A stretch of 43,194 nt of DNA from a virus, in IMG/VR virus record IMGVR_UViG_3300044641_002409, positions 1 through 43,194 of that record. One strand, 5' to 3'. The position numbers and the translations under genes are program-made. Numbering within the stretch: position 1 is the first letter of the stretch; the number at the start of each line of letters is the position of its first letter. Under the pieces are notes generated by a model that saw only the letters and a list, made by a program, of their open reading frames with translations, was not told the DNA's origin and searched no databases. This document shows, in pieces, positions 1 to 43,194 of this stretch.

Positions 1-195
1 TATAATAGCATCATTAAAATTATTAGTGTTTGAATGATAAACATCATATCTACCATCTTCTGATATAACATGTAATGACCATGGAATTGAATAAGGGAAT
101 TCAATTGGATCTGAAATAAAATCAACTAATCCATCCCAATCTTTAACCGGGACACCATTTACTGTAGGAATGTAGGACGTTTTTTGCGTTTCCAT
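1..195 (-). CDS. Unknown phage protein, 3' end cut by the window
   Basis: The minus-strand frame opens with ATG at 195 (METQKTSYIPTVNGVPVKDW) and stays open for 65 codons to the window edge, so the C-terminus is missing. The visible part mixes charged and aromatic residues (WDGLVDF, IPWSLHVISEDGRYDVYHS) without a signal peptide or membrane segment. I do not recognise the family. It lies 5 bp downstream of the next minus-strand gene and is probably the distal member of the same virion-gene operon. Confidence 0.55.
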   Translation of the reverse strand, partial: METQKTSYIPTVNGVPVKDWDGLVDFISDPIEFPYSIPWSLHVISEDGRYDVYHSNTNNFNDAII

Positions 196-200
196 ATCTT

Positions 201-461
201 TTACTTTTTTGTACTTTTTCCGTTAGCTCCCTGTCTTGCTCTATTAGACGAAGCTCTTTCTTTAACAATTGTTCCCTTCTTTGTGTGGCTCATGTCCATT
301 CCGTCACCGTTTCCATACGTTCCGGCTTTACGATTGGCCTTATTGAGTTCAGCTCTTCGCTTAACTTCAGAAGGTTTTTTATTCAGCTTTTTCTGATACT
401 CCACATGCTTCTTACGAGCCTCTGGATTATCAGCATAATATTTTGCAGTCTTTCTTAGCAT
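201..461 (-). CDS. Small basic protein resembling the HNH-like structural proteins of marine phages
   Basis: An 86-residue, strongly basic protein. The middle and end follow a pattern I know from small arginine-rich phage proteins annotated as structural or HNH-like: R-R-A-E-L-N-K-A-N-R-K, then GNGDGMDMSHTKKG (residues about 50-63), then SSNRARQG. In those families the GDG...DxxHxxxG part resembles the core of an HNH fold, and the lone His here could be its remnant. Whether it is catalytic cannot be told; no second metal-binding His is obvious. Its ATG overlaps the stop region of the upstream 54-codon gene by 7 bp, so the two are probably translationally coupled. Confidence 0.7.
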   Translation of the reverse strand: MLRKTAKYYADNPEARKKHVEYQKKLNKKPSEVKRRAELNKANRKAGTYGNGDGMDMSHTKKGTIVKERASSNRARQGANGKSTKK

Positions 462-619
462 TTGCCAGTCTTGCAGAACATCATGTCTCTCTTACCGCCT
501 TTCATAGATCCGTACTCTTTCTTACGCTCTGCCATTGACTCTGACTTCTCATGTTTCATCATAGCGGCCTTGCTTGCGTACTTCTCTCCGGTCGATTTTT
601 CTGTCATCATTTTTTTCAT
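455..619 (-). CDS. Small lysine- and methionine-rich protein (54 aa)
   Basis: Minus-strand ORF from ATG at 619 (MKKMMTEKSTGEKYASKAAM) to TAA at 457-455, encoding 54 residues. The protein is highly charged, Met/Lys/Glu-rich and ends in two cysteines (MMFCKTGKC). Similar tiny basic proteins sit among virion genes in many phages, but I cannot name a family. It overlaps the start of the downstream 86-residue gene by 7 bp and is separated by 20 bp from the tail-fibre-like gene upstream. A weaker alternative start is the internal ATG at 610. Confidence 0.55.
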   Translation of the reverse strand: MKKMMTEKSTGEKYASKAAMMKHEKSESMAERKKEYGSMKGGKRDMMFCKTGKC

Positions 620-639
620 AATGCAAAGATAATTAATTT

Positions 640-1977
640 TTATGTATTGTATGCAGCTATCTGATCGCCTGTACTTTCAATGCTTGCAGGATTTAATGGT
701 ATTCTGTCGGTTGATGTTTTGATAGCAGTAGAATTTATCGTTGTATCATCTGATGTAATGTTTTTAGCAGATGTCAACTCCCTTGTTGAATATGACCATA
801 CATCTCCAGCAGTTAATCCTGATGTTGTTTGACTTGTGTAAAAATTTGTTGTTCCTGAAATTGTCTTAGGTAATACAAGTCTTACATTATCGTTGTCATT
901 TACATTTAACTTAAATATCCCACCAACACCTAACATTGTACCCGTACTTACTATTGTTCCTTTATATACATTTACTGGCAATGATAAAGATGTTGATGAA
1001 CTAATATAAATTGCAGGATTATTTCCTGTTGCCTTTATTACATTATTTGTATTTGATGTAGCACCTAAAGAAATATTAAAAGTTCCAACAGTGTTATTAA
1101 CCAATATTCCCGCCGCAGAGTTTCCAATTCCTGAGCCTGCTCCTGTTCCTGCTTCTACTATTACATTTAAAACATCTGAACTTATTTGCCCAATACTTAT
1201 ATTCATTGAATTTGAATTTCCGTGCCAAAAACCATAACAGTTAGAAGCACCGCCACCCATAAATTTAATTTGTTTTGATGCATCTGAATCATTATGTATT
1301 GTTACAGTATGTGCAGTGTTTGTATTGGCAAATAAACCATAAGCAGATGTAACATTTCCACCTCTAAATTCTATATATCCTAACCCTTGAAATGTAGTAG
1401 CGGTTGCAGCAGTTATTGAATAACCAAACGATGCACTTGTTGAATCCGAACCTTGAAATCTACAATTATTAGTACCATTTATTGTAACAGTTTGAGCAAC
1501 TGATTGAGAAAACCCATGTGAATTTGCTGCGCCAGCACCACCTTTTACTCTTACATTATTAAAGTTTAATGTTACTGGTGTAGTTGCTCCTGCGTTATCC
1601 ATTAATAAAGAAGAACCTGCTAAACAATTAGAACCATCTCCTGTAGTATCTGCATTTCCATTAGATGCCAATGTTAATGTTCTTCCTGTTGTATTAAATG
1701 ATAATTTACCTCCTGCACTTACTCCAGTAACTGAAGTCATTACTCCTGCCTTATTATATGTAGTAGTATTTCTTATTGTATTTGCAGAAAGATTTATATC
1801 TACTGATAATGATATTCCATTTAAAAATATATCATCTGATGTAGTTGGATATTGTGGATATAATGTTCCTGAAACTGTTGCTGGAGTGGTTGTCCAAGTA
1901 GTTCCATCATCTATTGAAACCTGCCACGTTGTTCCACTTACTGTTAGTGTTGCTCCTGTTGGTTTATATAATGCCAT
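640..1977 (-). CDS. Tail-fibre or receptor-binding-like beta-rich protein
   Basis: 445 residues, rich in Ser, Thr, Asn and Gly, with short repeated strand-turn units (TVTINGTNNCRFQGS, NTAHTVTIHNDSDAS, VGTFNISLGATSNTNN) typical of a right-handed parallel beta-helix such as phage fibres and tailspikes use. The N-terminus (TWQVSIDDGTTWTTTP) repeats a Trp-Thr motif and may be an attachment module. The C-terminus is polar and non-repetitive (STDRIPLNPASIESTGDQIA). No signal peptide or catalytic triad is visible. It is the downstream member of six co-oriented surface-protein genes, so host recognition is the best inference. It overlaps the next gene by 14 bp. Confidence 0.7.
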   Translation of the reverse strand: MALYKPTGATLTVSGTTWQVSIDDGTTWTTTPATVSGTLYPQYPTTSDDIFLNGISLSVDINLSANTIRNTTTYNKAGVMTSVTGVSAGGKLSFNTTGRTLTLASNGNADTTGDGSNCLAGSSLLMDNAGATTPVTLNFNNVRVKGGAGAANSHGFSQSVAQTVTINGTNNCRFQGSDSTSASFGYSITAATATTFQGLGYIEFRGGNVTSAYGLFANTNTAHTVTIHNDSDASKQIKFMGGGASNCYGFWHGNSNSMNISIGQISSDVLNVIVEAGTGAGSGIGNSAAGILVNNTVGTFNISLGATSNTNNVIKATGNNPAIYISSSTSLSLPVNVYKGTIVSTGTMLGVGGIFKLNVNDNDNVRLVLPKTISGTTNFYTSQTTSGLTAGDVWSYSTRELTSAKNITSDDTTINSTAIKTSTDRIPLNPASIESTGDQIAAYNT

Positions 1978-2170
1978 TTGAATATTTATTAATTAATTTA
2001 TTTTCTTCTTCTATGCATTGTTCAATAGTTAAATTATATACAGTATATGATTCTACTTCTTGTGAAGTATTATTTTCAAATAATATTACTACACAATGAA
2101 TATTATATCCATTGTCTAAACCTGAACAATCATAGTTAATTGCAAATGAAAATCTATATATTTTATCCAT
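1964..2170 (-). CDS. Small unknown protein between fibre genes (68 aa)
   Basis: 68 residues beginning MDKIYRFSFAINYDCSGLDN. Two Cys-containing segments, alternating hydrophobic and polar residues (IHCVVILFENN) and an acidic helix (IEQCIEEENKLINKY) suggest a small alpha/beta fold. I do not recognise it. The gene overlaps the start of the downstream fibre gene by 14 bp and follows the upstream 97-codon gene by 11 bp, so it is probably a real operon member rather than a chance ORF. Confidence 0.5.
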   Translation of the reverse strand: MDKIYRFSFAINYDCSGLDNGYNIHCVVILFENNTSQEVESYTVYNLTIEQCIEEENKLINKYSNGII

Positions 2171-2181
2171 ATCTTAATTTA

Positions 2182-2475
2182 TTAATAAGGCCATGTAGTG
2201 CCTGTTGTTTTTGTTTTCGTTGTAGTTCCATCAGCCGCTACAGTTATAGCTGTTACAGTCCATACTGATGCGCTTGTTGAGCTTCCTTGTGGTGCGTATC
2301 CTAAGTAGTCAACATTTGTTGACGTATTATAGTAATGCCTCCTCATGCTATTAGGTTGAAAGTTATTATCAACATAAGCTTTAATAGCCTTCTGAGAAGG
2401 AACTACCAAATCACTATCCAAAGATAGTGTATTATCTGTATCAATAGGAACTCCTTTAGTACTGCCCTGTGCCAT
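2182..2475 (-). CDS. Tail-fibre-associated protein with SQKAxKAYVD motif
   Basis: 97 residues. Residues 5-35 match a segment common in phage tail fibres: a run ending LVVPSQKAIKAYVDNN, usually found before a fibre's distal domain. The remainder is Thr/Ser-rich (SASVWTVTAITVAADG) and ends at TWPY. It is short for a complete fibre, so it may be a separate tip or adaptor subunit, or one part of a split fibre. Its first five residues, MAQGS, are the same as those of the next gene upstream (start 3735), hinting at a shared assembly tag or duplication of the 5' end. Confidence 0.7.
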   Translation of the reverse strand: MAQGSTKGVPIDTDNTLSLDSDLVVPSQKAIKAYVDNNFQPNSMRRHYYNTSTNVDYLGYAPQGSSTSASVWTVTAITVAADGTTTKTKTTGTTWPY

Positions 2476-2487
2476 TTTTTGTTTTTA

Positions 2488-3735
2488 TTATCTACTTATT
2501 TCTTCCCAATCTAATGATGCAACAATTGTATCACTAGCACTATCAGAAGCAATTATAAGTGTAAGTTCATAAGGTGTTGCTGTTAATCCATTTCTTTCCA
2601 ACTGAAACTTAAACAATGCTTCTTTTAAAATATCTACTTGACCTGCTCCCTGATTTGTAGCATTAAAAAATCCACTAGCAAGTATTCTTCCACCTGTAGT
2701 AGAGAAAGAAGTTCCTGTTATATTATATTCTACACAAGAATTTGTTCCTGCACTAGTCCAAGTTCCTCCTGTAGTGGTACCTGTTGATACCACCTGCCAA
2801 TTATAATTACCTGTAGTAATTGGCATTGCAGAAAGAGCAGTGAGAATAACTATACCATCTAATCTAGCTGTCTTTAAACGTAAACTCACTATGGGATAGA
2901 ATGTTCCTGCAGTTCCTAATGTTCTTGGAGAATTAACAGGGATACCTATAGCTTGTTGCAATCCTGTAAGCTCATACCCTCCTTCAGATAGAACAGTTGA
3001 ACATATTTGTTTTAATGTACTAGCTCCACTTGTAGCACTTGTATTGGTTATCTCATATCTAAGCGGTAATGAAGCAGTTGTAATATAAGTAGATGAAATT
3101 AAGTTAGCATGATTAAACTTATGACACACATAAAAATTTCCATCTATAACAAATCCCATTCTAACTGTTCCTACTCCTAACCACTCTAAATCCATAAATA
3201 AGATCTGAGCCTTTGTTAAATCAAGTGTGACTCCACTAGCACCTGTTCCATCTAATTTATCTACATTCCAACTTGATTGATTAATAATATTTTCTACTAA
3301 TGAACCAGATACAGAAGTTCTTTCAACAAAACTTACTGTGCTGTTATTTTGTTGTAGGTAATATCCATTTGCTGCTCCATAATAACCTACTCTTTGTCTA
3401 AGTCCTGTCTTAGCAGCATTCATTACAAATGTGTTTAGAACAAGAAGACTTTTACCAGGCTGATATGAAAATACTTTAGTGGTTTCTCTAACCACCTCAG
3501 AACCTGATGCTGCTGTTACAGCTAAATCTATTAATCCTTGAGCAGCATTAAATGTAGCAGCTCCACTTGTTGCGGTACTTGTTGACCATAATCCATTATC
3601 TGCATATCTATGACTTGAATCAAATAAAGTAAATGGGTTACTAACTCTAAGTCTACCAAATGCATCTATGTTAGGAGTATTTGCAAATGAAACCTCACTA
3701 CTGAATAAATTATATGCTGAACTTCCTTGTGCCAT
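2488..3735 (-). CDS. Virion structural protein (fibre or head-decoration type)
   Basis: 415 residues. The N-terminus includes DAFGRLRVSNPFTLFDSSHR (residues about 25-44), a signature I associate with large virion structural proteins of marine and environmental phages. The rest is beta-rich with few charges, includes a Trp-rich strand (LFMDLEWLGVGTVRMGFVID) typical of jelly-roll or lectin-like domains, and ends DTIVASLDWEEISR. No enzymatic motif is seen. It starts with MAQGS like its downstream neighbour and sits 2 bp from the next gene. Function as a surface or tail-tip protein is inferred from family resemblance and context. Confidence 0.7.
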   Translation of the reverse strand: MAQGSSAYNLFSSEVSFANTPNIDAFGRLRVSNPFTLFDSSHRYADNGLWSTSTATSGAATFNAAQGLIDLAVTAASGSEVVRETTKVFSYQPGKSLLVLNTFVMNAAKTGLRQRVGYYGAANGYYLQQNNSTVSFVERTSVSGSLVENIINQSSWNVDKLDGTGASGVTLDLTKAQILFMDLEWLGVGTVRMGFVIDGNFYVCHKFNHANLISSTYITTASLPLRYEITNTSATSGASTLKQICSTVLSEGGYELTGLQQAIGIPVNSPRTLGTAGTFYPIVSLRLKTARLDGIVILTALSAMPITTGNYNWQVVSTGTTTGGTWTSAGTNSCVEYNITGTSFSTTGGRILASGFFNATNQGAGQVDILKEALFKFQLERNGLTATPYELTLIIASDSASDTIVASLDWEEISR

Positions 3736-3737
3736 TA

Positions 3738-4064
3738 TTATGATATTTCTGTTCCGTAAATTTGAAAACTAAGACTAGCATTACCTGCATATGCCCTTAC
3801 AACATCTGTTGTAGCTAATGTTACACCTACCGTTGCTACAAACGTATCGTTTCCAGCAATAGTAACATCGTAATAGATGTAGTCCTTATTACCTGTAGCT
3901 GCTCCAGCTGCTGAGACAGATACCCTGAACGTTGTTGCAACACTACCACGATTACACACAACTATCGAGCTACATACTGTAGATGTTGATGATGGTACAG
4001 TGTATAGATCTGTCTCCGTTGTTGCCGATGTGGCTAACTGCCCTAATATTTTATATACGTTCAT
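3738..4064 (-). CDS. Small beta-sandwich virion protein (108 aa)
   Basis: 108 residues. The pattern DLYTVPSSTSTVCSSIVVCN, then FRVSVSAAG..., then DTFVATVGVTLATTDVVRAY, and the close SFQIYGTEIS is that of a small all-beta virion protein seen in tail-fibre clusters of many phages, in which the chain describes alternating strands of one sandwich. It is complete, with a plausible ATG at 4064. It lies between two fibre-type genes and probably contributes an accessory subunit to the same structure. Confidence 0.65.
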   Translation of the reverse strand: MNVYKILGQLATSATTETDLYTVPSSTSTVCSSIVVCNRGSVATTFRVSVSAAGAATGNKDYIYYDVTIAGNDTFVATVGVTLATTDVVRAYAGNASLSFQIYGTEIS

Positions 4065-4104
4065 TTTTTTCTAACTTTTTACTTAAATTGTAGTTTTTGC
4101 CATT

Positions 4105-4617
4105 TTATGCTCCCATTAAAAGAAAAGTCTGTTCATATCCTCCAGTGCCTCCACCTCCACCAGTAGAGTTAATTGTTACAACTCCGGTCCCACCAATAGG
4201 GCTTATGGTTACATTTGTTCCTGCAACTATCTGGCTTACACCACTACTACCTCCACCAGATACAGATAGAAGCCTCCATCCATACTCACGAGACCACATT
4301 AGCGTATCCCCAGATGTAACTGCATAACTAACAAGAACATACTTTGAACCACTTACATCCTTACGAACCGTAACTGTTGCTGTTGCTGAATTTGCATTGT
4401 ATATGTTAATGCTTGTAACCTGACGTGTAGTACTTGCTGAAGGTGCAGCAACAATAGTCACAGCAGTTGTATTATTCGTATTTCCAGCACCACCAGTCTG
4501 AGGAAGAGTCATACCGGCTGACGTTATGTCCTGCCAGCTGACGTTCCACTGAAGCTGCGTAGATGCAGATCCTGCGAGAAGTATTTCTAATTTATCTGTC
4601 GTTGCGTTTAAATACAT
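4105..4617 (-). CDS. Tail-fibre-like protein with Gly/Thr-rich C-terminus
   Basis: 170 residues. The N-terminal half has strands ending in LQWNVSWQDITSAGMTLPQ. A middle segment (QVTSINIYNANSATATVTVR) is similar in design to the 108-residue protein downstream, and GDTLMWSREYGWRLLSVSGG precedes a glycine-rich linker (TGGGGGTGG) and a hydrophobic tip. The segment SQIVAGTNVTISPIGGTGVV is typical of collar or fibre shaft repeats in phages. It starts one base after the upstream gene's stop, so translation is probably coupled. Confidence 0.65.
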   Translation of the reverse strand: MYLNATTDKLEILLAGSASTQLQWNVSWQDITSAGMTLPQTGGAGNTNNTTAVTIVAAPSASTTRQVTSINIYNANSATATVTVRKDVSGSKYVLVSYAVTSGDTLMWSREYGWRLLSVSGGGSSGVSQIVAGTNVTISPIGGTGVVTINSTGGGGGTGGYEQTFLLMGA

Positions 4618-4618
4618 C

Positions 4619-5113
4619 CTAGTATGCTGCTATATATGCCATTACTTTTTTAACATCTGTTGCTCCAATATCATCTGTTGTAGCCAATGTATAAGCTCCT
4701 GCTGACTTATTAGGAAGATTAAAAACTCTACTTCCTGCGCCTGTTAAAGTTTCAGATCTAATTTCCGACCATTGTCCTGGTGTTCCTTGAGAAATTCCAA
4801 ATCCTGTTGAACCTATATATGCTGAATTTAATCCATTATAAACTGATACGAAGCCATAATTTATTTCTGTTCCAACCCCCCCTATATCTACATAAATTGA
4901 ATTTGTAGTTATATTACCATTATCTGTTACACTTTGTAAATCTTGAGTGCCTGAACTTGATATAGTATGCCAAGTCCCATCTCCACGAAGATAGGTCGTA
5001 CTATCTGCCGTTCCAGATCCAAGATTGAATGTCGGAATCAAGTCCGTCTGCGAGAACGGGACTATCTTCTTGATCCCTTGGATCATCTTCAGGGGTCTCG
5101 GAAAAATACTCAT
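4619..5113 (-). CDS. Tail-fibre protein with LRGDGTW shaft motif
   Basis: 164 residues and the first gene of the leftward fibre operon. Residues about 32-54 (GSGTADSTTYLRGDGTWHTI) are the familiar TxYLRGDGTW repeat of phage tail fibres. Later segments (NLPNKSAGAYTLATTDDI) form a second fibre-type motif, usually found near trimeric fibre tips. The C-terminus (DVKKVMAYIAAY) is short and hydrophobic. A minus-strand TACCTTTG element ends 8 bp upstream of the ATG, so the gene probably has a nearly leaderless transcript. Confidence 0.75.
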   Translation of the reverse strand: MSIFPRPLKMIQGIKKIVPFSQTDLIPTFNLGSGTADSTTYLRGDGTWHTISSSGTQDLQSVTDNGNITTNSIYVDIGGVGTEINYGFVSVYNGLNSAYIGSTGFGISQGTPGQWSEIRSETLTGAGSRVFNLPNKSAGAYTLATTDDIGATDVKKVMAYIAAY

Positions 5114-5118
5114 ATCAC

Positions 5119-5149
5119 TTGCAAAGGTAATAATTTTAATCTATATTTG
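5119..5149 (+). promoter_or_regulatory. Rightward Bacteroidota-type promoter
   Basis: TTG at 5119-5121, a 20-bp spacer, then TATATTTG at 5142-5149 match the Bacteroidota -33/-7 layout. The ATG of the rightward gene at 5157 begins 7 bp after the -7 box, so the predicted mRNA would be leaderless or nearly so. Confidence 0.75.
5122..5129 (-). promoter_or_regulatory. Leftward Bacteroidota-type -7 element for the fibre operon
   Basis: Read on the minus strand this is TACCTTTG, an exact match to the Bacteroidota -7 consensus TAnnTTTG, ending 8 bp before the ATG at 5113. At the expected -33 position the minus strand reads TAG rather than TTG, so the upstream half is imperfect. It lies within the spacer of the rightward promoter at 5119-5149, so the two promoters overlap back to back and may compete. 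Confidence 0.55.
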
Positions 5150-5156
5150 CTAGCAT

Positions 5157-5732
5157 ATGGCAACAATAAGAGGAGCAAAGGTTATAGAGAAGAGATGCTA
5201 CGTTCGGAATAGAAAGAAGAAGTCAAAGAAGAAGAGAGAGATAGTGCATTTCAGGACCATGCCTAAGCACGACTTCATGAAGTACTACCGGGTGATACGG
5301 TACTGGGCCAAAAGGAAGTACGAACTAACGGAGGCTGAGCTCGAAATGATGTTCTTCCTATACTCAGAGGGCCTATTCACCATAACACAGCTCAAGGAGT
5401 ACCAGGAGCTTATGTCGTGGAACAAGGAGCGATTCCAACGCCTACAACGTGATGGATTCATACATGTATGGCGCAAGCGTGGTATCGGTGAGGTGAACCT
5501 ATACGAGCTAACCTACAAGGCAAAAAAGATGGTCGCTGCCATCTATAAAATGCTGAGTGGGGAAGAGCCTATGCCAACATCCCCACGCAGGAACCCAATA
5601 ATGAATAACACTAAAAATACACCGTACATGGATACGGTGTATCAGAAACAAATCCTACAAATGAATGAGGAGATCAAAGAACGATTGCAACGTCACGAAG
5701 AAGAATCATCCGATACGTCTGACCATCAATAG
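5157..5732 (+). CDS. Winged-helix (MarR-like) DNA-binding protein
   Basis: 191 residues. A lysine/arginine-rich N-terminus (residues 1-30) precedes a helical region with the order of a MarR-like winged helix: LTEAELEMMFFLYSEGLF (about 57-74), a second helix ending in FQRLQRDGFIHVWRKRG, a basic wing, and LYELTYKAKKMVAAIYKML. The C-terminal third is polar and probably disordered, with a final acidic helix. Similar proteins occur in Bacteroidota phages, where their role is unsettled; a regulator is the natural reading, a virion-associated role cannot be excluded. It is the only rightward gene in the first 11 kb and its last 59 bp overlap the 3' end of the groES-like gene tail to tail. Confidence 0.65.
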   Translation: MATIRGAKVIEKRCYVRNRKKKSKKKREIVHFRTMPKHDFMKYYRVIRYWAKRKYELTEAELEMMFFLYSEGLFTITQLKEYQELMSWNKERFQRLQRDGFIHVWRKRGIGEVNLYELTYKAKKMVAAIYKMLSGEEPMPTSPRRNPIMNNTKNTPYMDTVYQKQILQMNEEIKERLQRHEEESSDTSDHQ

Positions 5733-5934
5733 TCACAGTATGGCCCTGAGCCTTATCGTATACAACCTTATCGCCCTCTTTAATGCAGTCAACAGCCTCA
5801 CCGGGCATAACAACAATACCTTCCTGGTATCGTGCGTTTACAGCCTCGTTGTTAGATAGGATGAGTCCAGTCATAGACTGGACTTCGGACGCTACTAACT
5901 CACTAACTAATACATAGTTACTTAGTACTCTCAT
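5674..5934 (-). CDS. groES: GroES-like co-chaperonin
   Basis: 86 residues, a little shorter than the roughly 95 of bacterial GroES. The order of elements is right: NYVLVSEL (residues 6-13), a mobile-loop region with a hydrophobic tripeptide (GLIL, 23-26), YQEGIVVMPGEAV (36-48), the conserved IKEGDKVVYDKAQGH (51-65) and the closing strand YRMILLRDVAIVL. In the family this protein caps the GroEL cavity through the mobile-loop hydrophobic residues. It starts within the last 17 bp of the groEL gene, so the two are coupled, but the order (groEL first) is the reverse of the bacterial groESL operon. Its 3' end overlaps the rightward winged-helix gene. Confidence 0.88.
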   Translation of the reverse strand: MRVLSNYVLVSELVASEVQSMTGLILSNNEAVNARYQEGIVVMPGEAVDCIKEGDKVVYDKAQGHTVTIDGQTYRMILLRDVAIVL

Positions 5935-7492
5935 AGTCTCTAACGTTTGTTATAATTGCGTTTGTACTCAGGATAGTTGTTGCTACAGATACAGCGTTCT
6001 TCAGAACTGTACGTGTAACCTTAGTTGGATCGATAACACCCATCTTGAACATATCGCCATAGCGATCGTTCTTAACGTCATAACCGATCTTCTTATCCGT
6101 TAGATTAACGGATACCTCAACGACATCTTTTCCGGCATTCTCAAGAATTCTTTTGAATGGCTCAACAATGGCATAGTTCATAATAAATACAGCTGCGTTG
6201 TAGTCATCATCATCAGATATAGGGCATCCCCTCATGCTATTCATAAGTGCAATGCCTCCACCCGGTAGGACTCCCTCCTCAATGGCAGCCTTAACAGCTA
6301 ACACAGCGTCATCCGTTCTGTCCTTCAGCTCCTTCTGCTCGATGTCAGAGTTCGCTCCAACATAGATGACTCCTACACCACCAGAGATGTTAGCAATTCG
6401 CTCCTTCGTGAAGTTTATGTCATCCTCGTCAGTCTTGTCAGCAATGCTATCCTTAAGGTCGTTCAAATGCTTTGTAATGTCCTCGTTCTCCTCGTAGAAC
6501 GGTATAATGATAGTCTTGTCCTGTCCAACTATAACCTTAGATGCACGACCCAGTCCTGCCATTGTAACTGTTGCGATGTTATCACCGGCTGCACTGGAGT
6601 AGAAGTGTCCTCCAAGAGCGATAGCCAAATCAGTCATCAGCTCGTCCTGACGGTACCCCATGCTCGGAGGTATGATGTTGCATGCCTTGATGCGCCCCTC
6701 GTACACGTTCTTGTTCAACGTACCGATGGTAGCCAGGTTAAGCTGTCCTATGACAAGCAATGACTCTCCACGCTCAACGATAGGCTGTAAGATAGCCACC
6801 ATGTTGTCAAGGTTAGTGATCTCATTGTTAGTTATCAACACCCATGGGTTGTCCAGAACGCACTCGTTCTTCTTAACGTCATTCACAAAGAAGCGACTGC
6901 TGAACCCACGATCAACCTTGATACCCTTAACAACCTCTGCATATGTCTTCGTTGTCTTAGAGTTCTCCACAGTTACGTGAGATACCTCTGAGTAGGTGTC
7001 AGCGATAAGCTTCCCAAGCTTTGGATCGTTATTAGCAGAGATCGTTGCAACGTCTAACAGTCTCTTTCCACTCACATCTTTAGACATCTTCACAAGGTTC
7101 GCATCCATCTTGTCTGCAACCTCTCCAATATACCTCAAGACTTGAGTTTTGTTGCAATCATCTGTGATGTACACCTCAGCACCATCGATAATTGCCTCTG
7201 TTAGTACCACCGATGTTGTCGTTCCATCACCAGCCTGTACAGCTGTCTGTGATGCAGCCTGTCTGACAAGCTGTACGGCCAAGTTCTCAACCGGATCAAT
7301 CAGGTTGATACCCTTTGCTACCGTTACACCGTCCTTTGTTACTGTAATACCACCGATGTGGTGCTCTGACTCCATGAGAACCGTATTTCCCTTCGGTCCT
7401 AGCGTCGATCCAACTGCCTTGGAGATCGTCCGAATGCCAGTCTTCAATTTCTCCCGGCCTTCAGAGTCGAATAATAACTTTTTTACTATCAT
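5918..7492 (-). CDS. groEL: Phage GroEL-type chaperonin (HSP60)
   Basis: 524 residues, close to the full length of bacterial GroEL. The nucleotide-binding and catalytic signatures are intact: LGPKG (31-35), DGVTVAK (54-60, equivalent of Asp52), GDGTTT (88-93, equivalent of Asp87), DDAVLAVKAAIEEGVLPGGG (394-413, with the Asp398 equivalent) and a C-terminal equatorial helix before NAIITN. The apical domain (about 190-370) is diverged. The Gly-Gly-Met tail of bacterial GroEL is absent; the protein ends RDYESTK. It should therefore form an ATP-driven folding chamber working with the adjacent GroES-like protein. Position next to tail-fibre genes suggests phage structural proteins as clients, which is an inference. 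The start ATG at 7492 follows a hairpin-rich 100-bp spacer. Confidence 0.95.
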   Translation of the reverse strand: MIVKKLLFDSEGREKLKTGIRTISKAVGSTLGPKGNTVLMESEHHIGGITVTKDGVTVAKGINLIDPVENLAVQLVRQAASQTAVQAGDGTTTSVVLTEAIIDGAEVYITDDCNKTQVLRYIGEVADKMDANLVKMSKDVSGKRLLDVATISANNDPKLGKLIADTYSEVSHVTVENSKTTKTYAEVVKGIKVDRGFSSRFFVNDVKKNECVLDNPWVLITNNEITNLDNMVAILQPIVERGESLLVIGQLNLATIGTLNKNVYEGRIKACNIIPPSMGYRQDELMTDLAIALGGHFYSSAAGDNIATVTMAGLGRASKVIVGQDKTIIIPFYEENEDITKHLNDLKDSIADKTDEDDINFTKERIANISGGVGVIYVGANSDIEQKELKDRTDDAVLAVKAAIEEGVLPGGGIALMNSMRGCPISDDDDYNAAVFIMNYAIVEPFKRILENAGKDVVEVSVNLTDKKIGYDVKNDRYGDMFKMGVIDPTKVTRTVLKNAVSVATTILSTNAIITNVRDYESTK

Positions 7493-7573
7493 TTTATTTA
7501 ATTTTTATGCGAATATACACAAAAAATCACATTAGAACATGCATTATGATGCACTTTTGACTATTTTTTATGA

Positions 7574-7607
7574 AAAAAATATGAAAATCACACTTTAGTA
7601 TGATTTT
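7574..7607 (-). terminator. Weak hairpin terminator or operator upstream of groEL
   Basis: AAAATCA at 7584-7590 and TGATTTT at 7601-7607 form an inverted repeat that includes the stop codon of the gene at 7595. On the minus strand it is followed by CATATTTTTTT, so it can act as an intrinsic terminator; an operator role for groEL is equally possible. A second small palindrome, TGCAT-tatg-ATGCA, lies between it and groEL (about 7540-7553). Confidence 0.35.
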
Positions 7608-7945
7608 ATAAACAACTTATCGTACTCGCTGAGCACCTTGTTCGCATACTCAACTGGATCGTTATGCTTCACAGCGGTAGACTGAATTACTGCGTTACGC
7701 CATAGTTCTGACCTGTGCTTGTCTACTTCTGCCAACATTGCAGCCCTCTGCTCGGCATAATGATTGAAAAAGTCAACAAATCCTCCGTTATACACCTTCT
7801 CAACATTAAACCTGAACTCGTTGAAGTCCTTGGACTGTCTGTACGACTGAATGGCAGTCTGAAAGGACTCCAGTTCTCTGTCATTATCGCATATACTCGC
7901 AATGTATGAGCTGACCTCAGATATGACATATTCCTTGTTTATCAT
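7595..7945 (-). CDS. Unknown helical protein (116 aa)
   Basis: 116 residues, mostly amphipathic helices with many charges and several Tyr/Phe residues (DFNEFRFNVEKVYNGG, DFFNHYAEQRAAMLAEVDKH, ANKVLSEYDKLF). No cysteine pairs beyond a single Cys, no membrane segment and no motif that I recognise. Its ATG overlaps the TGA of the preceding 43-codon gene by 4 bp (ATGA), so translation is probably coupled. A weak hairpin follows immediately, before groEL. Confidence 0.6.
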   Translation of the reverse strand: MINKEYVISEVSSYIASICDNDRELESFQTAIQSYRQSKDFNEFRFNVEKVYNGGFVDFFNHYAEQRAAMLAEVDKHRSELWRNAVIQSTAVKHNDPVEYANKVLSEYDKLFIKSY

Positions 7946-8073
7946 TCCTCCGGATTTAATCGTCTAAATGCACTGCCCTCGTATGCCCAGCATGCCAGCC
8001 AGTTCTTCGTTAATCTATACTGCCTGATCATATGCTTGCACATCTCGTTCTTTCGTCTTCTATTCTTGTTCAT
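7942..8073 (-). CDS. MNKNRRRK-family small protein, copy 1 (43 aa)
   Basis: Minus-strand ORF from ATG at 8073 to TGA at 7944-7942, 43 residues, opening MNKNRRRKNEMCKHM and ending FRRLNPEE. A clear paralogue lies at 19982-20113 (opening MNKNRRRKHEKHKFL, ending FKRLNPEE, with the same length of 43 residues and the same NW...W-Y-x-G-x-A-F spacing). Both copies start inside the last codons of an AVEFL/AVEWL-family gene, so the pair moves as a module. Arg-rich N-terminus plus aromatic core suggests a small nucleic-acid or protein-binding domain; function unknown. Confidence 0.7.
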   Translation of the reverse strand: MNKNRRRKNEMCKHMIRQYRLTKNWLACWAYEGSAFRRLNPEE

Positions 8074-8272
8074 TTGATTCAAATGTTTCTCTGTAGTATA
8101 TCTCTGGCTTTATATTATTTGCTACATCTATACCGTATGCAGCACCATAAACATAAGCTTTGCATACATTCTGTTTATCTATTTCTTTAGCTTCAGCTAT
8201 ATCGGAACTGTGCAAGATCCCATTCTCTGCCAATCTCTCAACTAAAAACTCTACTGCTGTTTGTTGTTTCAT
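8060..8272 (-). CDS. AVEWL-family small protein (minus-strand copy, 70 aa)
   Basis: 70 residues, opening MKQQTAVEFLVERLAENG and closing YYRETFESNEQE. It has the shared plan of a small-protein family repeated at least six times in this window: N-terminal TA-V-E-W/F-L helix, a central A-K-E-M/I-(E/D)-K-x-x-x helix and a C-terminal YY-x-x-T-F-x-S tail. Such proteins are common in Bacteroidota phages; I know no function. The last 14 bp overlap the start of the MNKNRRRK-family gene, exactly as in the copy at 19786-19995. Confidence 0.7.
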   Translation of the reverse strand: MKQQTAVEFLVERLAENGILHSSDIAEAKEIDKQNVCKAYVYGAAYGIDVANNIKPEIYYRETFESNEQE

Positions 8273-8321
8273 TTCTATTCAACTTATGTGGCAATTTTTA
8301 ACACTTATTCTAAATTAATTT

Positions 8322-8349
8322 GTCCAGTATTTTTAGAAATAAACTGGAC
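8322..8349. terminator. Intergenic hairpin
   Basis: GTCCAGT at 8322-8328 pairs with ACTGGAC at 8343-8349, and an inner ATTT/AAAT extends the stem. It sits just downstream (minus strand) of the gene at 8353-8733. The run of U residues after the stem is short, so it may stabilise a 3' end or partly terminate. Confidence 0.4.
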
Positions 8350-8352
8350 GTT

Positions 8353-8733
8353 CTAACCCTTCAGGTTCTTACGATACTCAATCTCCTTGCGGATAATGTC
8401 CAGATGCCAGGCCGCACCACCGTACTCCAGTACTGCCTGTAGGTAGTCGTCGTCCATATCTCGTATTGCGATATACGATAATGGCTGTCTTCCGTCCTTA
8501 CCTCTCGATCCTCTGTACGCATACTCACGAACCAAATCAAACGGATCGTCCGCATAAACGTCAATCTTCTCGATCTTCGACATCGACATGCCTCCATACC
8601 GTCCGTACTCGTTTCCACCATCGATCATTGTTCCGTTCGAACATCCGCACGTCTTGTAGTCGTGAACACTGTACGATACCAATACCTCTCCGCACTCAAG
8701 GCACTTTACCCCGTTATAAACTAGCTGTCTCAT
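8353..8733 (-). CDS. DUF7695-like zinc-binding phage protein
   Basis: 126 residues. The N-terminal 50 residues follow a pattern widespread in phage proteins: CLECGEVLVSYSVHDYKTCG then CSNGTMIDGGNEYGRYGG, with Cys11, Cys14, His24, Cys29 and Cys31 placed to bind zinc and a conserved DGG-x-x-Y-x-R-Y-G-G turn. The C-terminal half contains a DDDYLQAVLEYGGAAWHLDI helix and a basic tail, which is less conserved. In the family (which I recall as DUF7695) no function has been shown. The 3' part of the upstream gene overlaps its start by 20 bp. Confidence 0.75.
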   Translation of the reverse strand: MRQLVYNGVKCLECGEVLVSYSVHDYKTCGCSNGTMIDGGNEYGRYGGMSMSKIEKIDVYADDPFDLVREYAYRGSRGKDGRQPLSYIAIRDMDDDYLQAVLEYGGAAWHLDIIRKEIEYRKNLKG

Positions 8734-9070
8734 TAATCATTTTTTTAACATTATCGAAGAACACCATATGTTTTTTAAGTATTATCTTTCTTTTTATTCT
8801 TTTTAAAAATGACTCATTGAAGTTTTTTGAAAAATCAAATACCCATTTCTCATTATTAATCTGTCCATCAACATACTTAATCATTGCCTGTATGTCGCTA
8901 AGCCCTAAGTAATCAAGATTATATATTTCCCTTTCATATTTTACATGAGGTATTACTACTTCTAGTATGTACAATTTGTAGTTTTCTTCTTTGTGAGAGT
9001 AATCTCTTCTGTAATTAGAGTCTACAACTACTTCAAAATCATCATTATTGTAATCTAAATCCCACTTCAT
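8714..9070 (-). CDS. Unknown charged protein (118 aa)
   Basis: 118 residues, opening MKWDLDYNNDDFEVVVDSNY. Rich in Asp, Asn, Lys and Tyr, with a hydrophobic beta segment (KLYILEVVIPHV) and a Lys-rich C-terminal region (KRIKRKIILKKHMVFF). Its base composition is more AT-rich than the genes on either side, which may indicate a separate origin. I do not recognise the family. It overlaps the gene upstream by 4 bp (ATGA) and the gene downstream by 20 bp. Confidence 0.55.
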   Translation of the reverse strand: MKWDLDYNNDDFEVVVDSNYRRDYSHKEENYKLYILEVVIPHVKYEREIYNLDYLGLSDIQAMIKYVDGQINNEKWVFDFSKNFNESFLKRIKRKIILKKHMVFFDNVKKMINETASL

Positions 9071-9312
9071 ATCAAATCCTTTCCTGCTAAATCGTTATCT
9101 GCCATCTTCTCTCGTATCATGTCCCTGATACGATCGTATATCTCAACCTCTATGTTGGTTGCCTGACGGTTGTTCAAGAAGCCATGCTTGGTTACAGACC
9201 TTAGCTCCTGGTCCAAGTCATGCAGCGTAGCCTTCCAACGCCACCCGTTCATTGCGTCATCGATCTCCCTTTGCTCCTCGATGGAGTCAAACTCAATTAT
9301 TACCTTGCCCAT
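9067..9312 (-). CDS. Small phage protein with GWRWK...LDQELR motif (81 aa)
   Basis: 81 residues: MGKVIIEFDSIEEQREIDDA, then NGWRWKATLHDLDQELRSVT, then a helical C-terminus with IRDMIREKMAD. The order E-E-x-x-E-x-x-x-A-x-N/D-G-W-x-W-K-x-x-L-x-D-L-D-x-x-L-R is one I recognise from short conserved proteins in many phages of unrelated hosts; no function is established. It probably forms a small helical bundle. Its start lies within the last 20 bp of the gene upstream. Confidence 0.65.
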   Translation of the reverse strand: MGKVIIEFDSIEEQREIDDAMNGWRWKATLHDLDQELRSVTKHGFLNNRQATNIEVEIYDRIRDMIREKMADNDLAGKDLI

Positions 9313-9472
9313 ATATCGTGTTATAATATCTCATTAATGCCTCAAACAGGAAGGCCGGTATCTCAAACTCGAAGAGGTCGCCCTCCTCGATTGACCAGTA
9401 GAACGATCCGTCTTCCTCCCAGAACTCCAGAGTACCACAGTAGCTGCTCAGCTCGTCAATCCTATACCTCAT
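9293..9472 (-). CDS. Small acidic protein (59 aa)
   Basis: Minus-strand ORF from ATG at 9472 to TGA at 9295-9293: 59 residues opening MRYRIDELSSYCGTLEFWEE and continuing with an acidic, aromatic-rich segment (FYWSIEEGDLFEFEIPAFLF). It is probably a single small beta/alpha domain. It overlaps the upstream gene by 11 bp and the downstream gene by 20 bp, in the same head-to-tail style as its neighbours, and codon use is like theirs (GAG, CTG, TAC). I do not recognise a family. Confidence 0.6.
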   Translation of the reverse strand: MRYRIDELSSYCGTLEFWEEDGSFYWSIEEGDLFEFEIPAFLFEALMRYYNTIYGQGNN

Positions 9473-9650
9473 CAGATAGGTATTTAATCATCACGTCACG
9501 AAACAATCTCGGTCCCTTGAGTCCTATCTTGCAGAAGACTGTCAAACGTCTCAGCAATCGATCGCTCGTTCGAAGGTCACCAGTCCAGATCGCCCTGTTC
9601 AGACTCTCTAAAAAACGCTCGTATGATCTAACTCTCTCTGAAGGTGTCAT
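9462..9650 (-). CDS. Small basic helical protein (62 aa)
   Basis: 62 residues opening MTPSERVRSYERFLESLNRA, with repeated Arg and Leu (TSDRLLRRLTVF) typical of a short helical bundle. No family recognised. It is the first gene of this minus-strand run; the 700 bp upstream contain no convincing ORF. Its transcript probably begins in the repeat-containing region at 9651-10140, although no clean Bacteroidota promoter is seen directly upstream. Confidence 0.55.
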   Translation of the reverse strand: MTPSERVRSYERFLESLNRAIWTGDLRTSDRLLRRLTVFCKIGLKGPRLFRDVMIKYLSDEV

Positions 9651-9822
9651 GAGTCAAAAATAATACAAGATTTTTATTCCGACAATGGGGTGGATTTATT
9701 TTCCATTTTATTTTCCATTTATTTTTTTTTTGACCGAAGGTATTTTTTAAAAGCCATTTTGCTATGTTTAGCAAAAAGGTGATGGAAAACGTAACTGCTT
9801 GACCTGTAAGATATTGCTGTTG

Positions 9823-10130
9823 AATGCTGATACAGTGCTGATGGTTTTAGGGCCTAAACGTCAGATAGACAGTTAGTTATGACGTTTTTGTGCTGTGTGC
9901 TGTTGAATTGCCAATTTTTTTTTTTTTTATTTTTTTCTTTTTTCATCTTAATACACCCCTATTATATATGGGTGTATTTTCATATTTATTTTCAATTTTA
10001 CTTTTTATCAGCACTATCAGCACTAAAATAAAAAAAAGAGAGATAAAAGACTAGAAATCAATAAGTTAAGAGAAAATTTTATCAGCACAAATACAGCACT
10101 CCATCAGCACAAACCAGCACAAACCAGCAC
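9823..10130. repeat. Phased, inverted GTGCTG/CAGCAC repeat array (copy 1)
   Basis: Left arm reads GTGCTG at 9835, 9890 and 9897 (plus TGCTG variants near 9815 and 9825). Right arm reads CAGCAC at 10009, 10018, 10083, 10094, 10105, 10115 and 10125, with successive distances of 9-11 bp inside each cluster, about one DNA turn. The two arms are in opposite orientation around the hairpin at 9951-9977. Phased short repeats of this kind are typical of iterons bound by a replication initiator or of operator arrays. Which protein binds cannot be told. Confidence 0.7.
9951..9977. terminator. Symmetric hairpin ATACACCC/GGGTGTAT
   Basis: ATACACCC (9951-9958) and GGGTGTAT (9970-9977) form a perfect 8-bp stem with an 11-nt loop, with T-rich flanks on the right and A/T tracts on the left. 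It can act as a bidirectional intrinsic terminator, or as a cruciform at the centre of the repeat array. Confidence 0.6.
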
Positions 10131-10324
10131 TAAAAATGTTGAATTTTGCGATATTCATATTTACGTAACATTTCTATAATAATTCAGTCCGATCGTCAGC
10201 TTAACATTTCTATAACATAGCTTAACGACTTTTTAATATTATCCGATCACAACCGGATATTTTTTTACAACCCAGTAAAACATATGTGGCACTTTTTACC
10301 CCATAACTCATTCCAATATGTAAA

Positions 10325-10354
10325 CAAAAAAACCCCATCCTTGCAGATGAGGTT
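10325..10354 (-). terminator. Intrinsic terminator of the lysine-rich gene pair
   Basis: On the minus strand AACCTCATC, a 6-nt loop and GATGGGGTT (10354-10331) form a 9-bp stem with one G-U pair, followed by a T run. It lies 22 bp after the stop of the gene at 10377-10634. Confidence 0.85.
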
Positions 10355-10376
10355 CAAATAACTTTCGATAAACCTA

Positions 10377-10634
10377 CTAGCCTAACTTCAGATTCAACTG
10401 ATGCTTGTAACCCTTGTTCCTCTTACCAGCAATCTCAGGACCCTTCGTGAAGTGATGATGCTCCATCTGATTAGAGTCAGGATCAGTCTTCTTGACAGTC
10501 CTTCCCCCAGGCTTGTGCTTCGGAGGGTTAGTCAACTTAATCTCTCCAGAGTAGATAACGTTCTCCCCAGCCAACTTGTGAGGCTTCGCCTTCGGTTGGA
10601 CCATCTTAAAGTGAGTAATCTTGCCCTTCTTCAT
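10377..10634 (-). CDS. Lysine/proline-rich small protein (85 aa)
   Basis: 85 residues, opening MKKGKITHFKMVQPKAKPHK, rich in Lys, Pro, His and Gly, low in hydrophobic residues (a short VIYSGEIKL strand is the exception). The composition resembles small nucleoid-like or virion-internal basic proteins; I do not recognise a family. It lies 2 bp downstream of another Lys-rich small gene and is followed by a strong terminator, so the two form a short leftward operon driven from the divergent control region. Expression early in infection is possible, given the divergent arrangement. Confidence 0.6.
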   Translation of the reverse strand: MKKGKITHFKMVQPKAKPHKLAGENVIYSGEIKLTNPPKHKPGGRTVKKTDPDSNQMEHHHFTKGPEIAGKRNKGYKHQLNLKLG

Positions 10635-10636
10635 GA

Positions 10637-10768
10637 CTACTTGTTCTGTGCACGCTTAATCTTGCCAGTCATCATCATCTTAGCCTTCGGATAGGTAGTA
10701 GGTACCTTCGTAGTCTTAACCTGCGCCTTCGTAGGGCTAGCAGCTTTCTTTGTCATAACTTTTTTCAT
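10637..10768 (-). CDS. Lysine-rich peptide (43 aa)
   Basis: Minus-strand ORF from ATG at 10768 to TAG at 10639-10637: 43 residues, opening MKKVMTKKAASPTKAQVKTT and ending MMMTGKIKRAQNK. It is almost entirely Lys, Thr, Ala and Pro, like histone-tail-type or DNA-compacting phage peptides. No family recognised. It is preceded by a palindrome and a TAAATTTG element (10792-10785, minus), 16 bp before the ATG, that probably serve as operator and promoter -7 box. An internal ATG at 10756 is an alternative start. Confidence 0.55.
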   Translation of the reverse strand: MKKVMTKKAASPTKAQVKTTKVPTTYPKAKMMMTGKIKRAQNK

Positions 10769-10780
10769 AACTTTCCTTTT

Positions 10781-10807
10781 GTCGCAAATTTAGACAATTT
10801 TTGCGAC
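10781..10807 (-). promoter_or_regulatory. Palindromic operator over a leftward -7 element
   Basis: GTCGCAAA (10781-10788) and TTTGCGAC (10800-10807) are perfect inverted 8-mers with an 11-bp spacer. On the minus strand the left arm includes TAAATTTG (10792-10785), a match to TAnnTTTG, though no TTG is seen at the expected -33 distance. A repressor bound to the palindrome would block the leftward gene pair at 10377-10768. Confidence 0.6.
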
Positions 10808-11170
10808 ATTTAGATGTGCAGGGGTATTGGGCTATATACCCTTTTCACGCGAGCGCACGCGACAGGAAACCGCTTTTTTTTCGCCATGGGGGGTGCGCTT
10901 TTTGGGATTTTGCTCCGGATTTTTCAGCTTTTTGCCGGCATGGATGCACGCGCACCCACACGCGCACCCATACGCCCGCACGTCCGCCCGTTACACGTAC
11001 ACGCACGCACACACATACGCTCGTTCGTTCGATTGTCGGGGCGAATGATTGGGCGAGGTGAATAGGTTTAAACCTAAAACAACCGCCCAACCAACCGACC
11101 GACCGCCCGTTGTTGCGTTCCTTCAGACGTTTGAAGACGTTGAATAGCCCCACCCCTCGCTCCATCTACC
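10808..11170. other. GC-rich, low-complexity non-coding island
   Basis: About 360 bp, clearly more GC-rich than anything else in the window, with alternating purine-pyrimidine runs (CACGCGCACCCA twice in tandem at 10947-10970; GTACACGCACGCACACACAT near 10997), CGTTCGTTCG, and a CCAACCAACCGACCGACCG run near 11087. A perfect 14-bp palindrome TAGGTTTAAACCTA lies at 11063-11076. Four overlapping ORFs on both strands are open here only because GC-rich repeats lack stop codons; none looks like a protein. Position between the leftward and rightward transcription units suggests an origin or a promoter-control element. Confidence 0.6.
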
Positions 11171-11347
11171 TGACAAACGCAAGCCCAACCTATAGAATTA
11201 CGAGTTAACTAACTGACTATCAATAGAGTTAACGATATGTTAACAAGTTGTCCTATCTGACTGAATTTTTTTTGCCTTGAATGGCTACTGATTATCAACA
11301 AGTTAGAAATTATTTTGCATTTTATTTGTTAAATTTATGTTAAAAAT

Positions 11348-11379
11348 TTGCAAAAGTCATTTCTGTTGACGTATCTTTG
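11348..11379 (+). promoter_or_regulatory. Rightward Bacteroidota-type promoter
   Basis: TTG at 11348-11350, 21-bp spacer, then TATCTTTG at 11372-11379. Transcription should start near 11385 at a small hairpin GTTCC-AAACGA-GGAAC (11384-11399) that would form the 5' end of the mRNA. The 177 bp to its left (11171-11347) hold only GTTAAC-type short repeats and no gene. Confidence 0.7.
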
Positions 11380-11494
11380 TATTGTTCCAAACGAGGAACG
11401 GAAGTTTTGAAAGTCTGAATACACACACTATAATAGTCACAGCGTAATTAAAAGCGGAGTAAAAACTCAAGCACGATACCGACAAGAAAAAAAA

Positions 11495-11746
11495 GTGTTA
11501 AAAAATTTGGAAATTAAAAAACTTATTACAAACCTTTGTGAAGTTCTTTGCTTAACGGTACATGCAAAAGGGTACAAACAAAAGATAGGGCGTAAAATAG
11601 TTGCTTACATGCTTGCTCTAGAGGTGGAAGACCTTGGTACTGTTGACCTATATTTTCTCAACAGTTTCGACAATATACCATTGAAAATGATACGACAATA
11701 CCTTGTGATAGTTCGATTCTATTTATATAAGCGTAGTGCAAGGTGA
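11495..11746 (+). CDS. Small helical protein, first gene of the rightward block
   Basis: 83 residues from a GTG start (11495). The sequence is helical: KKLITNLCEVLCLTVHAKGY, then RKIVAYMLALEVEDLGTVDL, then KMIRQYLVIVRFYLYKR. The order R-K-x-V-A-Y-M-L then a short helix and R-x-Y-L-x-x-x-R-F-Y recalls the C-terminal DNA-binding helices of DnaA-like proteins, but the DnaA signature itself is not present, so this is only a hint. A 95-nt leader with a 5' hairpin precedes it. A role in early regulation is suggested by its position as the first rightward gene. Confidence 0.55.
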   Translation: MLKNLEIKKLITNLCEVLCLTVHAKGYKQKIGRKIVAYMLALEVEDLGTVDLYFLNSFDNIPLKMIRQYLVIVRFYLYKRSAR

Positions 11747-11753
11747 CAGAATA

Positions 11754-11800
11754 GGTGCGTGTTAGTAGACTAACTTAATCGGAGCGAAACCGAGCGCACC
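11754..11800 (+). ncRNA. Three-way-junction RNA element in a leader
   Basis: Forty-seven bases that fold as three helices around a junction: GGTGCG/CGCACC (11754-11759 with 11795-11800), GTTAG/CTAAC (11761-11765 with 11770-11774, loop TAGA) and TCGG/CCGA (11779-11782 with 11790-11793, loop AGCGAAA). It lies in the 78-bp gap between two genes, 25 bp before the ATG at 11825. I do not recognise a known riboswitch or ribozyme; hammerhead core sequences are absent. Confidence 0.5.
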
Positions 11801-11824
11801 ACTAACCAATAAAAAACAAGTAAC

Positions 11825-12154
11825 ATGAAAGAAGTAATTTTTAACATCGGATTGAATAACAATACGATGGGTGCTGACAGTGTAGTAAGCACATTATTTC
11901 AAAACAAGTTTTCCTTAAGCAAGTGGGCTATAAAGGACGGAATTTATGAGGATACGGTCGAGCCAACGGTCGTAGCTTACGGGCACACTGACTTATCGAC
12001 CGAACAAATAATATCGGTTATCGAGCGTTTGTGTGTAATGATGACTCAAGAATGCATTGCCGTAATGATTGACGGGGTGGGCTATCTAGTGTACGACCCA
12101 TCATTTGAGGGCGAACGGTATGAATTTGACAAACAATACTTTTTAACATGGTAG
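11825..12154 (+). CDS. Unknown protein (109 aa)
   Basis: 109 residues, opening MKEVIFNIGLNNNTMGADSV. The alternation of strands and helices (VEPTVVAYGHTDLSTEQIIS, ERLCVMMTQECIAVMIDGVG, YLVYDPSFEG) suggests a compact alpha/beta fold. No catalytic or metal motif is evident. It is followed with a 7-bp overlap by a 42-codon gene, and is preceded by the three-way-junction element, which could control its translation. I do not recognise it. Confidence 0.6.
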   Translation: MKEVIFNIGLNNNTMGADSVVSTLFQNKFSLSKWAIKDGIYEDTVEPTVVAYGHTDLSTEQIISVIERLCVMMTQECIAVMIDGVGYLVYDPSFEGERYEFDKQYFLTW

Positions 12155-12276
12155 TAGGGCTTAACTTCATGGACGGGCGGGATCGACTACAACAGGTCGT
12201 TAACCTCGGTCAACCTAAGGTGATCCATGGCGTTAAGATTGACGTTCAGACGGCAGAGAGATTGTTGAAAAAGTAG
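12148..12276 (+). CDS. Small unknown protein (42 aa)
   Basis: ATG at 12148 overlaps the last codons of the upstream gene; stop TAG at 12274-12276. The product opens MVVGLNFMDGRDRLQQVVNL and ends IDVQTAERLLKK. A strand-helix-strand-helix outline is likely and codon use matches its neighbours. No family recognised. It is followed by a gene that starts 12 bp downstream, in keeping with a polycistronic transcript. Confidence 0.5.
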   Translation: MVVGLNFMDGRDRLQQVVNLGQPKVIHGVKIDVQTAERLLKK

Positions 12277-12288
12277 TAACTTCATATC

Positions 12289-12486
12289 ATGGAGAACTAT
12301 CAATTTCTCGTGCAACCGATAGGTCTGCCCGAAGCATGGGTTGTTCCCGTATTGGGAACTACTGATGAGGAAAGAAGAAACGATTTGTATTTGTACATGT
12401 TGGATTTAGGGATAAACTATTTCGAGATTCAGCACTACGATAAGATACGAACGAATGTATTAATTGATGATATAAATTTGAATTAA
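12289..12486 (+). CDS. Unknown small protein (65 aa)
   Basis: 65 residues opening MENYQFLVQPIGLPEAWVVP and ending VLIDDINLN. It has a hydrophobic strand (WVVPVLG) and an acidic helix (DEERRNDLYLYMLDLGINYF). No motif is recognised. It is followed 2 bp later by the next gene. It probably belongs with the neighbouring small proteins of the early rightward operon. Confidence 0.55.
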   Translation: MENYQFLVQPIGLPEAWVVPVLGTTDEERRNDLYLYMLDLGINYFEIQHYDKIRTNVLIDDINLN

Positions 12487-12488
12487 AT

Positions 12489-12773
12489 ATGGAAAGTAAT
12501 AACTTGTTACAGTTTATGGATGGCATCCTTGAGCATGGGGAAGCCATCTACTCATCTTCCCTCGGAACGATGAGTGTGAAAGGAGATGACGTTATAGGCA
12601 CACAACGTGTGTACCTAAGTGTGTATGACGATGACGACCGGTCGTTCGTTGGGCATGGCATTAAGTCTTACATGCAAGCGTTCGGATACGATTTAAGCCT
12701 CAGAGAGTATGCGATGAGGGGGATGATACTGGAAGGTAAGTTGTATCTTAATTTGGTCGAGGTATGCTTTTGA
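12489..12773 (+). CDS. Unknown protein (94 aa)
   Basis: 94 residues opening MESNNLLQFMDGILEHGEAI, with an acidic middle (VYLSVYDDDDRSFVGHGIKS) and a C-terminal part ending LVEVCF. No membrane segment or known motif. The start codon lies 2 bp after the stop of the upstream gene, and its last 10 bp overlap the start of a small membrane protein. I do not recognise the family. Confidence 0.55.
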   Translation: MESNNLLQFMDGILEHGEAIYSSSLGTMSVKGDDVIGTQRVYLSVYDDDDRSFVGHGIKSYMQAFGYDLSLREYAMRGMILEGKLYLNLVEVCF

Positions 12774-12940
12774 TTTATATTTTAGGTGCGATTTATTGGT
12801 ACGTCAGCACCATGGAGTTGTATATCTTCTATCGGGAGGGAGAGGACAACGTCCTATTCAGCGACCGGGCGTTCATGTTTTTAATCTTTGCAATGTTCGG
12901 GTGGTTAATGTACCCGATAAGTCTTTTTCGCAAAAATTAA
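12764..12940 (+). CDS. Small two-helix membrane protein (58 aa)
   Basis: ATG at 12764 lies inside the end of the previous gene; TAA at 12938-12940. The 58-residue product has a hydrophobic N-terminal segment (MLLIYILGAIYWYV), a charged middle (FYREGEDNVLFSDR), a second hydrophobic segment (FMFLIFAMFGWLMYPISLF) and a short basic end (RKN). It should sit in the inner membrane with both ends on the same side. Small membrane proteins of this type in phages often act on superinfection or lysis timing; here that is only a possibility. Confidence 0.6.
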   Translation: MLLIYILGAIYWYVSTMELYIFYREGEDNVLFSDRAFMFLIFAMFGWLMYPISLFRKN

Positions 12941-13000
12941 GAATTTAGTGCTGGTTAGTGCTGATAGAATGACGGTTTTGTGCTGATAACGTATTTTCTG

Positions 13001-13023
13001 AAACCCCCTATTTATAGGGGTTT
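13001..13023 (+). terminator. Hairpin terminator AAACCCC/GGGGTTT
   Basis: AAACCCC and GGGGTTT flank a short A/T-rich loop, and the 3' side continues into a T-rich stretch (ATCTTTCTTTTTTG). It can end transcription after the small membrane protein gene at 12764-12940. It also occupies the same place in repeat region 2 that the 9951 hairpin has in region 1. Confidence 0.6.
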
Positions 13024-13092
13024 ATCTTTCTTTTTTGTTATTAATGTTGATTGTGTTGATAAAAGTATAAAATAAAAATAAAAAGTAAAATG

Positions 13093-13112
13093 ACCCTATA
13101 AAAAGATAGGGT
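13093..13112. repeat. Perfect inverted repeat ACCCTAT/ATAGGGT
   Basis: ACCCTAT (13093-13099) and ATAGGGT (13106-13112) with a 6-bp AAAAAG-type loop form a perfect 7-bp stem inside the second repeat region. No U run follows, so it is more likely a protein-binding or structural element than a terminator. Confidence 0.55.
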
Positions 13113-13255
13113 AGTAAAGAAATAAAAAAAAACTTTTTTTGCCATTTCAACAGCACTATCGACATTCATTTTGTAACACATTAATTTATAGTTTTTTAAC
13201 TGCTGATAAGTGAAGTGATTATTCAACACTCTATCAGCAAAATCTTACAGGACAG

Positions 13256-13399
13256 ATGATTAGGTTTTTATTTTTAATTTTGATTTTTAACCTCCTATTG
13301 GGAGGTCTACTGATGCTTATTTTGCCATTGAGTTATTGGTCGCTATTGGCTATTCCGGTAGTGCTTTTTATTTACATTAAATTTTTAGATTTGATATGA
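13256..13399 (+). CDS. Small hydrophobic membrane protein (47 aa)
   Basis: ATG at 13256 to TGA at 13397-13399; 47 residues. Nearly the whole chain is hydrophobic: MIRFLFLILIFNLLLGGLLM, then a Pro-Leu-Ser-Tyr-Trp turn and WSLLAIPVVLFIYIKFLDLI. Two membrane helices are likely. Its TGA overlaps the ATG of the next gene (ATGA), so translation is coupled. Function unknown. Confidence 0.55.
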   Translation: MIRFLFLILIFNLLLGGLLMLILPLSYWSLLAIPVVLFIYIKFLDLI

Positions 13400-13629
13400 G
13401 GAACGAAGAAACACTTGAAGAAGCATCTTTGAGATATAATCCTGTAAAGAAATTAGATGGAGAATTTATAAGACAAGCCTTTAAGGAAGGTGCTAAATGG
13501 ATGGCTGAAAGAATGTATAGTGAGGAAGAAGTCTTAAAAGCACAACAAGCAATATTAAACAATATAAGACACGCTTTGGATAATGATAATTATATCATTG
13601 AATACCTTGAACAATTTAAAAAGAAATAG
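13396..13629 (+). CDS. Phage small protein with FKEGAKWMAERMYSEEE motif
   Basis: 77 residues. The stretch AFKEGAKWMAERMYSEEEVL (about residues 28-47) is a helix that recurs in many Bacteroidota phage proteins, usually in the form F-x-x-G-A-x-W-x-x-x-x-x-Y-S-E-E-E/D. A C-terminal helix (NNIRHALDNDNYIIEYLEQF) follows. No function is established in the family. It begins by ATGA overlap with the membrane peptide and is followed one base later by a second family member-like gene. Confidence 0.65.
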   Translation: MRNEETLEEASLRYNPVKKLDGEFIRQAFKEGAKWMAERMYSEEEVLKAQQAILNNIRHALDNDNYIIEYLEQFKKK

Positions 13630-13630
13630 T

Positions 13631-13867
13631 ATGGAACAGATACCAACAGCAGAAGAATTTTTGATAGAAAAAGGTTATTCAGGATTTGCTAAACATACTC
13701 TTGTGAAGGAGTGGATGATTGAATTTGCTAAACTTCATGTAGAAGCTGCATTGAAAGAAGCAAGTGAAAAAGCAGATTATAATACATGGGGTCAAGAACA
13801 TATTGAGCAAGTTTGGATTGACAAAGATTCAATCCTAAACAGTTATCCACTAGAAAACATTAAGTAG
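13631..13867 (+). CDS. Small helical protein related to the AVEWL family (78 aa)
   Basis: The start is set at ATG 13631 (MEQIPTAEEFLIEKGYSGFA), one base after the previous stop; an upstream in-frame ATG at 13583 would overlap the neighbour by 47 bp and adds no family-like sequence. The protein has the T-A-x-E-F-L opening and an F-A-K-x-H-V-E-A-A-L helix, as seen in AVEWL-type relatives, and ends NSYPLENIK, a form also common at the ends of these phage proteins. Function unknown. Confidence 0.65.
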   Translation: MEQIPTAEEFLIEKGYSGFAKHTLVKEWMIEFAKLHVEAALKEASEKADYNTWGQEHIEQVWIDKDSILNSYPLENIK

Positions 13868-13868
13868 T

Positions 13869-14042
13869 ATGAAAGCAATATTAATATTTTTTGCAGTGTT
13901 TTTGTTTATAAACCTGCTATCCATCTACATCATGGGTGGATTCTATTGTCAAACAATAGATTCAAAAGTAATAACTGAGATTTGGGCATTATTTTCGGCA
14001 ATATTTTGTGCAGTAGTTTATAATCATGAAAATAAAGGTTAG
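13869..14042 (+). CDS. Small membrane protein (57 aa)
   Basis: ATG 13869 to TAG 14040-14042, 57 residues. The first helix (AILIFFAVFLFINLLSIYIM) could be a signal anchor; a second hydrophobic segment (IWALFSAIFCAVVY) follows after a short polar loop. The end of the gene overlaps the start of the next by 17 bp. No family recognised; membrane location is the only firm inference. Confidence 0.55.
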   Translation: MKAILIFFAVFLFINLLSIYIMGGFYCQTIDSKVITEIWALFSAIFCAVVYNHENKG

Positions 14043-14478
14043 TATGAAACTAGGAGAACATTACTCGGATGGCGTTGGGACGATCCTACGAGTAGCAAAG
14101 ATTGACAAGGATGGCTCACCATCGTTCGTAACGAATGACAACAGGACGGGTTACATATTGAGTTCGGATGGCTACATTCGTTTCACTAAGGAACACGCTA
14201 TGACGTTCGAACAGGTCGAGATGCCTATCGTCATGCCGGTCTATCGGTTGATCGCTGTTGGGTTTATCAACGCAACGGATGGCAACATGGCGAGGGTTCG
14301 TTTGACGAACATTAATAAAGATTGGGAGGGCATTGTGATACCTCATCTTGAGCGATCGTTCATGGACGATGCCGTTATGTATTTGAATAGGTTAGGCATT
14401 CGGGTGATCGGTCGATCTGACCATGGGAATATATTGATCACTGACGATTTGGATACACCCCTTGTACATGAGAGATAG
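14026..14478 (+). CDS. Unknown protein (150 aa)
   Basis: 150 residues opening MKIKVSMKLGEHYSDGVGTI. A beta-rich N-terminal half (RVAKIDKDGSPSFVTNDNRT, YILSSDGYIRF) is followed by a mixed half with VMPVYRLIAVGFI and VIPHLERSFMDDAVMYLNRL. GC-richer codon use (many CGA, GAT, GTT) than the adjoining small genes. I do not recognise it. An alternative start is the internal ATG at 14044. The -33 element of the promoter for the downstream structured RNA lies inside its last codons. Confidence 0.6.
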   Translation: MKIKVSMKLGEHYSDGVGTILRVAKIDKDGSPSFVTNDNRTGYILSSDGYIRFTKEHAMTFEQVEMPIVMPVYRLIAVGFINATDGNMARVRLTNINKDWEGIVIPHLERSFMDDAVMYLNRLGIRVIGRSDHGNILITDDLDTPLVHER

Positions 14479-14492
14479 GTTATTTATATTTG
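14462..14492 (+). promoter_or_regulatory. Bacteroidota-type promoter of the structured RNA
   Basis: TTG at 14462-14464, exactly 20 bp, then TATATTTG at 14485-14492. It overlaps the 3' end of the upstream gene and there is no ORF that starts just downstream, which points to a dedicated RNA gene. Confidence 0.8.
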
Positions 14493-14496
14493 CATG

Positions 14497-14887
14497 ATAA
14501 GTAGCCCGAAGTACAAGGGAACGAAGCCATGTGGGGCATACCGTTAGAACTGCTCTCACACCGAATCGTTGGTCGGCAAAGTTTTGTAGGTTTCTTTGGT
14601 GTGTTTCTAAAAAAACTTATATATGTGTTGTCCTCTTGAGAAAAGGACACTTAAAACATGTAGAGACATAAATAGTGCTACACAACACAGGTGCTCTCAA
14701 CATCAAACCCGTGTCGTTCCCTTGAGAAAGGAATTAGACTGTAAGAAGCTGTTACAGATAAGAATTACCCGACACAGAGGGCTTCTCATCCTCAACAACA
14801 TACCAATGAGATTTTTAAATCTCCTACTTACTTACGCAAGGAAGGATTTGGTAGGTGGCACCATATAGTAGTGACGGTGCCTTTTTT
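14497..14887 (+). ncRNA. Large structured non-coding RNA with its own promoter and terminator
   Basis: About 390 nt between an exact promoter and a strong terminator, with no plausible ORF. Helices that I can pair by eye: 14557-14565/14595-14603; 14624-14629/14684-14689 enclosing the hairpins 14630-14634/14644-14648 and 14659-14663/14678-14682; 14693-14698/14777-14782 and 14711-14716/14770-14775 enclosing 14717-14720/14730-14733 and 14739-14744/14752-14757; 14784-14789/14806-14811; 14823-14827/14851-14855. Two of the hairpins have identical 9-nt loops (CTTGAGAAA at 14635-14643 and 14721-14729). TCTCAA (14695-14700) and TTCTCA (14783-14788) could pair with these loops. The size, ornate fold, phage setting and nearby tRNA recall the GOLLD and ROOL classes, but I see no sequence match to either. 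Confidence 0.75.
14857..14887 (+). terminator. Strong intrinsic terminator of the structured RNA
   Basis: GGCACC (14857-14862) pairs with GGTGCC (14876-14881), followed at once by six T residues. Confidence 0.9.
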
Positions 14888-14908
14888 ATTTAACTTAACA
14901 CTTAAAGT

Positions 14909-15067
14909 ATGACAGTATTTATATTAATTGTATTCAGCTTTGCTACACTGAGGACCATTTTGCCACTTGCAAAAGAAGAAACATTTACAGTAGCTAATCT
15001 TATATTTACTATTACACATATTGTAGCATTATGGTACTTATTTGATTTATTAGTCACTTTAAAATAA
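14909..15067 (+). CDS. Small membrane protein (52 aa)
   Basis: ATG 14909 to TAA 15065-15067, 52 residues opening MTVFILIVFSFATLRTILPL and ending YLFDLLVTLK. It is predicted to cross the membrane twice, with a short KEETFT loop between the helices. AT-rich codon use. No family recognised. It lies just after the terminator of the structured RNA and its stop codon coincides with the first base pairs of the next RNA fold. Confidence 0.5.
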   Translation: MTVFILIVFSFATLRTILPLAKEETFTVANLIFTITHIVALWYLFDLLVTLK

Positions 15068-15185
15068 AACATAACTAAGGGAGTAAGGATATGTAAGAAT
15101 ACCTGAAAGATGGTATTATCAACCCTGAACACTCAAAGGAGATAGAGTTATGTTTAACTTAGTCAGCATATATTTAACGATATGC
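15067..15185 (+). ncRNA. Candidate folded RNA element
   Basis: AAACATAACT (15067-15076) pairs perfectly with AGTTATGTTT (15146-15155). Inside lie a hairpin AATACC/GGTATT (about 15108-15123) and AGGG/CCCT or GAGT/ACTC pairings that compete or cross. A separate hairpin GCATAT/ATATGC (15166-15185) follows. No plausible ORF lies here. It may be a leader controlling the zinc-ribbon gene at 15211, or a separate RNA. No promoter of its own is evident. Confidence 0.45.
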
Positions 15186-15210
15186 AAGTAGGCTATGTAA
15201 AATTAAAGAC

Positions 15211-15411
15211 ATGAAGAAAACAATAAATTGCCCGTGTGGGAATGGTGTGTGTAAGCTAATAACTGAAAAAAAAAAGCATATACCACATAATAAAAATCAT
15301 ATACTTGAAGGTGATTGGTTTATTTATAAATGTGATGTGTGTGGAGAGGGATGGACAACAACCAAAAGTGATGAAGAAAGTATAAAAAATTTAAAGCAAC
15401 GTAAACTTTAA
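15211..15411 (+). CDS. Small zinc-ribbon protein (66 aa)
   Basis: 66 residues. Two cysteine clusters, CPCGNGVC (residues 7-14) and CDVCGEGW (41-48), form a zinc ribbon, and the following segment TTTKSDEESI resembles the YgiT/MqsA-type zinc finger where the second knuckle is followed by an acidic helix. No HTH domain follows, so an antitoxin-like DNA-binding role is not supported. It may be a small binding or adaptor protein. Confidence 0.65.
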   Translation: MKKTINCPCGNGVCKLITEKKKHIPHNKNHILEGDWFIYKCDVCGEGWTTTKSDEESIKNLKQRKL

Positions 15412-15435
15412 TTTTATCAAGTAGATTAAAATATA

Positions 15436-15498
15436 GTCAGGTGGAGGAATGGTAGTGAATGATACACGTTAAATCACATTACCATTCCAAAACTTGAC
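15436..15498. repeat. Long imperfect hairpin with tRNA-like sequence
   Basis: GTCAGGT (15436-15442) pairs with ACTTGAC (15492-15498); inside, GGAATGGTA pairs perfectly with TACCATTCC and GTGA with TCAC. The segment GGAATGGTAG also occurs in the D-arm of the tRNA-Leu-like gene at 16039, so it may be a tRNA-derived relic or a mobile-element end. Its right arm overlaps the -33 box of the promoter at 15494, so the fold could also act as a terminator for the upstream gene. Confidence 0.5.
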
Positions 15499-15524
15499 TT
15501 TTAATAAAAAGGTTCGTATATTTG
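15494..15524 (+). promoter_or_regulatory. Bacteroidota-type promoter of the HNH gene
   Basis: TTG at 15494-15496, 20-bp spacer, TATATTTG at 15517-15524; the HNH start codon at 15545 is 20 bp further on. This rules out the longer ORF start at 15494, which would lie upstream of the transcription start. Confidence 0.75.
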
Positions 15525-15544
15525 TGACTACAAAATATAAGTAT

Positions 15545-15958
15545 ATGCAAAGGTTCTTTGATAAAATAGATAAAACTGATACTTGTTGGTTATGGACAGC
15601 AGGATTAAGAGGTAAGACAGGATATGGTGCATTTAAACTTAATGGTAAAGTTGTAGATGCACATCGTATATCTTATGAATTACATAACGGTATAATTCCT
15701 GATGGAATGTATGTATGTCACACTTGTGATAATAGAAAATGCGTAAACCCTAATCATCTATTTCTAGGTTCTCCTAAAGATAATTGGCAAGATGGGTTTG
15801 ATAAAAAAAGAATTAAACCATTAGGAGGAATAGATACAGAGAAACTAAAAAAACATCCAAGCAGAGGCGCATATCTTAGAGGGTGTAGATGTGAAGAATG
15901 TAAAGCTATCAATAATATGATGGTTAAAAGATATAGGGAAGGATTAAAAAAGAAATAA
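15545..15958 (+). CDS. HNH homing endonuclease (HNH_3 type)
   Basis: 137 residues from ATG 15545. The opening FFDKIDKTDTCWLWTAG and GYGAF (26-30) are the usual start of small HNH_3 endonucleases. Core residues: AHRISYELHNG (39-49), VCHTCDNRKC (57-66), NPNHLFLG (68-75) and the DNWQDG motif. The beta-beta-alpha metal site is thus complete (His40, His59, His71 and Cys pairs). A C-terminal GCRCEEC zinc knuckle follows (113-119). Such proteins nick or cut DNA site-specifically and spread as free-standing homing genes. It has its own promoter, lies directly upstream of the unusual tRNA-like gene and is more AT-rich than the core genes. Confidence 0.9.
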   Translation: MQRFFDKIDKTDTCWLWTAGLRGKTGYGAFKLNGKVVDAHRISYELHNGIIPDGMYVCHTCDNRKCVNPNHLFLGSPKDNWQDGFDKKRIKPLGGIDTEKLKKHPSRGAYLRGCRCEECKAINNMMVKRYREGLKKK

Positions 15959-16038
15959 TCCTGTCCTGACTACAAAAAAAATGCTATTGTGGGAGTGACT
16001 TACTTCAACCCTCTGACGGCTCGGAAAGACGAGCATTT

Positions 16039-16176
16039 GGTGAGATGGCGGAATGGTAGACGCTACTGCATGGTGACAGAAGTTTGGTACGACCCGTCAA
16101 ATTAGTTGAAATGTACTAAGGGGTACGGGCAACGTAAATGAAGCTAAACATACAGGTTCGAATCCTGTTCTCACCA
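16039..16176 (+). tRNA. Oversized tRNA-Leu-like gene (138 nt, anticodon unclear)
   Basis: The acceptor stem is perfect: GGTGAGA (16039-16045) with TCTCACC (16169-16175). The D-arm TGGCGGAATGGTAGACGC (16046-16063) is of the leucine class-II type and the T-arm ACAGG-TTCGAAT-CCTGT (16152-16168) is perfect. But 88 bases lie between the D-arm and T-arm, about 50 more than in a normal tRNA-Leu, and I cannot fit a standard 7-nt anticodon loop. Candidates inside are CTG-CATGGTGA-CAG (16066-16079) and CCCGT/ACGGG (from 16093). Either an intron-like insertion is present or this is a tRNA-like RNA. A terminator follows at 16212. Confidence 0.6.
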
Positions 16177-16211
16177 CTAAACTTTTCATACAAACAAGAT
16201 TAGGTATCCCT

Positions 16212-16236
16212 GCCATTGGGCACAATGGCTTTTTTT
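16212..16236 (+). terminator. Intrinsic terminator after the tRNA-like gene
   Basis: GCCATTG-GGCA-CAATGGC (16212-16229) followed by seven T residues. The TTG of the next promoter lies within the left arm. Confidence 0.9.
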
Positions 16237-16246
16237 ATTAACTTTG
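16216..16246 (+). promoter_or_regulatory. Bacteroidota-type promoter embedded in a terminator
   Basis: TTG at 16216-16218, 20-bp spacer, TAACTTTG at 16239-16246. The start codon at 16251 is only 4 bp downstream of the -7 box, so the mRNA should be leaderless. Confidence 0.75.
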
Positions 16247-16250
16247 CATT

Positions 16251-16592
16251 ATGACTTCAGAAAAATTCATTGGTGCTCTATTGCAGTCGAGAGATGCGAT
16301 GCACCTCAGACACTGGCAGACAACAAGCTTTGCCGAGCATAAGGCATTGGATGAGTACTACAACGGCATCCTTGACTTGACGGATTCATTCGTTGAGAAG
16401 TTCTTCGGTCGCAACGGTCGAGTGAAGATCAGCCTTCCGGCAACTGAGATGGAGATGCCTGTCGATCATTTGAAGAAGATGCAGAAGATGTTGGAGGATG
16501 AGATGGACAACTATGCTCCGGATCTACAGAACATCATTCAGGATATGTTAGGATTGGTTAACGAGACATTATATTTATTGACCTTGGTATAA
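16251..16592 (+). CDS. DUF5856-like helical protein
   Basis: 113 residues opening MTSEKFIGALLQSRDAMHLR. The segment HLRHWQTTSFAEHKALDEYY (18-37) then LDLTDSFVEKFFG (42-54) follows the H-x-x-H-x-x-T-x-S-x-A-x-H-x-A-L-x-x-Y-Y pattern of a small phage family that I know as DUF5856, found in large myoviruses. The positions of His and Glu residues on two helices suggest a ferritin- or Dps-like four-helix bundle that could bind metal, which is inference. The gene starts directly at a promoter and ends before a terminator, so it is monocistronic. Confidence 0.7.
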   Translation: MTSEKFIGALLQSRDAMHLRHWQTTSFAEHKALDEYYNGILDLTDSFVEKFFGRNGRVKISLPATEMEMPVDHLKKMQKMLEDEMDNYAPDLQNIIQDMLGLVNETLYLLTLV

Positions 16593-16648
16593 GGTCTAAA
16601 GAGACTCTTTGTGGTTAGAGAGTAGTTTTCATGTTTATTGGTTTTGAG

Positions 16649-16677
16649 AGGGGTAGTTTTTCTATCCCTTTTTTTTT
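16649..16677 (+). terminator. Intrinsic terminator upstream of the lysin
   Basis: AGGGGTAG (16649-16656), loop of T, CTATCCCT (16662-16669), then a T run. It lies within the extended ORF that begins at 16638, which supports the later lysin start at 16698. Confidence 0.85.
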
Positions 16678-16697
16678 ATTCACTAAATTTTAAGATT

Positions 16698-17228
16698 ATG
16701 TTGTACTATTTTGACAGAAAGAATTTAACGTATAAGCGATTCAAATGGGTTTACCATATCGCTATATCGGTAGTTGCTACGATCGTTCTATTGGTAGCCA
16801 CTAAGCCCGATCCAGTTGTAAGAAAGAGACTTATCGAGGCAGAGATGAGTGTGAACTTAAGAGGCGTTGACGAGTTCAGTCCGGACAAGCTGTTAGCATT
16901 CTTAAAGGAGCTGAACGTCAGGCATGCAGACATTGTGTATGCCCAGGCAGTTCTTGAGAGCTATCATTTCAAGTCACGCATCTTCCGGGAGAACAATAAC
17001 TTCTTCGGTATGAAGCAAGCGAAGAGCCGTCCTACTACGAGTAAGGGCACACAGCATGGTCACGCATACTTCGATAGCTGGAGAGACTGTGCTATCGACT
17101 ACGCACTGTACAGTTCTAAGTACTTGAGCCGGTTGAGTCGGGCGGAGTACTTGGAGTACTTAGGGCAGAACTATGCCGAGGATAGGGGATATGTAAGTAA
17201 GTTGAATCAAATAATAAGTAAGTTATGA
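16698..17228 (+). CDS. Membrane-anchored glucosaminidase endolysin
   Basis: 176 residues from ATG 16698. A basic N-terminus is followed by one hydrophobic helix (about residues 18-35, HIAISVVATIVLLVA), suited to a signal-anchor (SAR-like) export route. The rest is the glucosaminidase fold (PF01832 type): YAQAVLESYHFKS (81-93) with the catalytic Glu87, NNFFGMK (100-106) and a C-terminal YVSKLNQIISKL. The enzyme should cut the glycan strands of host peptidoglycan at the end of infection. No separate holin is certain, although several small membrane proteins lie upstream and one downstream. The upstream ATG at 16638 is rejected because a terminator lies between. Confidence 0.88.
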   Translation: MLYYFDRKNLTYKRFKWVYHIAISVVATIVLLVATKPDPVVRKRLIEAEMSVNLRGVDEFSPDKLLAFLKELNVRHADIVYAQAVLESYHFKSRIFRENNNFFGMKQAKSRPTTSKGTQHGHAYFDSWRDCAIDYALYSSKYLSRLSRAEYLEYLGQNYAEDRGYVSKLNQIISKL

Positions 17229-17458
17229 AAACAGCAGTAGAATGGTTAGCAGATAATATAATGCCTATGATACCATTTCACACATTGGAATATAGAAATA
17301 ACTTTATTAAGTTTATTGAACAATCCAAAGCAATGGAGAAGGAGCAGATAAGAGAGGCATATATTTCAGGAGCAGACCATGTAATGGACGTACAATATAA
17401 CCCTTCTTCATATTTTAATGATGAACAATACTACAACGAAACTTTTAAATCAAAATAA
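17225..17458 (+). CDS. AVEWL-family small protein, array copy A (77 aa)
   Basis: 77 residues opening MKTAVEWLADNIMPMIPFHT and closing EQYYNETFKSK. The middle has the AMEKEQIREAYISG helix typical of this family. It overlaps the lysin stop by 4 bp (ATGA). The last coding bases share 30 identical nucleotides (17423-17452) with the end of the 110-codon gene at 17648-17980, and form the first of six repeated junctions. Function unknown; the family is found in many Bacteroidota phages. Confidence 0.75.
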   Translation: MKTAVEWLADNIMPMIPFHTLEYRNNFIKFIEQSKAMEKEQIREAYISGADHVMDVQYNPSSYFNDEQYYNETFKSK

Positions 17459-17459
17459 G

Positions 17460-17636
17460 ATGAGAACATTTTATGTAATTAAAAATTTAACATCTTTACA
17501 ATACATTTCAATTGAGGATAAATGGGATGATTGGAATATGAGTAAAGAATTTGAAACAAAGCAAGATGCAATAGATTATGGTATTGAAACTAATCTTGGT
17601 ATGTGTGTTATTGAAGAAGTAATTAACTTTATTTAA
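17460..17636 (+). CDS. Small acidic protein, cassette 1 (58 aa)
   Basis: Start set at ATG 17460, which ends junction copy 1; the longer reading from 17418 would overlap the previous gene by 41 bp. The product opens MRTFYVIKNLTSLQYISIED and has an acidic/aromatic middle (KWDDWNMSKEFETKQDAIDY) and a hydrophobic end VIEEVINFI. This strand-strand-helix-strand layout resembles small DUF1653-like or KTSC-like phage modules but I cannot assign a family. Confidence 0.6.
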   Translation: MRTFYVIKNLTSLQYISIEDKWDDWNMSKEFETKQDAIDYGIETNLGMCVIEEVINFI

Positions 17637-17647
17637 ATCAGAATAAG

Positions 17648-17980
17648 ATGGAAAATGAAAAACAAGGAGCATTTGCTTGTGCAGCAGATAATGGTTATCA
17701 ACAAGGCTTAACCAAAAAAGAATACTTTGCGGCTACGGCTATGCAGGGGTATATTGCAACAGGGAAAGCATCTAATTCAAGTGATTGGGTAAGATGCGCA
17801 GATGAATTATTAAAAGTATTAGAAACTAAATCAAATTTATCTCATCGAGGTTATTCTCTAAGAGATAAAGAATTGTTATTACAATTTTTTAGTGCAGGTA
17901 ATGAATGTGGGTGTATGGAGCATGAGAATATAGAAGATTACTTTGAACAATACTACAACGAAACTTTTAAATCAGAATAA
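17648..17980 (+). CDS. Phage protein with GLTKxEYFAAxAMQGYIA motif
   Basis: 110 residues. Residues 19-37 (GLTKKEYFAATAMQGYIAT) match a helix-turn unit widespread in phage proteins of many hosts; the usual following W-x-x-x-A-D-x-L helix is here (DWVRCADELLKVLE). The C-terminus closes with EQYYNETFKSE, the tail typical of the AVEWL family, so this gene appears to be a hybrid of two small-protein families. Function unknown. Flanked by junction copies 2 and 3. Confidence 0.7.
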   Translation: MENEKQGAFACAADNGYQQGLTKKEYFAATAMQGYIATGKASNSSDWVRCADELLKVLETKSNLSHRGYSLRDKELLLQFFSAGNECGCMEHENIEDYFEQYYNETFKSE

Positions 17981-17981
17981 G

Positions 17982-18179
17982 ATGAAACTATTTAAAAGTA
18001 AATGGGGTCAATGGATAGACCTATCAACTACGGGTTATATGGGACATAAGTATTTACTTCAAGCAAGACGACATAAAGACGGAAGAATACAATACAGAGT
18101 AGAAAAAAGTGAGGATAGTTACACTTGCAACATTCCAACACTTGAACAATTAGAAAAAGTAACCTTTAAATCAGAATAA
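17982..18179 (+). CDS. Small basic protein, cassette 3 (65 aa)
   Basis: Start set at ATG 17982 within junction copy 3; a longer frame from 17943 would overlap its neighbour by 38 bp. The product opens MKLFKSKWGQWIDLSTTGYM, contains LLQARRHKDGRIQYRVEKSE and ends TFKSE. A short beta-sheet protein with basic residues is likely. No family recognised. Confidence 0.6.
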   Translation: MKLFKSKWGQWIDLSTTGYMGHKYLLQARRHKDGRIQYRVEKSEDSYTCNIPTLEQLEKVTFKSE

Positions 18180-18180
18180 G

Positions 18181-18318
18181 ATGGAAAAAGATTGCTGTCC
18201 AAACTGTGGTGAATGTGAAAACATTCATACTAATTATGACTGGAGTAAACCTGACAGACCAGTAGAAGAGTTTTTATGTAATGAATGTGGAACATATTTT
18301 CCACCTAAATCAGAATAA
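18181..18318 (+). CDS. Zinc-ribbon peptide, cassette 4 (45 aa)
   Basis: ATG 18181 to TAA 18316-18318, 45 residues opening MEKDCCPNCGECENIHTNYD. Cys pairs CPNC and CNEC (EFLCNECGTYF) define a rubredoxin-like zinc ribbon. The end FPPKSE is encoded by junction copy 5. It may be a small adaptor that binds nucleic acid or protein; nothing more can be said. Confidence 0.65.
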   Translation: MEKDCCPNCGECENIHTNYDWSKPDRPVEEFLCNECGTYFPPKSE

Positions 18319-18319
18319 G

Positions 18320-18469
18320 ATGGAAGAAGAAGATAATGAAGATGGTTGGACTGCTAACTACATACAATGTGACTTATGTAGTCATAAATGGACAGCTGTT
18401 TATCTTACAGAATTAGATAAACTTGAGTGTCCAAATTGTACTAACATGGTGATATTTGATAACCTTTAA
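18320..18469 (+). CDS. Zinc-ribbon peptide, cassette 5 (49 aa)
   Basis: Start set at ATG 18320 within junction copy 5; the reading from 18281 overlaps the neighbour. 49 residues opening MEEEDNEDGWTANYIQCDLC, with CDLC (17-20) and CPNC (39-42) knuckles and HKWTAVY between them, a typical zinc ribbon. Its stop TAA lies inside junction copy 6, so here the repeat is not translated as KSE. Confidence 0.65.
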   Translation: MEEEDNEDGWTANYIQCDLCSHKWTAVYLTELDKLECPNCTNMVIFDNL

Positions 18470-18480
18470 ATCAGAATAAG

Positions 18481-18708
18481 ATGACGAAAGAACAATTGGA
18501 ACAAAGAATTTACTACTGCAAGGTCAATGACTTGCTGTATGATAGAGAGAAGTATGAATATCAATTAAGTAAACTAAATGAAGAAAGCAATGAAGAAAGT
18601 CCTGTCGATCTTACAGAAGAGAGATCAGGCGATAGGCGAGTCGATGCCTATGATAAAACTACGGACGGTATATCCTCCGGGAGGCAAGAGAATGAGTTTA
18701 AACGGTAA
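18481..18708 (+). CDS. Small helical protein, cassette 6 (75 aa)
   Basis: 75 residues opening MTKEQLEQRIYYCKVNDLLY, with a heptad-like helix (DREKYEYQLSKLNEESNEES) that could pair as a coiled coil. The last 36 residues are polar and low in hydrophobics; the same DNA in the +1 frame encodes a better-looking protein (18590-18745), so the true end of this gene may be nearer residue 38, or the two frames may be joined by a frameshift. Confidence 0.5.
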   Translation: MTKEQLEQRIYYCKVNDLLYDREKYEYQLSKLNEESNEESPVDLTEERSGDRRVDAYDKTTDGISSGRQENEFKR

Positions 18709-18745
18709 AGAAGAATGGTATGGAGAACAAGTTGTTAAACATTAG
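18590..18745 (+). CDS. Overlapping small protein in the +1 frame (51 aa)
   Basis: ATG 18590 to TAG 18743-18745: 51 residues opening MKKVLSILQKRDQAIGESMP and continuing IKLRTVYPPGGKRMSLNGKE before ending YGEQVVKH. It overlaps the 3' 119 bp of the upstream gene and the first 26 bp of the downstream regulator gene. The VYPPGGKR-type turn and balanced composition look more protein-like than the competing frame. Translation is supported only by appearance and overlap style. Confidence 0.5.
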   Translation: MKKVLSILQKRDQAIGESMPMIKLRTVYPPGGKRMSLNGKEEWYGEQVVKH

Positions 18746-19127
18746 AACAAGCGGGATGACGTTAGTCCCATCAAGGAGAGAGGTCATCATGGATGACGGA
18801 CGTATTATAAGACCTACGAGGCTTCAGTTCAATCTGATGTACTACATGTCTGAGCGCAGGACAGAGATAGTGTCCAGAGAGGACATTTTAAAGAACGTTT
18901 GGGGTGACGTATTGGTTAACGAGCGGACGGTCGATGTTCACATCGCATGGATCCGGAAGACATTTGGATTCAATACTATCGAGACCATGAACTCATCGGG
19001 ATATATTTGGAATGATGAGTGTGAAGAAGAGAGTTGGGACGATGTTTTTGCGCACTTTCATGGAAGCTTTGCTTCAGACCTTGAGGAATGGTTAAAGAGT
19101 AACTATCAGTCACCTAAGAAGCTATAG
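18720..19127 (+). CDS. Stand-alone OmpR/PhoB-type winged-helix regulator
   Basis: 135 residues with no receiver domain. The winged helix spans about residues 12-97: a beta-rich start (LVPSRREVIMDDGRIIRPTR), LQFNLMYYMSERRTEIVSRE, DILKNVWGD, the recognition helix RTVDVHIAWIRKTFG (69-83) and the wing IETMNSSGYIW. The R-T-V-D-V-H-I-x-x-I/L-R-K signature is the hallmark of the Trans_reg_C family. The acidic C-terminal 35 residues are extra. It probably controls phage or host promoters without a phosphorylation switch. Confidence 0.88.
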   Translation: MENKLLNIRTSGMTLVPSRREVIMDDGRIIRPTRLQFNLMYYMSERRTEIVSREDILKNVWGDVLVNERTVDVHIAWIRKTFGFNTIETMNSSGYIWNDECEEESWDDVFAHFHGSFASDLEEWLKSNYQSPKKL

Positions 19128-19129
19128 TC

Positions 19130-19390
19130 ATGGATAAGAAGAGGTGCTTTGAGTGTAAGAAGATTAAAACATTAGACTGTTTTACTGTAAACCCACGCAA
19201 ATATCAGTTAAAGGCTGACATGGGCAGATGCATTGTCTGTCATGCCTGTACAAAAGCCAGGGCACTCAGAGACATGAAGCTAATTATTTTAAATGATGAA
19301 ACTCAGAAGTTTGAGACACTATATTTCAAATCAAAGAATCAGGTGTTAAAACACATGAGTGAACTTAAGCAACAAGCAAAAAATAAATGA
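19130..19390 (+). CDS. Two-knuckle zinc-finger protein (86 aa)
   Basis: 86 residues opening MDKKRCFECKKIKTLDCFTV. Knuckles CFEC (6-9) and CIVCHAC (34-40) recall the small phage and HNH-associated zinc finger family with C-x-x-C...F-x...K...C-x-x-C-x-x-A-R/K. The C-terminal half is helical and basic (NQVLKHMSELKQQAKNK). It follows the winged-helix gene by 2 bp. DNA binding is possible. Confidence 0.65.
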   Translation: MDKKRCFECKKIKTLDCFTVNPRKYQLKADMGRCIVCHACTKARALRDMKLIILNDETQKFETLYFKSKNQVLKHMSELKQQAKNK

Positions 19391-19391
19391 T

Positions 19392-19571
19392 ATGAAACAG
19401 CCAGAATATTATATAGACCGAAGCAAGTCTATTCGTAAGTCAATAATTATTTATAAAGTCGAAGGAAGTGTTCATTCTCCTATTATGTATCTACAAAAGC
19501 CTAAATGGCGTACTGACGAAGAGTTTAATGAGTTTCTTGATAATATGCAAATGATGGTAAAACCTAAATGA
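19392..19571 (+). CDS. Small unknown protein (59 aa)
   Basis: Start set at ATG 19392 (MKQPEYYIDRSKSIRKSIII), one base after the previous stop; the reading from 19359 overlaps. A strand-rich N-terminus with SVHSPIMYLQKPKWRTDEEF and a helix FNEFLDNMQMMVKPK. This layout occurs in phage proteins, but I cannot assign a family or function. Confidence 0.55.
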   Translation: MKQPEYYIDRSKSIRKSIIIYKVEGSVHSPIMYLQKPKWRTDEEFNEFLDNMQMMVKPK

Positions 19572-19572
19572 T

Positions 19573-19782
19573 ATGGCACAGTCGATAGTAGAATGGATTG
19601 AAGAAACAATTGGCAAAGATAATATGGGCAACTTTTTAAAGGATGTACTTGAAAAAGCTAAAGTTTTAGAATTAGATCAAAGAAAAGAAGATTTCCGAGC
19701 AGGATGGCACAGTAATAAGCATAAAGATTGGAACTGTGAATATTATATGGCTAAACATATAACTAATGATTTTAAAGATTAA
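19573..19782 (+). CDS. AVEWL-related small protein (69 aa)
   Basis: 69 residues opening MAQSIVEWIEETIGKDNMGN and ending EYYMAKHITNDFKD. The I-V-E-W-I opening, a K-A-K-x-L-E-x-x-Q helix and an aromatic E-Y-Y close match the AVEWL family plan, with a diverged tail. It starts one base after the previous stop and ends 3 bp before another family member, so two copies lie in tandem. Confidence 0.6.
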   Translation: MAQSIVEWIEETIGKDNMGNFLKDVLEKAKVLELDQRKEDFRAGWHSNKHKDWNCEYYMAKHITNDFKD

Positions 19783-19785
19783 ATT

Positions 19786-19995
19786 ATGAAAACAGCAGTA
19801 GAATGGTTGATGAGAGAATTTCAAGAGGTTGGATATATCTCATTAGCAACATATGAACAAGCCAAAGAAATGGAGAAGCAGCATATAGTTAATGCAGCTA
19901 AATGGATGCCAAAACCGTTTGATGGGATGGAATTTATTGACGAGTTAGGAAAAGAATACTACAAGCAAACCTTTAAACAAAATGAACAAGAATAG
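19786..19995 (+). CDS. AVEWL-family small protein, module copy 2 (69 aa)
   Basis: 69 residues opening MKTAVEWLMREFQEVGYISL, with the QAKEMEKQHIVNAAKWM helix, closing YYKQTFKQNEQE. Its first 12 codons are nearly the same in DNA as those of the copy at 17225, and its tail NEQE and overlap with a following MNKNRRRK gene repeat the module at 7942-8272. Function unknown. Confidence 0.75.
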   Translation: MKTAVEWLMREFQEVGYISLATYEQAKEMEKQHIVNAAKWMPKPFDGMEFIDELGKEYYKQTFKQNEQE

Positions 19996-20113
19996 ACGAA
20001 GAAAACACGAAAAGCATAAGTTTCTAAAACATAACTGGCAAAGAGCAACTAACTATATATTATCTTGGGTGTATAGTGGTACTGCATTTAAACGATTAAA
20101 TCCTGAAGAATAA
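19982..20113 (+). CDS. MNKNRRRK-family small protein, copy 2 (43 aa)
   Basis: ATG 19982, inside the last codons of the upstream gene, to TAA 20111-20113. The 43 residues open MNKNRRRKHEKHKFLKHNWQ and end AFKRLNPEE. Paralogue of 7942-8073. The Arg/Lys/His-rich start and single Trp-containing helix suggest RNA or DNA contact. No known family. Confidence 0.7.
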   Translation: MNKNRRRKHEKHKFLKHNWQRATNYILSWVYSGTAFKRLNPEE

Positions 20114-20225
20114 CGGTTTGCAGGTAGGCGAAGGTTATGCGACTTCGAAGTAATAAACTAAAATCTGCTACAATAAACTAAGGCAGTATAGCGTAGCAAA
20201 AACAAATTTATCAAACAAAATAATT
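20114..20225 (+). promoter_or_regulatory. Hairpin-containing leader
   Basis: A 112-bp gap with CGAAG/CTTCG and TGCTAC/GTAGCA inverted repeats and two copies of AATAAACTAA. It precedes the gene at 20226 and may be a translational or transcription-control leader. No promoter of the TAnnTTTG kind is evident. Confidence 0.35.
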
Positions 20226-20624
20226 ATGATACAAATAATACCAATAGACGACTTAAAAGAACACGAAGAAAATTCTTCTTGTAACTGCGCCCCAACAATG
20301 ATTGAGGTAAATGGAGAATTTATATTCTCACACAACTCTTATGATGGAAGAGAATTGATTGAACAAGGATTTGAAAAAGGACTTAGATTACATGGGATTA
20401 CAACACGAAATGGAGAAGAACTTTATGAGTGTGATGTAATTGAAACGGTGCAAGGACATAAGTTTGTTTGCGCCAATGTTCTTGGAGTTATATGTAAGAT
20501 TATGGACGAGGATGGAAACTTGTTTGATTTAAATAAATACATGTCGCCAAACATTTGGAGAATTGGAAACTTGTTTGATAATCCTGAATTGAGAAATTTG
20601 TTTAAAAGAGAAATAAAAGCATAA
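20226..20624 (+). CDS. YopX-like phage protein with N-terminal CNCAP module
   Basis: 132 residues. The first 45 (IPIDDLKEHEENSSCNCAPT then HNSYDGREL) form a module seen at the start or alone in many phage proteins. The second half, LRLHGITTRNGEELYECDVI, has the G-x-x-L-Y-E-x-D-V-I pattern of YopX-type beta-barrel proteins. Function is unknown in both families. The N-terminal Cys pair and His could bind metal. It is set off from neighbours by gaps on both sides. Confidence 0.65.
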   Translation: MIQIIPIDDLKEHEENSSCNCAPTMIEVNGEFIFSHNSYDGRELIEQGFEKGLRLHGITTRNGEELYECDVIETVQGHKFVCANVLGVICKIMDEDGNLFDLNKYMSPNIWRIGNLFDNPELRNLFKREIKA

Positions 20625-20708
20625 CTTTTGCTAACGTAACGGGGCTAAAAGATAGTAACCCTAAGTGGGAGGGGTTCAGAATACGACCACAGATTTAAAA
20701 CAAAACAA

Positions 20709-21047
20709 ATGGTAGAACAATTAATTTTACACGCAGTCGGAGACTATTTAATTCAGAACGACTGGATGGCACAAAATAAAAAGGTGCTAACTTGGAAAGG
20801 CGAACTTGCTTGCCAAATACATTGCATTACTTACTCATTACCTTTCTTATTTATTGGAAGTTGGTGGGCGGTTTTAGCAATTTATTTAACTCACTATGCT
20901 ATTGACAGAAGTAAGTTTGTAATGTGGTATATGCGAGTTACAGGTAAATCAGATTTTGCAAAACCGCCTTTAGCACCTTGGAGTATTTTTGCAGTTGATA
21001 ATACATTCCATTTGGTTTGTAACTACTTAGCATTGGCTTTATTGTAG
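20709..21047 (+). CDS. DUF3307-like integral membrane protein
   Basis: 112 residues with three to four hydrophobic helices. The N-terminus LHAVGDYLIQNDWMAQNKK (7-25) and the later IYLTHYAIDRSKF (58-70) match the family pattern H-x-x-G-D-y-x-x-Q-x-x-W-x-A...K and T-H-x-x-I-D. The C-terminus is FAVDNTFHLVCNYLALALL. Related proteins are found in phages and bacteria without an assigned role. The 84-bp gap upstream contains an AACCC/GGGTT-type hairpin. Confidence 0.7.
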   Translation: MVEQLILHAVGDYLIQNDWMAQNKKVLTWKGELACQIHCITYSLPFLFIGSWWAVLAIYLTHYAIDRSKFVMWYMRVTGKSDFAKPPLAPWSIFAVDNTFHLVCNYLALALL

Positions 21048-21165
21048 TAGCGGTGCGCTGGCATGGGTTATTTCTTTTAGCCCATGTTAGCAAATCGTTT
21101 TAATGTTTGCTAATAGTCGCATAGGCGATGGATTTATTCTCGCTTATGCTTTGTTATTATTAAAT
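21048..21165 (+). other. Intergenic region with two hairpins
   Basis: CATGGG/CCCATG (about 21063-21096) is followed by TTAGCAAA/TTTGCTAA (about 21098-21122), both perfect. No gene is supported here. The second stem is not followed by a T run, so these may be leader structures for the sigma-like gene. Confidence 0.4.
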
Positions 21166-21237
21166 ATGAACACTATGAAAAATATACTATTGTTAATAAC
21201 TAATATATTAATCTTACCTATTATTTTAATTTTATAA
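21166..21237 (+). CDS. Possible hydrophobic leader peptide (23 aa)
   Basis: ATG 21166 to TAA 21235-21237: MNTMKNILLLITNILILPII followed by LIL and the stop. It is a single hydrophobic stretch. It could be a small membrane peptide or a chance ORF in AT-rich sequence; it lies 26 bp before the sigma-like gene and might act as a leader. Confidence 0.25.
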   Translation: MNTMKNILLLITNILILPIILIL

Positions 21238-21263
21238 CGGAAATTAGATTAAATTTTGCACCA

Positions 21264-21794
21264 TTGAGTGCAGACTGGTTAAAATACATTGCTAAATATC
21301 ACAACGAATACTTGAAGATAGTACGAAGTTGGGGAGAGTTTGATTATGCAGAGGACATAGTACAGGAGATGTATCTACGCATTAACAGATATACTACTGA
21401 AGAAAAGATAGTAACTGATGGCGAAGTGAATAAAGCGTATGTTTGGTTTGTGCTTCGCAACATCTACAACGACCTAAAGAAGTCAGGAAATAAAATAGAA
21501 GTTTCTCGTTTGTCTAATAAGTTTGATATTGAGGATGAAGTCAGCGAAGAAAAACACGGATTTGAGAAATTTAGCCAACGATTAGAGGATGAAATAAACA
21601 CTTGGCATTGGTACGATAGGATGTTATTTTTATCATATAAAGATACAGGTTATTCTATGAGGGAGATAGCAGAGAAAAGTCAAATATCGCTATCATCTAT
21701 ATTCAACACAATAAAGAACTGCAAAGATAAAGTGGTGACAAATTGCAGTGAGGACTACGAAGATTTTATCAATGAAGATTACGAGAGAATTTAA
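21264..21794 (+). CDS. Phage sigma-70-family (ECF-like) factor
   Basis: 176 residues from a TTG start (21264); no ATG lies in frame nearby upstream. Region 2 is recognisable: LKIVRSWGEFDYAEDIVQEM then YLRI (17-40), with the D-x-A-E-D-x-V-Q-E core-binding pattern. Region 4 is at 114-155, with the HTH YSMREIAEKSQISLSSIFNT. It is shorter and more diverged than host sigma factors and may direct host RNA polymerase to late phage promoters. It lies upstream of several AVEWL-family genes. Confidence 0.8.
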   Translation: MSADWLKYIAKYHNEYLKIVRSWGEFDYAEDIVQEMYLRINRYTTEEKIVTDGEVNKAYVWFVLRNIYNDLKKSGNKIEVSRLSNKFDIEDEVSEEKHGFEKFSQRLEDEINTWHWYDRMLFLSYKDTGYSMREIAEKSQISLSSIFNTIKNCKDKVVTNCSEDYEDFINEDYERI

Positions 21795-21963
21795 TCGTGC
21801 AGTAAAAAGTGCAGATTATTACGTTTGTTTATTTGATTTATTTCAATATTTAAAAAGAGAAATCAAATACAACGAACAACTATCTGATATTGAAAGAGAT
21901 ACTTTTGAAAGAATCAGAGAAGAATTTAACGGAATACTAACAGAAAACGGAATAGAAATATGA
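21772..21963 (+). CDS. Small helical protein (63 aa)
   Basis: Start set at ATG 21772 (MKITREFNRAVKSADYYVCL), overlapping the sigma-like gene by 23 bp; an ATG at 21748 would extend the overlap. The chain is amphipathic-helical and acidic (NEQLSDIERDTFERIREEFN). No family is recognised. It overlaps the next gene by 4 bp (ATGA). Confidence 0.55.
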   Translation: MKITREFNRAVKSADYYVCLFDLFQYLKREIKYNEQLSDIERDTFERIREEFNGILTENGIEI

Positions 21964-22193
21964 CAGCATTAGAATGGTTAGCAGATGAACTTAAAAAGAA
22001 TCACGGAATTGATTTAAGATTATATGATGAGTTTCAACAAGCCAAAGAAATGGAGGAAGAAGGAATTATTCATTTATTAGAATGGATTAGAGGCAATGTA
22101 GATGAAGTAAGTGGAGGTTGGTTATATTTCAATAAAAAATATACAGACAAAGGAATAATTGAAGTATATCAAAAAGAAAAGTATAAAAAATAG
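21960..22193 (+). CDS. AVEWL-family small protein (77 aa)
   Basis: 77 residues opening MTALEWLADELKKNHGIDLR, with the QQAKEMEEEGIIHLLEWIRG helix. The usual YY-x-E-T-F tail is replaced by IIEVYQKEKYKK. It starts by ATGA overlap and is followed 4 bp later by another family copy. Function unknown. Confidence 0.65.
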   Translation: MTALEWLADELKKNHGIDLRLYDEFQQAKEMEEEGIIHLLEWIRGNVDEVSGGWLYFNKKYTDKGIIEVYQKEKYKK

Positions 22194-22197
22194 AACT

Positions 22198-22446
22198 ATG
22201 AAAACAGCAGTAGAATTTTTAGAAGAACAAATGTTATTAACAAGTCCTTCGGCATATAGGTTAATGAAAGAAAATGGAGATTGGCAACAAGCCAAAGAAA
22301 TGGAGAAAGACCAAATGTTTGATTTTCACATTCAAGTAATGAAAAATGGATTAGAATATGAAAATGAACAAGAATGGAATGATGAATTTTTGCCTTTAAT
22401 ATTAGAAAGGGCAGAAGAAACATACAACGAAACATTTAAATCATGA
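22198..22446 (+). CDS. AVEWL-family small protein (82 aa)
   Basis: Start set at ATG 22198 (MKTAVEFLEEQMLLTSPSAY); a reading from 22159 would overlap the neighbour. It has the QQAKEMEKDQMFDFHIQVMK helix and the tail ETYNETFKS. The final bases ACATTTAAATCATGA are a shortened form of the junction repeat at 17444-18483. It overlaps the next gene by 4 bp. Confidence 0.7.
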   Translation: MKTAVEFLEEQMLLTSPSAYRLMKENGDWQQAKEMEKDQMFDFHIQVMKNGLEYENEQEWNDEFLPLILERAEETYNETFKS

Positions 22447-22871
22447 ACCAATACGCAGGAAGACAGATCTACGATCGGAATAAATACATGAAACTCTTCC
22501 CGGAAGGATATCAATTCTCAATGGATGACTTCTACGATACCTGTCCATATACATTTGATCAATTAAAAAATAAGAATAGAAAGAGAGACATAAAGCAATG
22601 GCGTTTCATCGGTATATTCTATCAATGGATGATTAATAATAACTTCGTGGAGACAGGTAGAATCTTCAGTAGACATCACGATTCAGTTATCAACGCTGTA
22701 AAGGTGACCGTCAATGCGATGGATGGTTATGATGACGAACTGAAAGAAAAGGTAGAAAGGGTAATAAATAGTAACAAATACGGAATATACGCAACGGACG
22801 ACATTAACACAAACGAAGTTCTTGCATTAATACTTTTAGAAAATGAAAGCTTGGAAAGATTTAGAAAATGA
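22443..22871 (+). CDS. Protein with DnaA domain-IV-like DNA-binding region
   Basis: 142 residues. Residues 46-106 resemble the C-terminal DnaA HTH: RKRDIKQWRFIGIFYQWMIN, then GRIFSRHHDSVINAVK (72-87), which parallels the DnaA signature G-x-x-F-x-x-R-D-H-S-T-V-x-H-A, then DDELKEKVERV. There is no AAA+ ATPase part. By analogy it may bind DnaA-box-like sites, perhaps at the phage origin or to interfere with host initiation; both are inference. Confidence 0.65.
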   Translation: MNQYAGRQIYDRNKYMKLFPEGYQFSMDDFYDTCPYTFDQLKNKNRKRDIKQWRFIGIFYQWMINNNFVETGRIFSRHHDSVINAVKVTVNAMDGYDDELKEKVERVINSNKYGIYATDDINTNEVLALILLENESLERFRK

Positions 22872-23244
22872 TGAACACATCTCCTTGTACTGGACAGGAG
22901 ATAGAGAGAACCCAAAGACACTATGGTACCTTAACTATGGCGTAAAGATCGAGAAGAACATGGAGACCGGAGAGATCGAGGTTAAGAACACGATGACTAG
23001 CTCTGACATGTATGAGGATGTTAACCGTCATCAACGATGGATCTTCGAGTCAAGAGGATGGGAGGCTGGATGCATGCGTGTATGCCATGACGTGTATAAG
23101 AAGAAGGATGAGGAGCTTAGAAAGCTGATGGACAATGCGTTAGATCAGAATAGACTTGAGGCGCTCGATCGTCTTAGAGTGATGCATGAAAAAGTTATTA
23201 ACAAAATGGAGAGTTACGAACAAAGATTAAAAAAATTATCTTAA
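22843..23244 (+). CDS. Unknown protein (133 aa)
   Basis: 133 residues opening MKAWKDLENDEHISLYWTGD. A beta-rich start (LWYLNYGVKIEKNMETGEIE) is followed by a long charged helix, probably a coiled coil (KKKDEELRKLMDNALDQNRL onward). GC-richer codon use than the small genes upstream. It overlaps the DnaA-like gene by 29 bp. A TAAGTTTG element (23242-23249) just at its end could be a -7 box for the next gene, but no matching -33 TTG is seen. Confidence 0.55.
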   Translation: MKAWKDLENDEHISLYWTGDRENPKTLWYLNYGVKIEKNMETGEIEVKNTMTSSDMYEDVNRHQRWIFESRGWEAGCMRVCHDVYKKKDEELRKLMDNALDQNRLEALDRLRVMHEKVINKMESYEQRLKKLS

Positions 23245-23277
23245 GTTTGTAACCCCAATAATTAAATCAAATAAATT

Positions 23278-23637
23278 ATGAGCGAACTAAAACTAATAGA
23301 TGGCAAGTTCTATCGAGATGGTTTTGAAGTCAAGCCTGAGTTTGGGAATCGTGAACAAATAAAACTACTTCAAGATATTGAAAAATTAAAAAATGATAAG
23401 GCAATACTAGCTGTAATAGATAGTGAAGAGATAACTTTATATAAACCATCATTACGTTTTAAATGTCCATCATGTAATAAAAATAACTTTCAAGACGATT
23501 ATGATCCAGAAGAATATGAAGTAGAGTGCGATTTTTTTGAGCATGATACAATAAACTGTGATCATTGTCCTGCTGAGTTTGAAGTAGAAACAGATAGAGA
23601 CAAGCCTTACGCTATAAAATTAATTCAAATCAAATAA
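23278..23637 (+). CDS. Zinc-ribbon protein (119 aa)
   Basis: 119 residues. After a helical N-terminus (LLQDIEKLKNDKAILAVIDS), residues about 62-100 hold RFKCPSCNKNNFQDDYDPEE and INCDHCPAEFEVE, i.e. CPSC and CDHC knuckles of a zinc ribbon separated by an acidic loop. Lies directly upstream of the recombination genes and shares their transcript. Its function is unknown. Confidence 0.65.
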   Translation: MSELKLIDGKFYRDGFEVKPEFGNREQIKLLQDIEKLKNDKAILAVIDSEEITLYKPSLRFKCPSCNKNNFQDDYDPEEYEVECDFFEHDTINCDHCPAEFEVETDRDKPYAIKLIQIK

Positions 23638-23640
23638 ATT

Positions 23641-24141
23641 ATGAGTCAACACTGGAGAAACCTTTTCGACAAAGACGAGAAGTTCCTAGGTTCGTGGAAC
23701 CTAGAGGTTAACGGCAATTTCGTGCCACAGATCGTTCATATCGAACGATTCTTTCAAGACACACTCGTGTCATCCATGGGTAAGGAGCAGAAGATCGTAT
23801 GCAAGCTCAAGGAGTTTGCTAAGCCCATGGTAGTAAACAGAACAAACTTCAAGCGTTTGGAGGTTCTATTCAACTCGTTCACGATGGACGACTTCTTGAA
23901 CAAACCTGTCACGCTACAGGTAGAGAAGGTTAAGTCACCGGACGGACTGGTTAACGCACTGCGATTCAGTTCGAGAGCACCACAGGTACAGAAGCCTGCA
24001 AAACCATCGATCAGTGATGCAGACTTCCCGAAGGCACTGGCTGCCGTAGAGAAGGGATCTACAACTGTAGAGAAGCTTATCGAGACACGTAGTTTAACAG
24101 AGGACCAAATAAAACAGTTGAGAGATGTTCAGAGCAAGTAA
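23641..24141 (+). CDS. Conserved recombination-cluster protein (166 aa)
   Basis: 166 residues opening MSQHWRNLFDKDEKFLGSWN. This family (H-W-R-x-L-F-x-x-x-x-x-L-G-S-W-x-L, then GKEQKIVCKLKEFAKPMVVN and a RFSSRAP turn) is common next to exonuclease genes in phages; its role is not settled and nucleic-acid binding is an inference. The C-terminal 40 residues form an acidic/helical tail. It ends inside the start of the exonuclease gene (17 bp overlap). Confidence 0.7.
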   Translation: MSQHWRNLFDKDEKFLGSWNLEVNGNFVPQIVHIERFFQDTLVSSMGKEQKIVCKLKEFAKPMVVNRTNFKRLEVLFNSFTMDDFLNKPVTLQVEKVKSPDGLVNALRFSSRAPQVQKPAKPSISDADFPKALAAVEKGSTTVEKLIETRSLTEDQIKQLRDVQSK

Positions 24142-24922
24142 CATAGACGCACTATTCGCTGGTCAGGACGGCCTATCTGACGCACAGAAGAGAGAGCTTA
24201 ATAGATTAATGGGGCTTAAGGCTGATTATGAGTCTGGTAAGAGAAAAGCAAGTCTTACTCCTACAATGGAGAATACACTGAAGGAACTTATTAATAAGTC
24301 AAAAGCTAAGCCGGAACTACCTCAGGGAGCAAAGACACTTATCGAGGACATCGTAGACTCTGAGGTCTATCAGTTCAGAGATAGTTACACAAGTCGTGAG
24401 CTTGACAAGGGGCATGACGTTGAGGATGCTAACATAGACCTATACAATCGTGTGTTCTTTACGGACCACAATAAGCTTGTAGAGGGCGACAAGTATGCCG
24501 AGCTTAGATATAACAACATCATAGGTCATCCGGACATTGTTGATGAGGCTATGAAGATGGTTAAGGATGCCAAATCATCGTGGAATAAGAAGACCTTCAA
24601 GAAGAAGATCTCTGACGCTAAGAACTCTAAGTACGAGTGGCAGGTAAGAACGTATCTATACATGCTACAAGGCATCACAGGTGATAAGTCATGGTGTACA
24701 GGCGAGTACTTCTTCGGCCTTGTAGACACACCGGAGAGTCTTGTGCCGGAGTGGGAGGACGATAGCTTGCACAACACAGCAGGCCTTGAGGATCACCTAA
24801 GACTTACCGTTGTCCCTGTAGAGCTGACTGACGATATGGTTGAGCACATGGATCGCAGGATAAAGATGGGTATGGAGTATGCAGATGAGTATCGCAAATT
24901 CCTATTAAACAAAAACAAGTAA
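24125..24922 (+). CDS. PD-(D/E)XK phage exonuclease
   Basis: 265 residues. The nuclease core has NIIGHPDIVDEAM with Asp137, then VKDAKSSWNK with Asp148 and Lys150, and the helix YEWQVRTYLYML with Gln173. This is the order D...D-x-K...Q of lambda-exonuclease/YqaJ-like enzymes that resect double-stranded DNA ends. Helix-rich regions precede it. The enzyme should act with the SSB gene that follows in recombination and DNA processing. No separate annealase (RecT/Erf) gene is recognised nearby, unless the upstream 166-residue protein fills that role. Confidence 0.82.
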   Translation: MFRASNIDALFAGQDGLSDAQKRELNRLMGLKADYESGKRKASLTPTMENTLKELINKSKAKPELPQGAKTLIEDIVDSEVYQFRDSYTSRELDKGHDVEDANIDLYNRVFFTDHNKLVEGDKYAELRYNNIIGHPDIVDEAMKMVKDAKSSWNKKTFKKKISDAKNSKYEWQVRTYLYMLQGITGDKSWCTGEYFFGLVDTPESLVPEWEDDSLHNTAGLEDHLRLTVVPVELTDDMVEHMDRRIKMGMEYADEYRKFLLNKNK

Positions 24923-24940
24923 TCAATTAAATTCAAATAA

Positions 24941-25324
24941 ATGAGTAATCAATTCAAGTTTGCAGGAACGATCAAGGTGATCGGTCAGACAGTAATGGTA
25001 TCAGAGAAGTTCTCCAAGAGAGAGTTCGTTGTTACTGACACATCAAGCCAGTACCCACAGGACGTATCGTTCCAAGTTACACAGGACAAGTGTTCGTTGC
25101 TTGACTCCTTTATGGAAGGACAGGCGGTAGAGGTGTCGTTCAACCTACGTGGTCGTGAGTGGACAAGCCCTCAAGGTGAGGTTAAGTACTTTAACACGTT
25201 GGAAGCATGGCGCATCGAGGGTGCACCGGCTAACGGCACAGCACAAACGATGTCTGTACCACAGGCAACGACAGCACCTGTAGCTACAGCTACAACAGAA
25301 GAGGATGGCGACTTGCCGTTCTAA
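24941..25324 (+). CDS. DUF3127-type single-stranded DNA-binding protein
   Basis: 127 residues. The OB-fold region has FKFAGTIKVIGQTVMVSEKF, SKREFVVTD, YPQDVSFQVTQDKCSLLDSF, VSFNLRGREW and KYFNTLEAWRIE, which together match the DUF3127 family of Bacteroidota. The C-terminus is a disordered Thr/Ala-rich linker ending in the acidic tip EEDGDLPF, as in bacterial SSB where the tip recruits partner enzymes. A terminator follows it. Confidence 0.88.
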   Translation: MSNQFKFAGTIKVIGQTVMVSEKFSKREFVVTDTSSQYPQDVSFQVTQDKCSLLDSFMEGQAVEVSFNLRGREWTSPQGEVKYFNTLEAWRIEGAPANGTAQTMSVPQATTAPVATATTEEDGDLPF

Positions 25325-25339
25325 CTAATTATCAATCAG

Positions 25340-25366
25340 CCCACCGACAACCATCGGTGGGTTTTT
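25340..25366 (+). terminator. Intrinsic terminator between SSB and primase genes
   Basis: CCCACCGA-CAACCA-TCGGTGGG (25340-25361), perfect 8-bp stem, followed by five T residues. It should reduce read-through from the SSB gene, so the primase gene may have lower or separate expression. Confidence 0.9.
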
Positions 25367-25377
25367 AACCAATAATC

Positions 25378-27756
25378 ATGATAACATATTTTAAGTCAGT
25401 AATAGATACCTCACAGCCGTTCTATCGATCTGTCGACTTTGCTATCGACAGGATAAGAGAAGGCAAGTCAAAGGACATAGTTGATAAGGTTCGATCGGCT
25501 TCTGATAAGGCTGATCGTAATACCTTTAAGAAGCAACTGCCGGCAATATGTTTTTCTGGTAAGTTTGCTAAGAGGGATAGCTCATCTATCATCGAGCATA
25601 GCGGATTCATATGCATAGACTTCGATAGCTTCATAGATGAGTGGGCCATGCTTGATTATAAGGATGTCCTCATCAAGGATAAGTACTCATATGCGGTGTT
25701 CGTATCACCATCTGGTGATGGTCTTAAGGTATTGGTTAAGATACCTAAGGATCCAGCGAACCATAAGAACTACTTCCTATCGCTTGAGAAGTATTACAAC
25801 GTACCAGAGTTTGACAAGGCATGCAAGGATATATCACGAGTATGTTACGAGTCATACGATCCAGAGATCTATATCAATAAAGATAGCGAGGAGTGGACAG
25901 ACATACTTACTGAGGACCATACAGTCTTCGAGACTAAAACCTCAAGAAGTACGATTAAGTTAGAGAATAACAACGAGGTGGTCAGAAGGCTACTCGTTTG
26001 GTGGAATAGAGACTTTGGCATGGTTCAAGGTCAAAAGAATAACAACCTATTTGTCCTTGCTTCCGCACTTAATGAGTTCGGAATACCCGAGGCAGAGGCA
26101 AGGGATGTTTTACTATCATATGACGAGGGTGGTAAGGAGAGAGAGATAGTAAACATCCTCAGATCTGCATATAAGAATGTGGCACAGCATGCAACCAAGT
26201 TCTACGAGGACACAGATAAGGTTGATGCCATTAAGACGATGGCTAAGAAGGGTGTCCCTACACAGGAGCTAATAACGTTGAATGGTAGTATATCTACAGA
26301 TGTTGTAGAGTCGATAGCTTCTGACGTAAACAATGACGATCCTACTGTATTCTGGTCCAAGAATAGTAAGGGTGTTGTAACACACATCAATCACCTATAC
26401 AAGGACTACCTTGAGTTGGAGGGATTCTATAAGTACTACCCGGCAGGTGGTAAGAACTTCGTCTTCATCAAGGTTCACAACAACACGATCTCAGATACTA
26501 CTGAGGACATGATGAAGGATCACGTGCTTGATAAGCTGTACGTCATGGATGATCGATCGATCTACAACTACTTTGCTGACAAGACGAAGCTATTCAAGGA
26601 GGACCACCTATCGTTCCTTTCGAAGGTCGATCCGGTATTTGTTCGTGATGACGTTAGAACTGCATACCTATACTTCAGAAACTGTGCCGTAAAGATCACA
26701 GCTGAGAAGGTAGAGAAGATAGACTACATGGATATCAGTGGATACGTGTGGGAGAATCAGAAGATCGATCGTGACTTCAGCTTTACAGATAGCTCGGATG
26801 CTGTGTTCAGAACGTTTGTCGATCGGGTAAGCGGTAGCGATAGCATGCGCATACGATCTATCGAGTCAACGCTAGGATATCTCATGCACTCTTACAAGCC
26901 ACCGGGATATTGCCCGGCAGTTATTATCAATGATGAGGTGATATCAGACAACCCTGAGGGAGGTACAGGTAAGGGTATTCTTGTAAACTCAGTTAGTCAG
27001 CTCAAGCGTAACGTTATCATGGATGGCAAGGGCTTCTCGTTTACTAAGTCGTTTGCATATCAACGTGTATCAGCTGACACACAGCTACTTACATTCGATG
27101 ATGTCAACCGTAACTTTGAGTTTGAGAAACTGTTCTCTGTTATTACAGAGGGTATAACACTTGAGAAGAAGAACAAAGACGAGATACATATACCGTTCGC
27201 TGACTCACCAAAGATCATCATCACAACGAACTATGCCATCAAGGGTACAGGTAACTCATTCGAGAGACGTAAGTGGGAGCTTGAGCTTGCTCAGCACTAT
27301 CACAAGGACTACACACCGGAGGATGAGTTCGGCCATCAGTTGTTTACAGACTGGAGCAAACAGGAGTGGCTTAAGTTTGATAACTACATGATAGAGAATC
27401 TTAAGTTGTATCTTGAGAAGGGCCTCATCAAATCAACATTCAAGAACTTAGTTGAGCGTCATCTTATCGCATCTACTTCGTTTGACTTTGTTGAGTGGTG
27501 CAAGGATCCTAACAATGACTACACGAAGGCATACTCAGAGTATCAGGCACAGCAGATATACAACAACTTCGTTGAGACCAACCCGGACTACTCACCGAGA
27601 GGTAAGTACCCACTACTTCAGCGTAAGTTCTATGCATGGCTTGACGAGTGGGGTGTGTATCGTTACAACTGCAAGCCTAAGACATATCGCAGTGCGAACG
27701 GTAAGATGATTAAGTTCGATATTAAGTTACCAGAACAAAAAACAATGGAGCTATGA
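25378..27756 (+). CDS. BT4734-like primase fused to SF3-type helicase
   Basis: 792 residues. The N-terminal domain (about 1-180) is of the BT4734/VirE N-terminal type, an archaeo-eukaryotic primase relative: GFICIDFDSF with Asp81 and Asp83, and YAVFVSPSGDGLKVLVKI (105-122). A helical PriCT-like linker follows (about 200-290). The ATPase domain has Walker A NPEGGTGKG (about 524-532), Walker B QLLTFDDV (about 568-575) and a sensor IIITTNYAIKG (about 612-622), as in D5-like helicases. It should prime and unwind phage DNA. Its TGA overlaps the next gene's ATG. Confidence 0.9.
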   Translation: MITYFKSVIDTSQPFYRSVDFAIDRIREGKSKDIVDKVRSASDKADRNTFKKQLPAICFSGKFAKRDSSSIIEHSGFICIDFDSFIDEWAMLDYKDVLIKDKYSYAVFVSPSGDGLKVLVKIPKDPANHKNYFLSLEKYYNVPEFDKACKDISRVCYESYDPEIYINKDSEEWTDILTEDHTVFETKTSRSTIKLENNNEVVRRLLVWWNRDFGMVQGQKNNNLFVLASALNEFGIPEAEARDVLLSYDEGGKEREIVNILRSAYKNVAQHATKFYEDTDKVDAIKTMAKKGVPTQELITLNGSISTDVVESIASDVNNDDPTVFWSKNSKGVVTHINHLYKDYLELEGFYKYYPAGGKNFVFIKVHNNTISDTTEDMMKDHVLDKLYVMDDRSIYNYFADKTKLFKEDHLSFLSKVDPVFVRDDVRTAYLYFRNCAVKITAEKVEKIDYMDISGYVWENQKIDRDFSFTDSSDAVFRTFVDRVSGSDSMRIRSIESTLGYLMHSYKPPGYCPAVIINDEVISDNPEGGTGKGILVNSVSQLKRNVIMDGKGFSFTKSFAYQRVSADTQLLTFDDVNRNFEFEKLFSVITEGITLEKKNKDEIHIPFADSPKIIITTNYAIKGTGNSFERRKWELELAQHYHKDYTPEDEFGHQLFTDWSKQEWLKFDNYMIENLKLYLEKGLIKSTFKNLVERHLIASTSFDFVEWCKDPNNDYTKAYSEYQAQQIYNNFVETNPDYSPRGKYPLLQRKFYAWLDEWGVYRYNCKPKTYRSANGKMIKFDIKLPEQKTMEL

Positions 27757-28991
27757 AACAGCTTAGAGACTATCAGGTAGAATTATCAAGTAAGGCTATT
27801 GACATATTGAAACAATATGGAATGGTTTATTTTGCAGTTGAAGTACGTTGTGGAAAAACTGCTATGGCTTTAGAAACATGTAAGTTATTTGGAGCAAAAA
27901 ACGTTTTATTCTTAACAAAAAAGGAAGCAATTAGTTCTATTCAATCTGACTATTACGATTTTGGTTATGATAAACATTTCAACATCATAATAACTAATGA
28001 TGAGTCGATGCATAAGATCGAGAATCCGCAACTATTTGATTTAGTGATACATGATGAGCACCACCGCTTTGGATCAAAACCTAAGCCGGGTAAGGCTACG
28101 AAGATGTTCAGGGAGTTATTCGCTGACAAGCCTATGATATTCCTATCTGGAACGCCAAACCCGGAGTCGTTCAGTCAGATGTATCATCAGATGTGGGTAT
28201 CCAATCGTTCACCATGGGTGCACTACCGTAACTTCTACAAGTGGGCGCATGACTATGTTAATATCAAGCAGAAGAGAATAGGAGCGCACATGCATAACGA
28301 CTACTCGCATGGTATTGAGGATAAGATAATGAGAGATGTTGCTCACTTAATGATTACCTACACGCAGGAGCAAGCAGGCTTCAGTACGACAATCAATGAG
28401 ACTGTCCTGCATGTAGACATGAAACCGTCAACGATGGCTCTTGCTGACAGACTATTGGCCGATCGGGTTATCGAGGGGAAGGACGAGGTGATATTGGCAG
28501 ATACTGCAGCAAAGCTAATGCAGAAGCTTCATCAGTTGTACAGCGGTACGATTAAGTTTGAGTCAGGTAATTCTATGGTTCTTGACACCTCTAAGGCTGA
28601 GTTTATTAAGGAACGATTTGCAGGTAAGAAGATAGGCATCTTCTACGTTTTTAAGGAAGAGCTTAATGCACTGAGTCAAGTATTTGGTTCACAAAACTTG
28701 ACAACAGATCTGGATGAGTTTAATTCTTCAGACAAGTCTATAGCATTACAGGTCGTCTCTGGACGTGAGGGAATAAGTCTAAGGAATGCGGACTACCTTG
28801 TGTTCTATAACATACAGCACTCGGCAGTATCGTATTTTCAAGCCATCGATCGTATGACCACCATGGACAGATTATCTAACGAGATCTTCTGGATATTCTC
28901 TAATGGTGGTATTGAGGATAAGATATACAAGGTAGTTAAGGGTAAGAAGAAGTATACGTTGAATGTATTTAAAAAGGATTACTTGAAATAA
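27753..28991 (+). CDS. SF2 DNA helicase
   Basis: 412 residues. Motif Q-like start LRDYQVE, Walker A with CGKTAMAL (33-40; Lys35), motif II DEHH (101-104), motif III SGTP (132-135). The second RecA domain has VVSGREGISL and QAIDRM, equivalent to motifs V and VI. This is a phage-type DEAD/H-like helicase, with likely roles in replication fork or recombination work. The first 240 bp are distinctly more AT-rich than the rest, which may mark a recombination joint. No nuclease or zinc domain is fused. Confidence 0.88.
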   Translation: MKQLRDYQVELSSKAIDILKQYGMVYFAVEVRCGKTAMALETCKLFGAKNVLFLTKKEAISSIQSDYYDFGYDKHFNIIITNDESMHKIENPQLFDLVIHDEHHRFGSKPKPGKATKMFRELFADKPMIFLSGTPNPESFSQMYHQMWVSNRSPWVHYRNFYKWAHDYVNIKQKRIGAHMHNDYSHGIEDKIMRDVAHLMITYTQEQAGFSTTINETVLHVDMKPSTMALADRLLADRVIEGKDEVILADTAAKLMQKLHQLYSGTIKFESGNSMVLDTSKAEFIKERFAGKKIGIFYVFKEELNALSQVFGSQNLTTDLDEFNSSDKSIALQVVSGREGISLRNADYLVFYNIQHSAVSYFQAIDRMTTMDRLSNEIFWIFSNGGIEDKIYKVVKGKKKYTLNVFKKDYLK

Positions 28992-29020
28992 GTCCAATAA
29001 ATTTGTAAAAAAACGGGACA

Positions 29021-29043
29021 TTAATCGGAATATATCCGATTAA
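29021..29043. promoter_or_regulatory. Operator-like inverted repeat
   Basis: TTAATCGGA (29021-29029) and TCCGATTAA (29035-29043) are perfect inverted 9-mers around ATATA. A TAAATTTG box lies just upstream at 28998-29005 without a good -33 TTG. It is in the 95-bp gap before the gene at 29087 and may be a repressor site. Confidence 0.5.
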
Positions 29044-29086
29044 ATATCTACAATTAAACAAAGTCACCTATATAAAAATCAATAAT

Positions 29087-29509
29087 ATGAGTTTAGATGT
29101 TTATTTAACACGCAAGAAATGGGTAAGCTATGATGAAGGCAAGACACTTACAGAAGATCATGACACTATTTATAGTGCAAACATTACCCATAACTTAGGC
29201 GAGATGGCTGACAAAGCCGGGATATATGAGGCGTTATGGAGGCCTCATCGACTTAAGGAAGGTTATAATATTCCTGATGGAGATTATGACTCTGAATATG
29301 ATTTCGAAGACAAAAACATAACAATAGCTTCAGAGATTATCCCATTCTTAGAGAAAGGTCTTTCTGACTTGAAGAGTCGTCCTGAGTATTTCGAAAAATA
29401 TAACTCAGATAATGGATGGGGTACGTATCATGATTTCGTTCCATTTGTTGAGAAATACTTAAATGCTTGTATAGCATACCCTAACGCCATAGTTAACGTT
29501 TGGAGATAG
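29087..29509 (+). CDS. Conserved phage protein of the MSLDVYL family
   Basis: 140 residues opening MSLDVYLTRKKWVSYDEGKT. The central NITHNLGEMADKAGIYEALW then RPHRL, and the close DNGWGTYHDFVPFVEKYLNA ending NVWR, match a very widespread phage family (N-I-T-H-N-L...A-G-I-Y-x-x-L-W-R-P...N-G-W-G-x-Y). The role is unknown. It is full length and has its own upstream palindrome. Confidence 0.75.
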   Translation: MSLDVYLTRKKWVSYDEGKTLTEDHDTIYSANITHNLGEMADKAGIYEALWRPHRLKEGYNIPDGDYDSEYDFEDKNITIASEIIPFLEKGLSDLKSRPEYFEKYNSDNGWGTYHDFVPFVEKYLNACIAYPNAIVNVWR

Positions 29510-29511
29510 AA

Positions 29512-29757
29512 ATGAAAAAGATAATAACAGATCCAAACGTACAGCAGTTAATAAATCAGTTCGACCTTACTACACCCAAGATGCACAACATCTTGATAGA
29601 TGACTACGAGCTGGATAATGGGCGCATTGTAATTAATTCAGCAAAGGTATTGTCTGATTCAATGGAGTTCGTTAGATTTGCCGACATGTCCAGATTGATT
29701 GATCGACTGGACGAGTGCAATATCATATTCCATGTTAGAAAGCAAGGTACAACGTAA
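29512..29757 (+). CDS. Unknown small protein (81 aa)
   Basis: Start set at ATG 29512 (MKKIITDPNVQQLINQFDLT), 2 bp after the previous stop; the reading from 29500 overlaps it. The chain has DDYELDNGRIVINSAKVLSD and an acidic helix, ending HVRKQGTT. No family is recognised. Its 3' end overlaps the nuclease gene by 26 bp. Confidence 0.55.
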   Translation: MKKIITDPNVQQLINQFDLTTPKMHNILIDDYELDNGRIVINSAKVLSDSMEFVRFADMSRLIDRLDECNIIFHVRKQGTT

Positions 29758-29986
29758 GTTAATAGAGCAATTGGAGAAGGAGGGTTACTATGTCATTAAA
29801 CTGTCGGTAACAAATAAGAATGGGATAGCTGACATACTGGCCCTCCCTCCTGGCTGTAGTGCTGAGTTCTATGAGGTAAAGCAGAAGGGCAAACGTCCGG
29901 CACCTCTACAGGTCTACAGGGCGAACGAACTGAAGAAGTACGGAATTAAAACCTATTTATATGACGGAGATAAGGAAGAGTTGTAA
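29732..29986 (+). CDS. VRR-NUC domain nuclease
   Basis: 84 residues from ATG 29732. The minimal PD-(D/E)XK fold is complete: QRKLIEQLEKEGYYVIKLSV, NGIADILAL (30-38, Asp34), FYEVKQKG (46-53, Glu48 and Lys50), PLQVYRANELKKYGIKTYLY with Gln60. Single-domain VRR-NUC proteins in phages are thought to act on branched DNA such as replication forks or Holliday junctions. The longer frame from 29699 would overlap its neighbour by 59 bp. Confidence 0.85.
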   Translation: MLESKVQRKLIEQLEKEGYYVIKLSVTNKNGIADILALPPGCSAEFYEVKQKGKRPAPLQVYRANELKKYGIKTYLYDGDKEEL

Positions 29987-30020
29987 AAAAAGATTAATTG
30001 ATAATCGAGGAATTGAATTA

Positions 30021-30359
30021 ATGAATGTTGAAAAAAATTCAGTTTATTTAGTAATTCAGGATAAAGATGATTATCATTATACTTTAATGGATGACAAAGG
30101 AAAAACAATTAGATTAGCTATGGATAGATTTGAAGATGTAGGACTTGAGTTTACTACAGGTCCCGGAGTAAAGAAAGATAATCATTACGATAACTCGAAC
30201 GGTAGTTTATACCTATTCGCAGAGCAGCATCAGCTGAATGCGTGGGAGTTCGACATAATAAAACGTATAGCTAGATGTCGAAAGAAGGGACAGTTTAAAG
30301 AAGATTTAGAAAAAACAAAAAGAGTAATTGACTTATATTTAAAAGAGCATGAACAATAA
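30021..30359 (+). CDS. DUF3310-like protein
   Basis: 112 residues from ATG 30021 (a frame from 29961 overlaps the nuclease gene). The C-terminal half (SLYLFAEQHQLNAWEFDIIK then RIARCRKKGQFKEDLEKTKR and a VIDLYLKE end) follows the DUF3310 pattern in which a helix with I-K-Y/R-x-x-R-x-x-x-K-G is followed by D-L-x-K-A/T. The family is often found near phage nucleotide-metabolism genes but has no proven role. The N-terminal half (NSVYLVIQDKDDYHYTLMDD) is a separate beta module. Confidence 0.7.
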   Translation: MNVEKNSVYLVIQDKDDYHYTLMDDKGKTIRLAMDRFEDVGLEFTTGPGVKKDNHYDNSNGSLYLFAEQHQLNAWEFDIIKRIARCRKKGQFKEDLEKTKRVIDLYLKEHEQ

Positions 30360-30867
30360 ACCAACAACAGCACAGAAGTATATTGCACTGGCAACACTTC
30401 TACCAGTCATGGCTGACTGGATTGAGGAACTACGAGACACCAACCTGTTTAGACACGAGATGGCATCTAAGTTCAATGCAGCAGTAAACTCTATCCGTAT
30501 GGCGGATCAGAAGCTTTACGAGAGAACCGGAATGATCATGCCACTGTTCGATGACAACGGTGAGCCGGTTCTAACCAAGAAAGGATTCCCTGCAACAAGA
30601 TCCGCAACGGATGAGGAATACAAAGAACGAAACATACAGATGGCAGACAACCAGATTGCCGCTCAAACAGCGTTCTCTCAATGGATTGCTAACGAAGTAA
30701 ATGACCCATATGAAAGCACTGTACATAGCAAAGATCAGGCTGACATGCCTGAGCAAGAGGCAAAAGATAGTGGTACTAAAAGAAAAGCAACCAGTAATAC
30801 TGGACGAAAACCAAAGGGTACCACCAGAAAGTCTAAAGTTCTTAATACTGTCAATGACAAGGGATAA
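30349..30867 (+). CDS. Unknown protein with basic disordered tail (172 aa)
   Basis: 172 residues opening MNNKPTTAQKYIALATLLPV. The first 110 residues are helical; the last 45 are Lys/Thr/Gly-rich (GTKRKATSNTGRKPKGTTRK), as in AT-hook or DNA-binding tails. Start overlaps the previous gene by 11 bp. No family recognised. DNA association is suggested by the tail and the setting among replication genes. Confidence 0.55.
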   Translation: MNNKPTTAQKYIALATLLPVMADWIEELRDTNLFRHEMASKFNAAVNSIRMADQKLYERTGMIMPLFDDNGEPVLTKKGFPATRSATDEEYKERNIQMADNQIAAQTAFSQWIANEVNDPYESTVHSKDQADMPEQEAKDSGTKRKATSNTGRKPKGTTRKSKVLNTVNDKG

Positions 30868-30985
30868 GATTGCTTATAAGAACTATGATAAGTTCACGTA
30901 TAAGTACGACATATTAGATTATAAATTTAGTTCTAAAATATATGAAGCTGATAAAACTAAAGAAGACCCTGACGCTCTGTCTTAA
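30854..30985 (+). CDS. Small unknown protein (43 aa)
   Basis: Start set at ATG 30854 (MTRDKIAYKNYDKFTYKYDI), overlapping the previous gene by 14 bp; a much longer reading from 30701 in this frame lies over the 172-codon gene and looks like a shadow. The product is charged and Tyr-rich and ends EDPDALS. It overlaps a third small ORF at 30942. Low to moderate confidence as a gene. Confidence 0.4.
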   Translation: MTRDKIAYKNYDKFTYKYDILDYKFSSKIYEADKTKEDPDALS

Positions 30986-31061
30986 GTACTATAAGAAGAA
31001 TGGTAACGAAGAGAAAGTTAAAGAATTGGAGGAGCGTGTTGCGAGTCTTGATAAGAAATAA
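30942..31061 (+). CDS. Small basic helical peptide (39 aa)
   Basis: ATG 30942 to TAA 31059-31061. 39 residues opening MKLIKLKKTLTLCLKYYKKN, followed by a charged helix EEKVKELEERVASLDKK that looks like a short coiled coil. It overlaps the previous ORF by 44 bp in another frame. Its stop lies within the -7 region of the next promoter. Confidence 0.5.
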   Translation: MKLIKLKKTLTLCLKYYKKNGNEEKVKELEERVASLDKK

Positions 31062-31069
31062 TATATTTG
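31039..31069 (+). promoter_or_regulatory. Bacteroidota-type promoter
   Basis: TTG at 31039-31041, 20-bp spacer, TATATTTG at 31062-31069. The first ATG downstream is at 31087. Confidence 0.75.
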
Positions 31070-31086
31070 CTACTTAATAAGTAGTA

Positions 31087-31260
31087 ATGAACGATAAACT
31101 TACACCTTACGTTAACTCAGTGATGGATGAAGTCCATGAACTTTGCAGCGACCTATACGAAGCAATGATGGACATTGATAGAGAGGGAGTAGTCAGTACA
31201 ATAAAGAAGCTTAAGCTTGTACTTACAGACGTACAAAAATCTTACAATGAAGAATTATAA
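31087..31260 (+). CDS. Small acidic helical protein (57 aa)
   Basis: ATG 31087 to TAA 31258-31260. 57 residues opening MNDKLTPYVNSVMDEVHELC and ending VQKSYNEEL, with two amphipathic helices (LYEAMMDIDREGVVSTIKKL). Driven by the promoter at 31039. Its end overlaps the metallophosphoesterase gene by 14 bp, so translation is coupled. No family recognised. Confidence 0.6.
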   Translation: MNDKLTPYVNSVMDEVHELCSDLYEAMMDIDREGVVSTIKKLKLVLTDVQKSYNEEL

Positions 31261-32407
31261 ACAAAGAATCCTTGATCTTTATAATCAGGGATTCACAAGT
31301 AAAACAAAGATAGCTAAGCAGTTAGCTAAAGAGTTGGACGTTCCATACAACGACAATCTCAGAAGAAAGGTATCGTATAACTTCCATAAAGCCCTAGACA
31401 CAGGCATCTTTGATGAGTGTGAAAGAGTAGGGATCGACCCGGAGAAAGTTAAACATTACTGGTATAAAGGTAAAAATTATTCAATCAATGTTAAAGGAGC
31501 CGAAGAAGGAATACAAATAGATTTTGAATCTATAATAAATAGCTGTATATCTGATAGAAAAAAATTAGATAAGATAAAATTTAATCCTACTTCAGAAACT
31601 TTTGATAGACTTGTATGGACAGATGTTCACGTAGGTATGGATGCAAGTAGAAAAGGACTTGCTTTATATGCGACTGATTGGAATGAAAAAGTTCTAACAA
31701 GTAGAATTGAAGAAATGATTAGATTTGTTCTTGCCAATAAAAAAAGTGATCTATTAATAATAGATGAGCTTGGAGATTTTATGGATGGATGGGATGGCGA
31801 GACAACCAGGAAAGGTCATAAGCTTCCTCAAAACATGACTAATGAGGAGGCTTTTGATGCTGGTTTAAATGCTAAAATGTTATTAATAAATACATTAGCA
31901 AGTCATTATAATCATATCATTTGCAATAATATTTGTGAGGATAACCATTCAGGATCATTTGGTTATGTTTTAAATTCTGCTTTTAAAGCTGTAACAGATT
32001 GTATACATCCAAACGTAGTTATTAATAATCATCAGAAGTTTATTAATTGGTACAATGTTGGAAAACATACATTTGTTATTACACATGGAAAGGATTCAAG
32101 AAATCTTAAATTTGGATTTAAGCCTCAAATAGACTGTAGAAGTATTGAGAAGATAGATCAATTCTTGAAAAATAACGGAATTTATAAGCATGCTGAATTT
32201 ATTGAATTCAGTAAAGGAGATTCTCACCAGGCTTTATTTGATATGTGTTCTTCTGATGACTTTTATTATTTTAATTATCCAGCATTTAGCCCTTCATCTG
32301 AATGGGTCCAGACTAATTTTAAAAAAGGAAGAAGTGGATTTGTGTTCCAGGTAATAGAAAAAAATTCAAATAATAGAAGTATTCATCCTTATTATTTTAA
32401 TGACTAA
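31247..32407 (+). CDS. Calcineurin-like metallophosphoesterase with N-terminal HTH
   Basis: 386 residues from ATG 31247 (MKNYKQRILDLYNQGFTSKT). Residues 5-50 look like an HTH (KTKIAKQLAKELDVPY). The catalytic part has the five metallophosphoesterase motifs in order: WTDVHVG (124-130; Asp126, His128), GDFMDG (176-181), EDNHSG (231-236; Asn233-His234 as the GNH motif), a His in NVGKHTF and THGKD (279-283). Phage members of this family are DNA or RNA nucleases or phosphoesterases; an SbcD-like DNA repair role is likely. Base composition becomes more AT-rich after about 31460. Confidence 0.82.
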   Translation: MKNYKQRILDLYNQGFTSKTKIAKQLAKELDVPYNDNLRRKVSYNFHKALDTGIFDECERVGIDPEKVKHYWYKGKNYSINVKGAEEGIQIDFESIINSCISDRKKLDKIKFNPTSETFDRLVWTDVHVGMDASRKGLALYATDWNEKVLTSRIEEMIRFVLANKKSDLLIIDELGDFMDGWDGETTRKGHKLPQNMTNEEAFDAGLNAKMLLINTLASHYNHIICNNICEDNHSGSFGYVLNSAFKAVTDCIHPNVVINNHQKFINWYNVGKHTFVITHGKDSRNLKFGFKPQIDCRSIEKIDQFLKNNGIYKHAEFIEFSKGDSHQALFDMCSSDDFYYFNYPAFSPSSEWVQTNFKKGRSGFVFQVIEKNSNNRSIHPYYFND

Positions 32408-32409
32408 TT

Positions 32410-32940
32410 ATGGAAATCTGGAAAGATGTTGAGAATTACGAAGGCTTATATCAAGTAAGTAATTTAGGAAATGTAAAATCACTAGATCGTGAAATAAATG
32501 ATAATAGATGGGGGTATAAAATTATTAGTGGAAAAGAATTAAAGAAAAGAAAAAATTCTTCAGGTCGTTTATCTGTAATGTTATACAAAGAATCAAAATC
32601 AAAAGCATTTCAAATACATAGATTAGTTATTAATGCTTTTAAGAGTAATGATGAAAATAAACCATGTGTAAATCATATTGATAATAACCCATCAAATAAT
32701 AATATAAATAATTTAGAATGGGTTACTTATAGAGAAAATACATGTCATTATCATTCTATAAATCCATTAACAAGTAAATATACTGGAGTATGTTACGATA
32801 AAGCAAGAAATAAATGGAAATCAAAAGCTCAAATAAAAAATAAGCAATATAATCTTGGTAGATTCGATACTGAAGAACAAGCCTATAAAGCCAGAGTAGA
32901 ATTTGAGATTAAAAATAATATTTCAAATAAATATATCTGA
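32410..32940 (+). CDS. NUMOD4-HNH-AP2 homing endonuclease
   Basis: 176 residues. NUMOD4 module EIWKDVENYEGLYQVSNLGN (2-21) with VKSLDR, HNH core with His70, NHIDNN (88-93) and NLEWVT (101-106), then an AP2-type DNA-binding domain (SKYTGVCYDKARNKWKSKAQ to RFDTEEQAYK, about 122-160). This domain set is typical of free-standing homing endonucleases in phages. It begins 2 bp after the metallophosphoesterase stop, is very AT-rich and interrupts the operon, so it is probably an intruder. No intron boundary was identified. Confidence 0.92.
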   Translation: MEIWKDVENYEGLYQVSNLGNVKSLDREINDNRWGYKIISGKELKKRKNSSGRLSVMLYKESKSKAFQIHRLVINAFKSNDENKPCVNHIDNNPSNNNINNLEWVTYRENTCHYHSINPLTSKYTGVCYDKARNKWKSKAQIKNKQYNLGRFDTEEQAYKARVEFEIKNNISNKYI

Positions 32941-33101
32941 TGATTACAGTAGAAGAGATGATTGCTGTTGTTGAGCAGTATATATTCCAAGAGAAAGGGG
33001 TGAGGGTTCAGATACATCTGATACCTCATCCGTTACTATTTCAGAGGCATCTCGACATGCTTCACTATGCATATAATGTTTCACTTTCAAATCTAAAATA
33101 A
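32940..33101 (+). CDS. Small unknown protein (53 aa)
   Basis: ATG 32940 overlaps the homing-endonuclease stop (TGATG). 53 residues opening MITVEEMIAVVEQYIFQEKG, then VQIHLIPHPLLFQRHLDMLH and a polar end. It may be a small alpha/beta protein. GC-richer than the preceding endonuclease, so it belongs with the resident operon. Confidence 0.5.
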   Translation: MITVEEMIAVVEQYIFQEKGVRVQIHLIPHPLLFQRHLDMLHYAYNVSLSNLK

Positions 33102-33102
33102 T

Positions 33103-33486
33103 ATGTTATTACTTGGTAGTTTATTAATTTCATTAGCTGCAATGAGTTCAGCTATTTTAATCGTTTTGAATGAAGACTTCGATAGAAGTGTATTTAGTAA
33201 TCTCAATGAGACTTGGTGGAATCCGGTATGGTCTTGGAGGAATAAGTACAAAGGTAAGCTTCCGTACTTAGGTCCAAGATTCTTCCTGTCTACAACTGTT
33301 CTTGTATTCCTTACTGACGCTGTGTCTTTGTTTTCAACACTTGCAGCGTTATTCCTTTCGTTAGGAATTGCTTTCGTTATAATGGGAGTACTTGACGTAT
33401 ACAGTAGCACAATACTCTGGAACTGTATATATACATTCGGAGTATTCCAATTCGTAAAGCACCTATTCTGTCGTAGTTTAAAGTAA
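33103..33486 (+). CDS. Membrane protein with WWNPxxSWxNKY motif
   Basis: 127 residues. An N-terminal hydrophobic helix (LLLGSLLISLAAMSSAILIV), then NETWWNPVWSWRNKYKGKLP (36-55), FFLSTTVLVFLTDAVSLFST and a long C-terminal hydrophobic region. The W-W-N-P-x-x-S-W-x-N-K-Y and S-T-T-x-L-V-F-x-T-D pattern is one I associate with small membrane proteins in Bacteroidota and their phages; role unknown. It is the last rightward gene before the convergent terminator. Confidence 0.7.
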   Translation: MLLLGSLLISLAAMSSAILIVLNEDFDRSVFSNLNETWWNPVWSWRNKYKGKLPYLGPRFFLSTTVLVFLTDAVSLFSTLAALFLSLGIAFVIMGVLDVYSSTILWNCIYTFGVFQFVKHLFCRSLK

Positions 33487-33490
33487 AACA

Positions 33491-33520
33491 AAAGCCCTCG
33501 TAGTTGAGGGCTTTGTTTTT
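33491..33520. terminator. Bidirectional terminator between convergent genes
   Basis: AAAGCCCTC (33491-33499) and GAGGGCTTT (33506-33514) with T tracts beyond on the right strand and A/T-rich sequence on the left. It separates the rightward block from the leftward giant gene. Confidence 0.92.
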
Positions 33521-36500
33521 TTATTCTTGTTTGTATTCTAATGCTGGTAGCTCTCCAGATAGTAAGGTATTTATATCCTTCTTACTCATTCCGGCATCTT
33601 CTTTTAGAGAGTTTACAAGAGATTCATAATCAACTCCTAATCTCTCAGCTGAGTCATAAGCTCCAAGTATCTCTTTGTAGATCTTATCAAGTGACCTTTG
33701 AGAGTCATCATATGCCTTATCTACATCCTCTTGAGTTGCTTTCTCACTGTAGTATTTAGAGTTATAGATTCTCTTAGCGTCCTTAATTCTGTCCGATAGC
33801 TCAGCCATCTTAAATGAGAACTGCTTATCAACCTCAACGTCATAGATTCGGTATCCAGTTAGATTAGCTGCAAGCTCAGCCACTTTATTTTCAGCTTTAG
33901 CTCCTCTTCTTATTGACGATACTGTACCAGGTTCAGCAATACTATATATGTAACTTGTTATATCTCTTGTCTTATTAAATGTATTATCTGCCGGGTTCCA
34001 AATCTGATTACCATACTTATCAATGTTATTGTATAAGTTATTTACTGCTTCAACGCTCATCTCTGTTCCTAAGAATGGTTGAACGGCTGCAAGTAAACCA
34101 TCAATAAATTTCTTTTCAGTTGTCTCTCCATTCAAGAATGCATTCATTGCCTTTCTTAATCCTCCATGTGGATCAGCTGAACTAAAGTCGATGTACTTTA
34201 TCTTACCATCACCAGCAGAAAGAACAATAAGATCCGAATCTTTAGACCATTCCGGTATGAACTTACGAATGTCTTTATCTTTTTCTTTCTCATCGTCATC
34301 ATCTCCCAAAGCACCCATAATACCAGTTAATCCGGTTCCTGCAGCCATTCCTACGGCTGATATTATAGCACTCTTAGCAGTTAGATAGGTAGATGCTCCA
34401 ACCAATCGTTTAGCACCTATCTTTTTAATCTCAGGGTTATCTGACTTAAGTTCTTCTGTTGCCAATGCAAATGTATTATACAATGTACGATATGCCTCTG
34501 CCTGGAATGATATGAAGTTACCAAGTACGTATGACTTACTTATCAACTTAATGGCAGCAGGAATTCTATCGTAAGAAGGATATGTGTTTTTTACATTTTC
34601 TACTGCTACTTTTTTAACTTCCTCTAACTCATCTGGAGTTAGTTTAGATTTATCATTGCCATATAATGCTTCAGCATATCTTGACAACTCCATCTCGTAT
34701 CCAATGATTTTAAAGAAATCATCCTCAGCCTGATACCAATCCTCAACTCCTTTTTTGAATTTAAGTGCTCTTCTTTTAGCTATTCCAAGTTTTCCAGCAT
34801 CGTGCATTGATACACGTTTTGCTAGTGCAATATCGAAGTTTGCATCTTTAAACATGTCACGAATCTCATTAAGACCTGCAGATTGGTTTACAACACCTGC
34901 CTTAATGTATTCAGCCATCTTATTTTTAAGCTCTTCTTTATTACCTTTGAATAATTCGTTTCGAATAACTGAGAATGAGTTTGCAACCTCTTTAGGAGAT
35001 ATATGTCCGTTCATCCACATGAATCCGATGTTACCAAAGAAGTTTTTAAAGTGAGTACCAACAGATGCAATAGTTTTAGAGTATTTAACAGCAGACTGTA
35101 TCTTTATAAGCGTCTTAATCCATCCCTGTAGATCTTTGCTATTGAACTCATTCTCAAATGCCTTAGCAATCTCTTTAGTTGTCATAAGACCGTTCAATGG
35201 AGCCATTACCTCAGATTTATCTGCAGCTATCTTAGTATCGAACTCTTTAGGACGATTGACATCATTCTCTTCAAAGAAGTATGTACCAAGTCCCTCCTTT
35301 TTAATTTGTGATAGGAAGTTATGCTTAGCTGCCAAGTTAGCAAGCTTCATAACTGTCTCAGCATATGTAAGTGCTGGATCTGAGTACTCACCCATCAACG
35401 CTCTGATTTCAAAAGGTATATCCTGTCTTTCTTTAAGTATAGATAGATCCTTTGATCCAAGCTTAGATGATGAGAAGAATCGGCTATTTTCAGGACGATC
35501 AATTATCTTGTTTATCTCCTCGTCAACCAATCTTTCAAGTTCGAACTCTACAGTCTCACCTGTTTTTTGAGCGATCTCTTCAGCCCATGATCTATATTGA
35601 GATCTTAAGAAGTTTTTAGCTGTCTGTACAATATCATCTTGAACCTCATCTTTCCAATTCTTTCTATCAAATACAGCATAGGATCTTGTAAGATATGATC
35701 CTATATTATCCATTATTGTTTGAGCCATATCCTCATCAACAACTCCGGAATCAATAAGCATTTTAGATAGACCATCGATCTGGTTACGCATGGATCTTGC
35801 AAGAATCTTGAAGTCTTCAGGAAGATCTACATTTTGATCTCCTCTAAGATATGCATCAAAGTTTTTCAATAGCTCCTCCTTATCTCCATCGTACTTAGAG
35901 TACATTCTACTAAACTTATCCGTATTCTTATCAACTAAGAACAACTGGTGCGCAATAGACGCATTCATTAACTCCTTGTATCTGAATACAGATCTTGGTA
36001 GGAATCCTCTTGATGATAATGCTTTCTTTCTGAATGACTTAAATGATGACTTAATACTATTCTTTCTTGTATCATTATTAGCTAAAAATACATCCTCAAT
36101 ACTTAAGTTATAGTTAATTATTGCGTTATTTGCCTGACGGAATGTGTATCCATTATTTCTAAGGTACTGAACTATAGCTGCATCAGAATATCCTGCATCC
36201 TTAGCCTTCTTAACAATTTTAGCTACAGTGTTGTCCTTCTGCTTTCTTATCGTCTGATCCATTGAGTCAACCTCTGACTTAATCTCCTCAGCAGTAGGTA
36301 TAATCTTAGTAATACTTCTTGGGCTTCTCTCGAAGTTTATAGATCCAGAACCTCCGTCACCCTTAAACTCGATGTTAGGGCCGTCAATAGCAGTAACCTT
36401 AGCCTTCATTCCATACACCATCACATCGTCACCAATCTTATATCCTTCAGCCTCTCTTGGCTTGAACTCGATGTTTCCTTCAATAGGTGTCAACTCCTTA

Positions 36501-39500
36501 GTAGTCTGTGCTCTGAACTCGTTGTTTCTCCACTTAGAGATCAACATGTCGTAACCATTATCGTTCGCCACCTTAGCGATCCATGCCGCCTGGTAGTTAG
36601 GATTGAATGCCTGTCCTGGACGAACCTTCTCGAACTCCTTCTTAGCTTGATCATAGAAGTTCTCTGAGTCCTCCTGTAGGTAGTACACCTTATCTTTAGG
36701 TACAACGACAGTGTGCAACACTGGTCCTACACCCGGTTCAGCCTGATCTGCCATCGTGTAGTACTGAGCTACACCACCAACAGAGCTTAGTGCTGACGCT
36801 TCGTCCTTACCTGTGATGATATTGTCTCCAGATCGAGGCTTGATCGTCTCTCTCTGTTGTTTTGAGTAGTGATGGAACACTATGTTTCCGTTCTTATCTT
36901 CAGTCAGTTTATCAGACACCTCTTTAGGAAGGGCTTTCTGCTTGCGGATGGATGGTTTTCTTCCTGTTTCAGATGTATCTGGCATCCTTACTGGTGTAGC
37001 CTTATCTGATCTTCTTCCTACTTTAAAGAAAGGATTAGGTACGTTCCATTCTTCAGCCATATCTCTAACAGAATTAAATGTTGAAGGTATGCCTATATTC
37101 TTACCAAATAAAACAACAGGATATGATGTGTGAGTTAAGCTATCATCTATAGTTCTAATCTCAACACCCATTTCTTTTGCTCTTTGAGATTCCCTTTTTG
37201 ATACAGGAACAGTACTATCTATACCTATGACATCTAGTTTTGGATCTAAATACTTAACTATATCATGAGTTTCAGCTTCTTTTGTGTACTGCTCTGTAGT
37301 CTCATTATAGTACTCACTAAGAGTAGGTATACCAGATTCCAACCATGTTACAACATAAGGTTTTGTTGAAGAAGTTATTTTTAGATTTGCTTTAGATGGT
37401 ATAATTGTAGCATTAAATTTACCTCTTCTTTCAAATGATACATTAGATATTCTATTAAAGAATTCATTAAGTGAGTTAAAGTCATTAGATGTAAAATCTA
37501 AAGAACTTTCAGCACTTTGACCTTTCTTTGTTGAAGCGTATGAATCAACTGCTTCTTTAAGCATACTAACAGCTTGTTGCTCTGTTATTAATCCATCTTT
37601 TACTGCTTGAGCTATAACTCCATCCTCTGGAGAATAAAAATCTCTTTCTGTTGTTTTATTTCCAAGGTGTCCTGTTTCTTTATTTTGAAGTGTTACTCCT
37701 ACGACAGCATTTTCTCCAGCTGTTTTATTTCTAGATCTTACGCCTTGTATAAGGTTTAATGCTTTTGTTACATTTGTGAATGCCGCAATAATACCATTCT
37801 TTTTTATTTCTTCTCTATAAGAAAATCCTGGGCCTCCTTCTCCTTCTCTTTTTATTATACTTCCAGAAACTCTGTTTTTTAGTTCATATGGTGAACTTGT
37901 AAAGTTATCGTAGTATACAATCTCTAATGGCTTACCTACTAAATTTTTTGGATCTATAATATCTGACTCTTTTATTACAGTATTTACAACCTTAGATTTT
38001 CTTACAGATGGAGTATCTACAACTGTTCCATTAGTATTTACATACTCGTTCTCAAAAAGATTACCATTATCTACATCATCTATTACCTTAACATCAGCCT
38101 CAGAAATAACTTTACCTTTAGAGACCTTACGAGCGATTGTATTGAGCATGTCATACACCTCGTTGCGATTGAAAGGTTCAAGACCGAACATGTCAGCAAG
38201 TTTATTCAACCATCGAGTGATTATATCCTTTACAGATGTAGGAGCCTTTTCATAATACTCAGCTAAAGCTCCTACAAGCTCAGCTAATTTTTCTTCATTC
38301 TGTATATTTTCCTCGTATCCAGATGCGAAATCCTCTAAATATTTTTTTAGTTTTGGATTATCATCAATTTTAGATGCGATAGCATTGATCATTCGTTTAG
38401 TTACAGCAGCTGCATTTGGCTCACCAATTCTATTAATTAATACAGCGTGGAATAATTCATGAGCTACAGTTCTTCTATTTGCATAATCTAAGTTTACATG
38501 AATAGTATTTGTAGAAGAATCAAATAAACCACCAATTTTTTCATCTCTACCTTCACCTGTCGCTCTTACAAAAGAATCATTGTTTTCATGAACGACAAAC
38601 TTCACGTTAGGAAGAATCTTAGATAGAGCCTTAGCTGCTCTGGCAACAATCTTAGCTGCCTTCTTGTTTGATAGTTTCTCTACATTCTGATCGATCTCTT
38701 GATCTGTAGATCCTAAGAACTGACCTAATGACTCTACTTCGGTCTGTATATTTTCACCAGTTCCTCCTGTATCTATTTCTACACCATTCTCAAGATCAAA
38801 TATTGCCTTTTGATTATACCTAATAGCTAAATCAATTGCATCCTGTTTATTTTCTTTTCTTGTTGAAATATCGATATAAGTCTTACCAGAAGATTGATCG
38901 AACCATGTTCCTATGAAGTTTTCAGGATCACTTAATAGATCCTTGTTATCCTCTCTAAATGCATCCAGATCTTGCTCTGTTATATCCTTACCGTCAACGA
39001 TCATCGTTCGGTCCGGATGAACTGATACAGAGAATCCTGGCTTACCGAATAGATCCTCTCCTGTCTGGCTTATGGACGAACCTCCCTGTTCGTTGTGTGT
39101 ACTTACTGTTTTTTGTTTTGAAGCTTGTACAGTATCTGGAGTTACTTCATTCAATCCTTTATTTTGAATTTCTTGTAACTTTCTATTTATTACGTTAGCA
39201 GCATCTTGTTCTGTAAATCCATCAGACTCAAACTCTTCTTTAACTGAACCTAACAATTCATTGAAGGAACCTCCTTGATCTGTATAAGCTCTTACTGATT
39301 CCCTTAATTTTAATGCATCGGCATACAAAGTTGATGGATTTCCAAAGAAAGCATCTTTAAAATCTTTTTTAGCCTCTTCTTTACTTACTTCATTTGAATA
39401 TTTTTCTGCAACTTGTTTTGTTTGTCTAGCATCAGATTTATCAATATAAGAACCAAACCCATTAGGCATTTCTTTATCCTTAACTAATAAATCATCAATA

Positions 39501-42500
39501 ATATTATTAACTTCATTCAAAGGAGTATTTAATACAGATTGCCATTCTCTTTTTTCTAGTTCTTTATCAATCTCATTAAATTCTTTTCTATCCTCTTCTT
39601 TTGTTGATGGTTCAATTTCAAATTGTCTTTTCTCTAATTCATCAATTGACATATTTTTAATGTCAATAGTTATAGGACTTACTTTTTCTTCTTCGCTTGG
39701 CTGTAAGCGATCGCCAAGATTTGTGCCCGGCTGCGTGGTTTCCCGTTGGCCCCCTTCGCCTTGCCCGACTTCTTGTTGTCCGCCATTAGTTCCTTCACGT
39801 TGAACGATACCGCCTTCTGTACCGACTTCTTGCTCTGCGATGTTGCTTTTTTTAGTGGCATCTTCTGAGATTTTAGTTAGTTGTGTATTTATTTCAGAGA
39901 TTCTGGCTCTCTGTGCAGCCGTCAGACTTTCGTCCTTACCTTCGATTTCTTTTTGTAGTTTGTTTCGCTCTGTTATAAGACCTACAGATTCTTTTAGATC
40001 TTTACCAGTAATGTTATCAGGTATACCTTTAAATGTAGACTCAAGCTCATTTACTGCATTAAGCTGTGCTTCAGCCTCAGATTTAGTCATCTTGCCAGTG
40101 AGCATGTTTGTCTTAAGCTTAGCAACAAACATCTTTTTTACTTCTGAGTCTTCAGATAGTCCTTTCAAGAACTCTACATCCTTTTCATTATATAGGCTTA
40201 TACCACCTCTAAATATTCTTTCAGCACCAGTACTAAGTGATGTTAATGCAAAACCACCTACAGCCTCAGCAGCAGCATCTTTTGCAACTTGTGATACTCC
40301 AGCCATAAATGAATCAGGTGTATCAAAGTATTCACCTTGAGTTAATTCTTCTGCTGTCTTTCCATCATTAGCTTCTTTTATTGTATTATACAATCCTTTT
40401 AGCCCTATATCAAGAGCAGCAGATTGTAATGCTCCTGTTTCTGCTTCAGCTAATGTACCTCCTACAACACGTATACCAAATTTAGCTATATTAGATTTTA
40501 TCTCTTTATTTATTACATTTTCTATAACTTCTTTTGATGCGTCTCCTCCTATTTTTTTAACTGCTCCAACTATTGATTTTGTTATCAATGATTTAACCAA
40601 AGGATTTTTAGACATTGCAGTTGTAATACCAAAATTTTCTAATATACCCATGCCTATAGCATAAGGCAGAGCAACAGAAGCTCTTTCTTTAGCTGTAGTT
40701 GTTTCAAAGTCAGAATCTTTAAGCATTTCTTCCTCTATGGAACTGTATGCCTGAGCACTTAGAGCGGACATTCTTGAAATTGCACCTCCAGGCATTATCA
40801 TTCCTGGCAATGACTGAGCCACTCCAGCAAATGCTTGCTCAAAAAATCCTCTATCTTTTGACTCTGCATACTCCTTAGTAGTACCAGAAGTACCAAATGC
40901 TTCTATTGCTTTCTTTCTTCCTTCTTCTATCCTAGCTAGTGAATTCTTATTTATTATATATTGTTCAATTTCTTGCTTGTTGTATCCTTTATTTTCAAGT
41001 CTTTTCTTTTCTTCTGGATCTAATGTCTCATATTTATCATTAACTAATGACTCAGCTTTTCTCATTCCAGATATTAATGGACTTTGTTCAAATATCTGAT
41101 CTACTCCTGTAACAAAGCTATTAAGCATGTTCCCAAGAAAACTTCCTGTTTTTTCTTTATCAATTAAATATTTACCAGCAACTGTCTGAAGCTTATTCAT
41201 ATCTGAAACTACTTTATCTCTTTCAGATTTAATTTCTTGTCTTCTGCTATCTAAATATTCTGCACGTGTATTTATGCTATTTGCTAAAGACTCATATTCT
41301 TCTTGACTAATACTTCCGGATTTAACTCTTTGATTTAAGTCTTCCTTATCTTTATTAAACTGATAAATTGCAGCATCTAATTTTTTATAAGATTTAGCTA
41401 CATCACTTAACTGTATATTATAATTATCTGCTTGTTTATTTATTAATTTATCAGATAGATATGTATCTATTTTAGCTTTTATTTCTTTTTTTTCTTCAGA
41501 TGTTTTTGCATTCTTTAAATCATAATATAATTGACCTACTTTTTCTGAATGTTCTTTTGACTTTTGATCTAATCTATCTTTGTATACCTTGTATGCATTT
41601 GAGTTATAATATTCAGATATTTCTTTTTTAATTTTTATCTTTTCTTCTGGGGATGCACCAAACAATCTTTGATTAAATTCTTCTTTATTATTTTTTATTT
41701 GCTCTTCTAACTCATCATAACTTAATGATTTTAAATCATTAACATATTCATCTGATTTTCTATATTGTCTCCATTGTTTAGCTGCTTGTTCTTCCTGATC
41801 TGGAGTTAAATTAGGATTAAATAAATAATTACTAAGTCCTTTTAGTTTTTGACCAACAACAGTTTGAGCAGATTTATTTCCTTCAAGAAATGATTTAAGT
41901 TTTAAGGCCTCATCAGGATTTGCTTCATCTAATCCTACCTCGATAGTATTTCCGTTTTTAGATGTTACCTTAACATAGTCAGTTCCTAATCCAGACTGTT
42001 CGAAAGTAAATCCTAACTTACCGTATTGACGTTGAAGGTATGGAACTACCTTCTCTTCTGTTTTAGAAATAAGTTTAGAGTTTATATCTGTGAACTGAGG
42101 TCCTTTTTCTTCAATCTGTACAGCAGTAGGAACTTTTACATTCTTACCATAATACTTGTTAAGATATGATACAGCACCTTCATCACCTACATCCTGCCAT
42201 TTAGTAGAGTTAGGAACTAATCTCTGCCATTTGTTATTTACGACTCTATACTGGTTTTCCTCTTTTGTAGGAAGCCCAGTAAATATCTCAGCTTGCTTCG
42301 TACCAGAAGAAACCGAAGGCTTTTGACCTTTCTGAGGAGGCGTAACCGATGAAGTATTTTCCGGCTTTTGTTCGGATTGTAATTCCGTAGTTCCTTTTTT
42401 TTTTACGTATCCTAACTTAGCTCTGAATGAATCGAAGTCAACATCATTATGAAATGTGCTATCGTTCTGTCCGATCCAATCGTACATATTTTTAGAATAT

Positions 42501-42607
42501 CCTACATCTGACATTTTAGATTTGAACTCGTCAACACTAACGTCATTCTTAAAAGTCGGATCAATTCCGGCTATGTAATCATACAATTTTGAAGTATATC
42601 CAGGCAT
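33521..42607 (-). CDS. Giant polyvalent virion protein with metallopeptidase motif (3,028 aa)
   Basis: One uninterrupted 3,028-codon frame. The N-terminus has two copies of a ~35-residue unit (YTSKLYDYIAGIDPTFKNDV and YSKNMYDWIGQNDSTFHNDV). Long charged coiled-coil regions follow (about 240-490), then a Gly/Ala-rich part (about 590-830). A metallopeptidase-type HELFHAVL lies at about 1383-1390, preceded by an IHVNLDYANRRTVA strand. A FHHYSKQQRETIKP domain is at about 1908-2040. The C-terminal ~900 residues resemble large-polyvalent-protein domains (LPD38 type): SVGTHFKNFFGNIGFMW and a hydrophobic segment near 2740-2765. Such proteins are usually packaged and injected with phage DNA. No polymerase motif was found. 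AT and GC content vary along the gene, a sign of mosaic assembly. Confidence 0.85.
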   Translation of the reverse strand: MPGYTSKLYDYIAGIDPTFKNDVSVDEFKSKMSDVGYSKNMYDWIGQNDSTFHNDVDFDSFRAKLGYVKKKGTTELQSEQKPENTSSVTPPQKGQKPSVSSGTKQAEIFTGLPTKEENQYRVVNNKWQRLVPNSTKWQDVGDEGAVSYLNKYYGKNVKVPTAVQIEEKGPQFTDINSKLISKTEEKVVPYLQRQYGKLGFTFEQSGLGTDYVKVTSKNGNTIEVGLDEANPDEALKLKSFLEGNKSAQTVVGQKLKGLSNYLFNPNLTPDQEEQAAKQWRQYRKSDEYVNDLKSLSYDELEEQIKNNKEEFNQRLFGASPEEKIKIKKEISEYYNSNAYKVYKDRLDQKSKEHSEKVGQLYYDLKNAKTSEEKKEIKAKIDTYLSDKLINKQADNYNIQLSDVAKSYKKLDAAIYQFNKDKEDLNQRVKSGSISQEEYESLANSINTRAEYLDSRRQEIKSERDKVVSDMNKLQTVAGKYLIDKEKTGSFLGNMLNSFVTGVDQIFEQSPLISGMRKAESLVNDKYETLDPEEKKRLENKGYNKQEIEQYIINKNSLARIEEGRKKAIEAFGTSGTTKEYAESKDRGFFEQAFAGVAQSLPGMIMPGGAISRMSALSAQAYSSIEEEMLKDSDFETTTAKERASVALPYAIGMGILENFGITTAMSKNPLVKSLITKSIVGAVKKIGGDASKEVIENVINKEIKSNIAKFGIRVVGGTLAEAETGALQSAALDIGLKGLYNTIKEANDGKTAEELTQGEYFDTPDSFMAGVSQVAKDAAAEAVGGFALTSLSTGAERIFRGGISLYNEKDVEFLKGLSEDSEVKKMFVAKLKTNMLTGKMTKSEAEAQLNAVNELESTFKGIPDNITGKDLKESVGLITERNKLQKEIEGKDESLTAAQRARISEINTQLTKISEDATKKSNIAEQEVGTEGGIVQREGTNGGQQEVGQGEGGQRETTQPGTNLGDRLQPSEEEKVSPITIDIKNMSIDELEKRQFEIEPSTKEEDRKEFNEIDKELEKREWQSVLNTPLNEVNNIIDDLLVKDKEMPNGFGSYIDKSDARQTKQVAEKYSNEVSKEEAKKDFKDAFFGNPSTLYADALKLRESVRAYTDQGGSFNELLGSVKEEFESDGFTEQDAANVINRKLQEIQNKGLNEVTPDTVQASKQKTVSTHNEQGGSSISQTGEDLFGKPGFSVSVHPDRTMIVDGKDITEQDLDAFREDNKDLLSDPENFIGTWFDQSSGKTYIDISTRKENKQDAIDLAIRYNQKAIFDLENGVEIDTGGTGENIQTEVESLGQFLGSTDQEIDQNVEKLSNKKAAKIVARAAKALSKILPNVKFVVHENNDSFVRATGEGRDEKIGGLFDSSTNTIHVNLDYANRRTVAHELFHAVLINRIGEPNAAAVTKRMINAIASKIDDNPKLKKYLEDFASGYEENIQNEEKLAELVGALAEYYEKAPTSVKDIITRWLNKLADMFGLEPFNRNEVYDMLNTIARKVSKGKVISEADVKVIDDVDNGNLFENEYVNTNGTVVDTPSVRKSKVVNTVIKESDIIDPKNLVGKPLEIVYYDNFTSSPYELKNRVSGSIIKREGEGGPGFSYREEIKKNGIIAAFTNVTKALNLIQGVRSRNKTAGENAVVGVTLQNKETGHLGNKTTERDFYSPEDGVIAQAVKDGLITEQQAVSMLKEAVDSYASTKKGQSAESSLDFTSNDFNSLNEFFNRISNVSFERRGKFNATIIPSKANLKITSSTKPYVVTWLESGIPTLSEYYNETTEQYTKEAETHDIVKYLDPKLDVIGIDSTVPVSKRESQRAKEMGVEIRTIDDSLTHTSYPVVLFGKNIGIPSTFNSVRDMAEEWNVPNPFFKVGRRSDKATPVRMPDTSETGRKPSIRKQKALPKEVSDKLTEDKNGNIVFHHYSKQQRETIKPRSGDNIITGKDEASALSSVGGVAQYYTMADQAEPGVGPVLHTVVVPKDKVYYLQEDSENFYDQAKKEFEKVRPGQAFNPNYQAAWIAKVANDNGYDMLISKWRNNEFRAQTTKELTPIEGNIEFKPREAEGYKIGDDVMVYGMKAKVTAIDGPNIEFKGDGGSGSINFERSPRSITKIIPTAEEIKSEVDSMDQTIRKQKDNTVAKIVKKAKDAGYSDAAIVQYLRNNGYTFRQANNAIINYNLSIEDVFLANNDTRKNSIKSSFKSFRKKALSSRGFLPRSVFRYKELMNASIAHQLFLVDKNTDKFSRMYSKYDGDKEELLKNFDAYLRGDQNVDLPEDFKILARSMRNQIDGLSKMLIDSGVVDEDMAQTIMDNIGSYLTRSYAVFDRKNWKDEVQDDIVQTAKNFLRSQYRSWAEEIAQKTGETVEFELERLVDEEINKIIDRPENSRFFSSSKLGSKDLSILKERQDIPFEIRALMGEYSDPALTYAETVMKLANLAAKHNFLSQIKKEGLGTYFFEENDVNRPKEFDTKIAADKSEVMAPLNGLMTTKEIAKAFENEFNSKDLQGWIKTLIKIQSAVKYSKTIASVGTHFKNFFGNIGFMWMNGHISPKEVANSFSVIRNELFKGNKEELKNKMAEYIKAGVVNQSAGLNEIRDMFKDANFDIALAKRVSMHDAGKLGIAKRRALKFKKGVEDWYQAEDDFFKIIGYEMELSRYAEALYGNDKSKLTPDELEEVKKVAVENVKNTYPSYDRIPAAIKLISKSYVLGNFISFQAEAYRTLYNTFALATEELKSDNPEIKKIGAKRLVGASTYLTAKSAIISAVGMAAGTGLTGIMGALGDDDDEKEKDKDIRKFIPEWSKDSDLIVLSAGDGKIKYIDFSSADPHGGLRKAMNAFLNGETTEKKFIDGLLAAVQPFLGTEMSVEAVNNLYNNIDKYGNQIWNPADNTFNKTRDITSYIYSIAEPGTVSSIRRGAKAENKVAELAANLTGYRIYDVEVDKQFSFKMAELSDRIKDAKRIYNSKYYSEKATQEDVDKAYDDSQRSLDKIYKEILGAYDSAERLGVDYESLVNSLKEDAGMSKKDINTLLSGELPALEYKQE
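39679..39861 (-). CDS. Candidate nested gene inside the giant gene (60 aa)
   Basis: On the same strand as the giant gene but in another frame: MPLKKATSQSKKSVQKAVSF to ILAIAYSQAKKKK, ATG at 39861 and TAA at 39681-39679. It resembles a common small phage protein family of the plan MPLKKGxSxxxIxxNIxxMxxxGxPxxQAxAIAxxxAxKxxKK: Lys-rich start, a middle N-V-K-E-L-M helix and a final A-I-A-Y-S-x-A-K-K-K. The giant frame here is low-complexity Gly/Glu/Gln (GQGEGGQRETTQPG). Local GC content is distinctly higher than on either side. No Shine-Dalgarno site is seen, as is usual in this host group. Confidence 0.6.
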   Translation of the reverse strand: MPLKKATSQSKKSVQKAVSFNVKELMADNKKSGKAKGANGKPRSRAQILAIAYSQAKKKK

Positions 42608-42613
42608 ATTTTA

Positions 42614-43194
42614 TTATCTTGGTGCTTTGCTTGTTGTTACTGTTTCAACTCCTTTAGATTTATTAGATCTATATATATCTCTTTGTCTTTTAGCTTCTGC
42701 TATTGAATATGAACTTGATCCATAAAAATATGGATCTAATGATTGCAATGAGGTAGTCCAATCATGTATTACTTTTTCACTTCCAGGAATTGTTACTGTT
42801 TTTCCATTTACTCTTTTAGTGATTGGCTCTCCAGATCCTTCAACAACTCTATATCCTTTAGGCCCTGCCTCAACCTTATATTTTTTATTCATTAAAAGAG
42901 AAGTTAATTTATCAGTATCTGCACGTTCCCATCCATCAACTAGCTCTTCCCATTTTGTAATAGGTTTTTCTTTAGATTTATCATCACCGCTCTCCGGCTT
43001 GTAGTATGCCTGTGGGGTACCAGTTACTTTTCTGGCTAAAGATATCTCGATCTGCTCGTCAACACGTTTTCTCGCTCGTTCTATCTGTTCGTCAGTTAAT
43101 ACAGGAACAATAATACCATCAGGACCCATTTGTTCTTTTATTAATCTTATATCAATGCTATTTAATTCTTGCTTTCTGCTTTCTTCAATTTGAG
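42614..43194 (-). CDS. Virion-associated protein, 5' end cut by the window
   Basis: The frame is open through the right edge: in front of the internal ATG at 43129 it still codes for QIEESRKQELNSIDIRLIKE, so the gene starts beyond 43194. The visible ~193 residues are charged, with TDEQIERARKRVDEQIEISL and a C-terminus YRSNKSKGVETVTTSKAPR. No family recognised. Six bp separate it from the giant gene, so both are expressed together; a role as an internal or tail-tip virion protein is inferred. Confidence 0.6.
   Translation of the reverse strand, partial: QIEESRKQELNSIDIRLIKEQMGPDGIIVPVLTDEQIERARKRVDEQIEISLARKVTGTPQAYYKPESGDDKSKEKPITKWEELVDGWERADTDKLTSLLMNKKYKVEAGPKGYRVVEGSGEPITKRVNGKTVTIPGSEKVIHDWTTSLQSLDPYFYGSSSYSIAEAKRQRDIYRSNKSKGVETVTTSKAPR

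Follow-up and report, generated by a model that had tools for sequence, protein, structure and literature searches.

The tRNA cluster of phage T4 gives rise to stable RNAs C and D, small non-tRNA RNAs of unknown function. Type III antitoxin RNAs such as ToxI are small, pseudoknotted tandem units that neutralise a nuclease. Larger structured RNAs have also been described in phages: GOLLD is phage-borne, often lies near tRNA islands and makes intermolecular contacts through kissing loops, its function being unknown, and ROOL is found in phages and prophages near tRNA islands and forms homo-oligomers with kissing loops (PMC12286853). Phage RNAs encoded near tRNA islands have posed an open question of function since the description of GOLLD and ROOL.

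We analyzed a stretch of 43,194 nt, hereafter the window, which covers positions 1 to 43,194 of the virus record IMGVR_UViG_3300044641_002409. Its proteins include DUF3127, a BT4734-like N domain, GroEL and an HMO-2011-like structural protein, and from these and the promoter type described below we infer a phage of Bacteroidota. The GroEL-type chaperonin gene (5918-7492) lies on the minus strand, as does a 3028-aa reading frame (33521-42607) with almost no family match. A sequence-only reading of the window had proposed that positions 14462-14887 encode a new class of large phage RNA. That a structured phage RNA is encoded there is borne out by our analysis; the single large molecule is replaced by a tandem of independent units. 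We consider it likely that this small transcription unit yields four independent, transferable structured RNAs that are released and act in trans (Table 1).

The promoter claimed for this stretch is present, with TTG at 14462-14464 followed after exactly 20 nt by TATATTTG at 14485-14492, an arrangement that we take to be the Bacteroidota-type promoter. The upstream protein gene has one close relative in IMG/VR, on contig L002, where the same promoter element precedes unit A; TATATTTG also precedes unit A in L038. Between the flanking genes, L002 and the window have in common the promoter, ~25 nt at the start of the RNA and a downstream motif, CCGAATCGT..GTCGGCA.AGTT, and little else of the stretch. 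The promoter segment (14461-14498) also matches eleven Bacteroides crAss-like phage records at a site without an annotated gene (84.6% over 38 nt; a weak match, E-value 0.5), which is probably the common promoter consensus. The claimed terminator is likewise in place: GGCACC (14857-14862) and GGTGCC (14876-14881) form a G+C-rich stem of 6 bp followed by six T (14882-14887), delimiting a structured RNA of ~387 nt from promoter to terminator.

Table 1. Features located in the window (+, plus strand).
Feature	Position	Strand	Evidence
Promoter, TTG + 20 nt + TATATTTG	14462-14492	+	Sequence read directly
Unit A, ~117-nt structured RNA, five predicted helices including a pseudoknot	14503-14619	+	Covariance model, covariation
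Unit A hairpin P1, CCC[GAAGUACAA]GGG, with palindrome GUAC in its loop (proposed dimer contact)	14505-14519	+	Palindromes vary by lineage
Unit A P4 (14578-14581/14594-14597) and pseudoknot UAGGUUU (14587-14593)/AAACUUA (14613-14619)	14578-14619	+	Checked in window; helix 5 covaries
Unit B copy 1, P1 GUGUUG/CAACAC, hairpin UCCU[CUUGAGAAA]AGGA, then variable hairpin	14625-14704	+	Covariance model, helices checked
Unit B copy 1, 3' hairpin GGUG[CUCUCAA]CAUC; predicted kissing UUGAGA/UCUCAA	within 14625-14704	+	Helices checked
Unit B copy 2, P1 GUGUCG/CGACAC, CUUGAGAAA hairpin	14711-14793	+	Covariance model, helices checked
Unit B copy 2, hairpin GAGG[GCUUCUCAU]CCUC; predicted kissing UGAGAA/UUCUCA	within 14711-14793	+	Helices checked
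Unit F, P1 UACCAA/UUGGUA, hairpin GAGAUU/AAUCUC, conserved CUUACUUACG.AAGGAAGGAU	14797-14881	+	Pattern in relatives, compensatory changes
Unit F last hairpin, conserved loop AUAUAGUAGUGAC	within 14797-14881	+	Pattern in relatives
Intrinsic terminator, last hairpin of unit F + six U	14857-14887	+	Helices checked in window
tRNA-like element, anticodon and variable arms replaced by ~90 nt	16039-16176	+	Rfam tRNA, 38.2 bits

All of the helices named from the sequence, at least nine, could be located in the stretch. Its folding energy is weak evidence taken alone (z = -1.6 on the plus strand, -3.2 on the minus strand), and minimum-energy folding was weakly informative, missing the pseudoknot of unit A; the case for structure therefore rests on the comparison of relatives. 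The same comparison makes it next to impossible that the stretch is a short coding region. Frames of 36 aa (14529-14639) and 81 aa (14623-14868) do exist in the window, but frame and length vary freely among relatives, and the window and L002 already differ in frame. The variable part of unit A occurs in all three length classes modulo 3, and any frame at all is open across it in only 22 of 62 relatives, in keeping with the earlier statement that the stretch has no plausible ORF.

Unit A provides the richest comparison. Scanning viral contigs with AGTACAAGGGAACGAAG returned 30 stretches, mostly true copies, and a scan with CCRAATCGTNNGTYGGCACAGTT, in which the 5' hairpin was left unconstrained, returned 65; more than 60 copies are distinct. 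The covariance model matches the window at 14501-14619 with 76 bits, the window sequence being among its training set. In an alignment of 29 diverse copies covering 19 pairs in five helices, 18 pairs show changes on both sides, as opposed to 10 after shuffling. Paired cells amount to 90.2% (71.0% when shuffled, 48-50% when slid by one column), and 114 cells carry two-sided changes compared with 35 when shuffled (0/500). Units B and F covary as well. P3 alternates between CCGA/UCGG, CCAA/UUGG, CUGA/UCAG and UCAA/UUGA, and P4 between CAG/CUG, UAG/CUA and CUG/CAG, with AAAG/CUUU in the window. A pseudoknot joins the P4 loop with the 3' end of the unit, in variants that include GCAAC/GUUGC, UGUGUGU/ACACACA, UAGGUUU/AAACCUA and GUCCCC/GGGGAC; its pairing averages 6.3 bp within a molecule versus 3.7 bp with swapped partners (0/10000 permutations). 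Altogether, these comparisons show that the predicted fold of unit A, pseudoknot included, is maintained across its copies. Most of the invariant letters (GAACGAAGA, AAUCGU, CACAGUU and CUGGGG.UA) lie outside the helices, an indication that they form a binding or active core.

The 5' hairpin of unit A, P1, follows a different rule: its loop sequence changes while its self-complementarity is kept, through at least nine different palindromes. Depending on the lineage, the loop carries GUAC, GCGCGC, CUGCAG, CCGCGG, UGAUCA, UGGCCA, UGCGCA, ACGU, AGCGCU, AGUACU or GUGCAC. Using loop letters taken out by hand, we counted, among 19 distinct loops, 18 with a palindrome of 4 nt or more (mean 7.2 and maximum 15 in 20,000 shuffles) and 11 with one of 6 nt (shuffled mean 1.6, maximum 8). 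When a single loop was kept per palindrome, 9 of 12 had 6 nt, a count reached in none of 200,000 shuffles. The palindrome of the window has only 4 nt, and the loop of L243 has none. Self-complementarity that is constrained without a fixed sequence is the mark expected of a kissing-loop homodimer, and this pattern strongly suggests that unit A forms a homodimer through its 5' hairpin loop. Dimer contacts, raised in the sequence-only reading, are therefore likely; their predicted place is this palindromic loop, in a hairpin which that reading did not name. This makes a precise, testable prediction, namely that unit A dimerises through a palindrome that can be swapped.

The hairpins that had drawn attention belong to unit B. 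The two identical CTTGAGAAA loops are present together with complementary strands, TCTCAA (14695-14700) and TTCTCA (14783-14788). These partners are real, but each loop is predicted to pair inside its own unit B copy, and the repetition reflects a duplication of B; neighbouring copies are also found in L222, L240 and L244. Unit B occurs in more than 120 viral contigs with the general form GUGUUG-UUCC[CUUGAGAAA]GGAA-variable hairpin-CAACACA-GAGG[ACUUCUCAU]CCUC. A covariance model trained on other copies and on copy 2 of the window, with copy 1 left out, recovered copy 1 with 50.5 bits (E 3e-8). Among 46 model matches, two-sided changes affect 8 of 13 pairs. The two copies of the window differ compensatorily in P1 (GUGUUG/CAACAC versus GUGUCG/CGACAC) and in the 3' hairpin (GGUG/CAUC versus GAGG/CCUC), showing that these predicted helices are maintained. 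Loop-loop complementarity of at least 5 bp within the same copy is found in 45 of the 46. Because the loops are nearly invariant, compensatory support for the kiss comes from one clear and one weaker change. In the L176 copy, CUUGAUAAA stands with UUAUCAA, a two-sided change from GAGA/UCUC to GAUA/UAUC that keeps the kiss. We consider it strongly suggested that each unit B copy closes on itself through this loop-loop contact.

Unit F recurs in L183 and, by pattern, in five further contigs (L229, L323-L326). Its P1 takes the forms ACCAA/UUGGU, ACCAU/AUGGU, ACGGU/ACCGU and ACGGA/UCCGU, and its last stem varies around a constant loop, AUAUAGUAGUGAY. Compensatory changes in P1 and the last stem (L183, L229, L323) show that these predicted helices, too, are preserved. 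A run of U turns the last hairpin into a terminator in the window and in L325; in L229 and L326 it lacks the U run and leads into a tRNA-like gene.

On the evidence of these relatives, the stretch is an array of four units, A-B-B-F, that appear independent, and not one RNA. Most loci with unit A have neither B nor F, and in L021 a terminator directly follows A; B and F are found elsewhere with other neighbours. A precedes B in L007, L240 and the window, and B precedes A in L072, L156, L159, L163, L243, L244 and L260. It is this varying order, and the frequent presence of A without B, that argues for an array and shows that the units are shuffled among phages. A single promoter and a single terminator enclose the whole stretch, as would be expected if its ~390 nt were a single large, ornate molecule of a new class resembling GOLLD or ROOL, with loop-receptor contacts made across it by the CTTGAGAAA hairpins. 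We find such a molecule quite unlikely, as every unit is seen without the others and in different orders, and the B copies pair within themselves. No complete A-B-B-F run was seen among the relatives found.

The units are embedded in tRNA islands. A tRNA or tRNA-like gene starts ~4 nt 3' of unit A in 33 of 62 copies, compared with 1.7% of random positions, and same-strand tRNAs also end just 5' of unit A. Across unit A loci, 467 tRNAs lie on the same strand as A and none on the opposite one. In the sequences compared, A and the tRNAs are thus packed tightly, head to tail. The setting near tRNA genes that had been noted for the window is clear in these relatives; in the window itself, where ARAGORN found no ordinary tRNA and units A, B and F contain no cloverleaf, it is indirect, through the tRNA-like element at 16039-16176. 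The close spacing on either side of A, always on one strand, would also fit an element that acts in cis on tRNA operons, as a leader or in their processing, for example as a boundary for RNase P, RNase Z or RNase E. This is an unlikely account of unit A, since 39 of 40 virus records of up to 345 kb hold one strong copy although their arrays hold tens of tRNAs, the tRNA that follows varies widely (Gly, Glu, Met, Ser, Pro, Ala, Thr, Asn), and A is followed by the terminator in L021 and by a protein gene in L005 and L024. The palindromes of P1, and units that seem mobile between phages, might instead point to an element acting as DNA, with palindromes and hairpins serving as recombination, packaging or protein-binding sites. 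This is very improbable: the conserved unpaired core, the pseudoknot complementarity, the fixed strand relative to the tRNAs and the embedding in tRNA transcription units fit RNA.

At blastn sensitivity, units A and B had no match in 50,697 isolated phage genomes. The exact core of unit A occurs in one contig among 84,980 species genomes, the 17.8-kb L200, binned as an Erysipelotrichaceae MAG.

Downstream of the array, the window carries tRNA-shaped shells. The element at 16039-16176 has its own terminator at about 16220, and in L002 the shell is kept with a different insert. Shells of the form AGTCAGG..GGCGGAATGGTAGACGC ... CAGGTTCGAATCCTGTCCTGACT are found at this position of the window, twice in L002 (1010-1117 and 1182-1307) and in L033-L149, in at least 120 viral contigs overall. 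In place of the anticodon and variable arms they have 50-90 nt. The 103 distinct inserts fall into 79 sequence clusters, and some insert families look structured themselves; no insert was found in common with unit B. We tried reading the inserts as ordinary introns, but ARAGORN in intron mode gave anticodons unrelated from element to element, so this reading is not convincing. A first shell (15437-15972) is split by a gene (15494-15958) for a 154-aa HNH_3 protein, for which no RuvC domain was reported when IscB and HEARO omega RNAs were considered. As the shell is intact at the matching place in L002, this gene looks like a homing-type insertion. A conserved hairpin, TGACNGCTYGGAAAGACRAGCA, lies at 16013-16034 and in 25 further places, usually directly 5' of a shell, and its stem covaries (GCUCG/CGAGC, GCUUG/CAAGC, GCACG/CGUGC). 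A further element, ACCTGTACCCTTGAGAAACTC...GCAGGT..AGCTCC..AAGGGTA..GGAGC, occurs in L107, L137 and L323 and upstream of unit A in L016, L019 and L030; it also carries CTTGAGAAA and a possible UACCCUU/AAGGGUA pseudoknot. The shells with their inserts are possibly a larger story than units A, B and F.

We propose that A-B-B-F would be transcribed as one run that ends at the terminator formed by the last hairpin of F. Each unit would be a transferable RNA gene, placed in other phages between tRNAs or tRNA-like genes. In most phages, processing of the flanking tRNAs (RNase P, tRNA 3' processing) would free the units; in the window, the array would rely on its own promoter and terminator instead. 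The units would then act in trans, with the unpaired core of A binding a protein or RNA of host or phage origin. Elsewhere in the window, antisense matches to A, B, F or the tRNA-like element were no more than in shuffled sequence. What the units do can be proposed with low confidence only: they may interfere with an RNA-targeting defence of the host, or with its machinery for RNA processing or translation, a guess made because phage tRNAs already counter tRNA-targeting defences (PMC10264068, PMC11555353) and because the neighbouring shells carry hypervariable inserts. On a possible but doubtful reading, the units would counter host defence as decoys or antagonists, binding as mimics to tRNA-cleaving nucleases, toxins or other defence proteins that bind RNA. 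Packing with tRNAs and rapid diversification around constant shells would suit such decoys, but the core of A, far from evolving fast, is strongly conserved, no defence gene was linked to the units, and the support is circumstantial. More broadly, and still tentatively, units A, B, D and F and the tRNA-shaped shells might be interchangeable RNA-gene cassettes that large uncultured phages insert into tRNA operons; released by tRNA processing and in part dimerising, they would together serve as an arsenal for counter-defence or host control. If the units are trans-acting, the RNA biology between uncultured viruses and their hosts would have a large layer that has gone unstudied.

Known RNA families do not account for the stretch: a comparison with Rfam, including GOLLD, ROOL, OLE and HEARO, reached none. 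At gathering score, the tRNA at 16039-16176 was the only match in the window, and a permissive search of the stretch gave two chance matches. In 20 relatives with unit A, Rfam recognised only tRNA, tmRNA and freshwater-1. L025, a 345-kb virus record with unit A, has a tmRNA match at 6539-6864 (68.6 bits) near a large tRNA array. E-value searches with Rfam 15 returned nothing for unit A of L025 and, for the unit B region of L064, nothing beyond the tRNA shells that flank it and a PreQ1 match due to chance. We did not find the units described in published work on phage structured RNAs near tRNAs, a survey of incomplete coverage that does not prove priority.

P1 of unit A resembles the HIV-1 dimer initiation site hairpin in its short stem and purine-flanked palindromic loop, and the L189 loop, AAGCGCGCA, is presumably the same as the subtype B loop; the palindrome of unit A takes at least nine sequences, however, and its hairpin is followed by a pseudoknotted core. 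This likeness implies no common descent. ToxI differs in fold, and no toxin gene was seen adjoining the units. T4 RNAs C and D are also small non-tRNA RNAs from a phage tRNA cluster; to our knowledge they are confined to a single phage lineage and have no known sequence relation to the units. GOLLD and ROOL have in common with the units the tRNA-island setting and the likely use of kissing loops. GOLLD, however, often exceeds 800 nt and forms a cage, and ROOL, at ~660 nt, has a different fold and gave no match, whereas A, B and F measure 80-120 nt. The units would add at least three families, of a size that allows synthesis and probing in vitro, and A, B and F would be phage structured RNAs of tRNA islands, as GOLLD and ROOL are, in the form of small, interchangeable units.
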